DNA of 64,000 nucleotides from Alphaproteobacteria bacterium (GTDB lineage: Bacteria > Pseudomonadota > Alphaproteobacteria > Geminicoccales > Geminicoccaceae), in assembly GCA_026982705.1 (NCBI GenBank), contig JALSGP010000012.1, forward strand, positions 62,001 through 126,000, written 5' to 3'. Every line of letters begins with the position of its first letter. Position 1 is the first letter of the stretch. The notes under the pieces are model-generated. The model did not search any database. It was not told the DNA's origin and saw only the letters and a program-made list of their open reading frames with translations. Below are positions 1-64,000 of the stretch, piece after piece. The position numbers were made by a program, and so were the translations under genes.

Positions 1-1
1 C

Positions 2-850
2 ACCATCGCCTTCCAGGGCCATCCCGGCGCCTATTCCCATCTCGCCTGCCGCCGCATGTTCCCGGAGTTCGCGGTGCTGCCCTGCGAGTCCTTCGAGGAC
101 GCCTTCGCGGCGGTCCGCGAGCGACGCGCCCGCTATGCCATGATCCCGGTGGAGAACACCGTCGCGGGGCGGGTCGCCGACGTCCACCACCTGCTGCCGC
201 GGGGGGGCCTCCACATCGTGGCGGAGCACTTCCTGCGGGTGAACCACCATCTGTTGGTGCTGCCGGGCACGCGCCTCGAACAGGTGGAGACGGTGCTCTC
301 CCACGTCCACGCCCTCGGCCAGTGCCGCGCCTTCATCCGGCGCCACGGTCTCAGGCCGCGGGCGGTGGCGGATACCGCCGGGGCGGCGGCGGAGGTGGCG
401 GAACGGCGGGATCCGCGCCTCGCCGCCATCGCCTCCTCCCTCGCCGCCGAGATCTACGGTCTCGACGTGCTGGCGGGCGACATCGAGGACGCCGAGCACA
501 ACACCACCCGCTTCCTGGTGCTGGCCCGCGAGCCCCGCTATCCGGGCCCGCGGGACGGTCCGGTGGTGACCACCTTCGTCTTCCGGGTGCGCAACGTCCC
601 CGCGGCCCTCTACAAGGCACTGGGCGGCTTCGCCACCAACGGCGTCAACATGACCAAGCTGGAGAGCTACATCGACGGCAGCTTCACCCAGGCCCAGTTC
701 TACGCCGACATCCTCGGCCACCCCGAGGAGGAGCGGGTGCGGCTCGCCTTCGAGGAGCTGCGCTTCTTCGCCCACCACGTGGAGATCCTCGGCGTCTATC
801 CCGCCGATCCCTTCCGCGAAAGGGTGGCCTCAGCGGCGGAGGGCCCGTAG
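2..850 (+). CDS. pheA: Prephenate dehydratase, 5'-truncated by window edge
   Basis: The frame is already open at base 2 and the first visible residues, TIAFQGHPGAYSHLAC, are the usual N-terminus of prephenate dehydratase, so only the start codon and a few residues lie outside the window. The cytosolic enzyme converts prephenate to phenylpyruvate in phenylalanine synthesis. The catalytic domain shows IPVENTVAGRV and the NTTRF motif. A C-terminal ACT domain follows (from about TTFVFRV), with KLESYIDG in the place of the phenylalanine-binding segment, so feedback inhibition is expected. There is no chorismate mutase domain in the visible part. The 3' end overlaps the convergent dsbB gene by 21 bp. 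Confidence 0.95.
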   Translation, partial: TIAFQGHPGAYSHLACRRMFPEFAVLPCESFEDAFAAVRERRARYAMIPVENTVAGRVADVHHLLPRGGLHIVAEHFLRVNHHLLVLPGTRLEQVETVLSHVHALGQCRAFIRRHGLRPRAVADTAGAAAEVAERRDPRLAAIASSLAAEIYGLDVLAGDIEDAEHNTTRFLVLAREPRYPGPRDGPVVTTFVFRVRNVPAALYKALGGFATNGVNMTKLESYIDGSFTQAQFYADILGHPEEERVRLAFEELRFFAHHVEILGVYPADPFRERVASAAEGP

Positions 851-1321
851 TCCCGCCGCCGTCACCAGTGTGAGGGCGAGGGCGAAGAGGGCGTTCCAGG
901 CGGCGAGGGTGAGGCCGAGGAAGAAGAACTCCGGCCGGTCGCAGCGCGGCACCGTCTCCAGCACCAGCCGCTTCAGCTCCTCCAGCGTCTCCGCCCGACC
1001 GGCGGCGGCGCAGCTCTCGGGCAGGGTCAGGATCCCCTGCTCCACCCCCACGTGGTAGAGGGCGATACTCAGATCCCCCAGGTAGAGCAGCAGGGCCACC
1101 ACCAACGCCGGCCGCGGCCGGCCCAGGATCGCGCCCACCGCCAGCACCGGCACCGCCGCATAGTAGGGATAGCGCTGGTAGAGACAGAGGGGACAGGGGG
1201 CGAAGCCGGCCGCCTCCAGCCCGTGGGCGATGGCGAGGGCCAGGGCCGTGACGGCCGCCAGCGCCCAGGCGAGACGGACGGGATCGGCGAGGAGACGGGC
1301 GGGAAGACTCGGCTCAGACAT
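830..1321 (-). CDS. dsbB: Disulfide bond formation protein DsbB family
   Basis: This 163-residue inner-membrane protein has four hydrophobic segments, a DsbB-like CPLC motif at the start of the second (PCPLCLYQRYP), and a second cysteine pair (PESCAAAG and VPRCDRP) in the following periplasmic loop. That is the arrangement by which DsbB reoxidises DsbA and passes electrons to quinone. No DsbA is visible in the window. The start is ATG; the upstream YqaA-like gene ends 8 bp inside it, so the two are probably co-translated. The 3' end overlaps pheA. It could be the DsbI-like variant, but the length fits plain DsbB. Confidence 0.88.
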   Translation of the reverse strand: MSEPSLPARLLADPVRLAWALAAVTALALAIAHGLEAAGFAPCPLCLYQRYPYYAAVPVLAVGAILGRPRPALVVALLLYLGDLSIALYHVGVEQGILTLPESCAAAGRAETLEELKRLVLETVPRCDRPEFFFLGLTLAAWNALFALALTLVTAAGLRALRR

Positions 1322-1892
1322 GGCGCAGCACCAGGAAGCCGCCCACCAGCAGGGCGACGAAGAGGAGGGTGAGGAGACCGAGGCGGCGTTCCACGAAGTC
1401 GCGCACCGCCTCGCCGAAGGCCCGGAGCAGCGCCGCCACCAGGAAGAAGCGGCCGGCGCGGCTCACCGCCGAGGCCAGCAGGAAGGGCAGGACCGGAAAG
1501 CCCACCACCCCGCTCGCGATGGTCACCACCTTGTAGGGGAAGGGGGTGAAGCCGGCGACGGCGACGATCCACAGCCCCCAATCGGCATAGAGGGCCCGCA
1601 GGCGGGCGAATTCGGCCTCGTAGCCGTAGAAGGCGACGATGGCCCGTCCCACCGTCTCCCAGAGGGCGAGGCCGATGGCGTAGCCCAGAAGGCCGCCCGC
1701 GACGCTCGCCACGGTGGCGAGGAGGGCGAGGCGGAAGGCGGCGCGCGGGCGCGCCAGGACCATGGGGATCAGGAGGGCGTCCGGCGGGATCGGGAACACC
1801 GAACTCTCGGCGAAGGCCACCGCCCCCAGCACCCAGCCGGCGTGCCGGTGGGCGGCGAGGGCCATGATGCGGTCGTAGAGCCAGCGCAGCAT
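1314..1892 (-). CDS. YqaA/DedA-family membrane protein (VTT domain)
   Basis: A 192-residue polytopic protein of the SNARE-associated/VTT superfamily, closest to YqaA: it begins MLRWLYDRIMALA, contains the AESSVFPIPPDALLIPM segment and a later FTPFPYKVVTIASG segment, where the family has its conserved acidic, proline and arginine residues. Members are linked to phospholipid flipping and membrane homeostasis; the exact substrate here is unknown. An in-frame TTG at 1946 would add 18 proline-rich residues; I prefer the ATG at 1892 because family members begin there. It lies between the SDR gene and dsbB, overlapping the latter by 8 bp. Confidence 0.82.
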   Translation of the reverse strand: MLRWLYDRIMALAAHRHAGWVLGAVAFAESSVFPIPPDALLIPMVLARPRAAFRLALLATVASVAGGLLGYAIGLALWETVGRAIVAFYGYEAEFARLRALYADWGLWIVAVAGFTPFPYKVVTIASGVVGFPVLPFLLASAVSRAGRFFLVAALLRAFGEAVRDFVERRLGLLTLLFVALLVGGFLVLRHV

Positions 1893-1949
1893 CGGGCTGA
1901 TCCCGCCGTCCGTCGGGGAGGGTGGGGACGCGGGCGCCGCCGGCAAGTC

Positions 1950-2735
1950 TCAGAACGTCCCCGGATAGGCGCCGCCGTCCACCAGGATGTTCTGCCCCAC
2001 CAGATAGCCCGCCTGCACCGAGCAGAGGAAGGCGCAGACGGCGCCGAACTCGGCGGGATCGCCGAAGCGGCCGGCGGGGATGCGGGCCAGCATCCGCCGT
2101 TCCATCTCGTCGCGGTCGATGCCCTCCTTCTCGGCATTGTAGCGGATGTTGGCCTCCAGCCGGTCGGTGCGGAAGCGGCCCGGCAGGAGGTTGTTGACGG
2201 TCACGCCATGGGGGGCGAGCTGGCGGGCGAGACCGGCGACGAAGCCGGTGAGGCCGGCGCGGGCGCCGTTGGAGAGGCCCAGCTCGGGGATGGGAGCCTT
2301 CACGGCGCTGGAGGTGATGTTGACGATGCGCCCGAAGCGACGGGCGATCATGGCATCCACGGTGGCGCGGATCATCTCGATGGCCGAGAGCATGTTGAGG
2401 CGGAGGGCGGCGATCCAGGCCGCTTCGTCCCACGCCCGGAAGTCGCCGGGCGGCGGTCCGCCGGCGTTGTTGACGAGGATGTCGGGCTCGGGACAGGCCT
2501 CCAGCAGACGGGCGCGGCCCTCGGTGGTGGCGACGTCGGCGGCGACGCCCTTCACCGTCACCCCGAAGCGGCGGGCGATCTCCCCGGCCGCGGCGGCGGT
2601 GCGGTCGGGATCCAGCCCGTTGACCACCAGGTTGACGCCGGCACGGGCGAGGGCCTCGGCGCAGCCGCGCCCGAGCCCCCGCGTGGAGGCGCAGACGATG
2701 GCCCAGCGGCCGGCGATACCGTAGTCGATGCTCAT
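1950..2735 (-). CDS. Short-chain dehydrogenase/reductase with altered active site
   Basis: The 261-residue protein has the Rossmann cofactor motif (CASTRGLGRG, residues 15-24), NNAG (89-92) and the catalytic-type serine (ITSSAVK, 140-146). Where classical SDRs have YxxxK it reads LSNGARAGL, so Ser155 and Arg159 occupy the Tyr and Lys positions. I recognise this as a subgroup related to 3-oxoacyl-ACP reductases ('BKR-like'), often annotated as dehydrogenases although the canonical Tyr is absent. It ends in the typical LVDGG segment. ATG at 2735 overlaps the hdaA stop codon by 4 bp (ATGA), indicating co-translation. The substrate cannot be read from the sequence. Confidence 0.85.
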   Translation of the reverse strand: MSIDYGIAGRWAIVCASTRGLGRGCAEALARAGVNLVVNGLDPDRTAAAAGEIARRFGVTVKGVAADVATTEGRARLLEACPEPDILVNNAGGPPPGDFRAWDEAAWIAALRLNMLSAIEMIRATVDAMIARRFGRIVNITSSAVKAPIPELGLSNGARAGLTGFVAGLARQLAPHGVTVNNLLPGRFRTDRLEANIRYNAEKEGIDRDEMERRMLARIPAGRFGDPAEFGAVCAFLCSVQAGYLVGQNILVDGGAYPGTF

Positions 2736-3472
2736 CCTTCTCCTCCCCCTTCCCACGCGTCGCCTTCCGTCTCCGCCGCGAGCCGCGCGAGCGCCCGCCG
2801 GGCGAGGTCGAGCCCCACCCGCCGGCCGCTGCGCAGCCCCAGCTCGTCCAGCAGTTCCACCAGCCGCCGCACGGCGGCGAAGGCGCGTTCGCTGCGCACC
2901 GCCAGATAGCGCACCACCGGCGGATCCAGCTCCAGGCCGCGGTCGCGGGCGAGCTTGACCAGGAGCGCCTCCACCAGCGTCTCGTCCGGCGGCGCGATGG
3001 GTACGTGGTGGGCGGCCCGCAGCCGCGAGCGCAGATCCGCGGGCCCCATCGCCCAGCGTGCCGGCGGCGTGCGGCCGGCCAGCAGCAGGCGGCCGTCACG
3101 CTCGCGCACGGCGTTGTAGAGGGCGAGCAGCGCCTCGGGTTCGCGCACCCGGTCGGCGTCGTCCACCGCCACCGCCCCCGCGGGACCGAGGCGGGCGAAG
3201 GGGGAGCCGGCGGCGTCCAGCGCCGGTCCCGACCACACGGGGGCCCGGGCCAGATGCTGGAAGATCCGCAGCAGATGCGACTTCCCACAGCCGGCCGGTC
3301 CGCTCACCACGGCGCACGCCGCCGGCCACGCCGGCCAGCCCAGCACCAGATCCAGTGCCTCGGCGTTGCAGGGGGCCGGCAGGAAATCCTCAAGGGTGCG
3401 GCGCTCCGCCGGCGGGAAGCGGAAGGCGAGCTGGCGGAGGCGCAGGTCGAGGGGCGCGCGGCCGGCGCTCAC
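2732..3472 (-). CDS. hdaA: HdaA-type DnaA-related regulatory ATPase
   Basis: A 246-residue AAA+ protein of the DnaA/Hda family. It carries a Walker A (GPAGCGKSH), a Walker B-like VDDADR and the DnaA-type lid, but lacks the DnaA domain IV DNA-binding helix-turn-helix, which distinguishes Hda from DnaA. Near the N-terminus RQLAFRF (about residues 13-18) resembles the sliding-clamp binding motif that tethers Hda to DnaN; with the clamp, Hda stimulates ATP hydrolysis by DnaA and stops re-initiation. The GTG start at 3472 overlaps the stop of the upstream CDP-alcohol phosphatidyltransferase by 4 bp. Placement after such a transferase is common in alphaproteobacteria. Confidence 0.85.
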   Translation of the reverse strand: MSAGRAPLDLRLRQLAFRFPPAERRTLEDFLPAPCNAEALDLVLGWPAWPAACAVVSGPAGCGKSHLLRIFQHLARAPVWSGPALDAAGSPFARLGPAGAVAVDDADRVREPEALLALYNAVRERDGRLLLAGRTPPARWAMGPADLRSRLRAAHHVPIAPPDETLVEALLVKLARDRGLELDPPVVRYLAVRSERAFAAVRRLVELLDELGLRSGRRVGLDLARRALARLAAETEGDAWEGGGEG

Positions 3473-4053
3473 GGTCGGACGGCGCGGTCCGAGAGCGCCC
3501 AGCGCAGCCCCGCCGCCAGATAGGCCAGCGCCGAGGCGAGGACGAAAGCCACCACCGCGAAGGCGAGGGGATCCACCCACACCGCCGCGAAGTCGAAGCC
3601 CGCACGCTCGCCCAGGAGGAAGCCCAGATAGAGGAGCTGGACGAGGGTGCAGAGCTTGCCCACCACCAGCGGCTCCACCCGGAAGGCCCGCACCCGCATC
3701 CGCAGCACCAGGGCGCCGCCGGCGATGGCGAGATCGCGGGTCAGCACCAGCGCGCACAGCCAGACGGGGATCTCCCCCTCCCACGTCAGCACCACGAAGG
3801 CGGTGCCGACGAGCACCTTGTCGGCGATGGGGTCGAGGACCGCGCCGAAGGGCGTGGGCCGGTTGACCCACTTGGCGACCAGGCCGTCGGCGACGTCGGT
3901 GGCGCCGGCCACCACGAACATCCAGAAGGCGAGTTCGTGCTCGCCCTTCACCACCGCGAGGGCGAGGGGAGCGGCCACCACCAGCCGGACCGAGGTGAGC
4001 AGGTCGGCGAGACGGCGCCAGCCGAGCCTGAGGGTGCACCAGCCGAAGCGCAT
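3469..4053 (-). CDS. CDP-alcohol phosphatidyltransferase (PgsA/Cls-like)
   Basis: This 194-residue integral membrane enzyme shows the family signature D-x2-DG-x2-A(R/K)-x8-G-x3-D-x3-D as ATDVADGLVAKWVNRP followed by FGAVLDPIADK; the usual Arg after DG is Lys. Members transfer a phosphatidyl group from CDP-diacylglycerol to glycerol-3-phosphate or phosphatidylglycerol, making PG or cardiolipin. About five to six hydrophobic helices are visible. The ATG at 4053 sits 8 bp after the DUF2066 stop; an alternative ATG at 4101 would add 16 residues but overlap that gene. Whether it is PgsA, cardiolipin synthase or another member cannot be decided here. Confidence 0.82.
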   Translation of the reverse strand: MRFGWCTLRLGWRRLADLLTSVRLVVAAPLALAVVKGEHELAFWMFVVAGATDVADGLVAKWVNRPTPFGAVLDPIADKVLVGTAFVVLTWEGEIPVWLCALVLTRDLAIAGGALVLRMRVRAFRVEPLVVGKLCTLVQLLYLGFLLGERAGFDFAAVWVDPLAFAVVAFVLASALAYLAAGLRWALSDRAVRP

Positions 4054-4061
4054 CACGGCGC

Positions 4062-5252
4062 TCAGCGCACCCCCGCTTCCGCCGCTCGACGCAACAGCCA
4101 TACGTCCCCCTCCGGCACCACCTCGAAGCCGGCCTCGGCCACGAGCCGCGCGAGCCGCTGCCGGCCTCCGAGGATCTCGACGGCGAAGCGGATCTCGCGC
4201 CGTGACACCCGGTCGGTCTCGAGCCGGCGCACCTCCGGCGCCGCCTCCAGGGTCCGCCTTATTTGAACCCACTCGCCGAGCTCGGCAAGCGGCAGCACCA
4301 GCACCACCCGCGCGCGCTCGTCGGTCCGGACGATGTCGTGTCGCTTCCAGTCGAGCTCGAGGCCCTCCACGGCCCGCCGCACCGCCGTCCGCCAGAGCCG
4401 TTCCGCCTCCTCCGCCGAGGTCGCGGTGACGCGCAGCCGGCGCAGGTCGCCGGGCCAGTCGCCGTAGGGGACCAGCACCACGTCCAGCTCCCGCGGCGGC
4501 GGGACCGCCGTGACCGGGGGGGCCTCCCGCGCGTCCTCCGCCATCGTCTCCGCCGTCGGGGCCGGGGGCCGCCAGCGGGCCACCACCCGCGCCTCCGCCA
4601 GCACCACCGCGCGGGTGCCGTAGCGGCGGCGTAGTTCCTCCATCACCGCCGGCGCCGGCCGCACGTCCAGCCCCGCCAGCGCCGCCACGTCGGCGATGTC
4701 GCCCAGCAGGAAGACGAGGGTGAGGAGGGTGTCCCGCACGCCCTCCACGAGCCACGCCTCCCGCCAGGGATCGCGCCAGGGATCGTCGGTCTCGAAGATC
4801 CGCCGCCGGCCCTCCTCGTCCACCCGGACCGGCAGTACGAGCAGCGGATCCGAGGGACGCAGCACGGCGGGGATGCCGGCCTTCCGCAGCAGCTCCTGCA
4901 CCGCGGCCCCGTCGAAATGGACGGAGACGGTGGCGACGTAGCGGGTGGCCGAGCGCTTCTCCCGCTCCACCGAGATCCCGGCCACCAGCGGTTCGGGGTC
5001 GAGGGTCTCCGGCTCCGGCAGCCGTCCCCAGTCCTCCGGCAGGGTGAGCCGCCGCAGCAGCCGGGCGAGGGCCCGGCGCTTCGCCTCCTCGAGGGCCTTC
5101 GTGCGCGCCGCCACCGCGGAGTCCGCCACCACGTCCACCGCGACGCCGGAGACCGCGTACATGTCGGCGGCCCCCAGGGGGGGCACCGTCCCGAGCCAGA
5201 CCAGCAGCAGCGCCAGCAGCGCCGCCGGCCGCAACCGGATCCCTCGCCTCAC
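4062..5252 (-). CDS. DUF2066-family exported protein
   Basis: The 396-residue product starts at a GTG (5252) preceded by AAGGGAG and has a Sec-type signal peptide (hydrophobic run LLALLLVWLGTV, cleavage near PLGAADMYAV). The segment after cleavage (YAVSGVAVDVVADSAVAART) is typical of DUF2066, a family of uncharacterised periplasmic or envelope proteins found next to hda and purM in alphaproteobacteria. No catalytic motif is evident. It is the first gene of the minus-strand run that continues to dsbB, and its start is divergent from purM across about 70 bp. I cannot assign a biochemical role. Confidence 0.78.
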   Translation of the reverse strand: MRRGIRLRPAALLALLLVWLGTVPPLGAADMYAVSGVAVDVVADSAVAARTKALEEAKRRALARLLRRLTLPEDWGRLPEPETLDPEPLVAGISVEREKRSATRYVATVSVHFDGAAVQELLRKAGIPAVLRPSDPLLVLPVRVDEEGRRRIFETDDPWRDPWREAWLVEGVRDTLLTLVFLLGDIADVAALAGLDVRPAPAVMEELRRRYGTRAVVLAEARVVARWRPPAPTAETMAEDAREAPPVTAVPPPRELDVVLVPYGDWPGDLRRLRVTATSAEEAERLWRTAVRRAVEGLELDWKRHDIVRTDERARVVLVLPLAELGEWVQIRRTLEAAPEVRRLETDRVSRREIRFAVEILGGRQRLARLVAEAGFEVVPEGDVWLLRRAAEAGVR

Positions 5253-5324
5253 GGCCGCACTCCCTTGATCTCCGCCGGCGGGGGGCCCACCCTCCCCGCC
5301 GTCCCCGCGCGCGGCACGGACATC

Positions 5325-6410
5325 ATGGCAGAAGCGCACGGCGAGCGCGATCCCTACCGGGAAGCCGGGGTCGACATCGACGCCGGTCACCGGCTGGTGG
5401 CGCGCATCCGCCCGCTGGTGGCGGCCACCGCCCGCCCCGGCGTGCTGGGCGGGATCGGCGGCTTCGGCGGCCTGTTCGATCTGGATGCCAGCGGCCACGG
5501 CGGGCCGGTGCTGGTGGCGGCCACCGACGGCGTCGGCACCAAGCTGGTGCTGGCCCGCGAGGCGGGACGGACGCGTGGCCTCGGCGTCGATCTCGTGGCC
5601 ATGTGCGTCAACGATCTGGTGGTGCAGGGGGCCGAGCCGCTCTTCTTCCTCGACTACTACGCCACCGGGCGGCTGGCGGTGGAGGAGGCGGCGGAGGTGA
5701 TCGCCGGCATCGCCGCCGGCTGCCGCGAGGCGGGCTGCGCGCTCCTTGGCGGCGAGACGGCCGAGATGCCGGGCGTCTATGCGCCGGGCGAGTTCGACCT
5801 CGCCGGCTTCGCCGTGGGCGCGGTGCGACGCGAGGAGCTCCTGCCGAAGCCGGCGGAGCCCGGCGACGTGCTGCTGGGACTCGCCGCCTCCGGCGTCCAC
5901 GCCAACGGCTTCTCGCTGGTGCGCCGGGTGCTGCGCGCGCGGGGACTCGCTCCCCTCGATCCGGCTCCCTTCGCACCCGGACGCACCCTCGCCGACGAAC
6001 TGCTCACCCCCACCCGCATCTACGTGCGCGCCGCCCTCGACCTCGCCCGTGCCGGACTGGTGCGCGCCCTCGTCCACGTCACCGGCGGCGGCCTCCTGGA
6101 CAATCCGCCGCGGGTGCTGCCGGCGGGGCGGGTGGCGGTGATCGACGTGCGGCGCTTCCCGCTGCCACCCGTCTTCCGCTTCCTCGCCGAGGCGGCGGCC
6201 ATGGACGCCCGCTCGCTGGCCCGCACCTTCAACTGCGGCATCGGCATGATCGCCGTGGTGCCGGCGGCGGCGCGGGAGGACGCCCTGGCGCGTCTGGAGG
6301 CCGCCGGCGAGCGGGTGTGGGAGATCGGGCGCATCGAGGCGGGTGCGGGCCCCGCCGTCGTGCTCGAGGGAGTGGAGGAGGCATGGCGCTTCGCCGCGTC
6401 GCGGTCCTGA
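5325..6410 (+). CDS. purM: Phosphoribosylformylglycinamidine cyclo-ligase
   Basis: PurM closes the imidazole ring of purines, making aminoimidazole ribonucleotide from FGAM with ATP. The 361-residue protein has the full set of family blocks: GGFGGLFDL, TDGVGTKLVLA, CVNDLVVQGAEPLFFLDYYA, GGETAEMPGVY, ASGVHANGFSLVR and the C-terminal FNCGIGM. The start is the ATG in the sequence encoding MAEAHGERDPYREAGVDI, matching the usual N-terminus; the frame is open further upstream but runs through the divergent DUF2066 promoter. It overlaps purN by 28 bp, so the two purine genes form one transcription unit. Confidence 0.96.
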   Translation: MAEAHGERDPYREAGVDIDAGHRLVARIRPLVAATARPGVLGGIGGFGGLFDLDASGHGGPVLVAATDGVGTKLVLAREAGRTRGLGVDLVAMCVNDLVVQGAEPLFFLDYYATGRLAVEEAAEVIAGIAAGCREAGCALLGGETAEMPGVYAPGEFDLAGFAVGAVRREELLPKPAEPGDVLLGLAASGVHANGFSLVRRVLRARGLAPLDPAPFAPGRTLADELLTPTRIYVRAALDLARAGLVRALVHVTGGGLLDNPPRVLPAGRVAVIDVRRFPLPPVFRFLAEAAAMDARSLARTFNCGIGMIAVVPAAAREDALARLEAAGERVWEIGRIEAGAGPAVVLEGVEEAWRFAASRS

Positions 6411-7051
6411 TCTCCGGCTCCGGCACCAACCTCCAGGCGCTGATCGACGCCACCCGCAGCGGCCGGGTGCCGGCGCGCATCGTGCGGGTGGTGAGCGATC
6501 GTCCCACGGCCGGCGGGCTCGCGCGGGCGGCGCGGACCGGCATCCCCACGGCGGTGATCCGGCCCCACGACTTCGAGTCGCGCGGCGCCTTCGAAGAGGC
6601 CCTCGACCGCCTGCTGCGGGAGGCGGAGGCGGAGATCGTCTGCCTCGCCGGCTTCATGCGGGTGCTCGGCCGCGCGATGGTGGAGGGCTGGGCCGGGCGC
6701 ATGCTCAACATCCATCCCTCGCTGCTGCCCGCCTTTCCCGGCCTCGAGGTGCACGAGCGGGTGCTGGAGGCGGGCATGCCCGTCACCGGCTGCACCGTCC
6801 ATTTCGTCACCGCCGAGGTGGATGCGGGACCGGTGCTGGTGCAGGGCGTGGTGCCGGTGCTGCCGGACGACACCCCCGAGCGCCTGCGGGCGCGGGTGCT
6901 GGAGGTGGAGCACCGGGCCTATCCGCGGGCGCTGGACCTGCTGGTGCGCGGCCGCGCCGTCGTCGAGGGCGAGCGGGTGGTGGTCCGCGACGAGCGGCCG
7001 GGCGAGCGCCTCCTCCTCCACCCGCTGCTGGCGCGCTGGACCGGGCCGTGA
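6383..7051 (+). CDS. purN: Phosphoribosylglycinamide formyltransferase
   Basis: PurN transfers a formyl group from 10-formyl-tetrahydrofolate to glycinamide ribonucleotide. The 222-residue protein shows VLISGSGTNLQALIDA at the nucleotide site, the catalytic segment NIHPSLLPAFPGLEVHERVL with the conserved Asn-His pair, and HFVTAEVDAGPVLVQ with the conserved catalytic Asp. The ATG at 6383 follows a GGAGGAGG-like run inside the end of purM. The stop overlaps the GTG of the next gene, an ABC permease, by 4 bp, so the permeases appear translationally coupled to purine synthesis genes, which is unusual. Confidence 0.95.
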   Translation: MALRRVAVLISGSGTNLQALIDATRSGRVPARIVRVVSDRPTAGGLARAARTGIPTAVIRPHDFESRGAFEEALDRLLREAEAEIVCLAGFMRVLGRAMVEGWAGRMLNIHPSLLPAFPGLEVHERVLEAGMPVTGCTVHFVTAEVDAGPVLVQGVVPVLPDDTPERLRARVLEVEHRAYPRALDLLVRGRAVVEGERVVVRDERPGERLLLHPLLARWTGP

Positions 7052-8001
7052 TCGCGGGACTGCTGCGACGCCTCGTCGAAAGTCTGCTGGTGCTGCTGCT
7101 GGTCGCCTTCGCCAGCTACGCCCTGATCGGCCTGATGCCGGGCGACCCGGTGGACCTCATGATCGCCGCCGATCCCCGGCTCACCAGCGCCGACGTCGCC
7201 CGTCTCAGGGCCCTCCACGGTCTCGACCGGCCGCTGCTCGCCCGCTTCCTCGACTGGCTCGCGGCCGCCCTCGCCGGCGATCTCGGCCACTCCCGCCTCT
7301 ACGGCCGACCGGTGGCGGAGGTGCTGCCGCCGCGGCTCGCCGCCACCGCCCTCCTCATGGGCACGAGCCTGCTGCTGGCGCTGGCGGCGGCGGTGCCGGC
7401 CGGCATCCGGGCCGCCCTGCGCCCGGGCGGCCGCTTCGACGTCCTCGCCCATCTCCTCGCCTTCGCCGCCTTCTCCCTCCCCTCCTTCTGGCTCGCCATC
7501 CTGCTGGTGATCCTCTTCTCGGTGGTGCTGGGCTGGCTGCCGCCGGGGGGCGTGCCCACGGGACCGGCCGGTCTCCTCGACCAGCTCCGCCACATGGTGC
7601 TGCCGGTCCTCACCCTGACCCTCGCCACCTTCGGCGTCTTCTTCCGCTTCGTACGCCAGGCGGTGGCGGAGGTGCTGGCCGAGCCCTTCGTCGCCGCCGC
7701 CCGCGCCAAGGGCCTGTCCACCCGGCAGCTGGTCCGGCGCCACGTGCTGCCGGTGGCGCTGCCGCCGGTGGTGACGGTGACGGCGCTGCACTTCGGCGGG
7801 CTGCTGTCGGGCGCGCTGGTGGTGGAAACGGTGTTCGCCTGGCCCGGCACCGGACGGCTGCTCTACGAGGCCATCCTCGGCAACGACTTCAACCTGGCCC
7901 TCGCCGCCCTCCTCGTCGCCACCGCCGCCACCCTGCTGGCCAATCTGCTGGCGGACATCCTCCATGTCCGGCTCGATCCGCGCATCCGCGACGCCCTCTG
8001 A
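7048..8001 (+). CDS. ABC transporter permease, DppB/OppB family
   Basis: This 317-residue permease has six predicted membrane spans and the inner-membrane ABC signature (EAA loop) AAARAKGLSTRQLVRRHVLP. The N-terminal portion LLVAFASYALIGLMPGDPVD is characteristic of the DppB/OppB/NikB family that imports peptides, nickel chelates or related solutes. Its GTG start overlaps the purN stop by 4 bp. No binding protein or ATPase gene is nearby, so the substrate is open; partners must be encoded elsewhere. It is followed by a DppC-type gene overlapping it by 38 bp. Confidence 0.88.
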   Translation: MIAGLLRRLVESLLVLLLVAFASYALIGLMPGDPVDLMIAADPRLTSADVARLRALHGLDRPLLARFLDWLAAALAGDLGHSRLYGRPVAEVLPPRLAATALLMGTSLLLALAAAVPAGIRAALRPGGRFDVLAHLLAFAAFSLPSFWLAILLVILFSVVLGWLPPGGVPTGPAGLLDQLRHMVLPVLTLTLATFGVFFRFVRQAVAEVLAEPFVAAARAKGLSTRQLVRRHVLPVALPPVVTVTALHFGGLLSGALVVETVFAWPGTGRLLYEAILGNDFNLALAALLVATAATLLANLLADILHVRLDPRIRDAL

Positions 8002-8896
8002 CGCCCCGCGCGGCTTCCTCGCCCGCCTGTGGGCGCGGCCGCGGGCGCGGGTGGGCGGCGCGCTGCTGCTGCTCCTCCTCCTGGGCGCGCTCGCGGCGGA
8101 TCTGGCCGAGGCGGTGTGGGGCGGCGGCCCGGAGACGGTGGACCTGCTGGCCCGCCTGGAACCGCCGGGCCTCGCCCATCCCCTCGGCACCGACGAATTG
8201 GGGCGCGACGTGCTGGTGATGCTGCTGCACGCCGCCCGCACCTCGCTCGCGGTGGGCCTGGGCGGGGCGCTGCTGGCCTCCGCCCTGGGCACGCTGGTGG
8301 GTCTGCTCGCCGGCTGGTACGGCGGCCGGATCGACGCCTTCCTCATGCGTCTCACCGATACGGTGCTGGCGCTGCCGCTGCTGCCGGTCCTCGTCGTCCT
8401 CGCCGCCGTCGATCTCGGGCGGCTGGGGTTCGAGGGGACGGGCCCCCTCGCGAGCGCGCTCCGCATCGTGGTGATCGTGGCGCTGTTCGGCTGGCCCGCC
8501 ACCGCCCGCATCGCCCGCGCCGCCACCCTCACCCTCGCGCGACGGGAGTTCGTCCTCGCCGCCCGCGCGCTGGGCGCCTCCGACGGCCGCGTCCTCCGCT
8601 GCCACCTCCTCCCCAATCTCGCCGGGCCCGTCACCGTCGCCACCACCCTCGCCGTGGGCCAGGTGGTGCTGGCGGAATCGGTGCTGAGCTTCCTGGGGCT
8701 CGGCATCCAGCCGCCGCTGGCGAGCTGGGGGACGATGCTCACCCGCGCCCAGGAGCTGGTGTTCGAGGCGCCGCAGCAGGCCCTGTGGCCGGGGCTCGCC
8801 ATCTTCGCCGCCGTGCTGGGGGCCAATCTCCTCGGCGATGCCCTGGAGGAGACGCTGGACCCGCGCCGGCGCACCGGGACCCCGCCGACGCGTTGA
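7964..8896 (+). CDS. ABC transporter permease, DppC/OppC family
   Basis: The 310-residue protein is the natural partner of the preceding permease. It has the N-terminal cytosolic stretch and first helix of DppC proteins, the conserved HPLGTDELGRDVLVMLLHAAR segment and an EAA loop AARALGASDGRVLRCHLLPN. Six membrane spans are visible. The only plausible ATG (7964) lies 38 bp inside the upstream gene. Only 57 bp separate its stop from the glutamine-synthetase-like gene, so the permease pair could be part of the same transcript as the catabolic genes downstream. Confidence 0.88.
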   Translation: MSGSIRASATPSDAPRGFLARLWARPRARVGGALLLLLLLGALAADLAEAVWGGGPETVDLLARLEPPGLAHPLGTDELGRDVLVMLLHAARTSLAVGLGGALLASALGTLVGLLAGWYGGRIDAFLMRLTDTVLALPLLPVLVVLAAVDLGRLGFEGTGPLASALRIVVIVALFGWPATARIARAATLTLARREFVLAARALGASDGRVLRCHLLPNLAGPVTVATTLAVGQVVLAESVLSFLGLGIQPPLASWGTMLTRAQELVFEAPQQALWPGLAIFAAVLGANLLGDALEETLDPRRRTGTPPTR

Positions 8897-8953
8897 CGGT
8901 CGCGTCCGAACGCTTTAGCTGCGAAGCGGATCGCGCCAGGGGAGGCGCCGGGC

Positions 8954-10315
8954 ATGACCCTCGGCCTCGACGAACTCCGCGAAGCCGTCGGCACCGGGGA
9001 GATCGACACCGTCCTGGCCTGCATGGTGGACATGCAGGGTCGACTCGTCGGCAAGCGCTTCGACGCCGAGTTCTTCCTCGAGCACGCGCGGGACGAGTTC
9101 CACGCCTGTGACTATCTGCTGGCCAACGACATGGACATGGAGCCGGTCCCCGGCTACGAGGTGACGAGCTGGGAGACCGGCTACGGCGATTTCGCCCTGC
9201 GCCCGGATCTCGCCACCCTGCGGCGGGTGCCGTGGCTTTCCGGCACCGCCCTCGTCCTCTGCGACGTCTGCGACCACCACGGCGAGGAGCTGCCCCACAG
9301 TCCGCGCGCGGTCCTCAAACGCCAGCTCGCCCGCCTGGCCGAACGGGGCATGATCGCCTTCTTCGCCTCCGAACTGGAGTTCTATCTGTTCGACCATTCC
9401 TACCGGGAGGCGTACGAGCGCGGCTACCGCGACCTGAAGCCGGCGGGCTACTACATCGAGGACTATCACATCCTCCAGACCACCCGCGAGGAGCCGGTGA
9501 TGCGGGCCATCCGCCTCGGCCTCAGAGGCGCCGGCATCCCGGTGGAGAACACCAAGGGCGAGTGGGGCCCCGGCCAGGAGGAGATCAACGTCCGCTACAC
9601 CGAGGCCCTGGCCATGGCCGACCGCCACGCCATCCTCAAGCACGCCTGCAAGGAGATCGCCGACCAGCACGGACGGGCGGTCACCTTCATGGCCAAATGG
9701 CGCTACGATCTGGCCGGCAATTCCTGTCACATCCACCACTCCGTCCGCGACGCCGCCGGCGGACGGCCGCTGTTCCACGATCCCGACGACGAACTGGGGA
9801 TGTCGTCGCTCATGAAGAGCTGGCTCGCCGGCCAGCTCCGCTATGCCCGCGAGATCACCTGGTTCCTCGCCCCCTACGTCAACTCCTACAAGCGCTTCCA
9901 GGTGGGCACCTTCGCCCCCACCCGCGTCTGCTGGAGCCGCGACAACCGGACCGCCGGCTTCCGGCTGGTGGGCGAGCGGACGCCCTCGGTGCGCATCGAG
10001 TGCCGCATCGGCGGTGCCGACCTCAACCCCTATCTCGCCTTCGCGGCGCTGATCGCGGCCGGCCTCAGGGGCGTCGAGGAGGGACTGGAGCTGGATCCGC
10101 CCTACGCGGGCAACGCCTACGAGGATCCGGCCCTGCCCGAGGTGCCCAAGACCCTGCGCGAGGCCGTGGCCCTCATGCGGGAGTCCGCACTGGTGCGGGA
10201 GATGCTCGGCGAGGTGGCCTTCCGCCACTACCTGCACACCGCCGAGTGGGAGCAGTTCGAGTACGATCGCCGCATCACCGACTGGGAGCTGTGGCGCGGC
10301 TTCGAACGGGCCTGA
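8954..10315 (+). CDS. Glutamine synthetase-like gamma-glutamyl-amine ligase
   Basis: A 453-residue member of the glutamine synthetase superfamily. It has MQGRLVGKRF near the N-terminus (PuuA-like), the metal and ATP site ASELEFYLF, GPGQEEINVRYTEAL, the GNSCHIHHS histidine segment and RIECRIGGADLNPYLA. These features match the PuuA, GlnA4 and IpuC group, which join glutamate to amines such as putrescine, ethanolamine or isopropylamine, better than housekeeping GlnA. It lacks the adenylylation Tyr loop in an obvious form. The ATG at 8954 is preceded by GGGGAGG. Position at the head of an aldehyde dehydrogenase, alcohol dehydrogenase and TRAP transporter set suggests it activates the imported amine; the substrate is inferred, not shown. 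Confidence 0.87.
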   Translation: MTLGLDELREAVGTGEIDTVLACMVDMQGRLVGKRFDAEFFLEHARDEFHACDYLLANDMDMEPVPGYEVTSWETGYGDFALRPDLATLRRVPWLSGTALVLCDVCDHHGEELPHSPRAVLKRQLARLAERGMIAFFASELEFYLFDHSYREAYERGYRDLKPAGYYIEDYHILQTTREEPVMRAIRLGLRGAGIPVENTKGEWGPGQEEINVRYTEALAMADRHAILKHACKEIADQHGRAVTFMAKWRYDLAGNSCHIHHSVRDAAGGRPLFHDPDDELGMSSLMKSWLAGQLRYAREITWFLAPYVNSYKRFQVGTFAPTRVCWSRDNRTAGFRLVGERTPSVRIECRIGGADLNPYLAFAALIAAGLRGVEEGLELDPPYAGNAYEDPALPEVPKTLREAVALMRESALVREMLGEVAFRHYLHTAEWEQFEYDRRITDWELWRGFERA

Positions 10316-10337
10316 GCGCCGGCAGGGGAGGCAGGTC

Positions 10338-11729
10338 ATGACCACCGTCCGCGTCGTCAGTCCCGCCGACGGCGCCGTCGTCGCCGAATACCCCCTCGCC
10401 ACCGACGCCGAGGTGGAGGCGGCGGTCGCGGCGGCGCAGCGGGCGCAGGCGGAATGGCGGCGGGTGCCGCTGGCGGAACGCCGGCGCCTCGTCGAGGCCT
10501 TCGTCGACGCCATGCTGGCCATGCGCGAGGAGATCGTGCCGGAGCTGGCCCGCTGCATGGGCCGGCCGGTGGCGGTGGGCGGCGGCGAGCTCGGCGGCTT
10601 CGAAGAACGCGCCCGCACCATGATCCGCCTCGCCGAGGAGGCGCTGGCGCCGGTGGTCCCGTCGCCCAGGCCCGGTTTCACCCGTTACGTGCGGCGCGAA
10701 CCGCTGGGGGTGGTGCTGGTGGTGGCCCCTTGGAACTACCCCTATCTCACCGCCGTCAACGCGGTGGTGCCGGCGCTGCTCGCCGGCAATGCGGTGATCC
10801 TCAAGCACGCCACTCAGACGCTGCCGGTGGGCGAGCGTTTCCGCATCGCCATGGAACGGGCGGGAGCACCTCCCGGCCTCTTCCACCACCTGATTCTCTC
10901 CCATGGCCAGGTGGAGCGGCTGCTGGCCGACCGGCGGGTGGATCACCTGGTTTTCACCGGTTCGGTGGAGGGCGGGCGCCATCTCGGCACGCTGGCCGCC
11001 CGCAGCCTGCTCGGCGCCAATCTCGAGCTGGGCGGCAAGGATCCGGCCTACGTGCGGCCGGACGTGGACCTGGACTTCGCCGCCGAACAGCTGGTGGACG
11101 GGGCCTTCTTCAACTCCGGCCAGAGCTGCTGCGCCATCGAGCGCATCTACGTCCATCGCGAGGTGTTCGACCCCTTCCTCGCACGCTTCCTCGAACGGGT
11201 GCGTCGCTACGTGCTGGGCGACCCCCTCGACCCCGCCACCACCCTCGGGCCGATGGTGAGTCGGCAGGCGGCGGACCGGGTGCGGGCCCAGATCCGCGAG
11301 GCGGTCGCCATGGGGGCGCGCACTCTCGTCGATCCGGCCGAGTTCCCGGCGGATACCGGCGATTCCGCCTATCTGGCGCCGCAGGTGCTGGTGGACGTGG
11401 ATCACCGCATGGCCATCATGCGCGAGGAGACCTTCGGCCCGGCGGTGGGGATCGCGCCGGTGGCGGACGACGAGGAGGCGGTGCGGCTCATGAACGACAG
11501 CCGCTACGGCCTCACCGCCGCCCTCTTCACCCGCGATGTCGCGGTGGCCGAGGCGCTGGGGGACCGGCTGGAGACCGGCACCGTCTTCCTCAATCGCTGC
11601 GACTATCTCGACCCCGAGCTGGCCTGGACCGGAGTCAAGGACTCGGGACGCGGCGCCAGCCTCTCGCGCATCGGCTACGAGCAGCTGACCCGCCCCAAGA
11701 GCTTCCACCTGCGCCACCATCCGGAGTGA
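10338..11729 (+). CDS. NAD(P)-dependent aldehyde dehydrogenase
   Basis: This 463-residue ALDH-superfamily enzyme oxidises an aldehyde to the acid. It shows the cofactor-site run VVAPWNYPY, FTGSVEGGR, the general base Glu230 in LELGGKDP, the catalytic Cys264 in NSGQSCCA and EETFGPAVG. Only 22 bp separate it from the ligase upstream (the ATG has AGGGGAGG in front) and 4 bp from the alcohol dehydrogenase downstream, so all three are one operon. In such company the likely substrate is an aldehyde made by the neighbouring alcohol dehydrogenase, possibly still carrying a gamma-glutamyl group. Specificity cannot be read from sequence alone. Confidence 0.92.
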   Translation: MTTVRVVSPADGAVVAEYPLATDAEVEAAVAAAQRAQAEWRRVPLAERRRLVEAFVDAMLAMREEIVPELARCMGRPVAVGGGELGGFEERARTMIRLAEEALAPVVPSPRPGFTRYVRREPLGVVLVVAPWNYPYLTAVNAVVPALLAGNAVILKHATQTLPVGERFRIAMERAGAPPGLFHHLILSHGQVERLLADRRVDHLVFTGSVEGGRHLGTLAARSLLGANLELGGKDPAYVRPDVDLDFAAEQLVDGAFFNSGQSCCAIERIYVHREVFDPFLARFLERVRRYVLGDPLDPATTLGPMVSRQAADRVRAQIREAVAMGARTLVDPAEFPADTGDSAYLAPQVLVDVDHRMAIMREETFGPAVGIAPVADDEEAVRLMNDSRYGLTAALFTRDVAVAEALGDRLETGTVFLNRCDYLDPELAWTGVKDSGRGASLSRIGYEQLTRPKSFHLRHHPE

Positions 11730-11733
11730 CGCC

Positions 11734-12894
11734 ATGCCGCCGCGCGCCGACTGGCACTATCCCACCCGCGTGCGCTTCGGGTGCGGCCGCATCGAGGAGC
11801 TGGGGGAGGCCTGCGCCGAGGCGGGCATCCGCCGGCCGCTGCTGGTCACCGACCGTGGCCTCGCCGCCGCCGCGCCGGTGGCACACGCCCGCCGCGCGCT
11901 GGAGGCGGCGGGGCTCCCCGTCGCCGTCTTCGCCGAGGTGGCGAGCGATCCCGACGAGGCGGTGCTGCGCGAGGGGATCGCCGCCTTCCGCGGGGCCGGC
12001 GCCGACGGCGTGGTGGCGGTGGGCGGCGGCAGCGCCCTCGACGTGGGCAAGCTCGTGGCCTTTCAGCAGGGCCAGCGGCGGCCGGTGTGGGACTTCGAGG
12101 ACGTGGGCGACAACTGGCGGAGGGCCGATGCCACCGCCATCGCGCCGGTGGTGGCGGTCCCCACCACCGCCGGCACCGGCTCGGAGGTGGGACGGGCGGC
12201 GGTGCTCGTGGACACCCGTGGCGACAAGCGCATTCTCTTCCATCCCCGCATGATGCCGCGGGCGGTGGTGGCCGACCCGGAGCTGACGGTGGGGCTGCCG
12301 CGTCCCCTCACCGTCGGCACCGGCATGGATGCCTTCGCCCACGCCTTCGAGGCCTACTGTGCGCCCGGCTTCCACCCGCTGGCCGACGGCATCGCCGTGG
12401 AGGGCATGCGCCTCGTGGCCACCGCCCTCGAGCGGGCGGCGTCGGTGCCCGACGATCTCGAGGCCCGCAGCCGCATGCTCGCCGCCTCCATCATGGGCGG
12501 CACCGCCTTCCAGAAGGGGCTGGGGGCCGTCCACGCCCTCTCCCATCCGCTGGGCGGGCGCTTCCACGTCCATCACGGCACCCTCAATGCCGTGCTCCTG
12601 CCCTACGTCGCCGTCTTCAACCGACCGGCGGTGGAGGAGCGGATCGCCCACCTCGCCGCCTGGCTCGGTCTGGAGGCACGCTTCGAGGCCTTTCTCGACT
12701 GGCTCCTGGACTTCCGCGCCCGTCTCGGCGTCCCCGCGGGCCTGCGGGAGCTGGGTCTGCCGGAGGATGCCGGCGAGGCGATCGCCGAGGCGGCGCTGCG
12801 CGATCCGTCGGCGGCCGGCAATCCGCGGCCGCTGCGCCGGGACGACGTGATCGCGCTCTATCGTCGTGCCTGGGCGGGAGATCCGCCACGGTGA
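11734..12894 (+). CDS. Iron-containing (group III) alcohol dehydrogenase
   Basis: The 386-residue protein belongs to the Fe-ADH family: the NAD-binding segment GGGSALDVGK, TTAGTGSEVGRAAV, and the metal ligands spread over DAFAHAFEAYCA and GAVHALSHPLGG with a further His in FHVHHGTLNAV. It interconverts an alcohol and aldehyde with a metal at the active site. It lies 4 bp after the aldehyde dehydrogenase and 23 bp before the TRAP small subunit, so a two-step alcohol to aldehyde to acid oxidation of the transported substrate is a natural reading. Fe-ADH enzymes also include glycerol dehydrogenase-like and maleylacetate reductase types, which remain alternatives. Confidence 0.9.
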   Translation: MPPRADWHYPTRVRFGCGRIEELGEACAEAGIRRPLLVTDRGLAAAAPVAHARRALEAAGLPVAVFAEVASDPDEAVLREGIAAFRGAGADGVVAVGGGSALDVGKLVAFQQGQRRPVWDFEDVGDNWRRADATAIAPVVAVPTTAGTGSEVGRAAVLVDTRGDKRILFHPRMMPRAVVADPELTVGLPRPLTVGTGMDAFAHAFEAYCAPGFHPLADGIAVEGMRLVATALERAASVPDDLEARSRMLAASIMGGTAFQKGLGAVHALSHPLGGRFHVHHGTLNAVLLPYVAVFNRPAVEERIAHLAAWLGLEARFEAFLDWLLDFRARLGVPAGLRELGLPEDAGEAIAEAALRDPSAAGNPRPLRRDDVIALYRRAWAGDPPR

Positions 12895-12917
12895 GACGGG
12901 ATCACGGCCGGGGAGGG

Positions 12918-13445
12918 ATGTGGACGGAGACGATGCCGGGGCCGATCCGCGCCTACGTGCGCTTCGTCGACGGTCTCAACCGGATCGTCGGCGTGTTCGC
13001 CATGTACATCTTCGTGTTCCTCATGGGCATGCTGCTCTACTCGTCGGCGACGCGGCTCGTCACCGGCACGAGCTACATCTGGGTCGTCGAGATGGCCCAG
13101 TTCACCATGGTGTCCTACTACATTCTCGGCGGCGCCCATTCGCTCCAGCTCGGATCCCACGTGCGCATGGACCTGTTTTACAGCCGCTGGTCCCCCCGCA
13201 CCCGCGCCGTGGTGGACGCCGTCACCATCCTTCTGGTCGTCGCCTATCTGGTGATGCTCATCCGCGGCGGGGTGGCCAGTACCCTCTATGCCTGGCAGTA
13301 CGGGCAGAAGAACTATTCCGCCTGGGCGCCGCCGCTGTGGCCGATCAAGTCCATCATGGTGATCGGCTTCGTGCTGATGCTGCTGCAGCTGGTGGCCACC
13401 TTCTTCAAGGACCTGGCGCGGGCGCGCGGGGAGAGCCTCGAATGA
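12918..13445 (+). CDS. dctQ: TRAP transporter small permease (DctQ-like)
   Basis: A 175-residue protein with four membrane spans and the DctQ-family layout, including WVVEMAQFTMVSYYILGGAH after the second span and a hydrophobic C-terminal helix. DctQ associates with DctM in a TRAP transporter and helps couple sodium-driven uptake. The ATG at 12918 is directly preceded by GGGGAGGG (12910-12917), which leaves little spacer, so an in-frame downstream ATG at 12933 is a possible alternative start. The stop overlaps the dctM start by 4 bp (ATGA). Confidence 0.9.
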   Translation: MWTETMPGPIRAYVRFVDGLNRIVGVFAMYIFVFLMGMLLYSSATRLVTGTSYIWVVEMAQFTMVSYYILGGAHSLQLGSHVRMDLFYSRWSPRTRAVVDAVTILLVVAYLVMLIRGGVASTLYAWQYGQKNYSAWAPPLWPIKSIMVIGFVLMLLQLVATFFKDLARARGESLE

Positions 13446-14761
13446 GCTACGAGGCCATCGCGCTCCTCATGTTCCTGTCGATGATGCTGCTGCTGGCCAC
13501 CGGCCAGCGGGTGTTCGGCATCATCGGCTTCGTCGGCGCCGTCTTCGCGCTGCTGCTGTGGGGCCGCGGCGGCGTGGAGATGCCCTTCAACGCCGCCTTC
13601 AATCTGGTCAACTGGTACGCGCTGGTGACGCTGCCGCTGTTCGTCTACATGGGCTACATGTTCGCCAACAGCGGCATCGCCGGCGATCTCTACCGGATGT
13701 TCCACGTCTGGTCGGGGCCGGTCCGCGGTGGCCTCGCCATGGGCACCATCCTCATGATGGTGGTGATCTCGGCCATCAACGGCCTCAGCGTGGCGGGCAT
13801 GGCCATCGGCGCCACCATCGCCATCCCCCAGATGCTGCGCCGCGGCTACGACAAGGTGATGATCACCGGCGTGGTCCAAGCCGGCTCCTCCCTGGGCATC
13901 CTGATCCCGCCCAGCGTGGTGATGGTGCTCTACGGCATGATCGCCCGTCAGCCGGTGGGCCATCTGTGGCTGGCGGGGGTGCTGCCGGGCCTGCTGCTGG
14001 CGAGCCTGTTCATCCTCTACATCGGCCTGCGCTGCTGGCTGCAGCCGCGCCTCGGTCCCGCCCTGCCGCCGGAGGAGCGGCGGATGCCGCTGCGCGAGAA
14101 GCTCAAGCTGCTGCGCGCCGGCATCAGCCCGCTGGTCATCTTCCTCGCCATGATGGGCTCCTTCTTCACCGGCGTCACCAGCCTCGTGGAGAGCGCGGCC
14201 CTCGGCGCACTGGCCACCACCATCGACGCCGCCGTCAAGCGCAAGCTCACCTTCGCCGTGTTCCACGAGACCCTGCGCAACACGCTGGCCGTCACCTGCA
14301 TGTTCATGTGGGTGATCACGGCGGCGCTGTGCTTCAGCGCGGTGTTCGACGGCCTCGGCGCCATCCGCGCCATCGAGCGCATCTTCCTCGGCTGGGATCT
14401 GGAGCCGTGGCAGGTGATCCTGATGATGCAGCTCTCCTACCTGCTGCTCGGCACCTTCCTGGACGACACGGCGATGCTGGTGATCGTGGCCCCCCTCTAC
14501 ATTCCCCTGGTGATCAAGCTCGGCTACGATCCCATCTGGTACGGAGTGCTCTACACCATCACCTGCCAGATCGCCTACATGACGCCGCCGTTCGGCTACA
14601 ATCTCTTCCTCATGCGGGCGATGGCGCCGCGGGAGATCACCCTGAGCGACATCTACCGTTCCATCTGGCCGTTCGTGATCCTCATGGTGATCGCCATGCT
14701 GATCGTGACGGCCTTTCCCGAGATCGCCCTCTGGCTGCCGGGTCAGGTCTACGGCCGCTGA
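13442..14761 (+). CDS. dctM: TRAP transporter large permease (DctM-like)
   Basis: This 439-residue protein carries about twelve hydrophobic spans typical of DctM, the ion-coupled transport subunit of TRAP systems. Family landmarks include LPLFVYMGYMFANSGIA, INGLSVAGMAIGATIAIPQM, SSLGILIPPSVVMVLYGMIA and TPPFGYNLFLMRA near the C-terminus. The start ATG overlaps the dctQ stop by 4 bp. The binding-protein gene follows after 158 bp, which contain no other gene and could hold a processing site or internal promoter allowing higher expression of the binding protein. Confidence 0.94.
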   Translation: MSYEAIALLMFLSMMLLLATGQRVFGIIGFVGAVFALLLWGRGGVEMPFNAAFNLVNWYALVTLPLFVYMGYMFANSGIAGDLYRMFHVWSGPVRGGLAMGTILMMVVISAINGLSVAGMAIGATIAIPQMLRRGYDKVMITGVVQAGSSLGILIPPSVVMVLYGMIARQPVGHLWLAGVLPGLLLASLFILYIGLRCWLQPRLGPALPPEERRMPLREKLKLLRAGISPLVIFLAMMGSFFTGVTSLVESAALGALATTIDAAVKRKLTFAVFHETLRNTLAVTCMFMWVITAALCFSAVFDGLGAIRAIERIFLGWDLEPWQVILMMQLSYLLLGTFLDDTAMLVIVAPLYIPLVIKLGYDPIWYGVLYTITCQIAYMTPPFGYNLFLMRAMAPREITLSDIYRSIWPFVILMVIAMLIVTAFPEIALWLPGQVYGR

Positions 14762-14919
14762 GGACGACGCACGGACCAGCGCGCGGGCTCCGCCCGGGGA
14801 GGTGAGGAGGACGAGGTGGGAGAGAAGGAGAACCGGCGAAACCCCGGACCGCGGCCGCGCCGATGCGGTTCCGGTCCGCGATCCGAACGACCATCGTGCA
14901 GCGGAGGAGGCTTTCCGTC

Positions 14920-16002
14920 ATGACCAGGAAGAAGGATCTCGCCGCCAAGAGGATCGCCAAACGCGACTTCCTGAAGACCGCAGGCGCCACGGTGGTGGGC
15001 GCGACCGCCGCCAGCAGCTTCCCGGCACCCCACGTCAAGGCCCAGCGCAAGATCCGCTGGCGGCTGCAGACGTACGCCGGCACCGCTCTCGGCCAGCACG
15101 TGATCAAACCCTCCATCGACGCCTTCAACAAGGCCGCCAACGGTGAGATGGAGATCGAGCTCTACTACGCCGACCAGCTGGTACCCCATCCGGAACTGTT
15201 CCGGGCGGTGCAGAACGGCACCATCGACGCGGCCCAGTCGGACGACGACTCCATCGGCGCGCCGGTGGACATCAAGGTGTTCGGCGCCTACTTCCCGCTG
15301 GCGGCCCGCTACAGCCTCGACGTGCCGGCACTGTGGCACTGGTACGGCCTCAAGGAGATCTGGGAGGAGGCGTACCGGGAGGTGCCGGGCGTGGTGTGGC
15401 TGTCCACCGGTGCCTGGGATCCCTGCAACTTCGCCACCACCAAGCCCGTCCGCTCGCTGGAGGACCTCAAGGGCCTGCGCGTCTACATGTTCCCGACCGT
15501 GGGCCAGTTCATGCAGCGCTTCGGCGTGATCCCGGTGTCGCTGCCCTACGAGGACGTGCAGGTGGCGATCCAGACCGGCGAGCTGGACGGCGTGGCCTGG
15601 TCCGGCATCACCGAGGTCTACACCGTGGGATGGGCGGACGTGACGAAATACTTCCTCACCAACCCCATCTCGGGTGCCTGGGCCGGATCGTACTTCGTCA
15701 ACGAGGAGCGCTGGAACGAGCTGCCGGAGCACCTCAAGCAGCTGTTCCTGCTCTGCATCGACAATTCCCACTACTACCGGCTGCACTGGTACTGGTGGGG
15801 CGAGGCCGAGTACCGGACCCGCGGCGGCAAGCTCGAGCTCACCACCATCCCCGACGAGGAATGGCGCATCGTCGAGGACGAGGCCTTCAAGTTCTGGGAC
15901 GAGATCGCCCAGACCAGCGAGCGCAATGCCCGGGTGGTGGAGATCATCAAGAAGTACATCAACACCATGCGCAAGGCGGGCTCGCCCTACCGCTGCGCCT
16001 GA
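14920..16002 (+). CDS. dctP: TRAP transporter substrate-binding protein (DctP-like)
   Basis: The 360-residue periplasmic protein binds the TRAP substrate. It starts at ATG 14920 with GGAGGAGG 9 bp upstream; an in-frame ATG at 14863 would add 19 residues with no ribosome site. The N-terminus KRDFLKTAGATVVG resembles a Tat signal (Lys-Arg instead of Arg-Arg), with cleavage near VKAQ. The DctP-family hinge reads LKGLRVYMFPT: where most members have Arg that salt-bridges a substrate carboxylate (LKGLKVRV pattern), this one has Tyr189. A tryptophan-rich region around HWYWWGEAEY follows. This suggests a non-carboxylate ligand, consistent with an amine or alcohol. Confidence 0.92.
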   Translation: MTRKKDLAAKRIAKRDFLKTAGATVVGATAASSFPAPHVKAQRKIRWRLQTYAGTALGQHVIKPSIDAFNKAANGEMEIELYYADQLVPHPELFRAVQNGTIDAAQSDDDSIGAPVDIKVFGAYFPLAARYSLDVPALWHWYGLKEIWEEAYREVPGVVWLSTGAWDPCNFATTKPVRSLEDLKGLRVYMFPTVGQFMQRFGVIPVSLPYEDVQVAIQTGELDGVAWSGITEVYTVGWADVTKYFLTNPISGAWAGSYFVNEERWNELPEHLKQLFLLCIDNSHYYRLHWYWWGEAEYRTRGGKLELTTIPDEEWRIVEDEAFKFWDEIAQTSERNARVVEIIKKYINTMRKAGSPYRCA

Positions 16003-16023
16003 CCGCCCGGCACCGCCTTCCCG

Positions 16024-16049
16024 CGGGCCCCGGCTCCGGCCGGGGCCCG
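16024..16049 (+). terminator. Strong hairpin after the TRAP operon
   Basis: A perfect 11-bp GC stem (16024-16034 with 16039-16049) with a TCCG loop lies 22 bp after the dctP stop and is followed by TTCCG. There is no long T tract, as is common for terminators in high-GC genomes. It probably ends the plus-strand operon. Confidence 0.6.
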
Positions 16050-16115
16050 TTCCGTGACCGCCCCTTCCCGCGATCCGTCCCGGACCCGCGGGCCGACAGG
16101 GTTCGCCCCCGGGTA

Positions 16116-16143
16116 CGCCCCGGACGCGGGCTCGTCCGGGGCG
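16116..16143. terminator. Second hairpin between convergent dctP and csaA
   Basis: Bases 16116-16126 and 16133-16143 form a second perfect 11-bp stem with a six-base loop. It lies 29 bp from the csaA stop codon, so it may terminate the minus-strand operon or act for both directions together with the hairpin at 16024. No T tract is seen on either side. Confidence 0.5.
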
Positions 16144-16171
16144 CACATGGGGCCATCGGGACCGCGATGCC

Positions 16172-16519
16172 TCAGAACAGGCGGGTACCGTCGGGGACCG
16201 GGCGGTCCGGGCCCACCAGCACCACCCGTCCCTCGGCGTCGGAGAGACCCAGCACCAGCACCTCCGAGACCACCCCGGCGACGCGGCGAGGCGGCAGGTT
16301 CACCACCGCGATCACCTGCCGTCCCACCAGCTCCTCCGGCCGGTAGAGATCGGTGATCCGGGCCGAGCTGGTCCGGGTCCCGATCTCCGGCCCGAAGTCG
16401 ACGGTGAGCACATAGGCGGGGTTGCGCGCCTTCGGGTTCGGACGCGCCTCGCGGATGGTGCCGCAGCGGATGTCCACCCGCTGGAAGTCCTCGACGGTGA
16501 TGGTCGGGGCCGCGCTCAT
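16172..16519 (-). CDS. csaA: CsaA-family tRNA-binding chaperone-like protein
   Basis: A 115-residue single OB-fold protein of the CsaA/EMAP-II-like tRNA-binding family: it reads ITVEDFQRVDIRCGTI at the N-terminus and ends with RQVIAVVNLPPRRVAG and VLVLG. CsaA is implicated in protein export and binds tRNA-like ligands; its physiological role in alphaproteobacteria is not settled. The ATG at 16519 overlaps the stop of the upstream TetR-like gene by 4 bp, so it is the last gene of the minus-strand run that begins at ubiK or the beta-lactamase-fold gene. Confidence 0.88.
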   Translation of the reverse strand: MSAAPTITVEDFQRVDIRCGTIREARPNPKARNPAYVLTVDFGPEIGTRTSSARITDLYRPEELVGRQVIAVVNLPPRRVAGVVSEVLVLGLSDAEGRVVLVGPDRPVPDGTRLF

Positions 16520-17154
16520 GCCGGTGCCCCCTCCTCCGCGGCGGCGGGACCGGGCCGACGCGGCGCCGCCGTTCCCTCCGCCGCCACCCCCACGAGCCGG
16601 GCGAGCCGCTCCACCCGCGCCAGCTCGCGGTCGAGGGTGGCGAGGGTGCGGGCGAGGTCCTCGCTCTCGTCCCCGAGCCAGGTCTCGAAGGTGCGGGCGT
16701 AGGCGCGGACGAGCGCCACCGTCAGCAGGCAGCGGCGCGGTCCCGCGACGGGCCATCCGGCGAGTTCCAGCCACCATTCGGCGGTCCGGTCCAGATTGCA
16801 CAGGGAGCGCAGGGCGAGCCGCGGGTCGCCGCGCAGTTCCCGGATCAGCCGGGCGAGGCCGGCGCGGAAGGGAGCCGCCGCGTCCAGCCGCCGCATGATC
16901 AGCTCGAACAGGCGCTCGCGCGCGCCGAGGGGGCCGAGCTCGGCCGGATCCAGATCCAGCATGGCGCGATCCAGCCGCCGCCCGAGCTCCGTCACCAGCG
17001 CCGCCCGGGTCGGCAGGGCCTCGTAGACGGCGGCGAGGGACACGCCGGCGCGCCGGGCCACCTCCGCCCGGTCGAGGCCGCGCACGCCGCGCTCGGCCAC
17101 CACCGCGAACGCCACCTCGAGCAGATCCGGCTCACGTGCCCGCGCCCTCGCCAT
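16516..17154 (-). CDS. TetR-family transcriptional regulator
   Basis: This 212-residue protein has an N-terminal helix-turn-helix of TetR type (LDRAEVARRAGVSLAAVYEA, roughly residues 26-45) and an alpha-helical C-terminal ligand or dimer domain. The C-terminal part resembles TetR members whose domain is similar to COQ9-like helical bundles. The ATG at 17154 lies 23 bp inside the end of proC, and its stop overlaps csaA by 4 bp. A regulator embedded between proC and csaA may control its own operon, but no palindromic operator was found nearby. Confidence 0.82.
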   Translation of the reverse strand: MARARAREPDLLEVAFAVVAERGVRGLDRAEVARRAGVSLAAVYEALPTRAALVTELGRRLDRAMLDLDPAELGPLGARERLFELIMRRLDAAAPFRAGLARLIRELRGDPRLALRSLCNLDRTAEWWLELAGWPVAGPRRCLLTVALVRAYARTFETWLGDESEDLARTLATLDRELARVERLARLVGVAAEGTAAPRRPGPAAAEEGAPA

Positions 17155-18010
17155 CGCCTTCTCTCCCCCGACCGTTCCCCTCCTCGCCGGCCAGCTCGCG
17201 CGAACGCCGTGCCGCCGCCGCCACCGCCTCCGCCAGCAGATCCACGAGACCGCCCTCGCGCCGGAGCACGCCCAGTGCCGCCTCGGTGGTGCCGCCGGGG
17301 CTGGTGACGCCGCGGCGGAGGGCGGCGGCGTCCTCCCCGCTCTCCAGGAGCAGCCGGCCGGCACCGGCCACCGTGTGGCGCGCGAGGGTGGTGGCGAGAT
17401 CCGCATCGAGGCCGAGCCGCCGCCCCGCCTCCGTCAGCGCCTCCACCAGCAGGAACACGTAGGCGGGACCGCTGCCCGAGACGGCGGTGACGGCGTGCAT
17501 GGCGTCCTCGTTCTCGATCCAGGCCACCTCGCCCACCGCCCGCATGAGCCCGGCGGCCGCCGTCCGCACCTCCGGCGGCGTGCCGGCCGGCGCGTAGAGC
17601 ACCGTCATGCCGGCGCCGACGGCGGCGGGCGTGTTGGGCATGGTGCGCACCACCACCGTCTCCGCCCCCAGCGCTCGGGTGAAGGCCGCCACCGGCTTGC
17701 CGGCGACGATGGAGAGGACGAAGCGGCTCCGCGCCGCCACCGGCCGCCAGGCCGGCAGGATCCCGTCCAGCACCTGCGGCTTGACGGCGAAGACCAGGGC
17801 CGCCGGCGCGAGATCCGCCGGGATCTCCGCCACGCCGGCCACGATCCGCGCCCCGGGCGCGCGCGCGCCCAGCACCCGCCGGCGGGTCGCATCCGGCTCC
17901 ACCACCCAGGCCTCGCCGGCGGAAAGCCCTCGCGCCAGCCAGCCCTCGAGGAGGGCCGCGCCCATGCGGCCGCCGCCCACCAGCACCAGCGGATGGACGG
18001 GTGCGCTCAC
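17132..18010 (-). CDS. proC: Pyrroline-5-carboxylate reductase
   Basis: ProC reduces pyrroline-5-carboxylate to proline with NAD(P)H. The 292-residue protein has the Rossmann motif LVGGGRMGAALLEGWLARG, FAVKPQVLDGIL, VRTMPNTPAAVGAG and the C-terminal family signature AVSGSGPAYVFLLVEAL plus GVTSPGGTTEAAL. It begins with GTG 2 bp after the stop of the YbjN-like gene. The C-terminus has about 20 extra Gly/Arg/Glu-rich residues, the coding sequence of which overlaps the next gene. Confidence 0.94.
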   Translation of the reverse strand: MSAPVHPLVLVGGGRMGAALLEGWLARGLSAGEAWVVEPDATRRRVLGARAPGARIVAGVAEIPADLAPAALVFAVKPQVLDGILPAWRPVAARSRFVLSIVAGKPVAAFTRALGAETVVVRTMPNTPAAVGAGMTVLYAPAGTPPEVRTAAAGLMRAVGEVAWIENEDAMHAVTAVSGSGPAYVFLLVEALTEAGRRLGLDADLATTLARHTVAGAGRLLLESGEDAAALRRGVTSPGGTTEAALGVLRREGGLVDLLAEAVAAAARRSRELAGEEGNGRGREGDGEGAGT

Positions 18011-18012
18011 GG

Positions 18013-18513
18013 TCAGGCCTCCCCCTCGGTCTCCAGCATGGCGGCGGTCAGCGCGTCCTCCGGATCACGTCCCTGTTCCACCACCGCCCGGAAGGCGGGA
18101 TAGAAGCGATCGCATTCGTGGACCACGATGTCCACGAGATCGGCCACCGTCTCCGGCGAGATGCCGCTGCCTTCCCGGAACAGCACGCCGTGGCGGAAGG
18201 CCGGCAGCCGGCTGTCCGGCCACAGCTCGAAATGCCCCAGCCACAGCCGCGGATTGGCACGGCACAGCAGCTCGGCCACGGCCGGAAGACGCCCCTCCGG
18301 CACCTCCAGATCCAGGGTGCAGGCGATCTGGAACAGGCCCAGATCCTCGTGCCAGCCGAACCACACCCGGTAGGTGGCCCACTGGCCGGGCACGTCGGCG
18401 TGCAGCTCCTCCTCGCCCCCTCGCTCGTAGGCCCAGCCCTGGGCCCGGACCAGCTGTTCCACCAGGTCGAGGAGATCGAGTTCGTCGGCGGATTCGGTCC
18501 AGGGAACGGACAC
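18013..18513 (-). CDS. YbjN-domain protein
   Basis: A 166-residue protein with the YbjN fold seen in type III secretion chaperone-like proteins: LDLVEQLVRAQGWAYERG, YRVWFGWHEDLGLFQIACTL and LWLGHFELWPDSRLPAFRHG are recognisable blocks. YbjN homologues in alphaproteobacteria are cytosolic, with suggested but unproven roles in motility and stress. The GTG start at 18513 has AGGGAGG six bases upstream. It sits just before proC, an arrangement I recall as conserved among alphaproteobacteria, but the functional link is unknown. Confidence 0.8.
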   Translation of the reverse strand: MSVPWTESADELDLLDLVEQLVRAQGWAYERGGEEELHADVPGQWATYRVWFGWHEDLGLFQIACTLDLEVPEGRLPAVAELLCRANPRLWLGHFELWPDSRLPAFRHGVLFREGSGISPETVADLVDIVVHECDRFYPAFRAVVEQGRDPEDALTAAMLETEGEA

Positions 18514-18595
18514 CGCTGCCTCCCTCACGGCAGCCGCGCGACCGCGGGGCCCCGCGGCGGTTCCGGGATCGCGGGCCGACGGTGCGGAGAGGGGC

Positions 18596-18931
18596 TCATG
18601 TCCCATGCTCCTCGCCGGTCCCGCCCTCGTCGCCCTTGCGCCGGCGGCGGCCGCGGCCCTCCCGTTCCGCGAGCCGCGCCTCGAGCTCGGCGATGCGCGC
18701 TTCCAGGGCCGCCACCCGCGTCTCCAAGGCCTCCTGGGCCTCGCGCGCCCGGGCGGCCATCTCCCGCGCTGCCTCGAACTCCTCGCGGGTGACCAGGTCG
18801 AGGTCGGCGGCGAGACGCTCCACCCGCTCCCGCACCCGGGCCTCGATCTCCTCGCGCAGCGCCCCCAAGGTCGCGAGCGCGCCGCTCGCGACCCGCGCGA
18901 GATCGTCGAACAGGCGATTCTCGGTCTGCAT
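18596..18931 (-). CDS. ubiK: UbiK-family (BMFP) accessory factor
   Basis: A 111-residue protein of the BMFP/UbiK family: MQTENRLFDDLARVASGALATL forms the amphipathic N-terminal helix and residues from about 50 to 95 form a coiled coil (LETRVAALEARIAELEARL) that drives trimerisation. E. coli UbiK supports aerobic ubiquinone synthesis with UbiJ and binds lipids. The tail is Arg/Lys/Gly-rich. The gene is 82 bp upstream of the YbjN-like gene and 62 bp downstream of the metallo-beta-lactamase gene on the same strand. Confidence 0.85.
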   Translation of the reverse strand: MQTENRLFDDLARVASGALATLGALREEIEARVRERVERLAADLDLVTREEFEAAREMAARAREAQEALETRVAALEARIAELEARLAEREGRGRRRRKGDEGGTGEEHGT

Positions 18932-18993
18932 CCGGGCCCTCCGCACGACCCACGAGCGGCATATCGGGCGGCGGGACGGGCCGGCAAGGGGCG

Positions 18994-19962
18994 TCAGAGA
19001 CTCCAGCGCACGCTCTCGGCGATCCAGCGGAAGCCCGTGCCGTCGCGCACCACCCGGCCGAGGCCCGGCCAGGGCATGTGATAGCCCAGGACCCGCAGCC
19101 GCTCCGCCGCCAGCATCTCCAGCACCCGCCGGCGGGTCTCCGCCGCTTCCGGTCCGTCGAAGTCGAACCCCAGATGCCAGTCCGGGCGGGCGAGGGAGAC
19201 GACGGGATGGTTGAAGGTATCGGCGGAGACGAACAGCACCTCCCCCTCGCTCTCCAGCAGCAGGGTGCAGTGGCCGGGGGTGTGACCGTAGGCGGCATGG
19301 ATGCGGATGCCGGGCGCCACCTCGGTCCCGTCCTCCACGGTCCGCAGCCGGTCCGCCACCCCCTCCAGCTGGCGACGGGCGCCCACCACCATGGCCTGCA
19401 TGGCCTCCGGCACCCGGGCCTCCAGCCCCTCCTCGCGCCAGAAGGCGTGTTCGCGGGCACCGATCACCACCTCGGCCTCGGGGAAGGCCGGTTCGTCGAA
19501 CTCGTCCAGCAGCCCCCAGCAATGGTCGGGATGGGCATGGGTGATCACCACCGTGTCGATGTCGGCGGGATCCACGCCGGCGGCCTCGAGATTGGCGGCG
19601 AGATGGCCGGCGGTCTCCTGGAAGCGGCCGCCCGAGCCGCAGTCCACCAGGATCCGCCGCGCGCCCTGGTCGACGAGCAGCACGTTGGTCTGGGTCCAGT
19701 AGCGTGGGCGCGGCAGGGCCATGGCCTCGGCGAAGGCCCGGAAGGCTTCCGGCTCCGCGTTGACGGCATAGAGCTCGGTGGGCACCACCAGATTGCCGTC
19801 GGAGAGCACGGTGAGGGTCCAGGCGCCGAGACGGAAGCGATGGAAGCCCGGTGCCTGATCGCCCTCCTGGGCGCGCACCGGCCGCGGCGCGACGCCGCTC
19901 GCCGCGGCGACGGCGAGGCCGGCGGCGGTGGTGCGGAAGAAATCCCGACGCGATGCGCTCAC
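18994..19962 (-). CDS. Tat-exported metallo-beta-lactamase-fold hydrolase
   Basis: The 322-residue protein starts at GTG with GGGAGGG upstream and carries a twin-arginine signal (SRRDFFRTTAAGLAVAAA), with cleavage near VRAQE. The mature part is a metallo-beta-lactamase fold: THAHPDHCW is the HxHxDH zinc motif, GHTPGHC gives another His ligand, and VSADTFNHP gives the bridging Asp. Members in this group include lactonases, thiolesterases and arylsulfatase-like enzymes, so the substrate is uncertain; a true antibiotic beta-lactamase is unlikely. Its periplasmic location sets it apart from the cytosolic neighbours. Confidence 0.87.
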   Translation of the reverse strand: MSASRRDFFRTTAAGLAVAAASGVAPRPVRAQEGDQAPGFHRFRLGAWTLTVLSDGNLVVPTELYAVNAEPEAFRAFAEAMALPRPRYWTQTNVLLVDQGARRILVDCGSGGRFQETAGHLAANLEAAGVDPADIDTVVITHAHPDHCWGLLDEFDEPAFPEAEVVIGAREHAFWREEGLEARVPEAMQAMVVGARRQLEGVADRLRTVEDGTEVAPGIRIHAAYGHTPGHCTLLLESEGEVLFVSADTFNHPVVSLARPDWHLGFDFDGPEAAETRRRVLEMLAAERLRVLGYHMPWPGLGRVVRDGTGFRWIAESVRWSL

Positions 19963-19996
19963 GGTTCCCTCCCTCGCTGGCCCGGCCCCGTCCTTC

Positions 19997-20014
19997 TATC
20001 CGGATTCCCGGATA
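19997..20014. terminator. Short hairpin between EamA and MBL genes
   Basis: TATCCGG (19997-20003) and CCGGATA (20008-20014) form a 7-bp stem with a four-base loop between two minus-strand genes. It may be a weak terminator of the EamA-family gene or a regulator site; there is no T tract. Confidence 0.3.
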
Positions 20015-20032
20015 TGCGGAAGGGGCGACGCC

Positions 20033-20932
20033 CTATCGCCGCCGCAGCAGCACCAGACCGATGGCGGGCAGGATCAGGGCGAGGGCGGCGAACTCGCGCA
20101 GGCCCGCCGGTTCTCCCAGGAGCCAGGCGGAACTCACGAGGCCCACCACCGGCGTCGCCAGGATGGCGATGCCCGCCACCGCCGGCGGCAGCAGGGTCAC
20201 GATCTTGATGAAGGCGGCGAAGCAGAGCACCAGGGCGATGGTGGAGGCGTAGAGGGTGCCGGCGATGCCGCGCCAGGTGAGGCCGGAGAGGTCCGGGACC
20301 GGATCCGTCACCAGCCAGATGGCCACCACCGGCATCCCGCCCAGCACCAGTTGCCAGCCGGTGAGGGGCAGGGTGGCGAGGCTCCAGCGCCCCGCCTTGG
20401 TCATCACCGAGCCGGTGGCCCAGGAGAGGGCGGCCAGCAGGATCAGCAGCGCCCCCAGCGGCCGGTCCGACAGCCGGCCCAGCTCGGGGCCGATCAGCAC
20501 CGCCACGCCGGCGACGCCCAGCGCCAGCGCCGCCATCACCCGCGGCCCCTGGCGCACCCCCAGCCACAGCCGCTCCACCAGCGCCGCCCACACCGGCATG
20601 GTGTAGGCGACGATGGCCGCCCGTCCGCCCTCGATGCGGTCGAGGCCGAGGCCGGTGAAGAGGTGCCAGCCACCGACGTTGACCAGCGCCACCGGCAGCA
20701 GGCGGACGAGTTCCCCCGGGGCCGGACGCAGTCCCTCCCCGGTGAGGCGGGCCAGCAGGAACAGGCCCGCCGCCGCCAGATAGATGTTGACGCTGCGGAA
20801 GAAGAGCGGCCCCAGCTCGGCCACCGCCACCTTCATTGCCGGCCAGTTGAGACCCCAGAACACCGTGATGAAGGCCACGAGGCCGAGGACGAGCCGGCGC
20901 TCGCCCACGGCGCGGCCGGATGCCGTCGCCAC
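20033..20932 (-). CDS. EamA/DMT-family exporter
   Basis: This 299-residue membrane protein has ten predicted spans in two EamA repeats: the first begins FITVFWGLNWPAMKVAVAELGP and the second around LLILLAALSWATGSVMTKAGR, the usual pair of conserved Trp/Asn and Trp/Gly segments. Drug/metabolite family proteins export amino acids, nucleosides or related compounds; which one is not clear here. It begins with GTG, 30 bp after the SDHAF4-type gene, and is followed by a short hairpin before the next gene. Confidence 0.87.
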   Translation of the reverse strand: MATASGRAVGERRLVLGLVAFITVFWGLNWPAMKVAVAELGPLFFRSVNIYLAAAGLFLLARLTGEGLRPAPGELVRLLPVALVNVGGWHLFTGLGLDRIEGGRAAIVAYTMPVWAALVERLWLGVRQGPRVMAALALGVAGVAVLIGPELGRLSDRPLGALLILLAALSWATGSVMTKAGRWSLATLPLTGWQLVLGGMPVVAIWLVTDPVPDLSGLTWRGIAGTLYASTIALVLCFAAFIKIVTLLPPAVAGIAILATPVVGLVSSAWLLGEPAGLREFAALALILPAIGLVLLRRR

Positions 20933-20963
20933 CCGCCGCCTCCCCCCGACGCGGCGCCGCCGC

Positions 20964-21182
20964 TCAGAAATCGATGCAGCGACCGCCGCGCTCCCAGTCG
21001 CCGTAGCGGGTGGGCTCGGGCCCCGCCGGCCCGCCGATCTCGCCCGGCGGCTGCGGTACCGCCCGCCGTCGCGCCCGCTCCGCCGCGCCGACGGTGCCCG
21101 CCTGCGGAAGCTCCGGCCGCCCGTCGGAGGCTGGCGGCGTCATGGCCGCGCTGGTCTCCCTCCGCCCGTGCCCGCCCGCCAT
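20964..21182 (-). CDS. SDHAF4-type succinate dehydrogenase assembly factor (DUF1674)
   Basis: The small protein (72 residues from ATG 21182) ends in PEPTRYGDWERGGRCIDF, the hallmark of the DUF1674/SDHAF4 family that binds flavinated SdhA and helps it dock on SdhB. The N-terminal half is low-complexity. A shorter start at 21143 (59 residues) is also possible; I chose the longer because its ATG comes 2 bp after the DUF1476 stop, suggesting translational coupling. No sdh genes are in the window. Confidence 0.82.
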   Translation of the reverse strand: MAGGHGRRETSAAMTPPASDGRPELPQAGTVGAAERARRRAVPQPPGEIGGPAGPEPTRYGDWERGGRCIDF

Positions 21183-21184
21183 GG

Positions 21185-21511
21185 TCACGACTCGTCCATC
21201 ACCTGTGCGCGCGCCACCTCCTCGAGCTCCGAGAGGCGCTTGCGCAGACGGTGGTCGCTCACCTCCACCCCCTTGGCGGCGAGATCCCGTCGGACCTTCT
21301 CCATCATGTCGTCGTCCCCGGGCCCCTCGAAGTCGGCCAGCACCACGTCCTTGGCGTAGGCCAGCGCCTCCTCGCCCGAGAGCCCGAGGAACTCCTCCGC
21401 CACCCACAGGCCGAACAGCTTGTTGCGGCGGTTGCGGATCTTGAAGGCCAGTTCCTGCTGGTGGCGGAACTTCGCCTCTTCGTCACGTTCGCGATCCCGG
21501 AAGGCGTCCAT
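21185..21511 (-). CDS. DUF1476 protein, F1-ATPase inhibitor zeta type
   Basis: A 108-residue helical protein of DUF1476, the family of the zeta subunit that inhibits ATP hydrolysis by the F1FO-ATP synthase of alphaproteobacteria. It begins MDAFRDRERDEEAKFRHQQE and contains RNKLFGLWVAEEFLG and AYAKDVVLADFEGPGD, all close to the characterised Paracoccus protein. The inhibitory N-terminal region has the expected charge pattern. ATG 21511 is preceded by GGAGAG; an in-frame upstream start lacks support. A TATATA run at 21555-21560 in the gap to the divergent NRDE gene may contribute a promoter. Confidence 0.85.
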   Translation of the reverse strand: MDAFRDRERDEEAKFRHQQELAFKIRNRRNKLFGLWVAEEFLGLSGEEALAYAKDVVLADFEGPGDDDMMEKVRRDLAAKGVEVSDHRLRKRLSELEEVARAQVMDES

Positions 21512-21606
21512 CGATGCTCTCCGTCCCGGCGCCTGCGGCGCGTCCTCCACGGCCTATATAGCGGCAGGATCCCGACGCCGCCATCGCAGTCCCGGAGGCC
21601 GCGACC

Positions 21607-22359
21607 GTGTGTTCCCTCGTCGTCCGCTTCGATCCCACCGATCCCTGGCCGCTGCGCCTCGCGGCCAACCGGGACGAGCATCCCGGGCGCCCGTGGGATC
21701 CGCCGGATCGCCACTGGCCGGCGCGGCCGGCGATGGTGGCCGGACGCGACCGCCTCGCCGGCGGCAGCTGGCTCGGCGTCAACGATCACGGGGTGGTGGC
21801 GGCGGTCCTCGACCGAACCGGCAGCCTCGGTCCCGTCGCCGGAAAGCGCTCGCGGGGCGAGCTGGTGCCGGAGGCGCTGGACCATGTCGAGGCGACGGCG
21901 GCAGTGCGCGCCCTCGCCCATCTCGATCCCGGGACCTTCCGTCCCTTCAACCTGCTGGTGGCCGATCCGACCCGGGCCTTCTGGCTGCGGAGCGACGGTC
22001 GCGAGCTGCGGGTGCGGCCGCTCGGCCCCGGCGTCCACATGCTGACGGGCCGCGAGCTGGACGATCCCGCCTGTCCCCGCATCCGCCGTCATCTGCCGCT
22101 GTTCCGGACCGCGGCGCCGCCGGAGCCGGAGGCGCCCGCCTGCTCCGACTGGCGGCTGCTGCTGGCCGCCCACGTCGCGGCCGGCGACGATCCGCGGCAC
22201 GGCATGTGCCTCCACGGCGAGGACTTCGGCACCCTCTCGGCCAGCCTGCTGCTGGTGGACCGGGACGGCCGCACCCTCTGGCACTTCGCCGCCGGTCCGC
22301 CCTGCCGCACCGCCTTCCGGCCGGTGGCCGCCCTCGCCCACACGGCCGTCGCCGGATGA
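21607..22359 (+). CDS. NRDE-family protein (TANGO2-like)
   Basis: The 250-residue protein opens MCSLVVRF with Cys2, then [15 protein letters not shown], which holds the NRDE tetrad that names the family; [19 protein letters not shown] and a C-terminal [19 protein letters not shown] segment also fit. The fold is N-terminal-nucleophile-like. The eukaryotic homologue TANGO2 is linked to lipid, acyl-CoA and haem handling, but bacterial members have no proven role. It starts with GTG, and its stop overlaps the ydbH start by 4 bp (ATGA), which ties it to an envelope lipid-transport system. Confidence 0.86.
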
Positions 22360-23576
22360 CCCGTGGGATCCCGGTCCTCCTCGCCCTCCTCGCCGCACTC
22401 TCCGCGGGGGCGGCGAACGCCCTCGAGAGCGTCCGCATCGGCCGCCTCACCCTCCGCCACGGCGCGGAGATGCTGGAGGTCCGGGATCTCGGCCTGCGGT
22501 GGGAGGGCACGGCGGTGCTGCTGGAGACGGGACGGCTCGGCGGGCGGTTCGCCGGCCTCGTCCCGCCGCCTCTCGCGCTCGCCGCCCGCCTCGCACCCGA
22601 TGCGGGAGAGGCGTGGCTGGAGATCCGCGTCACCGGCACGCCGCTCCGCCTCGTCGCCGAAGTGGAGACGATCGACGACGGACTTTCCGTGTTCCTCGAC
22701 AGCGGTCGCATCCAGGTCGCGGACCTCGATCTCGCCGCGCTCCTGCCGGGCCTCGTCCGGGATCTGCGGCTGTCGGGCGAGGTGGAGGCATATGGCCATC
22801 TGTTGCTGGACGCCGAGGGGCCGCGCGGGGGCATGGAGCTGCGGATCCGGAATCTGGCGCTGCGGGGCCCGGCCTTCGCCGTCACCGGCCTCCACCTCGA
22901 CCTCGCCCTCGACCGCCCGTGGCCGCCGCGGAGCCTTCCGGGTCAGCGTCTCACGCTGCACCGGATCGAGGCGGGTGTCGCCCTCCGGGACATGGAGCTC
23001 CTCTTCGCCCTCGACGGGCCACGCCTCCACATCGCCGGCGGCCGCGCCCGCCTCGCCGGCGGCCTCGTGACGCTGCGGCCCGGCGCATTCCGGCTGTGGC
23101 CGCCCGCGGGGACCCTCGCCGTCGAGATGCGGGGGCTCGATCTCGCCCGGCTGGTGGCGGCGGCGTCACTGCCCGATACCGAGATCACCGGCCGGGCCGA
23201 CGGGAGCCTCGTCCTCGTCCTCGACCCCCACGCGGGCACGCGGCTCGAGGGGCGGATCGCCACCCGGCCCGGCGGTGGCGTGCTGCGCTGGCACGGGGAG
23301 CTCCCCGCCGACGATCCACGCCTGCGCCCGGTGATCCGTCTCCTCCGCGACTTCCGCTACCGGCGGCTGGCCGCTACACTCGCGGGCGATCCCGCCGGCG
23401 AGCTCGAACTCGCGGTCGAGCTCCTCGGCGACAACCCGGACGTGTACGGTGGTCGTCCCGTCGCCCTCCGCCTGCGCTTCACGGGTCCGCTCGGCCGCGT
23501 GCTGCGGAGCGGTCTCGCGAGCGCCACGCTGCCGGCCCGCATCCAACGGGCGCTCGAACGGGGTCTCGCGCGCTAG
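22356..23576 (+). CDS. ydbH: YdbH-like intermembrane phospholipid transport protein
   Basis: A 406-residue exported protein with a signal peptide ([19 protein letters not shown]) and a long run of amphipathic beta strands, as in the AsmA-like/YdbH family. In E. coli YdbH spans the periplasm and, with YnbE, forms a bridge for phospholipid transport to the outer membrane. This copy is much shorter than E. coli YdbH (about 880 residues), so it may represent only the C-terminal part of the family architecture. The identity rests strongly on the next two genes, which are recognisable ynbE and ydbL. It overlaps the upstream NRDE gene by 4 bp. Confidence 0.75.
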
Positions 23577-23748
23577 CCTGCTGCTGGCGGCGGTGGGCAT
23601 GCTCGCCGCCTGTCAGCCGACGGTGCGGGTGGAGGCGCCGCGCGAGCCCATCACCATCAACCTCAACGTGCGCATCGAGCACGAGGTGCGGGTGCGCATC
23701 GAACGCGAGGTGGAGCGGGTGCTGGAGACCCGCGACGACATCTTCTGA
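23449..23748 (+). CDS. ynbE: YnbE-like lipoprotein (start uncertain)
   Basis: The C-terminal 60 residues (lipobox GMLAAC, then [18 protein letters not shown] and [20 protein letters not shown]) match YnbE, the outer-membrane lipoprotein partner of YdbH. A proper signal peptide would start about 18 residues before the lipobox Cys, yet between GTG 23449 and GTG 23593 this frame has no ATG, GTG or TTG. Starting at 23449 gives 99 residues with an odd 41-residue leader inside ydbH; starting at 23593 or ATG 23599 removes the signal. A CTG start near 23578 is the other possibility. Confidence 0.72.
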
Positions 23749-23756
23749 GGACCGCC

Positions 23757-24119
23757 ATGACCCGCCGCCCGCTGCTCCTGCTGCTGCCGCTGCTCCTCCT
23801 GCCCCCGGTGCCGTCCGCGGCGGCGGAGGAAGGGCCCCTCACCCTCGACGAGGCACGCCGGCGCGGCTGGGTGGGCGAGCGCCCGGACGGCTACGTGGCG
23901 CCGGTGGATCCCGCCGCGCCGGAGGCGGTGCGGGCGCTGGTGGCCCGCGTCAACGCCGAGCGCCGCCGCGTCTACGAGGAGCTGGCCCGCCGCGAGGGGG
24001 TGCCGGTGGCGGTGGTGGCGGCCATCACGGCGCGGAAGATCGTCGAAAAACTCCCGCCCGGCGCCTACTTCATGGACGAGAAGGGCCGCTGGCATCGAAA
24101 GGGGGAAAAGTCGCCGTGA
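23757..24119 (+). CDS. ydbL: YdbL-like DUF1318 periplasmic protein
   Basis: A 120-residue protein with a signal peptide ([18 protein letters not shown]) followed by a DUF1318 domain: [36 protein letters not shown] and [17 protein letters not shown]. YdbL is the third member of the YdbH-YnbE-YdbL set, proposed to act as a chaperone or regulator for YdbH-YnbE bridges. ATG 23757 follows GAGGACC by a few bases. The stop overlaps the lipB GTG by 4 bp. Confidence 0.87.
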
Positions 24120-24817
24120 GGGAGGCCGAAGCCGCGACCGCGCCGGTGGGCTGGAGCCGCTCGCCCGGCCTCGTGTCCTATCCGGAGGCGGTGGCGGCGA
24201 TGGAACGGCACGTGGCGGCCATGGCCCGCGGCGAGGCCGACGAGCGCGTGTGGCTGCTGGAGCACCCGCCGGTCTACACCGCCGGCACCAGCGCCCGCGA
24301 GGGGGAGCTGCTGGAGCCCCGCTTTCCCGTCTACCGCACCGGTCGCGGCGGCCGCTTCACCTATCACGGTCCGGGGCAGCGGGTGGCTTATGTGATGTTG
24401 GATCTCGGCCGGCGCGGGCGGGATCTCAGGGGGTACGTCCACCGTCTCGAGACCTGGCTCGTCCGTGCCCTCGCCCGCCTCGGCGTGCGCGGCGAGCGGC
24501 GCGCGGGGCGCGTCGGCATCTGGGTGGTGACGGCGGACGGCCGCGAGGCCAAGATCGCCGCCATCGGCGTGCGGGTGCGCCGCTGGATCACCTATCACGG
24601 CATCGCCCTCAACGTGGCGCCCGATCTCGACCACTTCCGCGGCATCGTCCCCTGCGGCCTCGCCGGCCATCCGGTCACCTCGCTGCGCGCCCTCGGCGTC
24701 GCCGCGGATCTGCCCGCGGTGGACGCGGCGCTGCGGGCGGCCTTCGAGGAGACCTTCGCCGTCGCCACCGTCCCGGCCCCGGCGCCCCTCGTCCCCGTCG
24801 CGGAAGCCGTGCGGTGA
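24116..24817 (+). CDS. lipB: Octanoyltransferase LipB
   Basis: LipB moves octanoyl groups from acyl carrier protein to lipoyl-dependent enzymes. The 233-residue protein has [31 protein letters not shown], the Lys-containing [18 protein letters not shown] and the catalytic cysteine in [13 protein letters not shown]. The GTG start overlaps ydbL by 4 bp with a purine-rich AAAGGGGGAAAAG just ahead. Coupling to the envelope transport genes may be accidental. No lipA is visible. Confidence 0.95.
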
Positions 24818-25356
24818 GCGCTCGCCGTCCGATCCTCGCCGCGATGGTGGCGATGTTGCCGCTGATGGCCGTGGAGGCGGTGCGGGCCGACTGCGCCGAC
24901 GTGGCCGCACCGGGCGTCGAATGGCGCCGTTGTCTCCTGGACGGACTGGACCTGCGCGGCGCCGATCTCACCGGTGCCGACCTGCGGGATTCCTCCCTCA
25001 AGCGGGTGGACCTGTCGGGTGCGATCCTGCGCCGCATCCGCGGCCGGCGCGCCAAGTTCGTCTCGGCCCGGCTGCGGGGCGCCGATCTCACGGAGGCGGG
25101 ACTCCGCCTCGCCGACTTCACCGAGGCCGACCTCGAGGGCGCACGACTGGTGCGGGCCGACCTGCGCGGCGCCCGTTTCTTCCGCGCCAGTCTGCGCGAG
25201 GCCGATCTCACCGGTGCCCGCATGGACGGCGCCGATCTCCTGCGCGCCGACCTCTCGGGGGCGCGCTGGGTGGACGGACGCACGGTCTGCGCCGAGGGCT
25301 CCCTCGGCCGCTGCGTGCCGCGGCGGCCGGAGGCGGCGACGCCCGCGGTCCGTTGA
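24814..25356 (+). CDS. Secreted pentapeptide-repeat protein
   Basis: The 180-residue product has a signal peptide ([19 protein letters not shown]) followed by about 23 pentapeptide repeats of A(D/N)LxX type ([40 protein letters not shown]), which fold into a right-handed quadrilateral beta helix. Two cysteine pairs flank the repeat, at [16 protein letters not shown] and [10 protein letters not shown]. No known enzymatic function. The GTG start overlaps lipB by 4 bp. Periplasmic location is predicted; cytosolic pentapeptide proteins that bind gyrase lack such a signal. Confidence 0.85.
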
Positions 25357-25358
25357 GC

Positions 25359-25505
25359 TCAGCCGCGCCGCACCCGATAGCGGTTCATGTAATGGTGCCG
25401 CAACTGCCGGCGCAGCTGGCGGGCGAGGGCCGGCGGCGTGCCCCGCGCCGGCTTCGTCGCGGTCGTCCTGCCGCCGTCGCGTCCGCGGGTCCCCTTCCTC
25501 TTCAT
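25359..25505 (-). CDS. Putative small basic protein (48 residues)
   Basis: An open frame of 48 residues starts at ATG 25505, overlapping the DUF2905 stop by 4 bp in the ATGA style used throughout the window. The product is strongly basic (MKRKGTRGRDGGRTTA, then LRRQLRHHYMNRYRVRRG). I do not recognise a family. The tight overlap and absence of any other gene in the 150-bp gap make it plausible, but short high-GC frames arise by chance, so support is modest. Confidence 0.4.
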   Translation of the reverse strand: MKRKGTRGRDGGRTTATKPARGTPPALARQLRRQLRHHYMNRYRVRRG

Positions 25506-25714
25506 CGGTTGAGCCACCAGAAGATCGCCGTCAGCACCAGGCTCAGCACCACCGACAGCAGAATGGAGGTGGCGAGCGGGATGTAGACGTGGAGACCGTC
25601 CCGCTCGATGACGATGTCGCCGGGAAGACGGCCGAGCCCGAGCCGGCCCAGCAGCTCCCAGAGCAGCCCCAGCACGATCAGCACCACGCCGAGGACGATC
25701 AGGAACCTGGACAT
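25502..25714 (-). CDS. DUF2905-family small membrane protein
   Basis: A 70-residue protein with two transmembrane helices separated by a short segment GRLPGDIVIERDGLHVYIPLA, which is the family signature of DUF2905. Function is unknown. The ATG at 25714 follows a GAGGCC-like site in the reverse direction; longer upstream extension is low-complexity. It is divergent from the CDF gene. Confidence 0.85.
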   Translation of the reverse strand: MSRFLIVLGVVLIVLGLLWELLGRLGLGRLPGDIVIERDGLHVYIPLATSILLSVVLSLVLTAIFWWLNR

Positions 25715-25841
25715 GGCCTCCGCGTCCGGTGGTCCCCGTGCTTCCATATCGGCATCGGACCCGCCGCCGTCGAGCCGCCGCGGCCGGGGATGGCGCCCGT
25801 TCCGTGCCGTCTCCATATGGTTCCGTGCAAGGAGGTGCGGG

Positions 25842-26771
25842 ATGGCCGGCGGTCACGCCCATCGTCACCACCACCGCGACGGCGTGCCCGGTGAGGGGGC
25901 GTTGCTGGCGGCCACGGTGGTCAACGCCCTGCTCACGGTGGTGCAGATCACGGCCGGCGTGCTGGCCGGCAGCCTCGCCCTGGTGGCGGACGCCGTCCAC
26001 AATCTGAGCGACGCGCTGGCGCTGGCCGTGGCCTTCGCCGCCCGCCGCATCGCCCGCTGGCCGGCCCACGGCGGCATGACCTTCGGCTACGCCCGCGCCG
26101 AGCTGGTGGCGGCACTCGTCAACCTCACCACCCTCGTGGCCATCGGCAGCTATCTGGTGTGGGAGGCCCTGGTCCGCTTCTTCGTGCCGGAGCCCATAGC
26201 CGGCGGGGTGGTGGTGCTGGTGGCGGGCGTGGCCCTCGTCGTCGACCTGGCGACGGCGCTGCTCACCGCCCGTCTCGCCCGTCGCAGCGTCAACGTGCGC
26301 GCCGCCTTCCTCCACAATGTCGCCGACGCCCTCGGCTCGGTGGCGGTGATGGTGGCGGGCGCCGCCGTGTGGACGCTCGGCTGGCTGTGGGTGGATCCCT
26401 CGGTGACGCTGCTGATCGCCGCCTACATCCTGGTCCACGGCGGCCGCGAGATGGTGCCGGTGGTGCGCATGCTGATGGGTGCCACGCCGGCCGGCCTCGA
26501 CGCCGCCGCCGTCGCCGAGGCGATCCGGCGCGTGCCGGGCGTGCGGGACGTGCACCATCTCCACATCTGGAGCCTCGCCGAGCACGAACCCTCCCTCGAG
26601 GCCCACGTGGTGGTGCCGGACACCACCTCGGCGGTGGAGCTGGAGACGGTCAAGCACCGGGTGAAGGCGGTGCTGGCCGAGCGCTTCGCCATCCGCCACA
26701 CGACCCTGGAAATGGAGCTCGAGGGGGAGGCCTCCGCCTGCCCGGACCGGGACCTGGTGGTCCCGCACTGA
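25842..26771 (+). CDS. Cation diffusion facilitator (Zn/Co/Cd-type exporter)
   Basis: This 309-residue CDF protein has six membrane spans, a His-rich N-terminus (HAHRHHHRDG), the metal site DAVHNLSDALAL in the second span and AFLHNVADALGSV in the fifth, and a C-terminal cytosolic ferredoxin-like domain (VRDVHHLHIWSLAEHEPSLE) that binds metal for dimer regulation. The arrangement resembles ZitB/CzcD, so zinc export by proton antiport is the most likely role. ATG at 25842 is preceded by GGAGG six bases upstream. Its neighbour, a P1B-type ATPase, is convergent 4 bp away. Confidence 0.92.
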   Translation: MAGGHAHRHHHRDGVPGEGALLAATVVNALLTVVQITAGVLAGSLALVADAVHNLSDALALAVAFAARRIARWPAHGGMTFGYARAELVAALVNLTTLVAIGSYLVWEALVRFFVPEPIAGGVVVLVAGVALVVDLATALLTARLARRSVNVRAAFLHNVADALGSVAVMVAGAAVWTLGWLWVDPSVTLLIAAYILVHGGREMVPVVRMLMGATPAGLDAAAVAEAIRRVPGVRDVHHLHIWSLAEHEPSLEAHVVVPDTTSAVELETVKHRVKAVLAERFAIRHTTLEMELEGEASACPDRDLVVPH

Positions 26772-26775
26772 GCCC

Positions 26776-28923
26776 TCAGCTCGCCTCCGCCGGTCGCGGC
26801 GGCGGACGCGTGGTCGGGGCGGCCGCCCGACCGGCGGTCCGCTTCAGCAGGCGCGCGTTGACCGCCACCACCACGGTGGAGAGGGACATGAGGGCGGCAC
26901 CGGCCGCCGGCGTCAGCACCACGCCCCACGGCAGCGCCACGCCGGCGGCGAGGGGGATGGCCACGAGATTGTAGCCGGTGGCCCACACCAGGTTCTGGGC
27001 CATCTTGCGGAAGGTGGCCCGTGCCAGATGGAGGATCGCCGCCACGTCGCGGGGATCGTCCCGCACCAGCACGATGTCGGCCGACTCCACCGCCACGTCG
27101 GTGCCGGCGCCGATGGCGATGCCCACGTCCGCCTCCACCAGCGCCGGCGCATCGTTGACCCCGTCGCCCACCATGGCCACCACCAGCCCGCGCTCCCGCA
27201 ACCGCCGGATCACCGACGCCTTCTCGTGGGGCAGCACCTCGGCGAACCATTCGTCGAGCCCGAGCTCCCGCGCCACCCGTGCCGCCACCGCGCGGTTGTC
27301 GCCGGTGAGCATCATGCAGCGCAGCCCCATGCCCCGCAGCCGGCGCACCGCCTCGCGCGATTCCGGCCGCACCCGGTCGGCGAGGGCGAGGGCGGCCAGG
27401 GGACGCTCCCCCTCCGCCTCCCGGGCCAGCAGGAAGACCACCGTGTATCCGGCCTCGAACAGCGGGCGGATGCGCGCCTCCTCCACGGCGACGCCGCGCT
27501 CGGACAGGGCGCCGGGGCTGGCGATGGCGAGGGTACGCCCCTCCACCACTCCCTCGACCCCGCGCCCGGGCACGGCGCGGAAGGACTCGGGCGCGGCCGG
27601 GGCGAGCCCCCGCTCCTCCGCCGATCGGACGATGCCCCGGGCGATGGGGTGCTCCGAACGGCTCTCGAGGGCGGCGGCGAGGCGCAGCGCCTCGTCCGGC
27701 GCGAGGTCGGCGAGGGGCACCACCTCGGCCACGCCGAACCGGCCCTCGGTGAGGGTGCCGGTCTTGTCGAAGACCACCGCCCGGAGCAGCCGGGCCCGCT
27801 CGAAGGCGGCCCGGTCGCGGACCAGCAGGCCGTCGAGGGCGGCGAGCTCGGTGCTCACCGCCACCACCAGCGGCACCGCGAGGCCGAGGGCGTGGGGACA
27901 GGCGATGACCATCACCGTCACCATCCGCTCGAGGGCGAAGGCGAAGGGATGGCCGAGGACGAGCCAGGTCACGAAGGTGAGGCCGCCGCCGCCGATGGCG
28001 ACGAGGGTGAGCCAGGAGGCGGCGCGGTCGGCCAGATCCTGGGTCCGGGAGCGGGTGGCCTGGGCGTCGCGGACCAGCTGGATCACCTGGGCGAGATAGG
28101 TCTCGGCGCCGGTGCGCTCCACCGCCACCACCACCGCGCCCTCGCCGTTGACGGCACCGCCGATGACGCGGTCCCCCGGTCCCTTCTCCACCGGCCGCGA
28201 TTCGCCGGTGAGCATGCTCTCGTCGAAGCTGGAGCGGCCGTCGACCACGACCCCGTCCACCGGCACCTTCTCGCCCGGCCGCACCAAGACCCGATCACCC
28301 GGCCGGAGATCCTCCACCGGCACCTCCTCGCGGCCGCCGTCCGGGAGGAGCCTCAGCGCCGTCGAGGGCATGAGCCGCACCAGCGCCTCGAGGGCGCCCG
28401 AGGCCCCCAGCACCGAGCGGGCCTCGATCCAGTGGCCCAACAGCATCACGTCCACGAGGGTGGCCAGCTCCCAGTAGAAGGGCTTGCCGGGCAGGCCGAA
28501 GGTGACGGCGGCGGAATAGAGGAACGCCACCGAGACCGCCACCGCCACCAGGGTCATCATGCCGGGTCGGCGCGCGCGCAGCTCCTCCGCCATGCCGGCG
28601 AGAAAGGGCCGGCCGCCGTAGCCGTACACCACCGCGGCCAGGGCGAAGAGCAGGAAGCGGTCGCCGGGGAAGGCCAGGATCCGTTCGAGACCGAACAGCC
28701 CCTGGACGGCCGGCGAGAGGGCGAGGATGGGGACGGTGAGGACGAGACACACCCGGAAGCGGCGGCGGAAGTCGGCCACCATGGCCGCATGGTCGTGACC
28801 GCCGTGACCGTGATCGTGGTGGTGGGCGTGAGCCGTGTCCGGCCCGGCCTCCCGTCCGTCACGCGCACGATGACGACGATGCCCGCGATGGGCGTGACCC
28901 GCCTCCCCCTCTGGACCGGACAT
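26776..28923 (-). CDS. copB: P1B-type heavy-metal ATPase, CPH (CopB-like)
   Basis: The 715-residue ATPase pumps copper or silver ions using ATP. Its membrane metal site reads [11 protein letters not shown] (CPH rather than CPC), which places it in subgroup P1B-3/CopB. The TGES actuator loop, phosphorylated Asp in DKTGT, SEHPIA and [10 protein letters not shown] are all present. The N-terminus is rich in His ([14 protein letters not shown]) instead of CxxC domains. ATG 28923 is preceded by GGGAGG; a longer frame to 29019 would start upstream of a MerR-type operator, so it is rejected. The gene is preceded by that operator at 28958. Confidence 0.93.
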
Positions 28924-28957
28924 GCCGCCGCCTCCCTTTCCTTCCCGCCCGTCCTTC

Positions 28958-28988
28958 CAACTGGACCTTGCACCGGGGGGAAGGTCAA
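28958..28988 (-). promoter_or_regulatory. HmrR/CueR-type MerR operator and promoter
   Basis: Read on the minus strand, TTGACC (28988-28983) is followed by exactly 19 bp and then CAGTTG (28963-28958), a spacing typical of promoters controlled by MerR-family activators. Within it lies a 23-bp dyad (28964-28986) with GACCTT and AAGGTC ends, the size and arms of HmrR/CueR sites. It is 34 bp upstream of the copB start. No merR-type gene is nearby, so the regulator would act in trans. Confidence 0.72.
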
Positions 28989-29091
28989 GCGCGGCGTCGG
29001 TCGGAAAACGGTCCGGCACGGACGCGGACGTTCGCGCGATCGGAACGGGTCGGCCTCGGCGCCCGGCCCGTGGCGGCCCTGGGCGCCGCGC

Positions 29092-30777
29092 TCAGCGGAT
29101 CACGGGCAGGGGCGCGAGGGCCAGGAGGCCGCCCGGCAGGGGCGCGGGCAGGGCGGCGGTGAGGGGCACGAGACGGCGGGCCAGCGCCAGCCACTCGGCG
29201 AGGTCCGGCTCCGGCAGCCGCCGCAGTCGGATCGGCACGTCCGGGGCCAGATCGAGGCGGGTGCGCAGTAGCGCCAGCGCCTCCTCGAGCCCGCCCAGCC
29301 GGTCCACGAGGCCCAGTTCGAGCGCCTGAGCACCGGTCCACACCCGCCCGCCGGCCACCCGCCGCACCCGTGCCGGCTCCATCCCCCGGGCCGCCGCCAC
29401 CCGTTCCAGGAAGCGCCGGTAGAGATCGTCCACCACCGCCTCGAGCCGCGCCCGCTCGGCCGCGTCCAGCGGCCGCACGAGGCTGTAGATGCCGGCATGG
29501 TCGCCCCGCTCCAGCCGCAGCCAGCGGATACCGAGGCGGCGGCTCGCCTCCGCCAGGACCGGTTTGCCGGCGACGACGCCGATGGAACCGGTGAGGCTGT
29601 CGGGTCCGGCCACCACCGCGTCGGCGGCGACGGCGATCCAGTAGGCCCCGGAGGCGCCGGCGTTGCGCAGCACCGCCACCACCGGCTTGCCCGCCTCGCG
29701 CACCGCCTCCACCGCCCGGGCGATGCGCTCGCTCGCCAGGGCCGAACCGCCGGGACTGTCGATGCCGAGGACCACCGCGCGGACGTCGGCCTCCTCCGCC
29801 GCCCGTCGCAGCGCCCGCACCACGGGCTCGGCGAACACGCCGTCCACCAATGGTCCGTCGCCGGGCCGGACGGTGCCGGCGAGCGCCACATAGGCGACGG
29901 TGACGGCCTCCGCCGGCCGCTCCAGGGCGGCGGCGTAGTCGGCGAGGGTCACGGGCTCGGCGTCCAGGCGGCGGGCCAGTTCCTCGCGCGCCGCCTCGAA
30001 TTCGCCGATGCGGTCCACCAGCCCCGCCGCCTTCGCCTCCGTCGCGGTCCAGGGCCCGCCGCCGGCGAGTCCGCGCATGCGTCCGGGCGGGATGCCGCGT
30101 CCGCGCGCCAGCGCCGCGACGAAACGGTCGTGGACGTCGTCGAGGAGGGCGGTGAGCATCTCGCGCTGCTCGGGGCTGGGCTCCGCCGCCACCAGGTTCT
30201 CGAAGGCGGTCTTGTAGCGCTCGCGGCGGATCACCTCGGCGTCGACGCCGAGGCGCTCCCGCAGCTCGCCGAAATAGGGGATCTCGATCCCGAGGCCGGT
30301 GAGGCCCACCACCCCCACCGGCCCCAGCACGATCTCGTCGAAGGCGGAGGCCAGATAGTAGCCCTCGTTGCCGGGGCCGAAATCGCCGAGACTCTCGGCC
30401 ACCGCCACCGTCGGCCGGCCGCTCTCGCCCAGCGCCTCGATGGCCCGCCGCAGCTCACCCGCAACCGCCAGCCCGTGGCCACCGGCGTCGACGCGGGCGA
30501 GGATCCCCACCACCCGCGCGTCGCTCCGGGCGCGCGCCAGCAGCCGCAGCGTGTCGGTGAGGTCCGGACGTTCCTCGCCCGGGAGCCACGTGGCCGCCGG
30601 CGGCCGGTCGGCGAGGGTACCGCGCAGGTCCACCACCAGCAGGATGCGTTCCGGCAGCTCCCGCCCCACCGGCACGGCGAGGCGCGCCGCATACCACAGC
30701 GCCGCCGCCGTTCCCACCATCAGCAGGAAGACGAACAGGCCGAAGAGGGCGAAACAGCCGGTGAGCAGACGTCGCAC
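29092..30777 (-). CDS. sppA: Signal peptide peptidase SppA, 67-kDa type
   Basis: SppA digests leftover signal peptides at the inner membrane. The 561-residue protein has an N-terminal membrane anchor (residues 8-32) and two tandem SppA domains, with the catalytic Lys189 (RERYKTAFENL) in the first and Ser376 (AGASGAYWIAV) in the second, matching the Lys/Ser dyad of E. coli SppA. IDSPGGSALASERI at 339-352 is also typical. It starts at GTG with GGAGGAGAGG just upstream. About 170 bp, without another gene but with the metal operator, separate it from copB. Confidence 0.92.
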   Translation of the reverse strand: MRRLLTGCFALFGLFVFLLMVGTAAALWYAARLAVPVGRELPERILLVVDLRGTLADRPPAATWLPGEERPDLTDTLRLLARARSDARVVGILARVDAGGHGLAVAGELRRAIEALGESGRPTVAVAESLGDFGPGNEGYYLASAFDEIVLGPVGVVGLTGLGIEIPYFGELRERLGVDAEVIRRERYKTAFENLVAAEPSPEQREMLTALLDDVHDRFVAALARGRGIPPGRMRGLAGGGPWTATEAKAAGLVDRIGEFEAAREELARRLDAEPVTLADYAAALERPAEAVTVAYVALAGTVRPGDGPLVDGVFAEPVVRALRRAAEEADVRAVVLGIDSPGGSALASERIARAVEAVREAGKPVVAVLRNAGASGAYWIAVAADAVVAGPDSLTGSIGVVAGKPVLAEASRRLGIRWLRLERGDHAGIYSLVRPLDAAERARLEAVVDDLYRRFLERVAAARGMEPARVRRVAGGRVWTGAQALELGLVDRLGGLEEALALLRTRLDLAPDVPIRLRRLPEPDLAEWLALARRLVPLTAALPAPLPGGLLALAPLPVIR

Positions 30778-30798
30778 CCCTCTCCTCCCCGCTCCGGT

Positions 30799-31917
30799 TC
30801 AGGCGGCCCGGCGCCGGCGCCGCGCCCGCTCGGCGGCGGTCCGGAGCTGGCCGCAGGCGGCGAGGATGTCGCGCCCGCGCGGGGTGCGCACCGGCGCCTC
30901 GATGCCCGCTTCCTCGAGGATGCGGCGGAAGCGGCGGATGCGCGCCTCGTCCGGACAGCGGAAGCCGCTGCCGGGCCAGGGGTTGAAGGGGATGAGGTTG
31001 ACCTTGGCCGGGAGATCCGCGAGCAGCGTACGGAGCGCCCGCGCGTCGGCCGGCGCGTCGTTCACCCCCTCCAGCAGCACGTATTCGAAGGTGATCATGC
31101 GCCCGCCGGGATAGCGGCGGCAGGCGGCCATCAGCTCGGCCAGCGGCCATTTGCGGTTGAGGGGGACCAGCCGGTCGCGGCGGGCGTCGTCCGGCGCGTG
31201 CAGCGAGACGGCGAGGCGCACGCCGAGCTCCCGTCCCAGCCGATCGATGGCCGGGACCACCCCGGCGGTGGAGACCGTCACCTTGCGCCGGGAGAAGCCG
31301 AGTCCCTCGGGATCGAGCAGGATGCGCAGCGCCGTCGCCACCGCCTCGTAGTTGAAGAGCGGCTCGCCCATGCCCATGAACACCACGTTGGTGACGCGGC
31401 GGGGGCGGCCGCTGCGCGGCCAGTCGGCCAGCTCGTCGAGGGCGAAGAGCACCTGCCCCACGATCTCGGCCGCCGAGAGATTGCGCACCAGCGGCATGGT
31501 GCCGGTGTGGCAGAAGGCGCAGGAGAGGGTGCAACCCACCTGCGAGGAGATGCAGAGGGTGCCGCGACCGCCGCCGGGGATGAAGACGGTCTCGATCTCG
31601 CGGCCGTCGGCGAGGCGCAACAGCCATTTGACGGTGCCGTCGGCGGCGTGCCGCGCCGTCATCGGTGCGGGCCGGGCCAGGGTGAAGCGCGCGGCGAGCC
31701 GGGCCCGCAGCGCCGCCGGCAGATCGGTGAGGGCGGCGAAGTCGCGCACGCCCCGGTGGAACACGCCGCGGACGATCTGGGAGGTCCGCATGCGCCGCTG
31801 GCGCCCGGGCACGCCCAGCTCCTCCAGCGCCGCCGCGAGCGCCGCACGGTCGAGGCCGGGAAGGGGCACGCGCGCCGCCTCCGCGGCCGGGGCGGGCGCG
31901 TTCACCGCTTCCGGCAT
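30799..31917 (-). CDS. rlmN: Dual-specificity 23S rRNA/tRNA methyltransferase RlmN
   Basis: RlmN methylates C2 of A2503 in 23S rRNA and A37 of some tRNAs by radical SAM chemistry. The 372-residue protein has the Cys129-Cys133-Cys136 iron-sulfur motif (CTLSCAFC), the VFMGMGEPLFNY segment and LPLNRKWPLAEL-like downstream block. The C-terminal catalytic cysteine is in ILAACGQLR. ATG 31917 lies 16 bp inside the end of the ialB-like gene, so the two are linked. Confidence 0.95.
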   Translation of the reverse strand: MPEAVNAPAPAAEAARVPLPGLDRAALAAALEELGVPGRQRRMRTSQIVRGVFHRGVRDFAALTDLPAALRARLAARFTLARPAPMTARHAADGTVKWLLRLADGREIETVFIPGGGRGTLCISSQVGCTLSCAFCHTGTMPLVRNLSAAEIVGQVLFALDELADWPRSGRPRRVTNVVFMGMGEPLFNYEAVATALRILLDPEGLGFSRRKVTVSTAGVVPAIDRLGRELGVRLAVSLHAPDDARRDRLVPLNRKWPLAELMAACRRYPGGRMITFEYVLLEGVNDAPADARALRTLLADLPAKVNLIPFNPWPGSGFRCPDEARIRRFRRILEEAGIEAPVRTPRGRDILAACGQLRTAAERARRRRRAA

Positions 31918-32417
31918 GCCTTCAGCATCGCCCGGTAGGCCCTGGTGAAACCGCGAAGCGAATAGGTGTCCAGGGACCAGGTGCCCTTGGTGGAGGTGCC
32001 CTTCACCTTCATGGTCCGGCCCTTCTTCATGGCCTCGATGAGCTTCTCGTCCTCGGGCGGGGTGTCCTCGTAGGCGCTGTCGCCGTGGGTCATGAGATCG
32101 AACTTGCGCCCGTCCACGTCCACCTCCACCCGGCTGTCCTTCTTGTAGCGGTAGCCGGCCTGGATCACCACCTGGACGTTGGGCGGATCGATGGGGAACT
32201 TGGCCACCATCGCCACCGGCGGATCGCGGCGGCTGTAGTTGCCGTCCATCTTGACGGGCTCGCTGGCGATGTAGCAGGTGCGGCCCTTGTCGTCGTCGAA
32301 GGTGAACACGTTCCAGTCGCCGAAGGTCTCCAGGAATTCGGCCTCGGCCGCCGCGGCCGGGACGGCGGCGAGGGTCCCGAGCGTCAGCAGGATCACGAGG
32401 CGCCCCGTCGGTCTCAT
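31902..32417 (-). CDS. IalB-family exported protein
   Basis: A 171-residue periplasmic protein with a signal peptide (LVILLTLGTLAAVPAAAA) and an invasion-associated locus B domain: ETFGDWNVFTFDDDKGRTCY and SRRDPPVAMVAKF are recognisable. The family is common in alphaproteobacteria and was named for Bartonella invasion, but most members are in free-living species and have an unknown role. ATG 32417 has GGGGAAGGA six bases upstream; a start at 32456 would add 13 charged residues. Confidence 0.85.
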   Translation of the reverse strand: MRPTGRLVILLTLGTLAAVPAAAAEAEFLETFGDWNVFTFDDDKGRTCYIASEPVKMDGNYSRRDPPVAMVAKFPIDPPNVQVVIQAGYRYKKDSRVEVDVDGRKFDLMTHGDSAYEDTPPEDEKLIEAMKKGRTMKVKGTSTKGTWSLDTYSLRGFTRAYRAMLKACRKR

Positions 32418-32478
32418 CCGTGTCCTTCCCCGCAGGTCCACGTCCTCACCGGCCACCTTAACCGACTCCCCCGGCCGA

Positions 32479-33018
32479 TCAACGGCCGTGGCGATGGGGG
32501 GTGAAGAGGGGCGCGTCCAGCCGCACCACCTCCGGTGGCGGGCCGCCCTCGTGCAGCGGCCGCTCCGGCAGGCGGCCGAGGCTCAGGAGCCGGTCGTACA
32601 TGACGATGGCGCCGGCCACGGCGAGATTGATGCAGAAGCGGGTGGGAATGCGCACCACATGGTCGCAGCGGGCCAGCATGGCCGGCGACAGGCTGCCCTT
32701 CTCGGGCCCGAAGACGTAGGCCGCCCGCAGCGGATGGCGGAAGCTGGGCAGGGGGATGGCCTCGTCCACCAGCTCGACCCCCACCAGCCGGCAGCCGCGC
32801 GGCAGCCGCAGGTCCTCCGCCGCGGCGAAGTCGTAGATGGGGATGTGGGATTCCGCCAGCGAGGTGTCGGAGCGGGCGCTGCGCACCGTGTAGTGGGCCG
32901 CCACCAGGAAGACGAAGCTGGCGCCGAAGGCATGGGCCGAGCGCACGAGATTGCCCAGGTTCATGGGCTTGCTTATACCCTCGGCGCCGATGCCGAAATA
33001 GCCGCGCATGCGTTCCAT
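32479..33018 (-). CDS. SpoU/TrmH-family RNA methyltransferase
   Basis: The 179-residue protein is a SPOUT methyltransferase: PMNLGNLVRSAHAFGA contains the N-x4-R motif 1, VFGPEKGSLS is motif 2 (GxE) and INLAVAGAIVMYDRL motif 3 with the conserved Asn in the knotted SAM site. It transfers methyl to the ribose or base of tRNA or rRNA; substrate uncertain. The start MERMRG (33018) is chosen over a longer frame running through the divergent promoter; ATG 33009 is also possible. Divergent from the quinone reductase gene. Confidence 0.88.
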   Translation of the reverse strand: MERMRGYFGIGAEGISKPMNLGNLVRSAHAFGASFVFLVAAHYTVRSARSDTSLAESHIPIYDFAAAEDLRLPRGCRLVGVELVDEAIPLPSFRHPLRAAYVFGPEKGSLSPAMLARCDHVVRIPTRFCINLAVAGAIVMYDRLLSLGRLPERPLHEGGPPPEVVRLDAPLFTPHRHGR

Positions 33019-33100
33019 CGCGGGATTCCCGCTCGCTCGGGGACGGGGCCGGGATGGGACCGTGCCGCGATATGGTGAGGGTTGCGGGGAGATCGAGCCC

Positions 33101-34072
33101 GTGCGTGCCGTCGTCTGCCCCCGCCCCGAGGGGATCGGGGCGCTGGAGATCCGCGATCTACCGGTGCCGGAGCCGGGCGCCGGCGAGATCCGCATCCGCG
33201 TCGTCGCCGCCGGCGTCAACTTCGCCGACACGCTGGCCATAAGCGGCCGCTATCAGGAACGCCCGCCGCTGCCCTTCGTGCCGGGGCTGGAACTGGCCGG
33301 TACGGTGGACGCCCTCGGCCCCGGCGTCGACGGCCCGCCGCCGGGCACGCCGGTGGTGGCGGTGGTGGACCACGGCGCCTATGCCGAGTTCGCCGTGGCG
33401 CGGGCGGTGGACGTGGTGCCGCTGCCGGCGGGACTGCCCGCGGAGGTGGCGGCCGGCTTTCCCGTCACCTACGGCACCGCCCACGGCGCCCTGGTGTGGC
33501 GGGCGGGACTGCGGCCGGGGGAGACGGTGCTGGTGCACGGGGCGGCCGGCGGCTCCGGGCTCGCCGCCGTCGAATGCGCCCGTGTCCTGGGGGCGCGGGT
33601 GATCGCCACCGCCCGCGGCGAGGCGCGCCTCGCCCTCGCGCGGGCCCACGGCGCCCACGAGGTGCTGGATGCCGACGATCCCGAGCTGGTGACCCGCATC
33701 CGGACCCTCGCCCCGGAGGGGGTCCATGTGGCCTTCGATCCGGTGGGCGGCGCGATGTTCCGGGCGAGCCTGCGCACCGTCGCCTGGGAGGGGCGCATCC
33801 TGGTGATCGGCTTCGCCTCCGGCGAGGTGCCGCAGATCCCCGCCAACCACCTTCTGGTCAAGAACGCGGCGGCGGTGGGCTTCTACTGGGGCAGCTACCG
33901 CCGCCACGACCCGGGACGGGTGCGCGCGGGACTCGCCACCCTCCTGGACTGGTGGCGGGCGGGGCGGTTGCGGCCGGAGGTGGCCCGCCGCTACCCGCTG
34001 GCGCGGGTGCGGGAGGCGCTGGAGGACCTGCGCGCCCGTCGCGTCGCCGGCAAGATCGTGCTGCTTCCCTGA
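33101..34072 (+). CDS. NADPH:quinone oxidoreductase-family (MDR) protein
   Basis: A 323-residue medium-chain dehydrogenase without zinc ligands: GVNFADTLAISGRYQ, a GroES-like first domain and HGAAGGSGLAAVECARVLGA as the NADPH-binding Rossmann motif. LVKNAAAVGFYWGSYRR is typical of the quinone reductase-like subgroup. The reduced substrate is uncertain (quinones or enones). GTG 33101 is preceded by GGGGAGA; the frame is open upstream to 33008 but that stretch is the intergenic region with the divergent methyltransferase gene. Confidence 0.9.
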   Translation: MRAVVCPRPEGIGALEIRDLPVPEPGAGEIRIRVVAAGVNFADTLAISGRYQERPPLPFVPGLELAGTVDALGPGVDGPPPGTPVVAVVDHGAYAEFAVARAVDVVPLPAGLPAEVAAGFPVTYGTAHGALVWRAGLRPGETVLVHGAAGGSGLAAVECARVLGARVIATARGEARLALARAHGAHEVLDADDPELVTRIRTLAPEGVHVAFDPVGGAMFRASLRTVAWEGRILVIGFASGEVPQIPANHLLVKNAAAVGFYWGSYRRHDPGRVRAGLATLLDWWRAGRLRPEVARRYPLARVREALEDLRARRVAGKIVLLP

Positions 34073-34154
34073 CCGCCGCCCCGATGCGGGGATGGACGCG
34101 GGCCGGAGCCCGGCACACCTTGGCGGCGGGCGCGCCAGCGGCGGGGCGGAGAGG

Positions 34155-35708
34155 ATGACGGAGACGGTGGACGGTCCGGCACCGCTCCTGGAGCTCAGGG
34201 GCATCACCAAGCGCTTTCCCGGGGTGGTGGCCAACGACGGCGTGGATCTCGCGGTGCGGCCGGGCGAGATCCACGCGCTGCTCGGCGAGAACGGCGCCGG
34301 CAAGAGCACGCTGGTGAAGATCCTCTACGGCGTGCTGCGACCGGATGCCGGCGAGATCCGCATCGACGGCCGGCCGGTGGCGGTGACGGGCCCCCACCAC
34401 GCCCGCCGCCTCGGCATCGGCATGGTCTTCCAGCACTTCACCCTCTTCGAGGCGCTGAGCGTGGCCGAGAACGTCGCCCTCGGCCTCGACCGCTGGCCGG
34501 AACGGCGCACGCTCCGAGCCCGCCTCGCCGCCCTCGCCGAGCGCTACGGCCTCGATCTCGACCTCGCCCGCGAGGTGCACGATCTCTCCGCCGGCGAGCG
34601 CCAGCGCATCGAGATCCTGCGCTGTCTCCTGCAGGAGCCGCGCCTTCTGGTGCTGGACGAGCCCACCTCGGTGCTCACGCCCCAGGAGGCGGACCGGCTG
34701 TTCGTCACCTTGCGCCGGCTCGCCGCCGAGGGCCGCGGCATCCTCTACATCTCCCACCGCCTCGAGGAGGTGGTGGAACTGTGCGACCGGGCGACGGTGC
34801 TGCGGGCCGGGCGGGTGGTGGCGACGGTGGATCCGCGGCGGGAGACCCCGGCCACCCTCGCCCGCCTCATGGTGGGGCGGGAGGTGCGCGAGCCGGTGCG
34901 CCACCATCCCGATCTCGCCGGTGCGCCGGTGCGCCTCGCCGCCCGCGGCCTCGGGCTGCCCCCGGACCGACCCCACGCCGTGCCCCTCGTGGACATCCGG
35001 TTCGAGCTGCGGGCGGGCGAGATCCTCGGCATCGCCGGAGTCGCCGGCAACGGACAGCGGGAGCTGGTGGAGGCGCTGGCGGGCGAGCGGCCGCTGCCGG
35101 CGGCGGAGATGCTGGAGCTGGACGGCCGACCGGTGGGCCGGGTCGGGCCCGCCGGGCGCCGGCGTCTGGGCCTCGCCGTGCTGCCGGAGGAACGGCTCGG
35201 GCACGCGGCGGTGGCGGAGCTGGATCTCGTGGACAACGCCCTGCTCACCGCCTGGCCACAGCCGGATCTGGTGCGCTACGGCACCGTGCGCCGCCGGCTC
35301 GTCGCCGCCTTCGCCGCCGGGGTGGTGGAGCGCTTCCGGGTGCGCACGCCCGGCCTCCGGGTCCCGGCCGCCGCCCTCTCCGGCGGCAATCTCCAGCGCT
35401 TCGTGGTGGGCCGCGAGATCGCCCAGCGGCCGCGGGTGCTGGTGGTGGACCAGCCCACCTGGGGAGTCGACGCGGCGGCGGCCGCCGCCGTCCACCGGGC
35501 GCTGGTGGCGCTGGCCGAGGAGGGGGCGGCGGTGCTGCTGATCTCGCGGGATCTGGACGAGATCCTGCGCTTCTGCGACCGGGTGGCCGTGCTCTACCGT
35601 GGCCGTCTCTCGCCGCCCGTGCCGGTGGGCGAGGTGACGCTGGAGCGGCTGGGCCTGCTCATGGGCGGTGCCGGCTTCGCCGGGCGCGGCACCGTGGTGG
35701 CGTCGTGA
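34155..35708 (+). CDS. ABC transporter ATP-binding protein, nucleoside/BMP type
   Basis: A 517-residue protein with two fused ABC domains, as in the nucleoside importers of the BmpA/YufO and ribose-transporter group. The first has Walker A GENGAGKST and Walker B LLVLDEPTSVLTP; the second has a degenerate Walker A (GVAGNGQREL) and LSGGNLQRFVVGRE signature, with Gln instead of Glu after VVD (VVDQPTWGVD). ATG 34155 follows GGAGAGG. The permease gene overlaps the stop by 4 bp. No binding-protein gene is adjacent. Confidence 0.9.
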   Translation: MTETVDGPAPLLELRGITKRFPGVVANDGVDLAVRPGEIHALLGENGAGKSTLVKILYGVLRPDAGEIRIDGRPVAVTGPHHARRLGIGMVFQHFTLFEALSVAENVALGLDRWPERRTLRARLAALAERYGLDLDLAREVHDLSAGERQRIEILRCLLQEPRLLVLDEPTSVLTPQEADRLFVTLRRLAAEGRGILYISHRLEEVVELCDRATVLRAGRVVATVDPRRETPATLARLMVGREVREPVRHHPDLAGAPVRLAARGLGLPPDRPHAVPLVDIRFELRAGEILGIAGVAGNGQRELVEALAGERPLPAAEMLELDGRPVGRVGPAGRRRLGLAVLPEERLGHAAVAELDLVDNALLTAWPQPDLVRYGTVRRRLVAAFAAGVVERFRVRTPGLRVPAAALSGGNLQRFVVGREIAQRPRVLVVDQPTWGVDAAAAAAVHRALVALAEEGAAVLLISRDLDEILRFCDRVAVLYRGRLSPPVPVGEVTLERLGLLMGGAGFAGRGTVVAS

Positions 35709-36814
35709 GCCGCCTCGTCGTCGAACGCCGGCCGCGGCCGTCACGGTGGCTGTCGTGGGCGGCACCGCCACTCGCCCTCCTCGCCACCCTGCTGGCCGGT
35801 GCCCTCCTCTTCGGCCTCTCGGGTCACGATCCGCTGGCGGCGCTCCGCGCCTGGTTCGTGAGTCCTCTCGCCTCCCTCTACGGCCTCGGCGAGCTGGGCG
35901 TGAAGGCGACGCCCCTGGTGCTCGTCGGCACCGGTCTCGCCCTCGGCTTCCGTGCCGGCGTGTGGAACATCGGTGCCGAGGGCCAGCTCACCGTGGGCGC
36001 CATCGCCGCCGGGCTCGTGGCCCTCGCCACCTGGGGAACGGAGGGCGCGTGGATCTTCCCCGCCATGCTGGCGGCCGGCGTGCTGGGCGGCATGGCCTGG
36101 GCCGCGGTACCGGCGGAGCTGCGGGTGCGGCTCGGCGTCAACGAGATCCTCGTGAGCCTGATGCTGGTCTACGTGGCCGACCTGCTGCTCAAGGCGCTGG
36201 TCTTCGGCCCCCTCAAGGATCCGGAGGGCTACGGCTTTCCCCAGTCACGCCTGTTCGACACCCCCGCCCTCGCACCGATCCTGGTCCCGGGCACCCGCCT
36301 CCATCTGGGCGCCCTCCTGGCCCTCGCCGCCGTCCTCCTCGCCTGGGCGTTCACCGCCCGCACGCTCGGCGGCTTCGCCTGGCGGGTCCAGGGGCTGGCG
36401 CCGCGCGCCGCCCGCTATGCCGGCTTCGCCGAAGGGCGCATCGTGCGGCTCTCCTTCGCCGTCTCCGGCGGCCTCGCCGGCCTCGCCGGCGCCCTCGAGG
36501 TGGCGGGGCCCATCGGCCAGCTCCTCCCCTCCGTCTCCCCCGGCTACGGCTTCACCGCCATCATCGTCGCCTTCCTCGGCCGGCTGCATCCCGCGGGCGT
36601 ACTGGTGGCGGCGCTGGTGGTGGCCCTCGCCTACATCGGCGGCGAGAACGCCCAGATCGAGGCGGGGCTGCCCGAGGCGGTGACCGGCGTGTTCCAGGGG
36701 CTCCTGCTGTTCTTCCTGCTGGCGGCGGAATTCCTCGTCCACTACCGCATCCGCCGTCGCGGTCCCGCCGCCGCGCCGCGGACCTCCGCCTCCTCCGCCG
36801 AGACCGCGGCATAG
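35705..36814 (+). CDS. ABC transporter permease, nucleoside/BMP type (YufP-like)
   Basis: This 369-residue permease has nine to ten spans and the family segments GFRAGVWNIGAEGQLTVGAI and AELRVRLGVNEILVSLMLVY that characterise branched-chain/nucleoside ABC permeases. It forms a unit with the preceding ATPase. Such importers normally need a second permease (YufQ-like) and a lipoprotein binding component; neither follows. The last 73 bp, encoding low-complexity residues, overlap the convergent DUF1127 gene. Confidence 0.88.
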   Translation: MSRLVVERRPRPSRWLSWAAPPLALLATLLAGALLFGLSGHDPLAALRAWFVSPLASLYGLGELGVKATPLVLVGTGLALGFRAGVWNIGAEGQLTVGAIAAGLVALATWGTEGAWIFPAMLAAGVLGGMAWAAVPAELRVRLGVNEILVSLMLVYVADLLLKALVFGPLKDPEGYGFPQSRLFDTPALAPILVPGTRLHLGALLALAAVLLAWAFTARTLGGFAWRVQGLAPRAARYAGFAEGRIVRLSFAVSGGLAGLAGALEVAGPIGQLLPSVSPGYGFTAIIVAFLGRLHPAGVLVAALVVALAYIGGENAQIEAGLPEAVTGVFQGLLLFFLLAAEFLVHYRIRRRGPAAAPRTSASSAETAA

Positions 36815-37029
36815 GCGCTGCGGCGGGCGATCTCGGGGATGTCGGCCCGCGCGATCCCCACATCCGCCAGCAGCCGGTCGGACAGCGCCTCCAGCTCCCG
36901 GCGGGTGCGCCGCGCCAGCCGGCGCCACCGCCATGCCGTCCACAGCCGATGCCCCACCCGATGGAGGACGGAGCGGAGGCGGACGGGGGTCTCCCCGGAG
37001 ACGAGGGGAAGGGCGAGGCCGCGGGCCAT
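36742..37029 (-). CDS. DUF1127-family small protein
   Basis: A 95-residue basic protein whose central part RRTRRELEALSDRLLADVGI matches DUF1127 (YjiS-like). Short DUF1127 proteins in Agrobacterium and relatives affect phosphate and carbon metabolism or RNA turnover. The ATG at 37029 starts in front of the divergent adenylate cyclase promoter region. The C-terminus is low-complexity and overlaps the permease by 73 bp on the other strand; the core motif lies outside the overlap, supporting a real gene. Confidence 0.75.
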   Translation of the reverse strand: MARGLALPLVSGETPVRLRSVLHRVGHRLWTAWRWRRLARRTRRELEALSDRLLADVGIARADIPEIARRSAYAAVSAEEAEVRGAAAGPRRRMR

Positions 37030-37217
37030 GGCCGGTCGCTCCCGTGCATCCTCGACCGGGAGATCGGCAGCGGCGGTCCGGCGCGACGTGCGAAAGGCGA
37101 CGGATGCGGCACCGGTTCCGACCCGCGGTGTCGCGAAACGGACGTCTCACGTCCTTTTCACGATACGGGAGGGCGGGCCGTGCTATCCTCGCCGCCGGTC
37201 CCACGGATCCGCCCGCC

Positions 37218-38603
37218 ATGGCGACGGCCCCCGAGACCTCTCCTCCGGCGCCCGCGATTCCGCCGTACCGCCGCCTCGTCCGTCTCCTCGCCCCGGAGGG
37301 CGACCGACGGCTGCCGCCGGCGGTGGCGGCGGAGGTGGCGCGCGCGCAGGATCGCAGCGAGATCGTCACGAGCCTCGTGCAGCTCGCGGCCGTCGCCTTC
37401 TTCGCCGTCTTCTATGCCCTGACGCCCAAGGCCTTCCCGCCGGACGTCCCTTTCGAGCCGGTGCCCGTCGCCCTCGCCCTCTACGCCGCCTTCACCCTCC
37501 ACCGTCTCGCCCGCGCCTGCCGTGGCCGCCTCGGTCCCGTCTTTCTCGCGCTGTCGGTGCTGATGGACGTGGCGGTGCTGCTGACGACCATCTGGAGCTT
37601 CCACCTCCAGTACGCGGCGCCGCCCGCCATCTCGCTGGAGGCGCCCACCCTCATGTATCTGTTCATCCTGATCGCGCTGCGCGCCCTGCGCCTCGAGCCG
37701 CGTTGGGTGGTGCTGACGGGTCTCGCCGGCGCCGCCGGCTGGCTCGCCCTGGTGGCCTACGTCCTGGCCGATCCCCGCACGGAGGTGACCCATTCCTTCC
37801 TCGACCACGCCCTGGGCGGACGGGTGCTGCTGGGCGCCGAGGTGGACCGGGTGGTCTCCATCCTCGTGACCACCGCCATCCTCGCCCTCGCCCTCCGGCG
37901 CGGCCGCGCCCTGCTGGTACGGGCGGCGGCCGAACGTCACGCCAGCATCGCCATGGGCCGCTTCTTCGCGCCGGAGGTGGCGGCGCGCATCCGCGCCCAC
38001 GAGGCGCTGCGCCCCGGGCTGGCCGAGCTGCGGCGGGCGGCGGTGATGGTGGTGGATCTGCGCGGCTTCACCGCCCTCGCCCGCGCGCTCCCGCCGTCGG
38101 AGGTGATGGCGCTGCTGGCGGACTATCAGGGCCGGATCGTCCCGGTGGTGCGGGCCCATGGCGGGACCATCGACAAGTTCATGGGCGACGGCATCCTCGC
38201 CAGCTTCGGGGCGGTGCGTCCGCGGGCCGATCCGGCGGTCGGGGCGATGACCGCCGTCGAGGCGGTGCTGGCGGAAGGGGAGCGGTGGCGCCGGCAACGG
38301 GCCGCCCGCGGGCTCCCGGCGCCGGCGGTGGTGGTGACCGCCGCCGCCGGCGAGGTACTGTTCGGCACGGTGGGCGACGTCGAGCGGCTGGAATATACCG
38401 TGATCGGCCCGCCGATGGACCTGGCCGCCAAGCTGGAGAAGCACGCCAAGGTGGAACGGGCGCGGGCGGTGGTCCCGGCCGATCTGGCGGCGCGGGCACG
38501 AGCCGGCGGCTGGCGGCCCGCCCTCGCCTGGGCGATGCGGCCGGCGCGGCGGGTGGCGGGCCTCCAGGGCACCCTCGACCTGGCGGTGGTGGAGGCGTCA
38601 TGA
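37218..38603 (+). CDS. Membrane-anchored class III adenylate/guanylate cyclase
   Basis: The 461-residue protein has a membrane region of about five to six spans (residues 50-225) and a cytosolic class III cyclase domain from residue 270. Metal-binding Asp280 (VMVVDLRGFT) and Asp324 (DKFMGDGILASFG) are present. At the transition-state site the usual N-x3-R reads MDLAAKLE, giving Asp401 and Lys405; Lys occurs in some homologues but Asp is unusual, so activity should be treated with caution. ATG 37218 is the best-supported start. The stop overlaps the hydrolase start (ATGA). Confidence 0.87.
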   Translation: MATAPETSPPAPAIPPYRRLVRLLAPEGDRRLPPAVAAEVARAQDRSEIVTSLVQLAAVAFFAVFYALTPKAFPPDVPFEPVPVALALYAAFTLHRLARACRGRLGPVFLALSVLMDVAVLLTTIWSFHLQYAAPPAISLEAPTLMYLFILIALRALRLEPRWVVLTGLAGAAGWLALVAYVLADPRTEVTHSFLDHALGGRVLLGAEVDRVVSILVTTAILALALRRGRALLVRAAAERHASIAMGRFFAPEVAARIRAHEALRPGLAELRRAAVMVVDLRGFTALARALPPSEVMALLADYQGRIVPVVRAHGGTIDKFMGDGILASFGAVRPRADPAVGAMTAVEAVLAEGERWRRQRAARGLPAPAVVVTAAAGEVLFGTVGDVERLEYTVIGPPMDLAAKLEKHAKVERARAVVPADLAARARAGGWRPALAWAMRPARRVAGLQGTLDLAVVEAS

Positions 38604-39499
38604 GGGACTGGTTCAACGGATTCCGCCGTGCGCGGATCCGCACCTCGGAGGTGGAGATCTCCCTGCGCATCGGCGGCCACGGCCCGCCCCTCTTCCTCCT
38701 CCACGGCTATCCCCAGACCCACGTCATGTGGCACCGGGTGGCACCGCTTTTGGCCCGGCACTTCACCGTGATCTGCCCCGACCTCCGCGGCTACGGTGAT
38801 TCCGACAAGCCGCCCGGCGGTCCCGATCATCTCGCCTACGCCAAGCGCACCCTGGCCCGGGACCTGGTGGAGGTGGCCGATGCCCTCGGCTTCCGCCGCT
38901 TCCGGATCGCCGGGCACGACCGCGGCGGGCGGGTGGTGCACCGGCTGTGTCTGGACCATCCGGAGCGGGTGGAGGCGGCGGCGGTGCTGGACATCGTGCC
39001 CACCGCCACGGTCTACGAGGCCACCGACGCCACCCTCGCCCGCGGCTACTTCCACTGGTTCTTCCTGATCCAGCCGGAACCGTTGCCGGAACGGCTGATC
39101 GGCGCCGCCCCCGACTTCTGGCTGGAGTGGATCCTCGGCCGCTGGGCGGCCGACGGCGGCACCGTCTTCGATCCCCGTGCCCTCGCCGAATACCGGCGCT
39201 GTTTCGCCGATCCGGCGGCCATCCACGCGAGCTGCGAGGACTACCGTGCCGGCGCCACCGTCGACCTCGACCACCACCGCGCCGACGGCGCGCGCCGCAT
39301 CGCCTGCCCGCTGCTGGTGCTGTGGGGCGAGCGGGGGCTGATGCACCGCTGCTTCGACGTGCTGGCCATCTGGCGGGCCCACGCCCGCGGGCCGGTGCGG
39401 GGGCACCCGCTGCCCTGCGGCCACTTCCTGCCGGAGGAGGCGCCCGAGGAGACGGCGCGGGCGCTGCTGGCGTTCTTCGCGGATCCGCCCGTGGCCTGA
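38600..39499 (+). CDS. Alpha/beta hydrolase, fluoroacetate dehalogenase-like
   Basis: The 299-residue hydrolase has nucleophile Asp107 in GHDRGGRVVHR with Arg108 and Arg111, Asp131 in VLDIVPT, the pair His152-Trp153 in FHWFFLIQPEP, Tyr215 in CEDYRAG and the base His275 in CGHFLPEEAPEE. These correspond to the positions that define fluoroacetate dehalogenases, including the carboxylate and halide sites. Haloacetate hydrolysis to glycolate is therefore likely, though epoxide hydrolase relatives share parts. It is translationally coupled to the cyclase upstream by a 4-bp overlap. Confidence 0.85.
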   Translation: MRDWFNGFRRARIRTSEVEISLRIGGHGPPLFLLHGYPQTHVMWHRVAPLLARHFTVICPDLRGYGDSDKPPGGPDHLAYAKRTLARDLVEVADALGFRRFRIAGHDRGGRVVHRLCLDHPERVEAAAVLDIVPTATVYEATDATLARGYFHWFFLIQPEPLPERLIGAAPDFWLEWILGRWAADGGTVFDPRALAEYRRCFADPAAIHASCEDYRAGATVDLDHHRADGARRIACPLLVLWGERGLMHRCFDVLAIWRAHARGPVRGHPLPCGHFLPEEAPEETARALLAFFADPPVA

Positions 39500-39511
39500 G
39501 ACGGAACGGAA

Positions 39512-39535
39512 ACGGGCGGGTCCGCGCCCGCCCGT
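39512..39535 (-). terminator. Hairpin downstream of the cytochrome c gene
   Basis: A 9-bp perfect stem (39512-39520 with 39527-39535) lies between the convergent hydrolase and cytochrome c genes. On the minus strand it is followed by TTCCGTTCCGTC, which is fairly T-rich for this genome, so it most likely ends the cytochrome transcript and perhaps also the plus-strand unit. Confidence 0.5.
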
Positions 39536-39559
39536 CGCCGGCGGCGGAGGCGCCCGGGC

Positions 39560-39964
39560 TCACTCCTCCCAGACGCCGCCCTCTTCCCTCAGATAGGCGA
39601 TGAGGTTCTCGCGGTCGGCCTTCTTCTTGAGGCCGGCGAAGGCCATGCGGTTGCCCTTGATGAACTTCTTGGGATTCTCGAGCCACTTGTCGAGGTTTTC
39701 CTCGGTCCACACCAGACCGTTGGCGGCCGCATCCTTGAGGGCCTTGGAATACTTGAATCCTTCGACGCGGGCCGCCGGCCGATTGACGATCTTCACCAGA
39801 TGCGGACCGACCTTGTTCTTCTCCTTGGTCAGCTCGTGGCAGGCCTTGCACTTGCGGTAGACCTTGGCGCCCTTGGCCGGATCGCCGGCCGCGTGGGCGG
39901 CCGACAGGCCCGCGCCGACCACCGCCGCCACGAGCGCCGCGCCGAAGAGACGAACCATGCGCAT
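39560..39964 (-). CDS. Class I cytochrome c (periplasmic)
   Basis: A 134-residue protein with a signal peptide (LFGAALVAAVVGAGLSAAHA) and a class I cytochrome c domain: haem-binding CKACH at residues 39-43 and the Met ligand in GNRMAFAGL. The layout resembles mitochondrial-like cytochrome c2/c550 of alphaproteobacteria, an electron carrier between bc1 and oxidase. It starts at ATG 39964; 120 bp separate it from the GST-like gene upstream. Confidence 0.93.
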   Translation of the reverse strand: MRMVRLFGAALVAAVVGAGLSAAHAAGDPAKGAKVYRKCKACHELTKEKNKVGPHLVKIVNRPAARVEGFKYSKALKDAAANGLVWTEENLDKWLENPKKFIKGNRMAFAGLKKKADRENLIAYLREEGGVWEE

Positions 39965-40084
39965 CGACTGACCTCCCAGGATGGGTACGCGGTCGGGGTA
40001 CCGTTCGCTCTCACCGGGTTAAGGGGACACGACAGGGGGGTCAAGCGCGACGCCGCCTCCGGCGCCGAGATGTCGCAGCGGAGT

Positions 40085-41026
40085 CTAGCCGCGTCCGCGC
40101 CGACGCGCCGCGCCGGGACCGAAGGGCTTGACCACCGGACCGGGCGGGGCGGGCGTGCCGAGGGACGTCGGGGGCGGCTCGCCGGCGCCGGTCCCGGTGT
40201 CCGTCACCGGTACCGCTTCGACTCCCCCCGAGGGAGGCGCTGGCGACCGCGGCCGCCGCCGGAACAGCCCGCCGCCACCGCGCCGCGGGCCGGCGGCCGC
40301 GGCCGGCCGGGTCTCCACCGCCGGCTCCGTCGTCGCGACCGGCGTCGAAGCCGGAGCGGGCGGAACCGCCGATGCGACTTCCTCCTCCACCGCCTCGCCC
40401 TGCTCCATCCGCGCCAGACGCCACCATTCGCGGGCCTCCGGCCGCTCCAGGAGGGCGGCGAGCGAAGCGTCCACCGCCTCTTCCTCCGCGGCCAGGAGCT
40501 CGTAGGTGGCGAGCCGCCAGGCCCAGGGCAGGGCGAAGGACTCCACCACGGGCCCGCCGGAAAGACGCGCCGTCTCCTCCCCTTCCGTCAGCTCTTCGGC
40601 GAGGCGGGCGCGCAGCCGCGCGAGCTCGCGCTCCTGCAGACGGGTGAGACGGTCGGGGCGGGCGAAGCGGCCCAGCGCATCGAAGGGCAGCAGCGCCTCG
40701 AGATCGGCGAAGCCGTACAGGAGATCGGCGGCGAGGGCACGCGCCCGGGCGCGGGCACGGCCATCCTCCGGCCACAGACCGGGACGGCCCTCCGCCACCA
40801 GCTCGACGATGGCGAGGGGCTCGTCCAGCACCAGCCCTTCCACCAGGAGCACCGGCAGTCGCCCGCGCGGCGCCACCGCCGGAAGACGTTCGGCGGCGTC
40901 CTCGGCGTAGAGGTCGAAGCGCTCGAGCGCGAAGGGGATCTCCGCCCGCACCAGCACCGCCCACACCGCCAGCGAACGCGGCGAGGTGGTGAAATTGCCG
41001 ACCCGCAGCCGCCACGCCGCATCCAT
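40085..41026 (-). CDS. Glutathione S-transferase-like protein with long C-terminal tail
   Basis: Residues 1-205 form a GST-like fold: a thioredoxin-like domain (NFTTSPRSLAVWAVLVRAEIPF, then GRLPVLLVEGLVLDEPLAIVELV) and a helical second domain ending near PEAREWWRLARMEQGE. Residues 210-313 are a disordered Ala/Pro/Gly/Arg-rich tail unlike normal GSTs. The Ser-Pro in place of a Cys/Ser-Pro active site is compatible with glutathione binding. The function is unclear. It lies next to the NDUFS4 gene on the same strand. Confidence 0.75.
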   Translation of the reverse strand: MDAAWRLRVGNFTTSPRSLAVWAVLVRAEIPFALERFDLYAEDAAERLPAVAPRGRLPVLLVEGLVLDEPLAIVELVAEGRPGLWPEDGRARARARALAADLLYGFADLEALLPFDALGRFARPDRLTRLQERELARLRARLAEELTEGEETARLSGGPVVESFALPWAWRLATYELLAAEEEAVDASLAALLERPEAREWWRLARMEQGEAVEEEVASAVPPAPASTPVATTEPAVETRPAAAAGPRRGGGGLFRRRPRSPAPPSGGVEAVPVTDTGTGAGEPPPTSLGTPAPPGPVVKPFGPGAARRRGRG

Positions 41027-41098
41027 CGTCCGCTCACCGGCCCCGTCACGATCTCCGCTGGGCCAGATAGCCGCGATCGGGGCCGAGGGAAGGACGGC

Positions 41099-41596
41099 TC
41101 AGGGAATGGTGGTCCCGGTCCAGGCCGGCGGGTCGCTGGCCGGGAAGGATTCCTCGTCCGCCTCCTCCACCGGGTCCACCGCACCGTCACCGGCCACCGC
41201 CGCCCGCGCGGCGGCGAGGGGCGACGTGGAGCGGTGCAGGCGCTCGGTGAAGTTGGCGGCGTACGACTTGGGGCGCACGGGCCGGTGCGGCGGTTCCACC
41301 ACCATCCAGGACCAGCCCCGCGCCTCGGCGAACTCGACGGCCCGTTCCAGCGAGGGGAACTCCAGGATCACGGTCCCCAGGGGATCGCCGCCACCGCTCC
41401 AGCCCAGGAGGGGATCGGGGAGGGCCGGGGCGAGGGGTTCGAACTCCAGCACCCAGCGCCGATCGAAGGCGCGGCCGCCGCGCCCGGCCTGGACCTCGCG
41501 ACGGTGGATCCAGGCGGTGCCCGGCGGGCTCAGGTCCGGAAAGCGTGAGCCGGGTCTGCGGGCGAGGGCCCGTCCGATGTTCCGCAACGCCGGCAT
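41099..41596 (-). CDS. NDUFS4-type complex I accessory subunit with SFPASDPP tail
   Basis: The 165-residue protein has the NADH dehydrogenase subunit NDUFS4 fold: RRWVLEFEPLAP, LEFPSLERAVEFAEARGWSW and the C-terminal KSYAANFTERL, as in the 18-kDa accessory subunit of mitochondrial and alphaproteobacterial complex I. After residue 140 an acidic tail EADEESFPASDPPAWTG matches a motif common as small separate proteins in alphaproteobacteria; here it seems fused. ATG 41596 is chosen. It is divergent from the GH114 gene. Confidence 0.83.
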   Translation of the reverse strand: MPALRNIGRALARRPGSRFPDLSPPGTAWIHRREVQAGRGGRAFDRRWVLEFEPLAPALPDPLLGWSGGGDPLGTVILEFPSLERAVEFAEARGWSWMVVEPPHRPVRPKSYAANFTERLHRSTSPLAAARAAVAGDGAVDPVEEADEESFPASDPPAWTGTTIP

Positions 41597-41717
41597 GGCC
41601 GCGCTCCCCGTGGACCTCCGGCTTGAATATGGCCAGCCACAACGGCTACACAAGCGCGGATCGTCCCGCCGACACGGGGACGGGTCCGGACGGGATGGCA
41701 TGCAGGAGTGGCACTTC

Positions 41718-42518
41718 ATGAGCGCGCGCAACGCGGTTCTTCGTCTCCTCGCGGCGCTCGTCGCCGCCGGCGGGGTCGCGGTTTCCGGAGGTGCCGGTGC
41801 GGCGCCGGCCTGGCTGCCGCAGCCGGACGACGTGCTGGACATCCAGTTCGTCGACCGGCCACGGGCACGGCGCTGGGTGGACATCGTCGACGTGGACGCC
41901 TTCGACGTGACCGACCGGGCCCTGGCCAGACTGAAGCGCCGGGGCAAACGGGTGATCTGCTACATCAACGCCGGCGCCTGGGAGGAATGGCGCGACGACG
42001 CCGACCGCTATCCCGCCGGCATCCTCGGCAAGCCCCTCGACGGCTGGCCCGACGAGCGCTGGGTGGACATCCGCCGCCTCGACGTGCTCGGTCCGATCCT
42101 CGAGGCCCGGCTCGACCATTGCGTCGATCGCGGCTTCGACGGCGTCGAGTTCGACAATGTGGACGGCTGGACCAACGACACCGGCTTTCCCCTCACCGCC
42201 GCCGACCAGCTCCGCTTCAACCGCTGGCTGGCGAACGCCGCGCACGCGCGCGGGCTCGCCGTCGCGCTCAAGAACGATCTCGATCAGATTCCCCAGCTCG
42301 TGGCCGACTTCGATTTCGCCATCGTCGAGGAATGCTTCACCTACGAGGAGTGTGAGCTCACCCGTCCGTTCCTGGACGCCGGCAAGCCGGTCTACGTGAT
42401 CGAATACGTCCGCAAGCGGCGCATCCAGCGGCGGATGTGCCGACAGGCACACGAGCTCGGCGTGCACCTGATCTTCAAGCGTCTCTCCCTGGATCGCCGG
42501 ACCCGCCGCTGTCGCTGA
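41718..42518 (+). CDS. GH114-family glycoside hydrolase (endo-alpha-1,4-polygalactosaminidase-like)
   Basis: A 266-residue exported protein: signal peptide (VLRLLAALVAAGGVAVSGG) then a GH114 TIM-barrel core with RVICYINAGAWEEWRDD, GVEFDNVDGW and IVEECFTYEEC. This family includes polygalactosaminidases and galactosamine-rich polymer hydrolases involved in biofilm matrix. ATG 41718 has AGGAG nine bases upstream. It may trim the cell's own exopolysaccharide; the exact substrate is unproven. Confidence 0.88.
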   Translation: MSARNAVLRLLAALVAAGGVAVSGGAGAAPAWLPQPDDVLDIQFVDRPRARRWVDIVDVDAFDVTDRALARLKRRGKRVICYINAGAWEEWRDDADRYPAGILGKPLDGWPDERWVDIRRLDVLGPILEARLDHCVDRGFDGVEFDNVDGWTNDTGFPLTAADQLRFNRWLANAAHARGLAVALKNDLDQIPQLVADFDFAIVEECFTYEECELTRPFLDAGKPVYVIEYVRKRRIQRRMCRQAHELGVHLIFKRLSLDRRTRRCR

Positions 42519-42555
42519 GTCGACCCGGTCCCCTGGCCTCTCGCTTCTCCTCCCC

Positions 42556-42579
42556 GACGGCCGCCTGTGGGCGGCCGTC
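42556..42579 (+). terminator. Hairpin after the GH114 gene
   Basis: GACGGCCGCC (42556-42565) and its complement (42570-42579) form a 10-bp perfect stem with a TGTG loop, 37 bp after the stop codon. No T tract follows. It is a likely terminator before the heat-shock island promoter. Confidence 0.55.
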
Positions 42580-42615
42580 CTCACATATGCCGGGGTCGTA
42601 TGTCATGGTGGATGA

Positions 42616-42630
42616 GAACAAAATAGGAAC
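42616..42630. promoter_or_regulatory. GAAC-N7-GAAC, possible LexA box
   Basis: Two GAAC repeats separated by AAAATAG form the GAAC-N7-GAAC pattern of alphaproteobacterial LexA operators. It lies in an A/T-rich patch 105 bp upstream of the hsp20 start. With this base composition one such match would be expected by chance in a window of this size, so the support comes mainly from its location in a promoter region. Confidence 0.35.
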
Positions 42631-42648
42631 ATCGTGGTGCCCGTGCGC

Positions 42649-42678
42649 CCTCAAAAGGCCGCGCGGCCGTGCCCATAT
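42649..42678 (+). promoter_or_regulatory. Candidate RpoH (sigma-32) heat-shock promoter
   Basis: CCTCAAA (42649-42655) resembles the CTTGAAA -35 box (5 of 7), and CCCATAT (42672-42678) matches the CCCATnT -10 box, with a 16-bp spacer containing a 12-bp perfect palindrome (42657-42668). Transcription would start near 42685, giving a leader of about 50 bases to hsp20. Placement ahead of hsp20-lon makes a heat-shock promoter likely. Confidence 0.5.
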
Positions 42679-42734
42679 AGGGCATGGACCGTTCGCCGCC
42701 CGCGCGGGCACCCGACCCGGAGGATCCGAGACCG

Positions 42735-43136
42735 ATGACCTTCGATCCGACCCGATGGATGTGGATGGAGGCCTGCGAGATGCTCGCGCGCGCCGAACGG
42801 CTGCAGCGCCAGTTCTTCGTGCCGCGGCCGCCGGTGCGCGAGGCCTCGCAGTGGGAACCTCCGGTGGACGTGTTCGCGGAGGACGGTCGCCTCTGGATCC
42901 AGGTGGCGCTGCCCGGCGTGGCGCCGGAGGAGCTGGACGTCCTGTTCGAGGGGACGACGCTGGTGGTGCGCGGAAGGCGCCCGCTGCCGGCGCCGGCCCA
43001 CGGCGCCCGGCTGGTGCGCATGGAGATCCCCCACGGCCGTTTCGAGCGCCGCCTCCGCCTGCCGGCGGGCCGCTACGTGCTGCGTTCCAGCACGCTGGAA
43101 CACGGCCTGCTGTCGCTCGTACTCGAACGCATGTGA
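42735..43136 (+). CDS. Small heat shock protein (Hsp20/alpha-crystallin)
   Basis: The 133-residue protein has an alpha-crystallin domain: VDVFAEDGRLWIQVALPGV, TLVVRGRRPLP, and FERRLRLPAGRYV at the end. Such chaperones hold unfolded proteins for other systems. It starts at ATG 42735 preceded by GGAGG; a start at 42684 would lie at or upstream of the predicted +1. The gene is 9 bp before lon, so chaperone and protease are likely made together. Confidence 0.87.
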   Translation: MTFDPTRWMWMEACEMLARAERLQRQFFVPRPPVREASQWEPPVDVFAEDGRLWIQVALPGVAPEELDVLFEGTTLVVRGRRPLPAPAHGARLVRMEIPHGRFERRLRLPAGRYVLRSSTLEHGLLSLVLERM

Positions 43137-43145
43137 GGTGAAGCC

Positions 43146-45575
<2,430 letters not shown>

Positions 45576-45627
45576 CACCGTCCCGGCGCCCTTCCCGGAT
45601 CCGACCCGTCCACAGGGAGATCCCACC

Positions 45628-46551
45628 TTGGCGGAGGACCTCTACCATGTTCTCGGCGTCTCGCGGACGGCCTCGCAGGAGGAGATCCGCAGGGCCTACC
45701 GCGAGCTCGCGAAGAAGTACCATCCGGACTTCAATCCCGGCGACAGGGAGGCCGAGGAAAGGTTCAAGAAGATCTCCCGCGCCTACGAGATCCTCGGCGA
45801 TTCGGAAAAGCGCGCCCGCTACGACCGCGGCGAGATCGACGAGACCGGCCAGGAGCGGCCGCAGCCGCGCTTCTGGCGCGAGTATGCCGAGGCGGGCGGT
45901 CCGCACCGCTACGAGTCCACCGCCGGCTTCGAGGACCTGTTCGATCTCGACGAGATCCTGGGAGGACTGTTCGGCGGCGCGCGGGCCCGCGGACCGCGGC
46001 CCAGGCGCGGACGCGACGTCCACTACCGGCTGGAGGTGGACTTCCTGGAAGCGGCCCGCGGCGCCACCAGACGGGTGGTGACGCCCGACGGGCGCGGCCT
46101 CACCGTGGTGATCCCCGCCGGCATCGAGAGCGGGCGGGTGCTGCGGCTGGCCGGCGAGGGCGAGCCCGGCGTCCACGGCGGCCCGCCCGGCGATGCCCTG
46201 GTGGAGGTGGTGGTGCGGCCCCATCCCGTCTTCGAGCGGCGCGGCGACGACGTGTGGGTGCGCCTGCCCATCACCCTCGACGAGGCGGTCCTCGGCGCCA
46301 AGGTGGAGGTGCCGACGGTGGAGGGACGGGTGCGCCTCACCATCCCGAGGGGGACCTCCTCCGGCCGTCGCTTCCGGCTGCGGGGCAAGGGGCTGCGCAA
46401 CCCCGTCACCGGCCGCCGCGGCGATCAGTACGTGGAGGTCCACATCGTCCTGCCCGAGCGGGTCGATCCCGAGCTCGAGGACTTCGTCCGGCGCTGGCGC
46501 GAGACCCACGCCTACGATCCGCGCCGCGGGCTGCTGCGGGAGGTGGCGTGA
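45628..46551 (+). CDS. cbpA: DnaJ-class co-chaperone, CbpA-like (no zinc finger)
   Basis: A 307-residue protein with an N-terminal J domain ([17 protein letters not shown] contains HPD), a Gly/Phe-poor linker and two C-terminal substrate-binding repeats ([32 protein letters not shown]). The zinc finger of DnaJ is absent, as in CbpA. It would activate DnaK. A TTG start is used, with CAGGGAGA just upstream. It is followed directly by a CbpM-like gene, the natural partner. Confidence 0.88.
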
Positions 46552-46871
46552 TGTGGTACCGCGAGGAGGAGGTGGTGGCGCGGGTGCCGGGCCTCACGGT
46601 CCGGCGTCTCAGGCGCTGGGTGGTGCGCGGCTGGGTGCGCCCGGCCCGCCGCGACGGCGAGGTGGCCTTCGACGAGCTGGACCTGGCCCGCCTGCGCCTG
46701 CTGGTGGAGCTGCGGGACGAGCTCGGCCTCGGCGAGGACGTGCTGTCGGTGGTGCTGGGGCTCATGGACCAGCTCTACGGCCTGCGCCGGCGCCTGCGCC
46801 TGCTGCTGGAGGCGGTGGCCGAACTGCCGGAGGAACAGCGCCGCCGCATCCTCGAACGCCTCGGCGGGTGA
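46551..46871 (+). CDS. cbpM: CbpM-like modulator of CbpA (MerR-type fold)
   Basis: The 106-residue protein begins [24 protein letters not shown], a small winged-helix like MerR domain, followed by a coiled-coil-like dimer segment (LYGLRRRLRLLLEAVAELP). This is the CbpM type, which binds the CbpA J domain and inhibits it. The ATG overlaps the cbpA stop by 1 bp (TGATG), which is strong evidence of coupled translation. A DNA-binding function is less likely in this position. Confidence 0.82.
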   Translation: MWYREEEVVARVPGLTVRRLRRWVVRGWVRPARRDGEVAFDELDLARLRLLVELRDELGLGEDVLSVVLGLMDQLYGLRRRLRLLLEAVAELPEEQRRRILERLGG

Positions 46872-46932
46872 GGCCGCTTGCCGCCGGCCCCGTCCCGTGC
46901 CACCTGCGGGCGGGGATCTGTGGGAGTCGCCC

Positions 46933-47916
46933 TTGACCATCCTCGTAACCGGTGCCGCCGGATTCATCGGCGCCTTCGTCGCCCGCGCGCTGCTGGAGCG
47001 CGGCGAGCGGGTGATCGGGCTCGACAATCTCGATTCCTATTACGACCCCGCCCTCAAGCGTCATCGGCTGGAGATGCTGGAGGCCCACGGGGATTTCCGC
47101 TTCGTCCGGGCGGACATCGCCGATTTCGCCGGTATGGTGGAAACGCTCGGCGGCGAGCGCGAGGCCGTCCGGGTGGTGGTCCACCTCGCCGCCCAGGCGG
47201 GCGTGCGCCATTCGCTCGAGAACCCCTTCGCCTACGCGCGCAGCAATCTTCTGGGCCACCTCGCGATCCTCGAACTGTGCCGCCACCGACTGCCACGGCT
47301 GGAGCGGCTGGTCTATGCCAGCTCCAGTTCGGTCTACGGGGCCAACACCGAGGTGCCCTTCGCCGAGGACCAGCGGGTGGACCGTCCGGTCTCGCTCTAT
47401 GCCGCCACCAAGCGCGCCGACGAGCTCATGAGCGAGACCTACGCCCGTCTCTACGGCATCCCCCAGATCGGCCTCCGCTTCTTCACCGTCTACGGGCCCA
47501 TGGGCCGGCCGGACATGGCCTATTTCGCCTTCGCCGACGCCATCGTCGAGGGACGGCCCATCCGCCTCTTCAACCACGGGCGCATGCGCCGCGACTTCAC
47601 CTGGATCGAGGACGTGGTGGCCGGGGTGCTGGCGGCGGCGGACCACCGGCCCGCCCGCGAGGACGGTGTGCCGCATCGCATCTTCAATCTCGGCAACCAC
47701 CGCCCGGTGGAGCTGCTCACCTTCGTGCATCTGCTGGAGCGGGCCATCGGCCGCGAGGCCGTCAAGGAGTTCGCGCCCATGCAGCCGGGCGACGTGGTGG
47801 AGACCTGCGCCGACATCACCGCCGCCCGCCGCGAGCTCGGCTTCGCGCCGACGACGCCGCTGGAGGAGGGCCTGCCCCGCTTCGTCGCCTGGCACCGCCG
47901 CTGGCGTGGCTGGTGA
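46933..47916 (+). CDS. UDP-glucuronate 4-epimerase-type NAD-dependent epimerase
   Basis: The 327-residue protein has TGAAGFIGAFVARALLERG as its NAD-binding motif, the SSSSVYG and YAATKRADE catalytic segments, and DNLDSYYDPALKRHR which is typical of UDP-glucuronate (or galacturonate) 4-epimerases. It supplies sugars for polysaccharide. A TTG start at 46933 with GGGAG six bases ahead is best; GTG 46897 would add 12 unlikely residues. The 61-bp gap after cbpM has no visible gene. Confidence 0.87.
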   Translation: MTILVTGAAGFIGAFVARALLERGERVIGLDNLDSYYDPALKRHRLEMLEAHGDFRFVRADIADFAGMVETLGGEREAVRVVVHLAAQAGVRHSLENPFAYARSNLLGHLAILELCRHRLPRLERLVYASSSSVYGANTEVPFAEDQRVDRPVSLYAATKRADELMSETYARLYGIPQIGLRFFTVYGPMGRPDMAYFAFADAIVEGRPIRLFNHGRMRRDFTWIEDVVAGVLAAADHRPAREDGVPHRIFNLGNHRPVELLTFVHLLERAIGREAVKEFAPMQPGDVVETCADITAARRELGFAPTTPLEEGLPRFVAWHRRWRGW

Positions 47917-47994
47917 GCGACGTGGCGGTTGCGCATGGTTTCATCCGAAACTAATTGCGGGGCGGGCGCCCGCAGGAGGGAGGCATCGGAGTCC

Positions 47995-49080
47995 ATGGCG
48001 CGTTTCCATCCCCTCGAAGTGGCCGAGGTCCGCCGCGAGACCGCCGACTGCGTGTCGGTGCGCTTCGCCGTGCCACCGCATCTGGCCGACACCTTCCTCG
48101 GCTTCCGCGCCGGCCAGCACCTGGTGCTGCGGCTGGTACGGGACGGCGAGGAGCTGCGTCGCACCTATTCCATCTGTACGCCGGAAGGTTCGGGAGAGCT
48201 GCGCATCGCCGTCAAGCGCCAGCCCCACGGGCGGGTCTCCGGCTGGCTCAACGAGGCGCTGCGGCCGGGCGACGTGCTGGAGGTCTCGCCCCCTCTCGGC
48301 CGCTTCGGCATCGACTTCGATCCCGGGCGTCGCGCCCACTATGTGGCCTTCGCCGCCGGCTCCGGCATCACGCCGGTGATCTCCATCCTGGAGACGGCGC
48401 TCCGCCGCGAGCCGGAGAGCCACTTCACCCTCTTCTACGGCAACCGCAACACCCGGTCCATCATCTTCCGCGAGCGCCTCGAGGACCTCAAGGACGTCCA
48501 CCGCGAGCGCTTCGCCCTCTTCCACGTGCTCTCGGCGGAGACGGCGGAGGGCATGGAGCACTTCACCGGCCGCATCACGCCGGAGAAGGTGCGCTTCTGG
48601 GCGGGCCGCCTGTTCGATCCGCAGGAGGTGGACGCCTTCTTCCTCTGCGGCCCCGCGCCCATGATCCAGGATCTCGCCGACACCCTCGCCGACCTCGGCG
48701 TGCCGCGGGCCCGCATCCGCTACGAATACTTCACCCCGGAGGGCAATCGGCCGCGCTCGGCGGCGCCGGCCGGGGCGACGGACCCGGTCGCCGGCGGTAC
48801 CGCCCGGGTGGTGGTGATCCTCGACGACGAGCGTCACGAGTTCGACATGCCCAGGGGCGGCCCCAGCATCCTCGAGGCGGCGCGCGAACACGGCCTCGAC
48901 GTGCCCTTCAGCTGCACCGCCGGCGTCTGCGCCACCTGCCGGGCGCGGCTGCGCGAGGGTCGGGTGGAGATGGCGGAGAACTACGCCCTCGAGGACTGGG
49001 AGATCGCACGCGGCGAGATCCTCACCTGCCAGGCGCGACCCGTCACCGAACGGGTGGTGGTGGACTACGACGCGACCTGA
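47995..49080 (+). CDS. FAD/2Fe-2S ferredoxin-NAD(P)H reductase (PaaE-like)
   Basis: A 361-residue multidomain flavoprotein: FAD-binding domain (GQHLVLRL, RRTYSICTP), NAD-binding domain (AAGSGITPVISIL, FFLCGPAPMI) and a C-terminal plant-type [2Fe-2S] domain (CTAGVCATCRARL and a last Cys in ILTCQARP). It feeds electrons to oxygenases such as phenylacetate or related hydroxylases. No oxygenase gene is in the window. ATG 47995 has AGGAGGGAGG upstream. It overlaps the convergent HDAC-like gene by 16 bp. Confidence 0.9.
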   Translation: MARFHPLEVAEVRRETADCVSVRFAVPPHLADTFLGFRAGQHLVLRLVRDGEELRRTYSICTPEGSGELRIAVKRQPHGRVSGWLNEALRPGDVLEVSPPLGRFGIDFDPGRRAHYVAFAAGSGITPVISILETALRREPESHFTLFYGNRNTRSIIFRERLEDLKDVHRERFALFHVLSAETAEGMEHFTGRITPEKVRFWAGRLFDPQEVDAFFLCGPAPMIQDLADTLADLGVPRARIRYEYFTPEGNRPRSAAPAGATDPVAGGTARVVVILDDERHEFDMPRGGPSILEAAREHGLDVPFSCTAGVCATCRARLREGRVEMAENYALEDWEIARGEILTCQARPVTERVVVDYDAT

Positions 49081-49994
49081 GACGCCGCCGCGGCGGCGCA
49101 CAGCGCCCCCAGCGACACCAGGTGTCGCCGTGCCGCCACCTCCGGCGGGCCGTAGCCGCCGCCCGGGACCCAGGCCGACGGGATGCCGCGGGCCCGCAGC
49201 ATGCCCAGCACCAGCCGCTCGCGGGCGGCGAGGGCGGCGTCGTCCAGGGCGAGGCGCCCCAGCGGATCGTCCCGGTGCACGTCCACCCCCGCCACCACCA
49301 GCGCCAGCTCGGGTCGCAGCCGGTCCAGAAGCGGCGGCAGCAACCGGTGCAGCAGCGTGAGATAGGCCGTCCCGTCGAGCCCGTCGTCGAGGGCGAGGTC
49401 GAGGCGGCTTCGGGCCTTGCGCACCGGATGGTTGCGGGCGGCATGGAGGGAGACGGTGGCGATGTCGGCGTCCCGGGCCATGATCCGGGCTGTGCCGTCG
49501 CCCTGGTGCACGTCCAGGTCCAGCACCAACACCCGCCGCACCCGTCCCTCCGCCCGCAGCACCCGCACCGCCACCGCCACGTCGTTGAACAGACAGAAGG
49601 GGCCGGGCCCGTCGGGGCCGGCATGGTGGCCGCCGCCGGCGAAGTGGAAGGCGAGACCGTGGTCGAGGGCGAGGCGTGCGGCCAGCACCGTGCCGCCCAC
49701 GCCGAGGCGCACCCGCAGCAGCCAGTCCGGCGTCGGTGCGAAGCCCAGGAGCCGCCGTTCGCGCGCCTCCAGCCGGCCGCTCAGGGCCCGCGCCACCCAG
49801 GCGGGATGGTGGGCCAGCTCCAGCCAAGGGCGGGGGGCCGGCGCCGGCGCGAGGACGGGAGCGCCCTCCAGCAGTCCCGCCGCCCGGGCGAGATCGTGGA
49901 GCAGCCCCGCCTTGCCGGCGGGCAGGCGGCGGTCGGCCGGCAAGCGACGGCGGTAGAGGGGGTGGAAGACGAAGGCGACGGCCGCCTCCCTCAT
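49065..49994 (-). CDS. Histone deacetylase-family (AcuC-like) amidohydrolase
   Basis: The 309-residue protein belongs to the HDAC/acetylpolyamine amidohydrolase family: GGGHHAGPDG, DLDVHQGDGT and AGVDVHRDDPLG carry the zinc ligands and catalytic His pair, and the late GGGY has the Tyr. It removes acetyl groups from lysines or acetylated small amines. ATG 49994 overlaps holC by 4 bp. The last 16 bp overlap the convergent reductase. Confidence 0.9.
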   Translation of the reverse strand: MREAAVAFVFHPLYRRRLPADRRLPAGKAGLLHDLARAAGLLEGAPVLAPAPAPRPWLELAHHPAWVARALSGRLEARERRLLGFAPTPDWLLRVRLGVGGTVLAARLALDHGLAFHFAGGGHHAGPDGPGPFCLFNDVAVAVRVLRAEGRVRRVLVLDLDVHQGDGTARIMARDADIATVSLHAARNHPVRKARSRLDLALDDGLDGTAYLTLLHRLLPPLLDRLRPELALVVAGVDVHRDDPLGRLALDDAALAARERLVLGMLRARGIPSAWVPGGGYGPPEVAARRHLVSLGALCAAAAASQVAS

Positions 49995-50440
49995 CGGCCC
50001 CGCTGCCAGCGCCCCCGCTCGTCCTGGCGGTAATAGGCGACGGTGTGACCGACGCGGCCCGCCTCCCGCCAGCGCCGCCGCGCCGCCTCGAGCTGCTCCG
50101 GGTCGTTGCCGTCGAAGAGGTCCAGCACCCGGTCGAAACCGTCGAGGCCCTCGTGGGGCGCCCCGTCCACCAGGATCAGGATGCGGGCGCCGTTGGGATT
50201 CTCCACCGCCGTGGTGAGCCAGACGGGCTGGCGCTCGGGGTGGCCGTCGCGGCGGGTGCCATGGGGCAGGAAGGAGTCGCGGCGGTAGGTCCAGAGCACC
50301 CGTGCGAGCTGCTCGACGCGTTCCTCGTCGGTGCCGCGCACCACCGCCCGCTGGCCCGCCGCCAACACCTTCTCCAGGAGCCGCGGCAGCGCCTCCTCCA
50401 GCCGCGAACGGGTGAGATGGTAGAAGGCGATCTCGCTCAA
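49991..50440 (-). CDS. holC: DNA polymerase III chi subunit
   Basis: This 149-residue protein has the HolC block EIAFYHLTRSRLEEALPRLL and LWTYRRDSFLPHGTR, the chi subunit that contacts SSB and psi in the replicase clamp loader. It starts at TTG 50440, overlapping the pepA stop by 4 bp. In alphaproteobacteria holC is usually next to pepA, in agreement. Confidence 0.9.
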   Translation of the reverse strand: MSEIAFYHLTRSRLEEALPRLLEKVLAAGQRAVVRGTDEERVEQLARVLWTYRRDSFLPHGTRRDGHPERQPVWLTTAVENPNGARILILVDGAPHEGLDGFDRVLDLFDGNDPEQLEAARRRWREAGRVGHTVAYYRQDERGRWQRGR

Positions 50441-51936
50441 GCCCCGCCGCCGTCCCCGTAGCGCAGCCGCACGAAGCGGTCGAGCAGGCGCACGCCGAAG
50501 CCGGTGGCGCCCTTGCGCACCAGCGGCCGCTCGCGGTCGGCCCAGGCGACGCCGGCGATGTCCAGATGGGCCCAGGCCCGCTCGCCCACGAAGGGGGCGA
50601 GGAAGGCGGCGCCCACGATGGCACCGGCCTCGCGGCCGCGGCCGATGTTCCTGAGGTCGGCCTCCTCGCCCTTGACCAGCTCGCGGTAGGCCTCGTCGAG
50701 GGGGAGTCGCCACAGCCGCTCGCCCACCTCTTCGCCGGCCCGCAGCAGCTGGTCGGCGAGGGTGTCGTCGCTGGCGAAGAGACCGGCCCGCTCCTTGCCG
50801 AGGGCGACGATCACCGCGCCGGTGAGGGTGGCCACGTCGATCAGCACCTCGGGATCGTGCCGTTCCACCACCCAGCCGATCACGTCGGCCAGCACCAGCC
50901 GGCCCTCGGCGTCGGTGTTCAGGACCTCCACCGTCCGGCCGGCGTAGGTGCGGACGATGTCGCCCGGACGCTGGGCGGTGCCGGAGGGCATGTTCTCGGC
51001 GAGTCCCACCGCCGCCACCACGTCCACCGGTGCCCGCCGCGCCGCCAGCGCCCGCAGCGCCCCGGCCACCGCCGCGGCACCGGCCATGTCCCACTTCATG
51101 TCGTGCATGCCCTGGGCGGGCTTGAGGGAGATGCCGCCGGTATCGAAGCACACCCCCTTGCCCACCAGCGCCAGCGGCCGGCCGCCGTCCCCCCCGCGCC
51201 AGCGCATCACCACCATGCACGGCGGCCGCGCACTGCCCTGTCCCACCGCCAGTAGCGCGTTCAGCCCCAGCTCCCGCAGTCGGTCGGCGTCGAACACCTC
51301 CACCTCGACGCCGAGATCGGCGAGCGCCCGCAGGCGTTCGGCGAAGCTCTCCGGATCGAGGACGTTGGCCGGCTCCGCCACCAGCTCCCGCGCCCAGTCG
51401 CTGGCCTCCCACACCGCCCGCGCCTCGGCGAGGCGGGCCTCCGGCACGGTCCCGCTCAGGAACTCGAGCCGTCGCGGCCGGGGGCCGCCGTCCTCCTCGT
51501 CGCGACTGCGGTACTTGTCGAAGCGCCAGGCCCGCAGATGGGCGCCGGTGGCGAGGGCCAGCACCGCCTCCGCCTCGTCCGTGCCGAGATCGAGCCCGGT
51601 GGGTGCCGCCACCGCCAGATCCTCGATACGGGCCGCCTCCGCCGCCTTCACGAGGCGGGCGCCCGCCCGTTCGAGATCGTGAAGGGTCGGCGCCCGGTCC
51701 GCGAAGCCGAGCACCTGGATCAGCACCCGCTCGTGGTCGAGGCCGCGCGGCAGCACCAACTCGGCCACGGCACCGTGTTCGGGTTTCGGCCCCAGCATGG
51801 CCAGCGCCCGGCCGACGGCGCCGCCGGAGCGCCGGTCGAGCTCCGCCGCCGCCGCCGACAGGCGGCCGTCGCGCCCCGCGAACACGGCCACACGACCGTG
51901 GGTGGGCAGGTCCTTCCGCACCACGACGATGTCCAC
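50437..51936 (-). CDS. pepA: Leucyl aminopeptidase (PepA)
   Basis: PepA is a manganese/zinc-dependent aminopeptidase. The 499-residue enzyme shows GKGVCFDTGGISLKPAQGM with metal ligands, MAGAAAVAGALRALA and the family signature NTDAEGRLVLADV. The N-terminal domain is distinctive of PepA. The GTG start at 51936 is preceded by GGGAGG. It is divergent from lptD. Confidence 0.95.
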   Translation of the reverse strand: MDIVVVRKDLPTHGRVAVFAGRDGRLSAAAAELDRRSGGAVGRALAMLGPKPEHGAVAELVLPRGLDHERVLIQVLGFADRAPTLHDLERAGARLVKAAEAARIEDLAVAAPTGLDLGTDEAEAVLALATGAHLRAWRFDKYRSRDEEDGGPRPRRLEFLSGTVPEARLAEARAVWEASDWARELVAEPANVLDPESFAERLRALADLGVEVEVFDADRLRELGLNALLAVGQGSARPPCMVVMRWRGGDGGRPLALVGKGVCFDTGGISLKPAQGMHDMKWDMAGAAAVAGALRALAARRAPVDVVAAVGLAENMPSGTAQRPGDIVRTYAGRTVEVLNTDAEGRLVLADVIGWVVERHDPEVLIDVATLTGAVIVALGKERAGLFASDDTLADQLLRAGEEVGERLWRLPLDEAYRELVKGEEADLRNIGRGREAGAIVGAAFLAPFVGERAWAHLDIAGVAWADRERPLVRKGATGFGVRLLDRFVRLRYGDGGGA

Positions 51937-52077
51937 GTGATCCTCCCGCGCCGCTCGGCGAAGATCCGCCCGGCCCGTCCGGCGGATCGCTTCCGCATTC
52001 CGGTGCAGCCGTTATAGTGGCGGCGGCCGGTCGCCCCCGCAAGGCCGGCCGGGAGGGATCGCCACCGCAAGGGGTCC

Positions 52078-54309
52078 ATGTCCGTCCGCAGCTGGATCGC
52101 CGCAGTCCTGGCCGGCGCCGTCCTCCTCGCCCCCGCCGCCTCCCGCGCCGGCGCGACCGGATCTCCGCCCGTCCGACGGTCGGCGGAGGGACTCGCCCGC
52201 GAGCCCATGCTGCTCGAGGCCGACCGCCTGCGCTACGACTTCGCGCGACGGGTGGTGACCGCCGAGGGGCGTGTCCGTCTGGAGAGCGCCGGCCACGTGC
52301 TCACCGCCGACCGCCTCGTCTACGACGCCCGCGCCGACCTGGTGCGGGCGGAGGGACGGGTGACCCTCGCCACCGCCGGCGGCCAGGTGTTCTACGGTGA
52401 GAAGGTGGAGCTCACGGGCGACCTCCGCGAGGGCTTCGTGCGCCACGCCGCCGCCCGCCTCGACGGCGGCGCGCGCCTCGCCGCCAATCTCGCGATCCGC
52501 CTCGGGGGGCGCACCACCATCCTGGAGCGGGCGGTCTTCTCGAGCTGTCCGGTGGCGTGTCCGAACGGCCGGCCGCCGCTGTGGCGGCTGCGCGCCGCGC
52601 GCGTGATCCACGATGCCGAGCGCCGCACCCTCACCTACGAGGAGGTGGTGCTGGAGCTGGGCGGCGTGCCGGTGCTGTGGCTGCCCCGCTTCTCCCATCC
52701 GGATCCCACCGTCGAGCGGCGGACCGGCTTCCTGGTGCCCGACGGTGGCACCGACACCGAGCTCGGCCTGTGGCTGCGCACCCCCTTCTTCGTGGTGCTG
52801 GCCCCCAACCGCGACCTCACCCTCACGCCCATGCTGGCGACCTCCCAGGGCGCCATGCTGCGGGCGGAGCTGCGGGACCTCGAGACCTTCGGCCTCACCG
52901 AGCTGGGCGCGAGCCTCGCCTGGGCCAAGGAACACGTGGCGAATCCGGGCCGGCCGCGCAAGCGTACGCTCCGCGGCCACCTGGAGGGGCGCGGTCGCTA
53001 CGCCGTGCGCGACGAGGACCGCTTCGGCTTCGACTTCGCCCTCGCCTCCGACGACACCTATCTCGACACCTTCAGGATCTCCGACGAGGACGTGCTGGAG
53101 AGCCGCCTGTTCTACGAGCGGTTCGACGGCCGCGACTTCCTCGGCGTCGAGACGGTGGGCTTCCAGGGCCTCAGGCCCGGTGACGACCAGGGACGCATCC
53201 CCGTCGCCACGCCGGCGGCCACCGTCCATCTGCGGCGGGCGCTGGGCATGGTGCGCGGCGCCTCCTGGACCTTCGACGGCGACCTCCTGATCCTGTCCCG
53301 TCGCGACGGCCTCGATACCCGGCGGCTGGTGGGCGAGGGCGGTCTCGAATGGTCGGGCCTCGGCCGCTTCGGCGATCTCTGGCGGCTGCGCGCGAGCCTC
53401 CGCGGCGACCTCTACTGGATCGACGGCGATCCGGCGACCCTCGGCGGCGGGCCCGAACGCACCGCCGCCCGCCTCGTCCCCCAGTTCCACGCCGGCTGGA
53501 GCTGGCCCCTCGTGACCACCACCGGCCGCTGGTCGCATCTGGTGGAGCCGTCGCTGGCCGTGACGGTGGGCACGGTGCGCGACAGCGACGATCCCCTGCC
53601 CAACGAGGACAGTCTCTCCTTCGAGTTCGACGAGACCAATCTCTTCGCGCCCACGCGCTTTTCCGGCTTCGACCGGGTCGAGCGGGGGCTGCGCCTCGCC
53701 TGGGGTGTGCGCTTCGAGAGCGTGCGTCCCGGGGGTCTGCGCATCGGCGGCACCCTCGGCCAGGTGATCCGCCCCGATCCCGCCGACGTCTTCCCGCGCG
53801 GCAGCGGCCTCGAGGGGACCTTCTCGGATCTGGTGGGACGCCTCGACCTCCGCCCCCACGACTGGCTGGAGGCCACCTACCGGTTCCGCCTCCACCTACC
53901 GACCTCCGCCTTCCGCCGCAACGACGTGGCGGCGCTCTTGGGACCATCCTGGCTGCGCCTGCGCCTCAACTACGTGGAACTCTCCGACGAGCCCGCCGCC
54001 GGCTTCACCCGCCGCCGCGAACAGCTCCTCGCGGGCCTCCGCCTCGCCCCCTCGGCCCGCTTCGCCCTGGGCGGGCAGATCCGCTACGACTTCCGCGACG
54101 ACGAGCTGCTGTCCTGGAGCGCGGGCTTCGTCTGGCGCGGGGCCTGCCTCTCCTTGACCGCCGGCATCGAGCGTCGATTTACCAGCCGGGGCGAGCTGCG
54201 GGACGAGACCACCTTCCGGGTGCGGCTGGGGCTCGCCGGGCTCGGCGGCGAGGAGGCGGGAGGCGACTGTTCGGGCGGAAGACCCATGCGGGAGGTGGCG
54301 GAACGGTGA
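52078..54309 (+). CDS. lptD: LPS-assembly outer membrane protein LptD
   Basis: LptD inserts lipopolysaccharide into the outer membrane. The 743-residue protein has a signal peptide (WIAAVLAGAVLLAPAASRAG), a periplasmic OstA-type domain (LEADRLRYDFARRVVTAEG) and a C-terminal beta-barrel from about residue 290 with repeated strands such as GYFVW-type turns. Cys pair SCPVAC and later single Cys residues could form the disulfides that guide assembly. ATG 52078 follows AAGGGG. A TATAGT hexamer at 52013-52018 may be a -10 box. Confidence 0.93.
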   Translation: MSVRSWIAAVLAGAVLLAPAASRAGATGSPPVRRSAEGLAREPMLLEADRLRYDFARRVVTAEGRVRLESAGHVLTADRLVYDARADLVRAEGRVTLATAGGQVFYGEKVELTGDLREGFVRHAAARLDGGARLAANLAIRLGGRTTILERAVFSSCPVACPNGRPPLWRLRAARVIHDAERRTLTYEEVVLELGGVPVLWLPRFSHPDPTVERRTGFLVPDGGTDTELGLWLRTPFFVVLAPNRDLTLTPMLATSQGAMLRAELRDLETFGLTELGASLAWAKEHVANPGRPRKRTLRGHLEGRGRYAVRDEDRFGFDFALASDDTYLDTFRISDEDVLESRLFYERFDGRDFLGVETVGFQGLRPGDDQGRIPVATPAATVHLRRALGMVRGASWTFDGDLLILSRRDGLDTRRLVGEGGLEWSGLGRFGDLWRLRASLRGDLYWIDGDPATLGGGPERTAARLVPQFHAGWSWPLVTTTGRWSHLVEPSLAVTVGTVRDSDDPLPNEDSLSFEFDETNLFAPTRFSGFDRVERGLRLAWGVRFESVRPGGLRIGGTLGQVIRPDPADVFPRGSGLEGTFSDLVGRLDLRPHDWLEATYRFRLHLPTSAFRRNDVAALLGPSWLRLRLNYVELSDEPAAGFTRRREQLLAGLRLAPSARFALGGQIRYDFRDDELLSWSAGFVWRGACLSLTAGIERRFTSRGELRDETTFRVRLGLAGLGGEEAGGDCSGGRPMREVAER

Positions 54310-55619
54310 TCGCGGGAATGCAGCGGAGCGGGATGCGACGGTGGCGGGCCTGGCTCGGGCGGCTGGCCCTGGGCCTCGGCGTGATGGCGACGCTGCTGCC
54401 GGCCCGCGCCCAGCCGCAACGGGCGGCGGCCGATGCCGGCCTCCGCATCGCCGCGGTGGTGGAGGACCGCGTGGTCACCGTGCGCGATCTCGACGCCCGC
54501 CTGCGCCTCGTGCTGTTCACCGGCGATCTCCCCGACCGGCCGGAGGTACGCGCGCGGCTGCTGCCGCAGGTGCTGCGCTCCTACATCGACGAACAGCTCA
54601 TGCTGCAGGAGGCGGAGCGCCGCGGCATCCGCGTGGACGAGGCGGAGGTGGACCGTGCCTTCGCCGCGGTGGCGGCCCAGAACCGGATGACGCCGGAGCG
54701 TCTCGCCGCCCTGCTGCGCGAGAACGGCGTGCCGCTGGGCACGCTTCGCGATCAGCTCCGCGCCCGTCTCGCCTGGCAGCGCTTCGTCGAGCGCGAACTC
54801 CGGCCGCGGGTGGTGGTGACCCGCGAGCAGATCGAGCTGGAGCTGGCCCGCCGTCGCGCCGCCACGCCCGCCGTCCGCGAGCTGCGGCTCGCCGAGATCC
54901 TGCTGCCGGTCTACCGGCCGCGGCAGGAGGCGGAGGTGGCGGCGGAGGCCCGCCGGCTCGTGGAGACGCTGCGCGCCGGCGCCGACTTCGGGGCCCTCGC
55001 CGCGCAGGTGTCGGCGGCCCCCTCCGCCGCCGACGGCGGCGAGGTGGGCTGGGTGCGGCTGGACGATCTCGCCGAGCCGGTGCGCCGCGCCGTGGCCGGG
55101 CTGGCGCCGGGAGAGGTGTCGGATCCGGTGCGCCTGCCCGACGGTTTCCGCATCTTCCGGGTGCTGGAGGTGCGGACCGCCTCCGGCCGCGACCCGGCGG
55201 AGGAGGTGGTGGAGCTGGCCCAGATCGTCTTCCCGCTGCCGCCCGACGCCTCGGAGCGGGAGCGTGCGCGGGCCCTGCGCCGGGCCGAGGCGGTGCGGCC
55301 GCGGCTGGTGAGCTGCCCCGCCGCCGAGACCCTCGCCGCCGAACTGCGCACGCCCGCCTCGGGTCGTCTCGGCTGGATGCGCATCGACCGGCTGCCGCCG
55401 GCCTTCGCCGAGGTGGTCCGCACCCTCGATCCGGGGCGGCCGAGTCCGCCGCTCGCCGGCCCCCTCGGCATCCACCTGCTGCTGGTCTGCCGGCGCGGCG
55501 GCGAGGAGGGGCTGCGCGAACTCGTCCGCCTCGAGCTGGAGCGGCGCCAGCTCGAACGGCTGGCCGCGCGCTATCTGCGGGATCTGCGCCGCGACGCCTA
55601 CATCGACATCCGCATCTGA
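54306..55619 (+). CDS. surA: Periplasmic peptidyl-prolyl isomerase/chaperone SurA
   Basis: SurA helps fold outer membrane proteins such as LptD. The 437-residue protein has a signal peptide (ALGLGVMATLLPARAQ), an N-terminal chaperone domain (VVEDRVVTVRDLDARLRL, RSYIDEQLMLQEAERRGI) and a parvulin domain (ELRLAEILLPVYRP to EVSDPVRLPDGFRIFRVLE); a second parvulin-like region follows, apparently degenerate. The GTG overlaps the lptD stop by 4 bp. An ATG at 54318 is an alternative start. Confidence 0.9.
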   Translation: MIAGMQRSGMRRWRAWLGRLALGLGVMATLLPARAQPQRAAADAGLRIAAVVEDRVVTVRDLDARLRLVLFTGDLPDRPEVRARLLPQVLRSYIDEQLMLQEAERRGIRVDEAEVDRAFAAVAAQNRMTPERLAALLRENGVPLGTLRDQLRARLAWQRFVERELRPRVVVTREQIELELARRRAATPAVRELRLAEILLPVYRPRQEAEVAAEARRLVETLRAGADFGALAAQVSAAPSAADGGEVGWVRLDDLAEPVRRAVAGLAPGEVSDPVRLPDGFRIFRVLEVRTASGRDPAEEVVELAQIVFPLPPDASERERARALRRAEAVRPRLVSCPAAETLAAELRTPASGRLGWMRIDRLPPAFAEVVRTLDPGRPSPPLAGPLGIHLLLVCRRGGEEGLRELVRLELERRQLERLAARYLRDLRRDAYIDIRI

Positions 55620-55622
55620 CGC

Positions 55623-56477
55623 GTGCCCGCCCCCGACCCCGACCGTCTGCCCCGGCCCGCCGAATTGGTGCGGCGCCACGGCCTCGCCGCCCGCAAGGCG
55701 CTGGGCCAGCACTTCCTCTACGACGAGGCGATCCTGCGCCGCATCGCCCGCGCCGCCGCTCCCTTCGCCGGCCTGCGGGTGGTGGAGATCGGACCCGGAC
55801 CCGGCGGCCTCACCCGGGCGCTGCTGCTGGAGGGCGCCGAGGCGGTGGTGGCGGTGGAGCGGGACGCGCGCATGGTGGCGGCCCTGCGGGAGCTGGAGGC
55901 GGCCGCCGGCGGCCGGCTGCGGGTCACGGCGGCCGACGCCCGCCGTCTCGATCCCGCCGCCCTCGCCGGCGACCGGCCGGTGCTGCTGGTGGGCAATCTC
56001 CCCTTCCACATCGCCACCGAACTGCTGCTGGGCTGGCTGCACCGCCTGGACGCCGTCGCCCGCATGGTCCTCATGTTCCAGAAGGAAGTGGCGGCGCGGC
56101 TGGTGGCACCGCCCGGCACCGCCGCCCGCGGGCGGCTGTCGGTGCTGGCCCAGCGCCTGTGCACGGTGGAGCGGCTGTTCGACCTGCCGCCCGGCGCCTT
56201 CCGCCCGCCGCCGAAGGTGGCGGCCTCGGTGGTGCGGCTGGTGCCGCGCGGGGACCGACCGCCTCCCCCCCATCTCGCCGCCCTCGAGCGCCTCACCCGT
56301 GCCGCCTTCGGGCGGCGGCGCAAGACGCTGCGGCGCAGCCTCGCCGGACTGGGCGTGCCGTCGGCGCGGCTGCTGGCGGCGGCCGGCATCGATCCCGGCC
56401 GGCGGGCGGAGGAGCTGGATCTCGACGAATGGGACCGGCTGGTGGCGGCCCTCAGGACGGCGGCGTCCCCGTCCTGA
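55623..56477 (+). CDS. rsmA: 16S rRNA dimethyladenosine transferase
   Basis: RsmA (KsgA) dimethylates A1518 and A1519 in 16S rRNA. The 284-residue protein has KALGQHFLYD, the SAM-binding EIGPGPGGLTRALL and the motif IV catalytic segment VGNLPFHIAT, with a C-terminal RNA-binding domain including FGRRRKTLRRSL. It begins with GTG 3 bp after surA. The usual intervening pdxA gene is absent. Its end overlaps the convergent gmk by 26 bp. Confidence 0.95.
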   Translation: MPAPDPDRLPRPAELVRRHGLAARKALGQHFLYDEAILRRIARAAAPFAGLRVVEIGPGPGGLTRALLLEGAEAVVAVERDARMVAALRELEAAAGGRLRVTAADARRLDPAALAGDRPVLLVGNLPFHIATELLLGWLHRLDAVARMVLMFQKEVAARLVAPPGTAARGRLSVLAQRLCTVERLFDLPPGAFRPPPKVAASVVRLVPRGDRPPPPHLAALERLTRAAFGRRRKTLRRSLAGLGVPSARLLAAAGIDPGRRAEELDLDEWDRLVAALRTAASPS

Positions 56478-57114
56478 GGCGGGCGACGAAGCCGGCCAGA
56501 TCGGACTGACGTTCGCGCCGCATGCGCTCGGCGGCGAGGATGGCGCGCACCGCCGCCACCGTCGCCTCCAGCTCGCGGTTGACCAGCACGTAGTCGTATT
56601 CCTCCCAGTGGGTCACGTCGTCGGCCATGCGGGCGAGGCGATAGCGCACCACCTCCTCCGGATCGCGGGCCCGCCGGCGCAGCCGTCGCTCCAGTTCCTC
56701 CCGCGAGGGCGGCAGCACGAACACCTCCACCGTGTCCGCGGGCATGCGCGTGCGGAGCTGGCGCGCCCCCTGCCAGTCCACGTCGAACAGCACGTCACGA
56801 CCCGCGGCCAGCGCCTCCTCCACCGGCGCGCGGGGCGTGCCGTAGCGGTGACCGTAGACCTCGGCCCATTCCAGGAACGCCCCCTCGGCCACCATGGCGG
56901 CGAAGCGGGTCTCGTCCACGAAGCGATAGTCGACCCCGTCCACCTCGCCCGGTCGCCTCGGGCGGGTGGTGACGGAGACGGACATCACCAGCTCCGCCTC
57001 CAGTTCCAGCAGGCGGCGGGCGATGGAGGTCTTGCCGGCGCCGGAGGGCGAGGAGAGGACCAGCATGAGGCCGCGCCGGCGGCCGGGCAGGACCCTCGCG
57101 AGCTCGACGGTCAT
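56452..57114 (-). CDS. gmk: Guanylate kinase
   Basis: Gmk converts GMP and ATP to GDP and ADP. The 220-residue protein has a P-loop (SSPSGAGKTSIARRLL), the GMP-binding SVTTRPRRPGEVDGVDYRFV and the later FDVDWQGARQLR. ATG 57114 overlaps the mltG stop by 4 bp. The 3' end overlaps rsmA on the other strand. A YicC-family gene often found next to gmk is not seen. Confidence 0.95.
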   Translation of the reverse strand: MTVELARVLPGRRRGLMLVLSSPSGAGKTSIARRLLELEAELVMSVSVTTRPRRPGEVDGVDYRFVDETRFAAMVAEGAFLEWAEVYGHRYGTPRAPVEEALAAGRDVLFDVDWQGARQLRTRMPADTVEVFVLPPSREELERRLRRRARDPEEVVRYRLARMADDVTHWEEYDYVLVNRELEATVAAVRAILAAERMRRERQSDLAGFVARLRTGTPPS

Positions 57115-58226
57115 GGGCGCTCTCCGTCGGGATTCCCGGCGACGGCGGCGGCGGCGGGCCGGGGCCGCGGCGGGGGCGGCATCCGCGTCTCCGCGGCCGC
57201 CGACACCGTCGGGCGCGGGCGCGGCACCGGCGGGATGCGCCCCGAGGCGAAGCGGCGCAGCCTGCGCCAGTGGCGCACGTTGCGGCGATGTTCGGCGAAG
57301 GTGGCGGCGAAGCGGTGACCGCCGGTGCCGTCGGCCACGAAGTAGAGATCGTCCACCTCCGCCGGGCGGGCGGTGGCCATCAGCACGGCGCGGCCGGGAT
57401 TGGCGATGGGACCCGGCGGCAGGCCGGCATGGCGATAGGTGTTGTAGGGATCGTCCACCCGGAGATCGGCGCGGGTGAGGGGACGGCCGAGCCGTCCCTC
57501 GCCGCGGGTGAGGGCATAGACGACGGTGGGATCCGCCTGCAGCTTCATGCCGCGGCGCAGGCGGTTGACGTAGACGGCGGCCACCCGGGCGTACTCCTCC
57601 GGCCGCGAGGTCTCCTTCTCGACGATGGAGGCGAGGATCAGCAGCTCGCGGGGCGACTTCAGGGGCAGATCGGGGCGCCGCGCGGCCCACGCCTCGGCCA
57701 GCGCCTCGCGCATGGCCTGCTGCATGCGGGCCACCAGCAGCCGCCGCGGATAGTCGCGCGGCACCAGCCAGGTGTCCGGCAGCAGACTCCCCTCTTCCGG
57801 CAGCGGCGGCAGATCGCCGGCCAACAGGTCGTTCGCGCGCAGCCGCGCGTAGACCTCGCGCACGGTGAGCCCCTCGGGGACGGTGATCCGGTGCAGCAGC
57901 ACCTGGCCCCGCACCATGCGGTCGACGGCGGCGGCCAGCGTCATCCCCGGCTCGAAGCGGTATTCGCCGGCGCGCAACCGCCGGTCGCGGCCGGAGAGGG
58001 CGAGATGGAGGCGGAACAGCCACGGCCGCCGCACCACCCCGGCCTCGACGAGACGGCGCGTGATCTCGGCGACACCGGCCCCCCGCGGCAGATGCACCAC
58101 CACCGGCCGCGCCAGCGCGAGGGGGCGTTCGAGCTCCCGCGTCACGAGGGTGTAGAGGCCGCCGAGCGCGGCGGCCACCAGCAGGGCGAGGGCGACCAGG
58201 GCCGCGAGCACACGCCCCGCCGACAC
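57111..58226 (-). CDS. mltG: Endolytic peptidoglycan transglycosylase MltG
   Basis: A 371-residue inner-membrane anchored enzyme that cleaves nascent glycan strands. It has an N-terminal membrane helix (LAALVALALLVAAALGGLYTL), a LysM-like region and a YceG domain with the catalytic Glu in ILASIVEKETSRPEEY and LQADPTVVYAL. The C-terminus is Pro/Arg-rich and extended relative to the family. The GTG start follows fabF by 4 bp. Co-occurrence with fabF and gmk is common in alphaproteobacteria. Confidence 0.93.
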   Translation of the reverse strand: MSAGRVLAALVALALLVAAALGGLYTLVTRELERPLALARPVVVHLPRGAGVAEITRRLVEAGVVRRPWLFRLHLALSGRDRRLRAGEYRFEPGMTLAAAVDRMVRGQVLLHRITVPEGLTVREVYARLRANDLLAGDLPPLPEEGSLLPDTWLVPRDYPRRLLVARMQQAMREALAEAWAARRPDLPLKSPRELLILASIVEKETSRPEEYARVAAVYVNRLRRGMKLQADPTVVYALTRGEGRLGRPLTRADLRVDDPYNTYRHAGLPPGPIANPGRAVLMATARPAEVDDLYFVADGTGGHRFAATFAEHRRNVRHWRRLRRFASGRIPPVPRPRPTVSAAAETRMPPPPRPRPAAAAVAGNPDGERP

Positions 58227-58230
58227 GGTC

Positions 58231-59505
58231 TCACCGCGGGAAGGCCTCGGGATCCGTGAAGATCAGCGTCGCGTTGGTGCCGCCGAAGCCGAAGGAATTG
58301 CTCAGCGCGGCCCGCACCGGCCGGCGCTGGGCCACCTTGGGGACCAGGTTCATGCCCTCGGAACCCTCGCAGGGTTCCTCGAGGTTGAGGGTGGGCGGCA
58401 CCACGCCGTCACGGATCGCGAGGATGCAGAAGATGGCCTCCACCGCCCCCGCGGCACCCAGCAGATGGCCGATGGCGGACTTGGTGGAGGACATGGCGAG
58501 CCGCCCGGCGTGATCGCCGAACAGCCGCCGCACCGCGCCCAGCTCGATCTCGTCGCCGAGCGGCGTGGAGGTGCCGTGGGCGTTGATGTAGTCGATGGCC
58601 TCCGGCGGCAGGTCGGCGTCCTCCAGCGCCGCCTTCATGGAGCGGAAGCCGCCGTCACCGTCGGGGGCCGGGGCGGTGACGTGATGGGCATCGCCCGAAA
58701 GGCCGTAGCCGCGCACCTCCGCGTAGATGCGGGCGCCGCGCCGCAGCGCGTGTTCGTATTCCTCCAGCACTACCACACCCGCGCCCTCGGCCATGACGAA
58801 ACCGTCGCGGCCGCGGTCCCACGGCCGCGAGGCCTTTTCCGGCTCGTCGTTGTAACGGGTGGAGAGGGCGCGGGCGGCGGCGAAACCGGCGATGCCCAGG
58901 CGGCAGACGGCGGCCTCGGCGCCGCCGGCCACCATCACCTCGGCATCACCGTGGGCGATGAGGCGGGCGGCGTCGCCGATGGCGTGGGCGCCGGTGGAGC
59001 AGGCGGTCACCACCGCGTGATTGGGCCCCTTGAGGCCGAAGCGGATGGAGATCTGACCGCTGGCGAGATTGATGAGGGCGGCGGGAATGAAGAAGGGGCT
59101 CACCCGCCGTGGTCCCGACCGCTCCAGCAGCACCGCCGTGTCGGCGATGGTGGCGAGGCCGCCGATGCCGGAGCCCACCAGCACGCCGGTGCGCCGGCGC
59201 GCGTCCTCGTCCGCGGGCGTCCAGCCGGCATCGCGCAGGGCCTGGGTGGCGGCGGCGAGGGCGTAAACGATGAACATGTCGTTGCGCCGGAGCTCGCGCG
59301 GCTCCACATAGTCCGTCGCCCGGAAGCCCCCCTCCTCCTCCGGCCCGGGCACGAGGCCGGCGATCCGGCAGGGCAGGTCCGACACGTCGAACCGGTCGAT
59401 CCGGCGGATGCCGGAACGCCCCTCGATCAGCCGCGCCCAGCTCGTCTCGACCCCGTCACCCAGCGGGGTGACGAGCCCGAGCCCGGTCACCACGACCCGT
59501 CGCAT
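58231..59505 (-). CDS. fabF: Beta-ketoacyl-ACP synthase II
   Basis: FabF elongates fatty acids by condensing malonyl-ACP with acyl-ACP. The 424-residue thiolase-fold protein has the catalytic triad Cys169 (VTACSTGAHA), His310 (NAHGTSTPLGDE) and His347 (SAIGHLLGAAG). It starts at ATG 59505, 33 bp after acpP. It may be one of several condensing enzymes in the cell. Confidence 0.96.
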   Translation of the reverse strand: MRRVVVTGLGLVTPLGDGVETSWARLIEGRSGIRRIDRFDVSDLPCRIAGLVPGPEEEGGFRATDYVEPRELRRNDMFIVYALAAATQALRDAGWTPADEDARRRTGVLVGSGIGGLATIADTAVLLERSGPRRVSPFFIPAALINLASGQISIRFGLKGPNHAVVTACSTGAHAIGDAARLIAHGDAEVMVAGGAEAAVCRLGIAGFAAARALSTRYNDEPEKASRPWDRGRDGFVMAEGAGVVVLEEYEHALRRGARIYAEVRGYGLSGDAHHVTAPAPDGDGGFRSMKAALEDADLPPEAIDYINAHGTSTPLGDEIELGAVRRLFGDHAGRLAMSSTKSAIGHLLGAAGAVEAIFCILAIRDGVVPPTLNLEEPCEGSEGMNLVPKVAQRRPVRAALSNSFGFGGTNATLIFTDPEAFPR

Positions 59506-59538
59506 CGTCCGCGCTCTCCCGCCGTCCCGGCCGGTCGT

Positions 59539-59778
59539 TCACTTGGCCAGGTGTTCCTCGATGTAGCGGATCGCGTCCCCGACGGTCTCGATCTTCTCGG
59601 CCGCGTCGTCGGGGATCTCGATCCCGAACTCCTCCTCGAAGGCCATCACCAGCTCGACGGTGTCCAGACTGTCGGCACCGAGATCGTCCACGAACTTGGC
59701 CTCGGGCTCCACCTTCGCCTCCTCGACGCCGAGGTGTTCCACGACGATCTTCCTCACGCGTTCGGCGATGTCGCTCAT
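59539..59778 (-). CDS. acpP: Acyl carrier protein
   Basis: The 79-residue acidic protein carries the phosphopantetheine attachment Ser in [10 protein letters not shown] and is the standard acyl carrier for fatty-acid synthesis. It starts at ATG 59778 ([12 protein letters not shown]) with AGGAGA upstream; a longer frame is rejected. The usual fabG neighbour is not in this cluster. About 180 bp upstream hold no gene and presumably its promoter. Confidence 0.96.
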
Positions 59779-59958
59779 GGGGGCTCTTCTCCTGTGACGG
59801 CAGGACCCGGGCACGGCCCGGGGACGGGAACTCGGACGCGGCGGCTTTTAGCGGAACCGACCGCCCTTGCCTAGCGCACGCGCCGATCCGCCCACGCCGG
59901 ACGGCCGGCGCGTCGCCCGGCTGCAATATGGCACCGCCGCCGCCCGCGGCGAGGGGCC

Positions 59959-60927
59959 TCAGGCGCTGTAGACCGCCTCGCGGCTCTCCACGAAGCGGCG
60001 TTCGATGGCGTCCCAGATGCGCGCCTCCAGACACACCCCGTCGAAGCGGTCGATCTCCTGCAGGCCCGTGGGCGAGGTCACGTTGATCTCGGTGAGGTGA
60101 CCGCCGATCACGTCGATGCCCACGAACACCAGGCCGCGCTCCCTGAGGGTGGGGCCGATGGCCGCGCAGATCTCGAGATCGCGCGGCGTGAGGGTGGCCT
60201 TCTCCGCCCGGCCGCCCACGTGGAGATTGGCGCGGGCGTCGTCGGGCGGCGGGATGCGGTTGACGGCCCCCACCGGCTCGCCGTCCACCAGCACGATGCG
60301 CTTGTCCCCCTCGCGGACCTCCGGCAGGTAGCGCTGCACCAGGATCGGTTCGTTCAGGGTGTTGTGGAAGAACTCCACCAGCGCGTTGAGGTTCTTGTCG
60401 TCGCGGCGGATCACGAACACGCCCGAGCCGCCGTTGCCGTAGAGGGGTTTCACCACGATGTCACCGTGCTCGCGGTGGAAGGCCCGGATCTCCGCGAGGT
60501 CGTAGGTGATCAGCGTCGGCGGCATCAGCTCCTGGAACTGGGTGACGAACAGCTTCTCCGGCGCGTTGCGCACGGAGGCGGGATCGTTCACCACCAGCGT
60601 GCGGGGATGGACGCGATCCAGGAGGTGGGTGGCGGAGATGTACGCCATGTCGAAGGGCGGGTCCTGGCGCATCAGCACCACGTCCAGCGTCTCCAGGTCC
60701 ACCGTCTCCGGCGCGCCGGCGGTGAAATGATCGCCGTGTGCACGCCGCAGCTCCACCGGGCGCATCTTCGCGAACACCCGCCCGTCGCGGTAGAACAGCT
60801 CGCGGGGCGTGTAGTGGAACAGGGCGTAACCGCGGCGCTGCGCCTCGAGGCCGAGGACGAAGGTGCTGTCGGTGTCGATGTCGATGGACTCCAGCGGGTC
60901 CATCTGGATGGCGACGGCAAGGGACAT
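59959..60927 (-). CDS. gshB: Glutathione synthetase
   Basis: GshB joins gamma-glutamylcysteine with glycine using ATP. The 322-residue ATP-grasp protein shows [19 protein letters not shown] at the N-terminus, [15 protein letters not shown] and [20 protein letters not shown] with the metal-binding Asn/Glu. ATG 60927 has GGAGGAGA upstream. It is divergent from the polyamine-binding protein gene. Confidence 0.95.
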
Positions 60928-61073
60928 GGCGGTCTCCTCCGCCCGCGGCACCCCGCGTCCGGCACCTAGGCCGCGGGCGCGCCGGCGTCCAGTCCGCCGG
61001 AGACGGCGGCGTTGACAGGCGGACCGAACGTGGGATCCTCGCGCCGTGCCGTCGCAGCCGAGGGAGGATGGAG

Positions 61074-62156
61074 ATGCCGCGACGTCCGACGCCCCTGCCC
61101 TTCGCCGCCCTGGACCGCCGCCGCTTCGTGGGCGGCACGCTGGCCGTCGCCGCCACCGTGGGCGGTCTCGCCCGCCTCGCCCGCGCCGACGAGGAGAAGC
61201 GCGTCAACGTCTACAACTGGGACACCTACATCGGCGAGACCACGCTCGAGGACTTCACCCGCGCGACCGGCATCCAGGTCCGCTACGACCTCTTCGCCTC
61301 CAACGACGAGCTCTTCGCCAAGCTGCGCGAGGGCAATCCCGGCTACGACGTGATCTTCCCCTCCAACGACTACGTCGAGCGGATGATCGCCGCCGACATG
61401 CTCGTGCCGCTCGACCACGCGAAGATCCCGAACCTCGAACACATCGATCCGCTGTTCCGGGATCCCGCCTTCGATCCGGGACGCCGCTACAGCGTGCCCT
61501 ACATGTGGGGGACCATGGGCATCGGCTATCGGAAGACCGTGGCCATGCCGAAGAGCTGGAAGGCGCTGTTCGAGCCCGAAGAGGCCCACTGCGGCCGCGT
61601 CTCGCTGCTCAACGACACCAGCGTCATCCAGGGCGCGCTCAAGTATCTCGGCTATTCGGTCAACACGCGCGATCCGAAGGAGATCGACGAGGCGGCCGAA
61701 CTGCTGATCCGGGCCAAGAGGTGCATCAAGACCTTCGCCCCGGACACCGGCCAGGATCTGCTGCTGTCGGGCGAGGTGGACCTCTGCTTCGAGTGGAACG
61801 GCGACATCCTCCAGGTGATGGAGGAGGATCCGGATCTCGCCTACGTGGTGCCGGAGGAGGGCAGCATCCGCTGGGAGGACACCATGTGCATCCCCCGAGG
61901 CGCGCCCCATCCGGACAACGCCCACACCTTCATCGACTACATCCTCACGCCGGAGGTCCACGCCTCCATCGCCGCCTTCATCAAATACGCCTGTCCCAAC
62001 CGGACGGCACTGCAGTACCTGCCCGAGGAGGATCTCCGGAATCCGGCCATCTACCCGCCGCGGGAGGTCCTGGAGCGCTGCGAGGTGTCGGTCTACAAGG
62101 GTGAGGAGGTGGAGAGCCTGTACGAACGTGCGCTGACGCGCGTGCTCGCCGCCTGA
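61074..62156 (+). CDS. Periplasmic polyamine-type ABC binding protein (PotD/PotF-like)
   Basis: A 360-residue extracytoplasmic protein with a twin-arginine-like signal ([19 protein letters not shown]), followed by a spermidine/putrescine-binding domain: [33 protein letters not shown] and [16 protein letters not shown], the aromatic and acidic residues that bind polyamines. The ATG at 61074 has AGGGAGG six bases upstream (ATG 61068 has no spacer). No ABC ATPase or permease is in the window, so it is an orphan here. Confidence 0.88.
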
Positions 62157-62259
62157 GGCCCTTCCGCGTGCCCGCCGGATCGCCATATCACCGTGCCCGG
62201 AGGCCAGACCGCCGGGGACGGTCGGGGTCCGGCGGGCGCGCAGCCGCGGGGAGAGGCGC

Positions 62260-63774
62260 GTGTGGTGGGTCGTCTATCTGTCGCTGCTGGGGACGCTGGC
62301 GGTCTGGGCGCCGCCGCGCCTGTTCGACCCGCTGGACCCGCGCTTCCTGGTGATTCTCGGGGTGGTGGGGACCTGGCGCTACGGCTGGGGTGCGGTCCAT
62401 CTGATCCGCGCCCATCTCTATCGCCGTGTCGTGTTCCCGCGCCTGCGGCGGCGGGCGGAGGCGGCCTTCGCGGCCCTCACCGCTCCCGACGACGGGGACG
62501 AAGGGAGGTCCGCCCGGCTGCCCCACGTCTTCCTGGTGATCACCGGCTATCGGTACGAAGCCGCGGTGACGGCCGCCTGCTGGCGGGCGGCGGTGCTGGA
62601 GGCCATGCGCTACGGCGGACCCGTCACCCTCGTCGCCTCGCTGGTGGAGCCGGCCGACCGCCGGTTGGTCAAGGACGTCTTCCGGGTGCTGGCGCCGCCG
62701 GCGCGGGTCCGGCTGGTGCTGGTGGAGCTGCCGCCGGAGGGCAAGCGCGAGGCGCTCGCCGCCGCGCTGGTGGCGGTGGCGCGGCGGGCGCCGCGAGCGG
62801 ACGACGTGGTGGCGCTGATGGACGGGGACACCCTCCTCACCCCGCGCTGTCTGCGACGCACGGTCCCGCTCCTGAGCCTCGCGCCGCGACCGGGCGGCGT
62901 CACCACCGACGAACGCCCCCTCGTCCGCGGTTCCCGGCTGGTGCGCGCCTGGTTCGCCCTGCGCTTCGCCCAGCGCCACCTCTACATGTGTTCCCTCGCC
63001 CTCTCGCGGCGCCTTCTGGTGATGACCGGCCGCTTCTCCCTCTATCCGGCCCACGTCGCCACCGATCCCGCCTTCATCGACCGCATCCGCCGGGACGAGA
63101 TCGAACACTGGCGCCTCGGCCGCATCCGGCTGCTCACGGGCGAGGACAAGTCCACCTGGCTCCACCTCCTCGAACACGGCCTCGACATGCTCTACGTGCC
63201 GGACGTCACCGTGCTCACCGCCGAAGCGCTGCCGGAGCGCCGCTTCCTCGCGGGTGCCACGCGGCTGATGCGGCGCTGGTTCGGCAACATGCTGCGGGGC
63301 AGCGTGCGGGCGCTGGCACTGGGACCGCGGCGGGTGGGCGCCTTCGCCTGGTGGTGCCTCGTGGATCAGCGCCTGTCCATGTGGACGCCGGTGCTGGGCC
63401 CCCTTGCCGCCATCGCCATCGCCGTCGCCGTCGATCCGCTGTTCCTCTACGCCTATCTGCTGTGGGTGCTGACCACGCGCCTGGTGCTGGTGCTGGGGCT
63501 GACGACGCTGCGGCCGGGTCTCGACGGCCTCGCGCCGCTGCTGCTCTACTTCAATCAGGTGTACGGAGCGCTGGTGAAACAGTGGGTGCTGTTCCGGCTC
63601 GACGACCAGCGCTGGACACGCCAGCCCATCGCGCGCGCGGGCCGGTCCGGGGCGGGCGCCCGCCTCTCCACCTGGCTCGCCCACGGCACCGCGGTGCTGG
63701 CACTGCTGGTGGCGGTGGGTTTCCTCACCGGCCTCCTGGAACTGCCGCCGGCGTCCGCCGTCGTCCTGCCCTGA
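62260..63774 (+). CDS. alg8: Alg8-like membrane glycosyltransferase (mannuronan synthase type)
   Basis: The 504-residue GT2 protein closely resembles Alg8: HVFLVITGYRYEAAVTAACW, VVALMDGDTLLTP (metal-binding DGD), CSLALSRRLLVMTGRFSLYP, LTGEDKSTWLHLLEHG and FAWWCLVDQRLSMWTPVLG, with membrane helices at both ends. Alg8 polymerises mannuronic acid from GDP-mannuronate. It starts at GTG 62260 after GGGGAGAGG. It is followed by an alg44-like gene, supporting alginate-like polymer synthesis; but the actual sugar is not certain. Confidence 0.85.
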   Translation: MWWVVYLSLLGTLAVWAPPRLFDPLDPRFLVILGVVGTWRYGWGAVHLIRAHLYRRVVFPRLRRRAEAAFAALTAPDDGDEGRSARLPHVFLVITGYRYEAAVTAACWRAAVLEAMRYGGPVTLVASLVEPADRRLVKDVFRVLAPPARVRLVLVELPPEGKREALAAALVAVARRAPRADDVVALMDGDTLLTPRCLRRTVPLLSLAPRPGGVTTDERPLVRGSRLVRAWFALRFAQRHLYMCSLALSRRLLVMTGRFSLYPAHVATDPAFIDRIRRDEIEHWRLGRIRLLTGEDKSTWLHLLEHGLDMLYVPDVTVLTAEALPERRFLAGATRLMRRWFGNMLRGSVRALALGPRRVGAFAWWCLVDQRLSMWTPVLGPLAAIAIAVAVDPLFLYAYLLWVLTTRLVLVLGLTTLRPGLDGLAPLLLYFNQVYGALVKQWVLFRLDDQRWTRQPIARAGRSGAGARLSTWLAHGTAVLALLVAVGFLTGLLELPPASAVVLP

Positions 63775-63801
63775 GAAGGATCCATCGAGGGGGCCGCCTC
63801 C

Positions 63802-64000
63802 ATGGCCGAACCGCAGATCGTCGCCGAGACCGAGGTCCACCGCCGTCACGTGCGCCTGCGCATCCCCGTGGGCGTGGAGATCGACGGCGTGCGCTACGTC
63901 ACCGACGACTGGTCGGTGGGCGGCTTCGGCGTCAACGCCGAACTGCCGGGGCGGCGGCCGGGCGACCGCTTCACCGTCCGTCTCTTCCTGCCCTTCGAGG
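63802..64000 (+). CDS. alg44: Alg44-like PilZ-domain protein, 3'-truncated by window edge
   Basis: The frame from ATG 63802 is open to the end of the window (66 residues). It encodes a PilZ domain with both c-di-GMP motifs: RRHVRLR (RxxxR) and DDWSVGGFGV (D/NxSxxG). Alg44 binds c-di-GMP and activates Alg8, linking polymer synthesis to this second messenger. The 27-bp spacing from alg8 agrees. The C-terminal membrane-fusion part lies outside the window. Confidence 0.82.
   Translation, partial: MAEPQIVAETEVHRRHVRLRIPVGVEIDGVRYVTDDWSVGGFGVNAELPGRRPGDRFTVRLFLPFE

Follow-up and report, generated by a model that had tools for sequence, protein, structure and literature searches.

Organization of the Locus

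The window, i.e., the whole stretch of 64,000 nucleotides analyzed here, carries on its plus strand, at positions 8954–16002, six intact genes that combine an amide-forming ligase with two dehydrogenases and a TRAP transporter (Table 1). The question is which compound such a set imports and degrades. Comparison with characterized relatives indicates that the locus is very probably an ethanolamine utilization operon of the known EtoVWX/gamma-glutamylation type.

Table 1. Genes of the putative ethanolamine utilization operon in the window.
Feature	Positions	Strand	Evidence
Glutamine-synthetase-fold ligase, 453 aa, predicted ethanolamine gamma-glutamyl ligase (ETAGA-like)	8954–10315	+	PF00120, 323 bits
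Aldehyde dehydrogenase (ALDH), predicted gamma-glutamyl-aminoacetaldehyde dehydrogenase	10338–11729	+	PF00171, 419 bits; ELGGKDP and GQSC motifs; ligase linkage in relatives
Iron-type alcohol dehydrogenase (Fe-ADH), predicted gamma-glutamylethanolamide dehydrogenase	11734–12894	+	PF00465, PF25137; metal-binding motifs; linkage in relatives
TRAP small permease DctQ (EtoV-like)	12918–13445	+	PF04290, 83 bits
TRAP large permease DctM (EtoW-like)	13442–14761	+	PF06808, 228 bits
TRAP substrate-binding protein DctP (EtoX-like), predicted ethanolamine binder	14920–16002	+	Csal_0678, 64% identity; start moved from 14863

The initial annotation had described a ligase, an ALDH, an Fe-ADH, and a full TRAP system running in one direction with gaps of 4–23 bp up to dctM, and this description holds. 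The gaps are 22 bp (ligase–ALDH), 4 bp (ALDH–ADH), and 23 bp (ADH–DctQ), followed by a 4-bp overlap of DctQ and DctM. The catalytic motifs of the ALDH are kept, and the metal-binding motifs of the Fe-ADH read MDAFAHAFE and HALSHPLGGRFHVHHG. DctP likely starts at the ATG at 14920 rather than at 14863, since a GGAGGAGG site precedes this codon by about 10 nt and the L019 homologue begins at the same point; the spacer between DctM and DctP is therefore about 158 bp. An RNA-structure check of this spacer gave no signal (z +1.2), and the promoter and terminator scans returned nothing exceeding chance level. The GC content of the operon is 69.3% vs. 73.4% for the whole window.

DctP and Its Predicted Ligand

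The best solved relatives of DctP are PDB entries 4uab and 4xf5 (E 1e-143), both of Csal_0678 from Chromohalobacter salexigens, to which it is 64% identical over 321 aligned residues. The crystal structure of Csal_0678 (PDB 4UAB) holds bound ethanolamine (PMC12410723), so the ethanolamine-binding TRAP protein that the initial annotation had mentioned does exist. For EtoX, a Kd of 7.9 μM for ethanolamine is quoted in PMC10132767 after Vetting 2015. TRAP binding proteins normally grip the carboxylate of their ligands with an arginine, Arg147 in SiaP, and this residue is missing from Csal_0678 (PMC4646407). In the equivalent column, the position of which was assigned by motif, the window DctP has Tyr, and all 85 of the 85 aligned sequences have F or Y. 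The Glu251 column is invariant in the same 85 sequences; by an inferred numbering offset, this residue is probably the equivalent of the ligand-binding Glu220. DctP combines two marks of an EtoX-type protein, namely closeness to Csal_0678 and the replacement of Arg147 with retention of the Glu. Ethanolamine is its predicted ligand.

Identity of the Ligase

The best PDB matches of the ligase are 11zs and 5dm3, the latter of which we take to be Csal_0679. In a tree of 93 rows, the window ligase lies inside the clade of TRAP-linked ligases together with 5dm3 and 11zs (support 100/96), and not among the stand-alone ligases that occur elsewhere in its bacterial family. Its earlier label, “PuuA/GlnA4-type”, is sound as an analogy only: the protein scores 191 bits against the 650 required by the PuuA cut-off NF045547 and belongs to a separate family of its own. 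Its scores are also too low for the curated cut-offs of GlnA and type III glutamine synthetase (GS). The FDGSS ammonium-site motif is lacking in the window ligase and present in the separate canonical GlnA of the same genome. The enzyme is predicted to be a gamma-glutamyl ligase acting on ethanolamine.

The stand-alone ligases of the same bacterial family (L158, L160–L165, L168) are about 58–63% identical to the window ligase. They form separate clades and have no ALDH, ADH, or TRAP genes within the fetched stretch.

Comparison with Known Systems

The pathway is already known elsewhere, and the window locus is a variant of it in gene order and in hydrolase and regulator content. In Phaeobacter sp. 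MED193, the order is RpiR, gamma-glutamylglycine amidohydrolase, EtoV, EtoW, EtoX, ethanolamine gamma-glutamylase, and two dehydrogenases; during growth on phosphoethanolamine the hydrolase, EtoX, the ligase, and both dehydrogenases become more abundant (PMC10132767). For C. salexigens and Agrobacterium, the same paper names Vetting et al. 2015 as the source of the pathway. The window locus shares six functions with the EtoVWX-ETAGA-GAADDH-GETADH set of MED193: three TRAP parts, the ligase, the ALDH, and the alcohol dehydrogenase. However, MED193 has RpiR and the amidohydrolase, then the TRAP genes, then the enzymes, whereas in the window the enzymes come first and neither hydrolase nor RpiR is present. 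With the C. salexigens pair Csal_0678/Csal_0679, the locus shares a 64% identical DctP and a ligase of the 5dm3 clade, although the lineage differs.

GlnA4 of Streptomyces coelicolor (SCO1613), a GS-like gamma-glutamylethanolamide synthetase, gamma-glutamylates ethanolamine as the first step of its utilization (PMC6529630). This opening step is what the GlnA4 pathway, likened here by its description, has in common with the window locus. The Puu pathway (PuuA, PuuB, PuuC, PuuD) likewise gamma-glutamylates its substrate, oxidizes the product, and ends with a hydrolysis, but this substrate is putrescine, and the window ligase falls far under the PuuA cut-off. We know of no TRAP transporter linked to the GlnA4 pathway.

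Proposed Pathway

We infer the substrate, the enzyme activities, and the order of steps from homology. Ethanolamine would be taken up by the TRAP transporter and converted by the ligase, at the expense of ATP and glutamate, to gamma-glutamylethanolamide. The Fe-ADH would oxidize the alcohol of this amide to the aldehyde, and the ALDH would oxidize the aldehyde to gamma-glutamylglycine. A hydrolase encoded elsewhere may then release glutamate and glycine, and the glycine could feed the glycine cleavage system, the GcvP of which is encoded in the genome. A chain of this kind (ethanolamine uptake by the TRAP system, its gamma-glutamylation, two rounds of oxidation, and a hydrolase elsewhere) was already proposed in the initial annotation and, with function assigned by homology, agrees with the published Phaeobacter/Chromohalobacter/Agrobacterium pathway (PMC10132767). 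EutB, the mark of the Eut ammonia-lyase route, is absent: the genome, 99.66% complete, has no PF06751 match.

Gene Neighborhoods in Relatives

A scan of the genome collection gave 498 DctP relatives, the best 80 of which made up the neighborhood sample. The window type of ligase lies near DctP in 40 of the best 80 loci, and in 39 an ALDH was also detected; with 39 of the 80 having both, the gene grouping is not due to chance. Six loci, mostly gammaproteobacterial, have a different ligase (~35% identity). No ligase is seen in the fetched stretch of the remaining 34, including 12 short stretches, and the transporter may therefore feed other routes as well. Of the 40 loci, 39 have the ligase downstream of DctP; the lone exception, L019 (G002), belongs to the same genus as the window, where the enzymes likewise precede the transporter.

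The nearest relatives among the best 80 of 498 include HRbin39 and HRbin40, which we take to be genomes from geothermal streams. The window locus extends the known ethanolamine pathway to a lineage with hot-spring genomes among its near relatives. In L096, a Desulfobacterales MAG, the EtoX-type TRAP genes adjoin a gene of the choline/ethanolamine kinase family, which favors the ethanolamine reading. In L046, L081, and L093, the fetched stretch has such TRAP genes next to genes for aldehyde dehydrogenases and contains no ligase; in L093 a TehA-like (SLAC1) gene lies between the two. The L044 record is titled Bacillus subtilis, yet its operon ligase groups within Brucellaceae; this assembly is probably mislabeled or contaminated.

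Alternative Explanations

The same reaction steps would suit any primary amino alcohol, so that the true substrate might be another small one, such as L-alaninol or 1-amino-2-propanol, or an amine like isopropylamine handled in the manner of the IpuC pathway, with ethanolamine being minor. The second Csal_0678 structure, 4xf5, presumably contains 2-amino-1-propanol, although alaninol in a crystal is no proof of use. Ethanolamine is bound by the homologue for which binding was measured, and its release from phosphoethanolamine induces the homologous operon (PMC10132767), so such a substrate appears improbable.

It is very hard to see the ligase as a regular glutamine synthetase, or as a ligase for polyamines, with unrelated neighbors. 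Weak matches to the type III GS and PuuA models are in line with that reading, but the genome encodes a canonical GlnA elsewhere, as well as a PuuD-ligase-aminotransferase cluster at another site, the window ligase lacks the FDGSS motif of GlnA, and its linkage with the TRAP, ALDH, and ADH genes is conserved. That the transporter imports a carboxylate while the ligase group plays a separate role is scarcely credible. Most TRAP transporters do carry carboxylates, and in several Geminicoccaceae relatives the TRAP genes adjoin other aldehyde dehydrogenases; against this, the aromatic residue in place of Arg147 and the invariant Glu recur throughout the DctP alignment. Ethanolamine utilization through gamma-glutamylation is the preferred reading.

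Hydrolase and Regulator

The features that characterize the operon type are found in part. The ligase, ALDH, and Fe-ADH stand beside the TRAP genes and the ligase falls in the TRAP-linked clade, but the linked FGase-family hydrolase and the RpiR regulator are both absent from the window locus. The hydrolase is linked in 36 of the 38 ligase loci with stretches of at least 13 kb and missing from L019 and L098; linkage of the hydrolase and RpiR is common in relatives and not universal. Because neither FGase nor RpiR was found in the six different-ligase loci either, the pair is not a strict criterion for the operon.

The genome has two FGase-family genes, on contigs C27 (at 10080) and C12 (at 193859). 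The view of the C27 gene, the nearest homologue in this genome, as the relocated operon hydrolase is unsupported: its clade is common to most of the family and stands apart from the operon hydrolases. The C12 protein resembles HutG with a score below the cut-off. The only RpiR-type match in the genome is on a different contig, and one GGT is encoded on C33 (at 242785). On C27 (L101, G000, ~150000–153600), genes for a PuuD-like hydrolase, a GS-like ligase, and a class III aminotransferase lie in a row, probably representing a separate polyamine pathway. This PuuD-like hydrolase (C27, at 150082) is one candidate for the last hydrolysis step, alongside the two FGase-family proteins and the GGT.

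Among the different-ligase loci, L058 and L066 have a nearby homologue of the PuuD-like protein of the window genome (40–42% identity), and L056, L087, and L097 have a small downstream protein resembling, by eye only, a class-I amidotransferase. As these loci do without FGase and several have other candidate hydrolases, the hydrolase appears to be replaceable. A tentative and rather doubtful extension is that the genus lost the pathway's own hydrolase and regulator and finishes with the hydrolase of the PuuD-like cluster, one enzyme then serving both ethanolamine and polyamine breakdown.

The ethanolamine pathway matters for the recycling of membrane lipid head groups. The window locus suggests that the operon tolerates rearrangement as well as replacement of its hydrolase gene. 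The general picture is unchanged: this is an ordinary, well-supported member of the pathway with a local rearrangement.

Genomic Surroundings

At 7060–8896 of the window, a pair of DppB/DppC-type ABC permease genes follows purN, with no binding-protein or ATPase gene noticed alongside. These permeases, 57 bp upstream, were rejected as part of the operon: the order purN-dppB-dppC occurs in relatives without the operon (L202, L203), and cutA comes after dppC in L203 and L204. For the same reason, the operon was probably acquired at, or relocated to, this site. On the other side, at 16172–17157 of the minus strand, genes for a CsaA-like tRNA-binding protein and a weakly TetR-like protein run convergently to the operon, and similar genes occupy the same place in L019.
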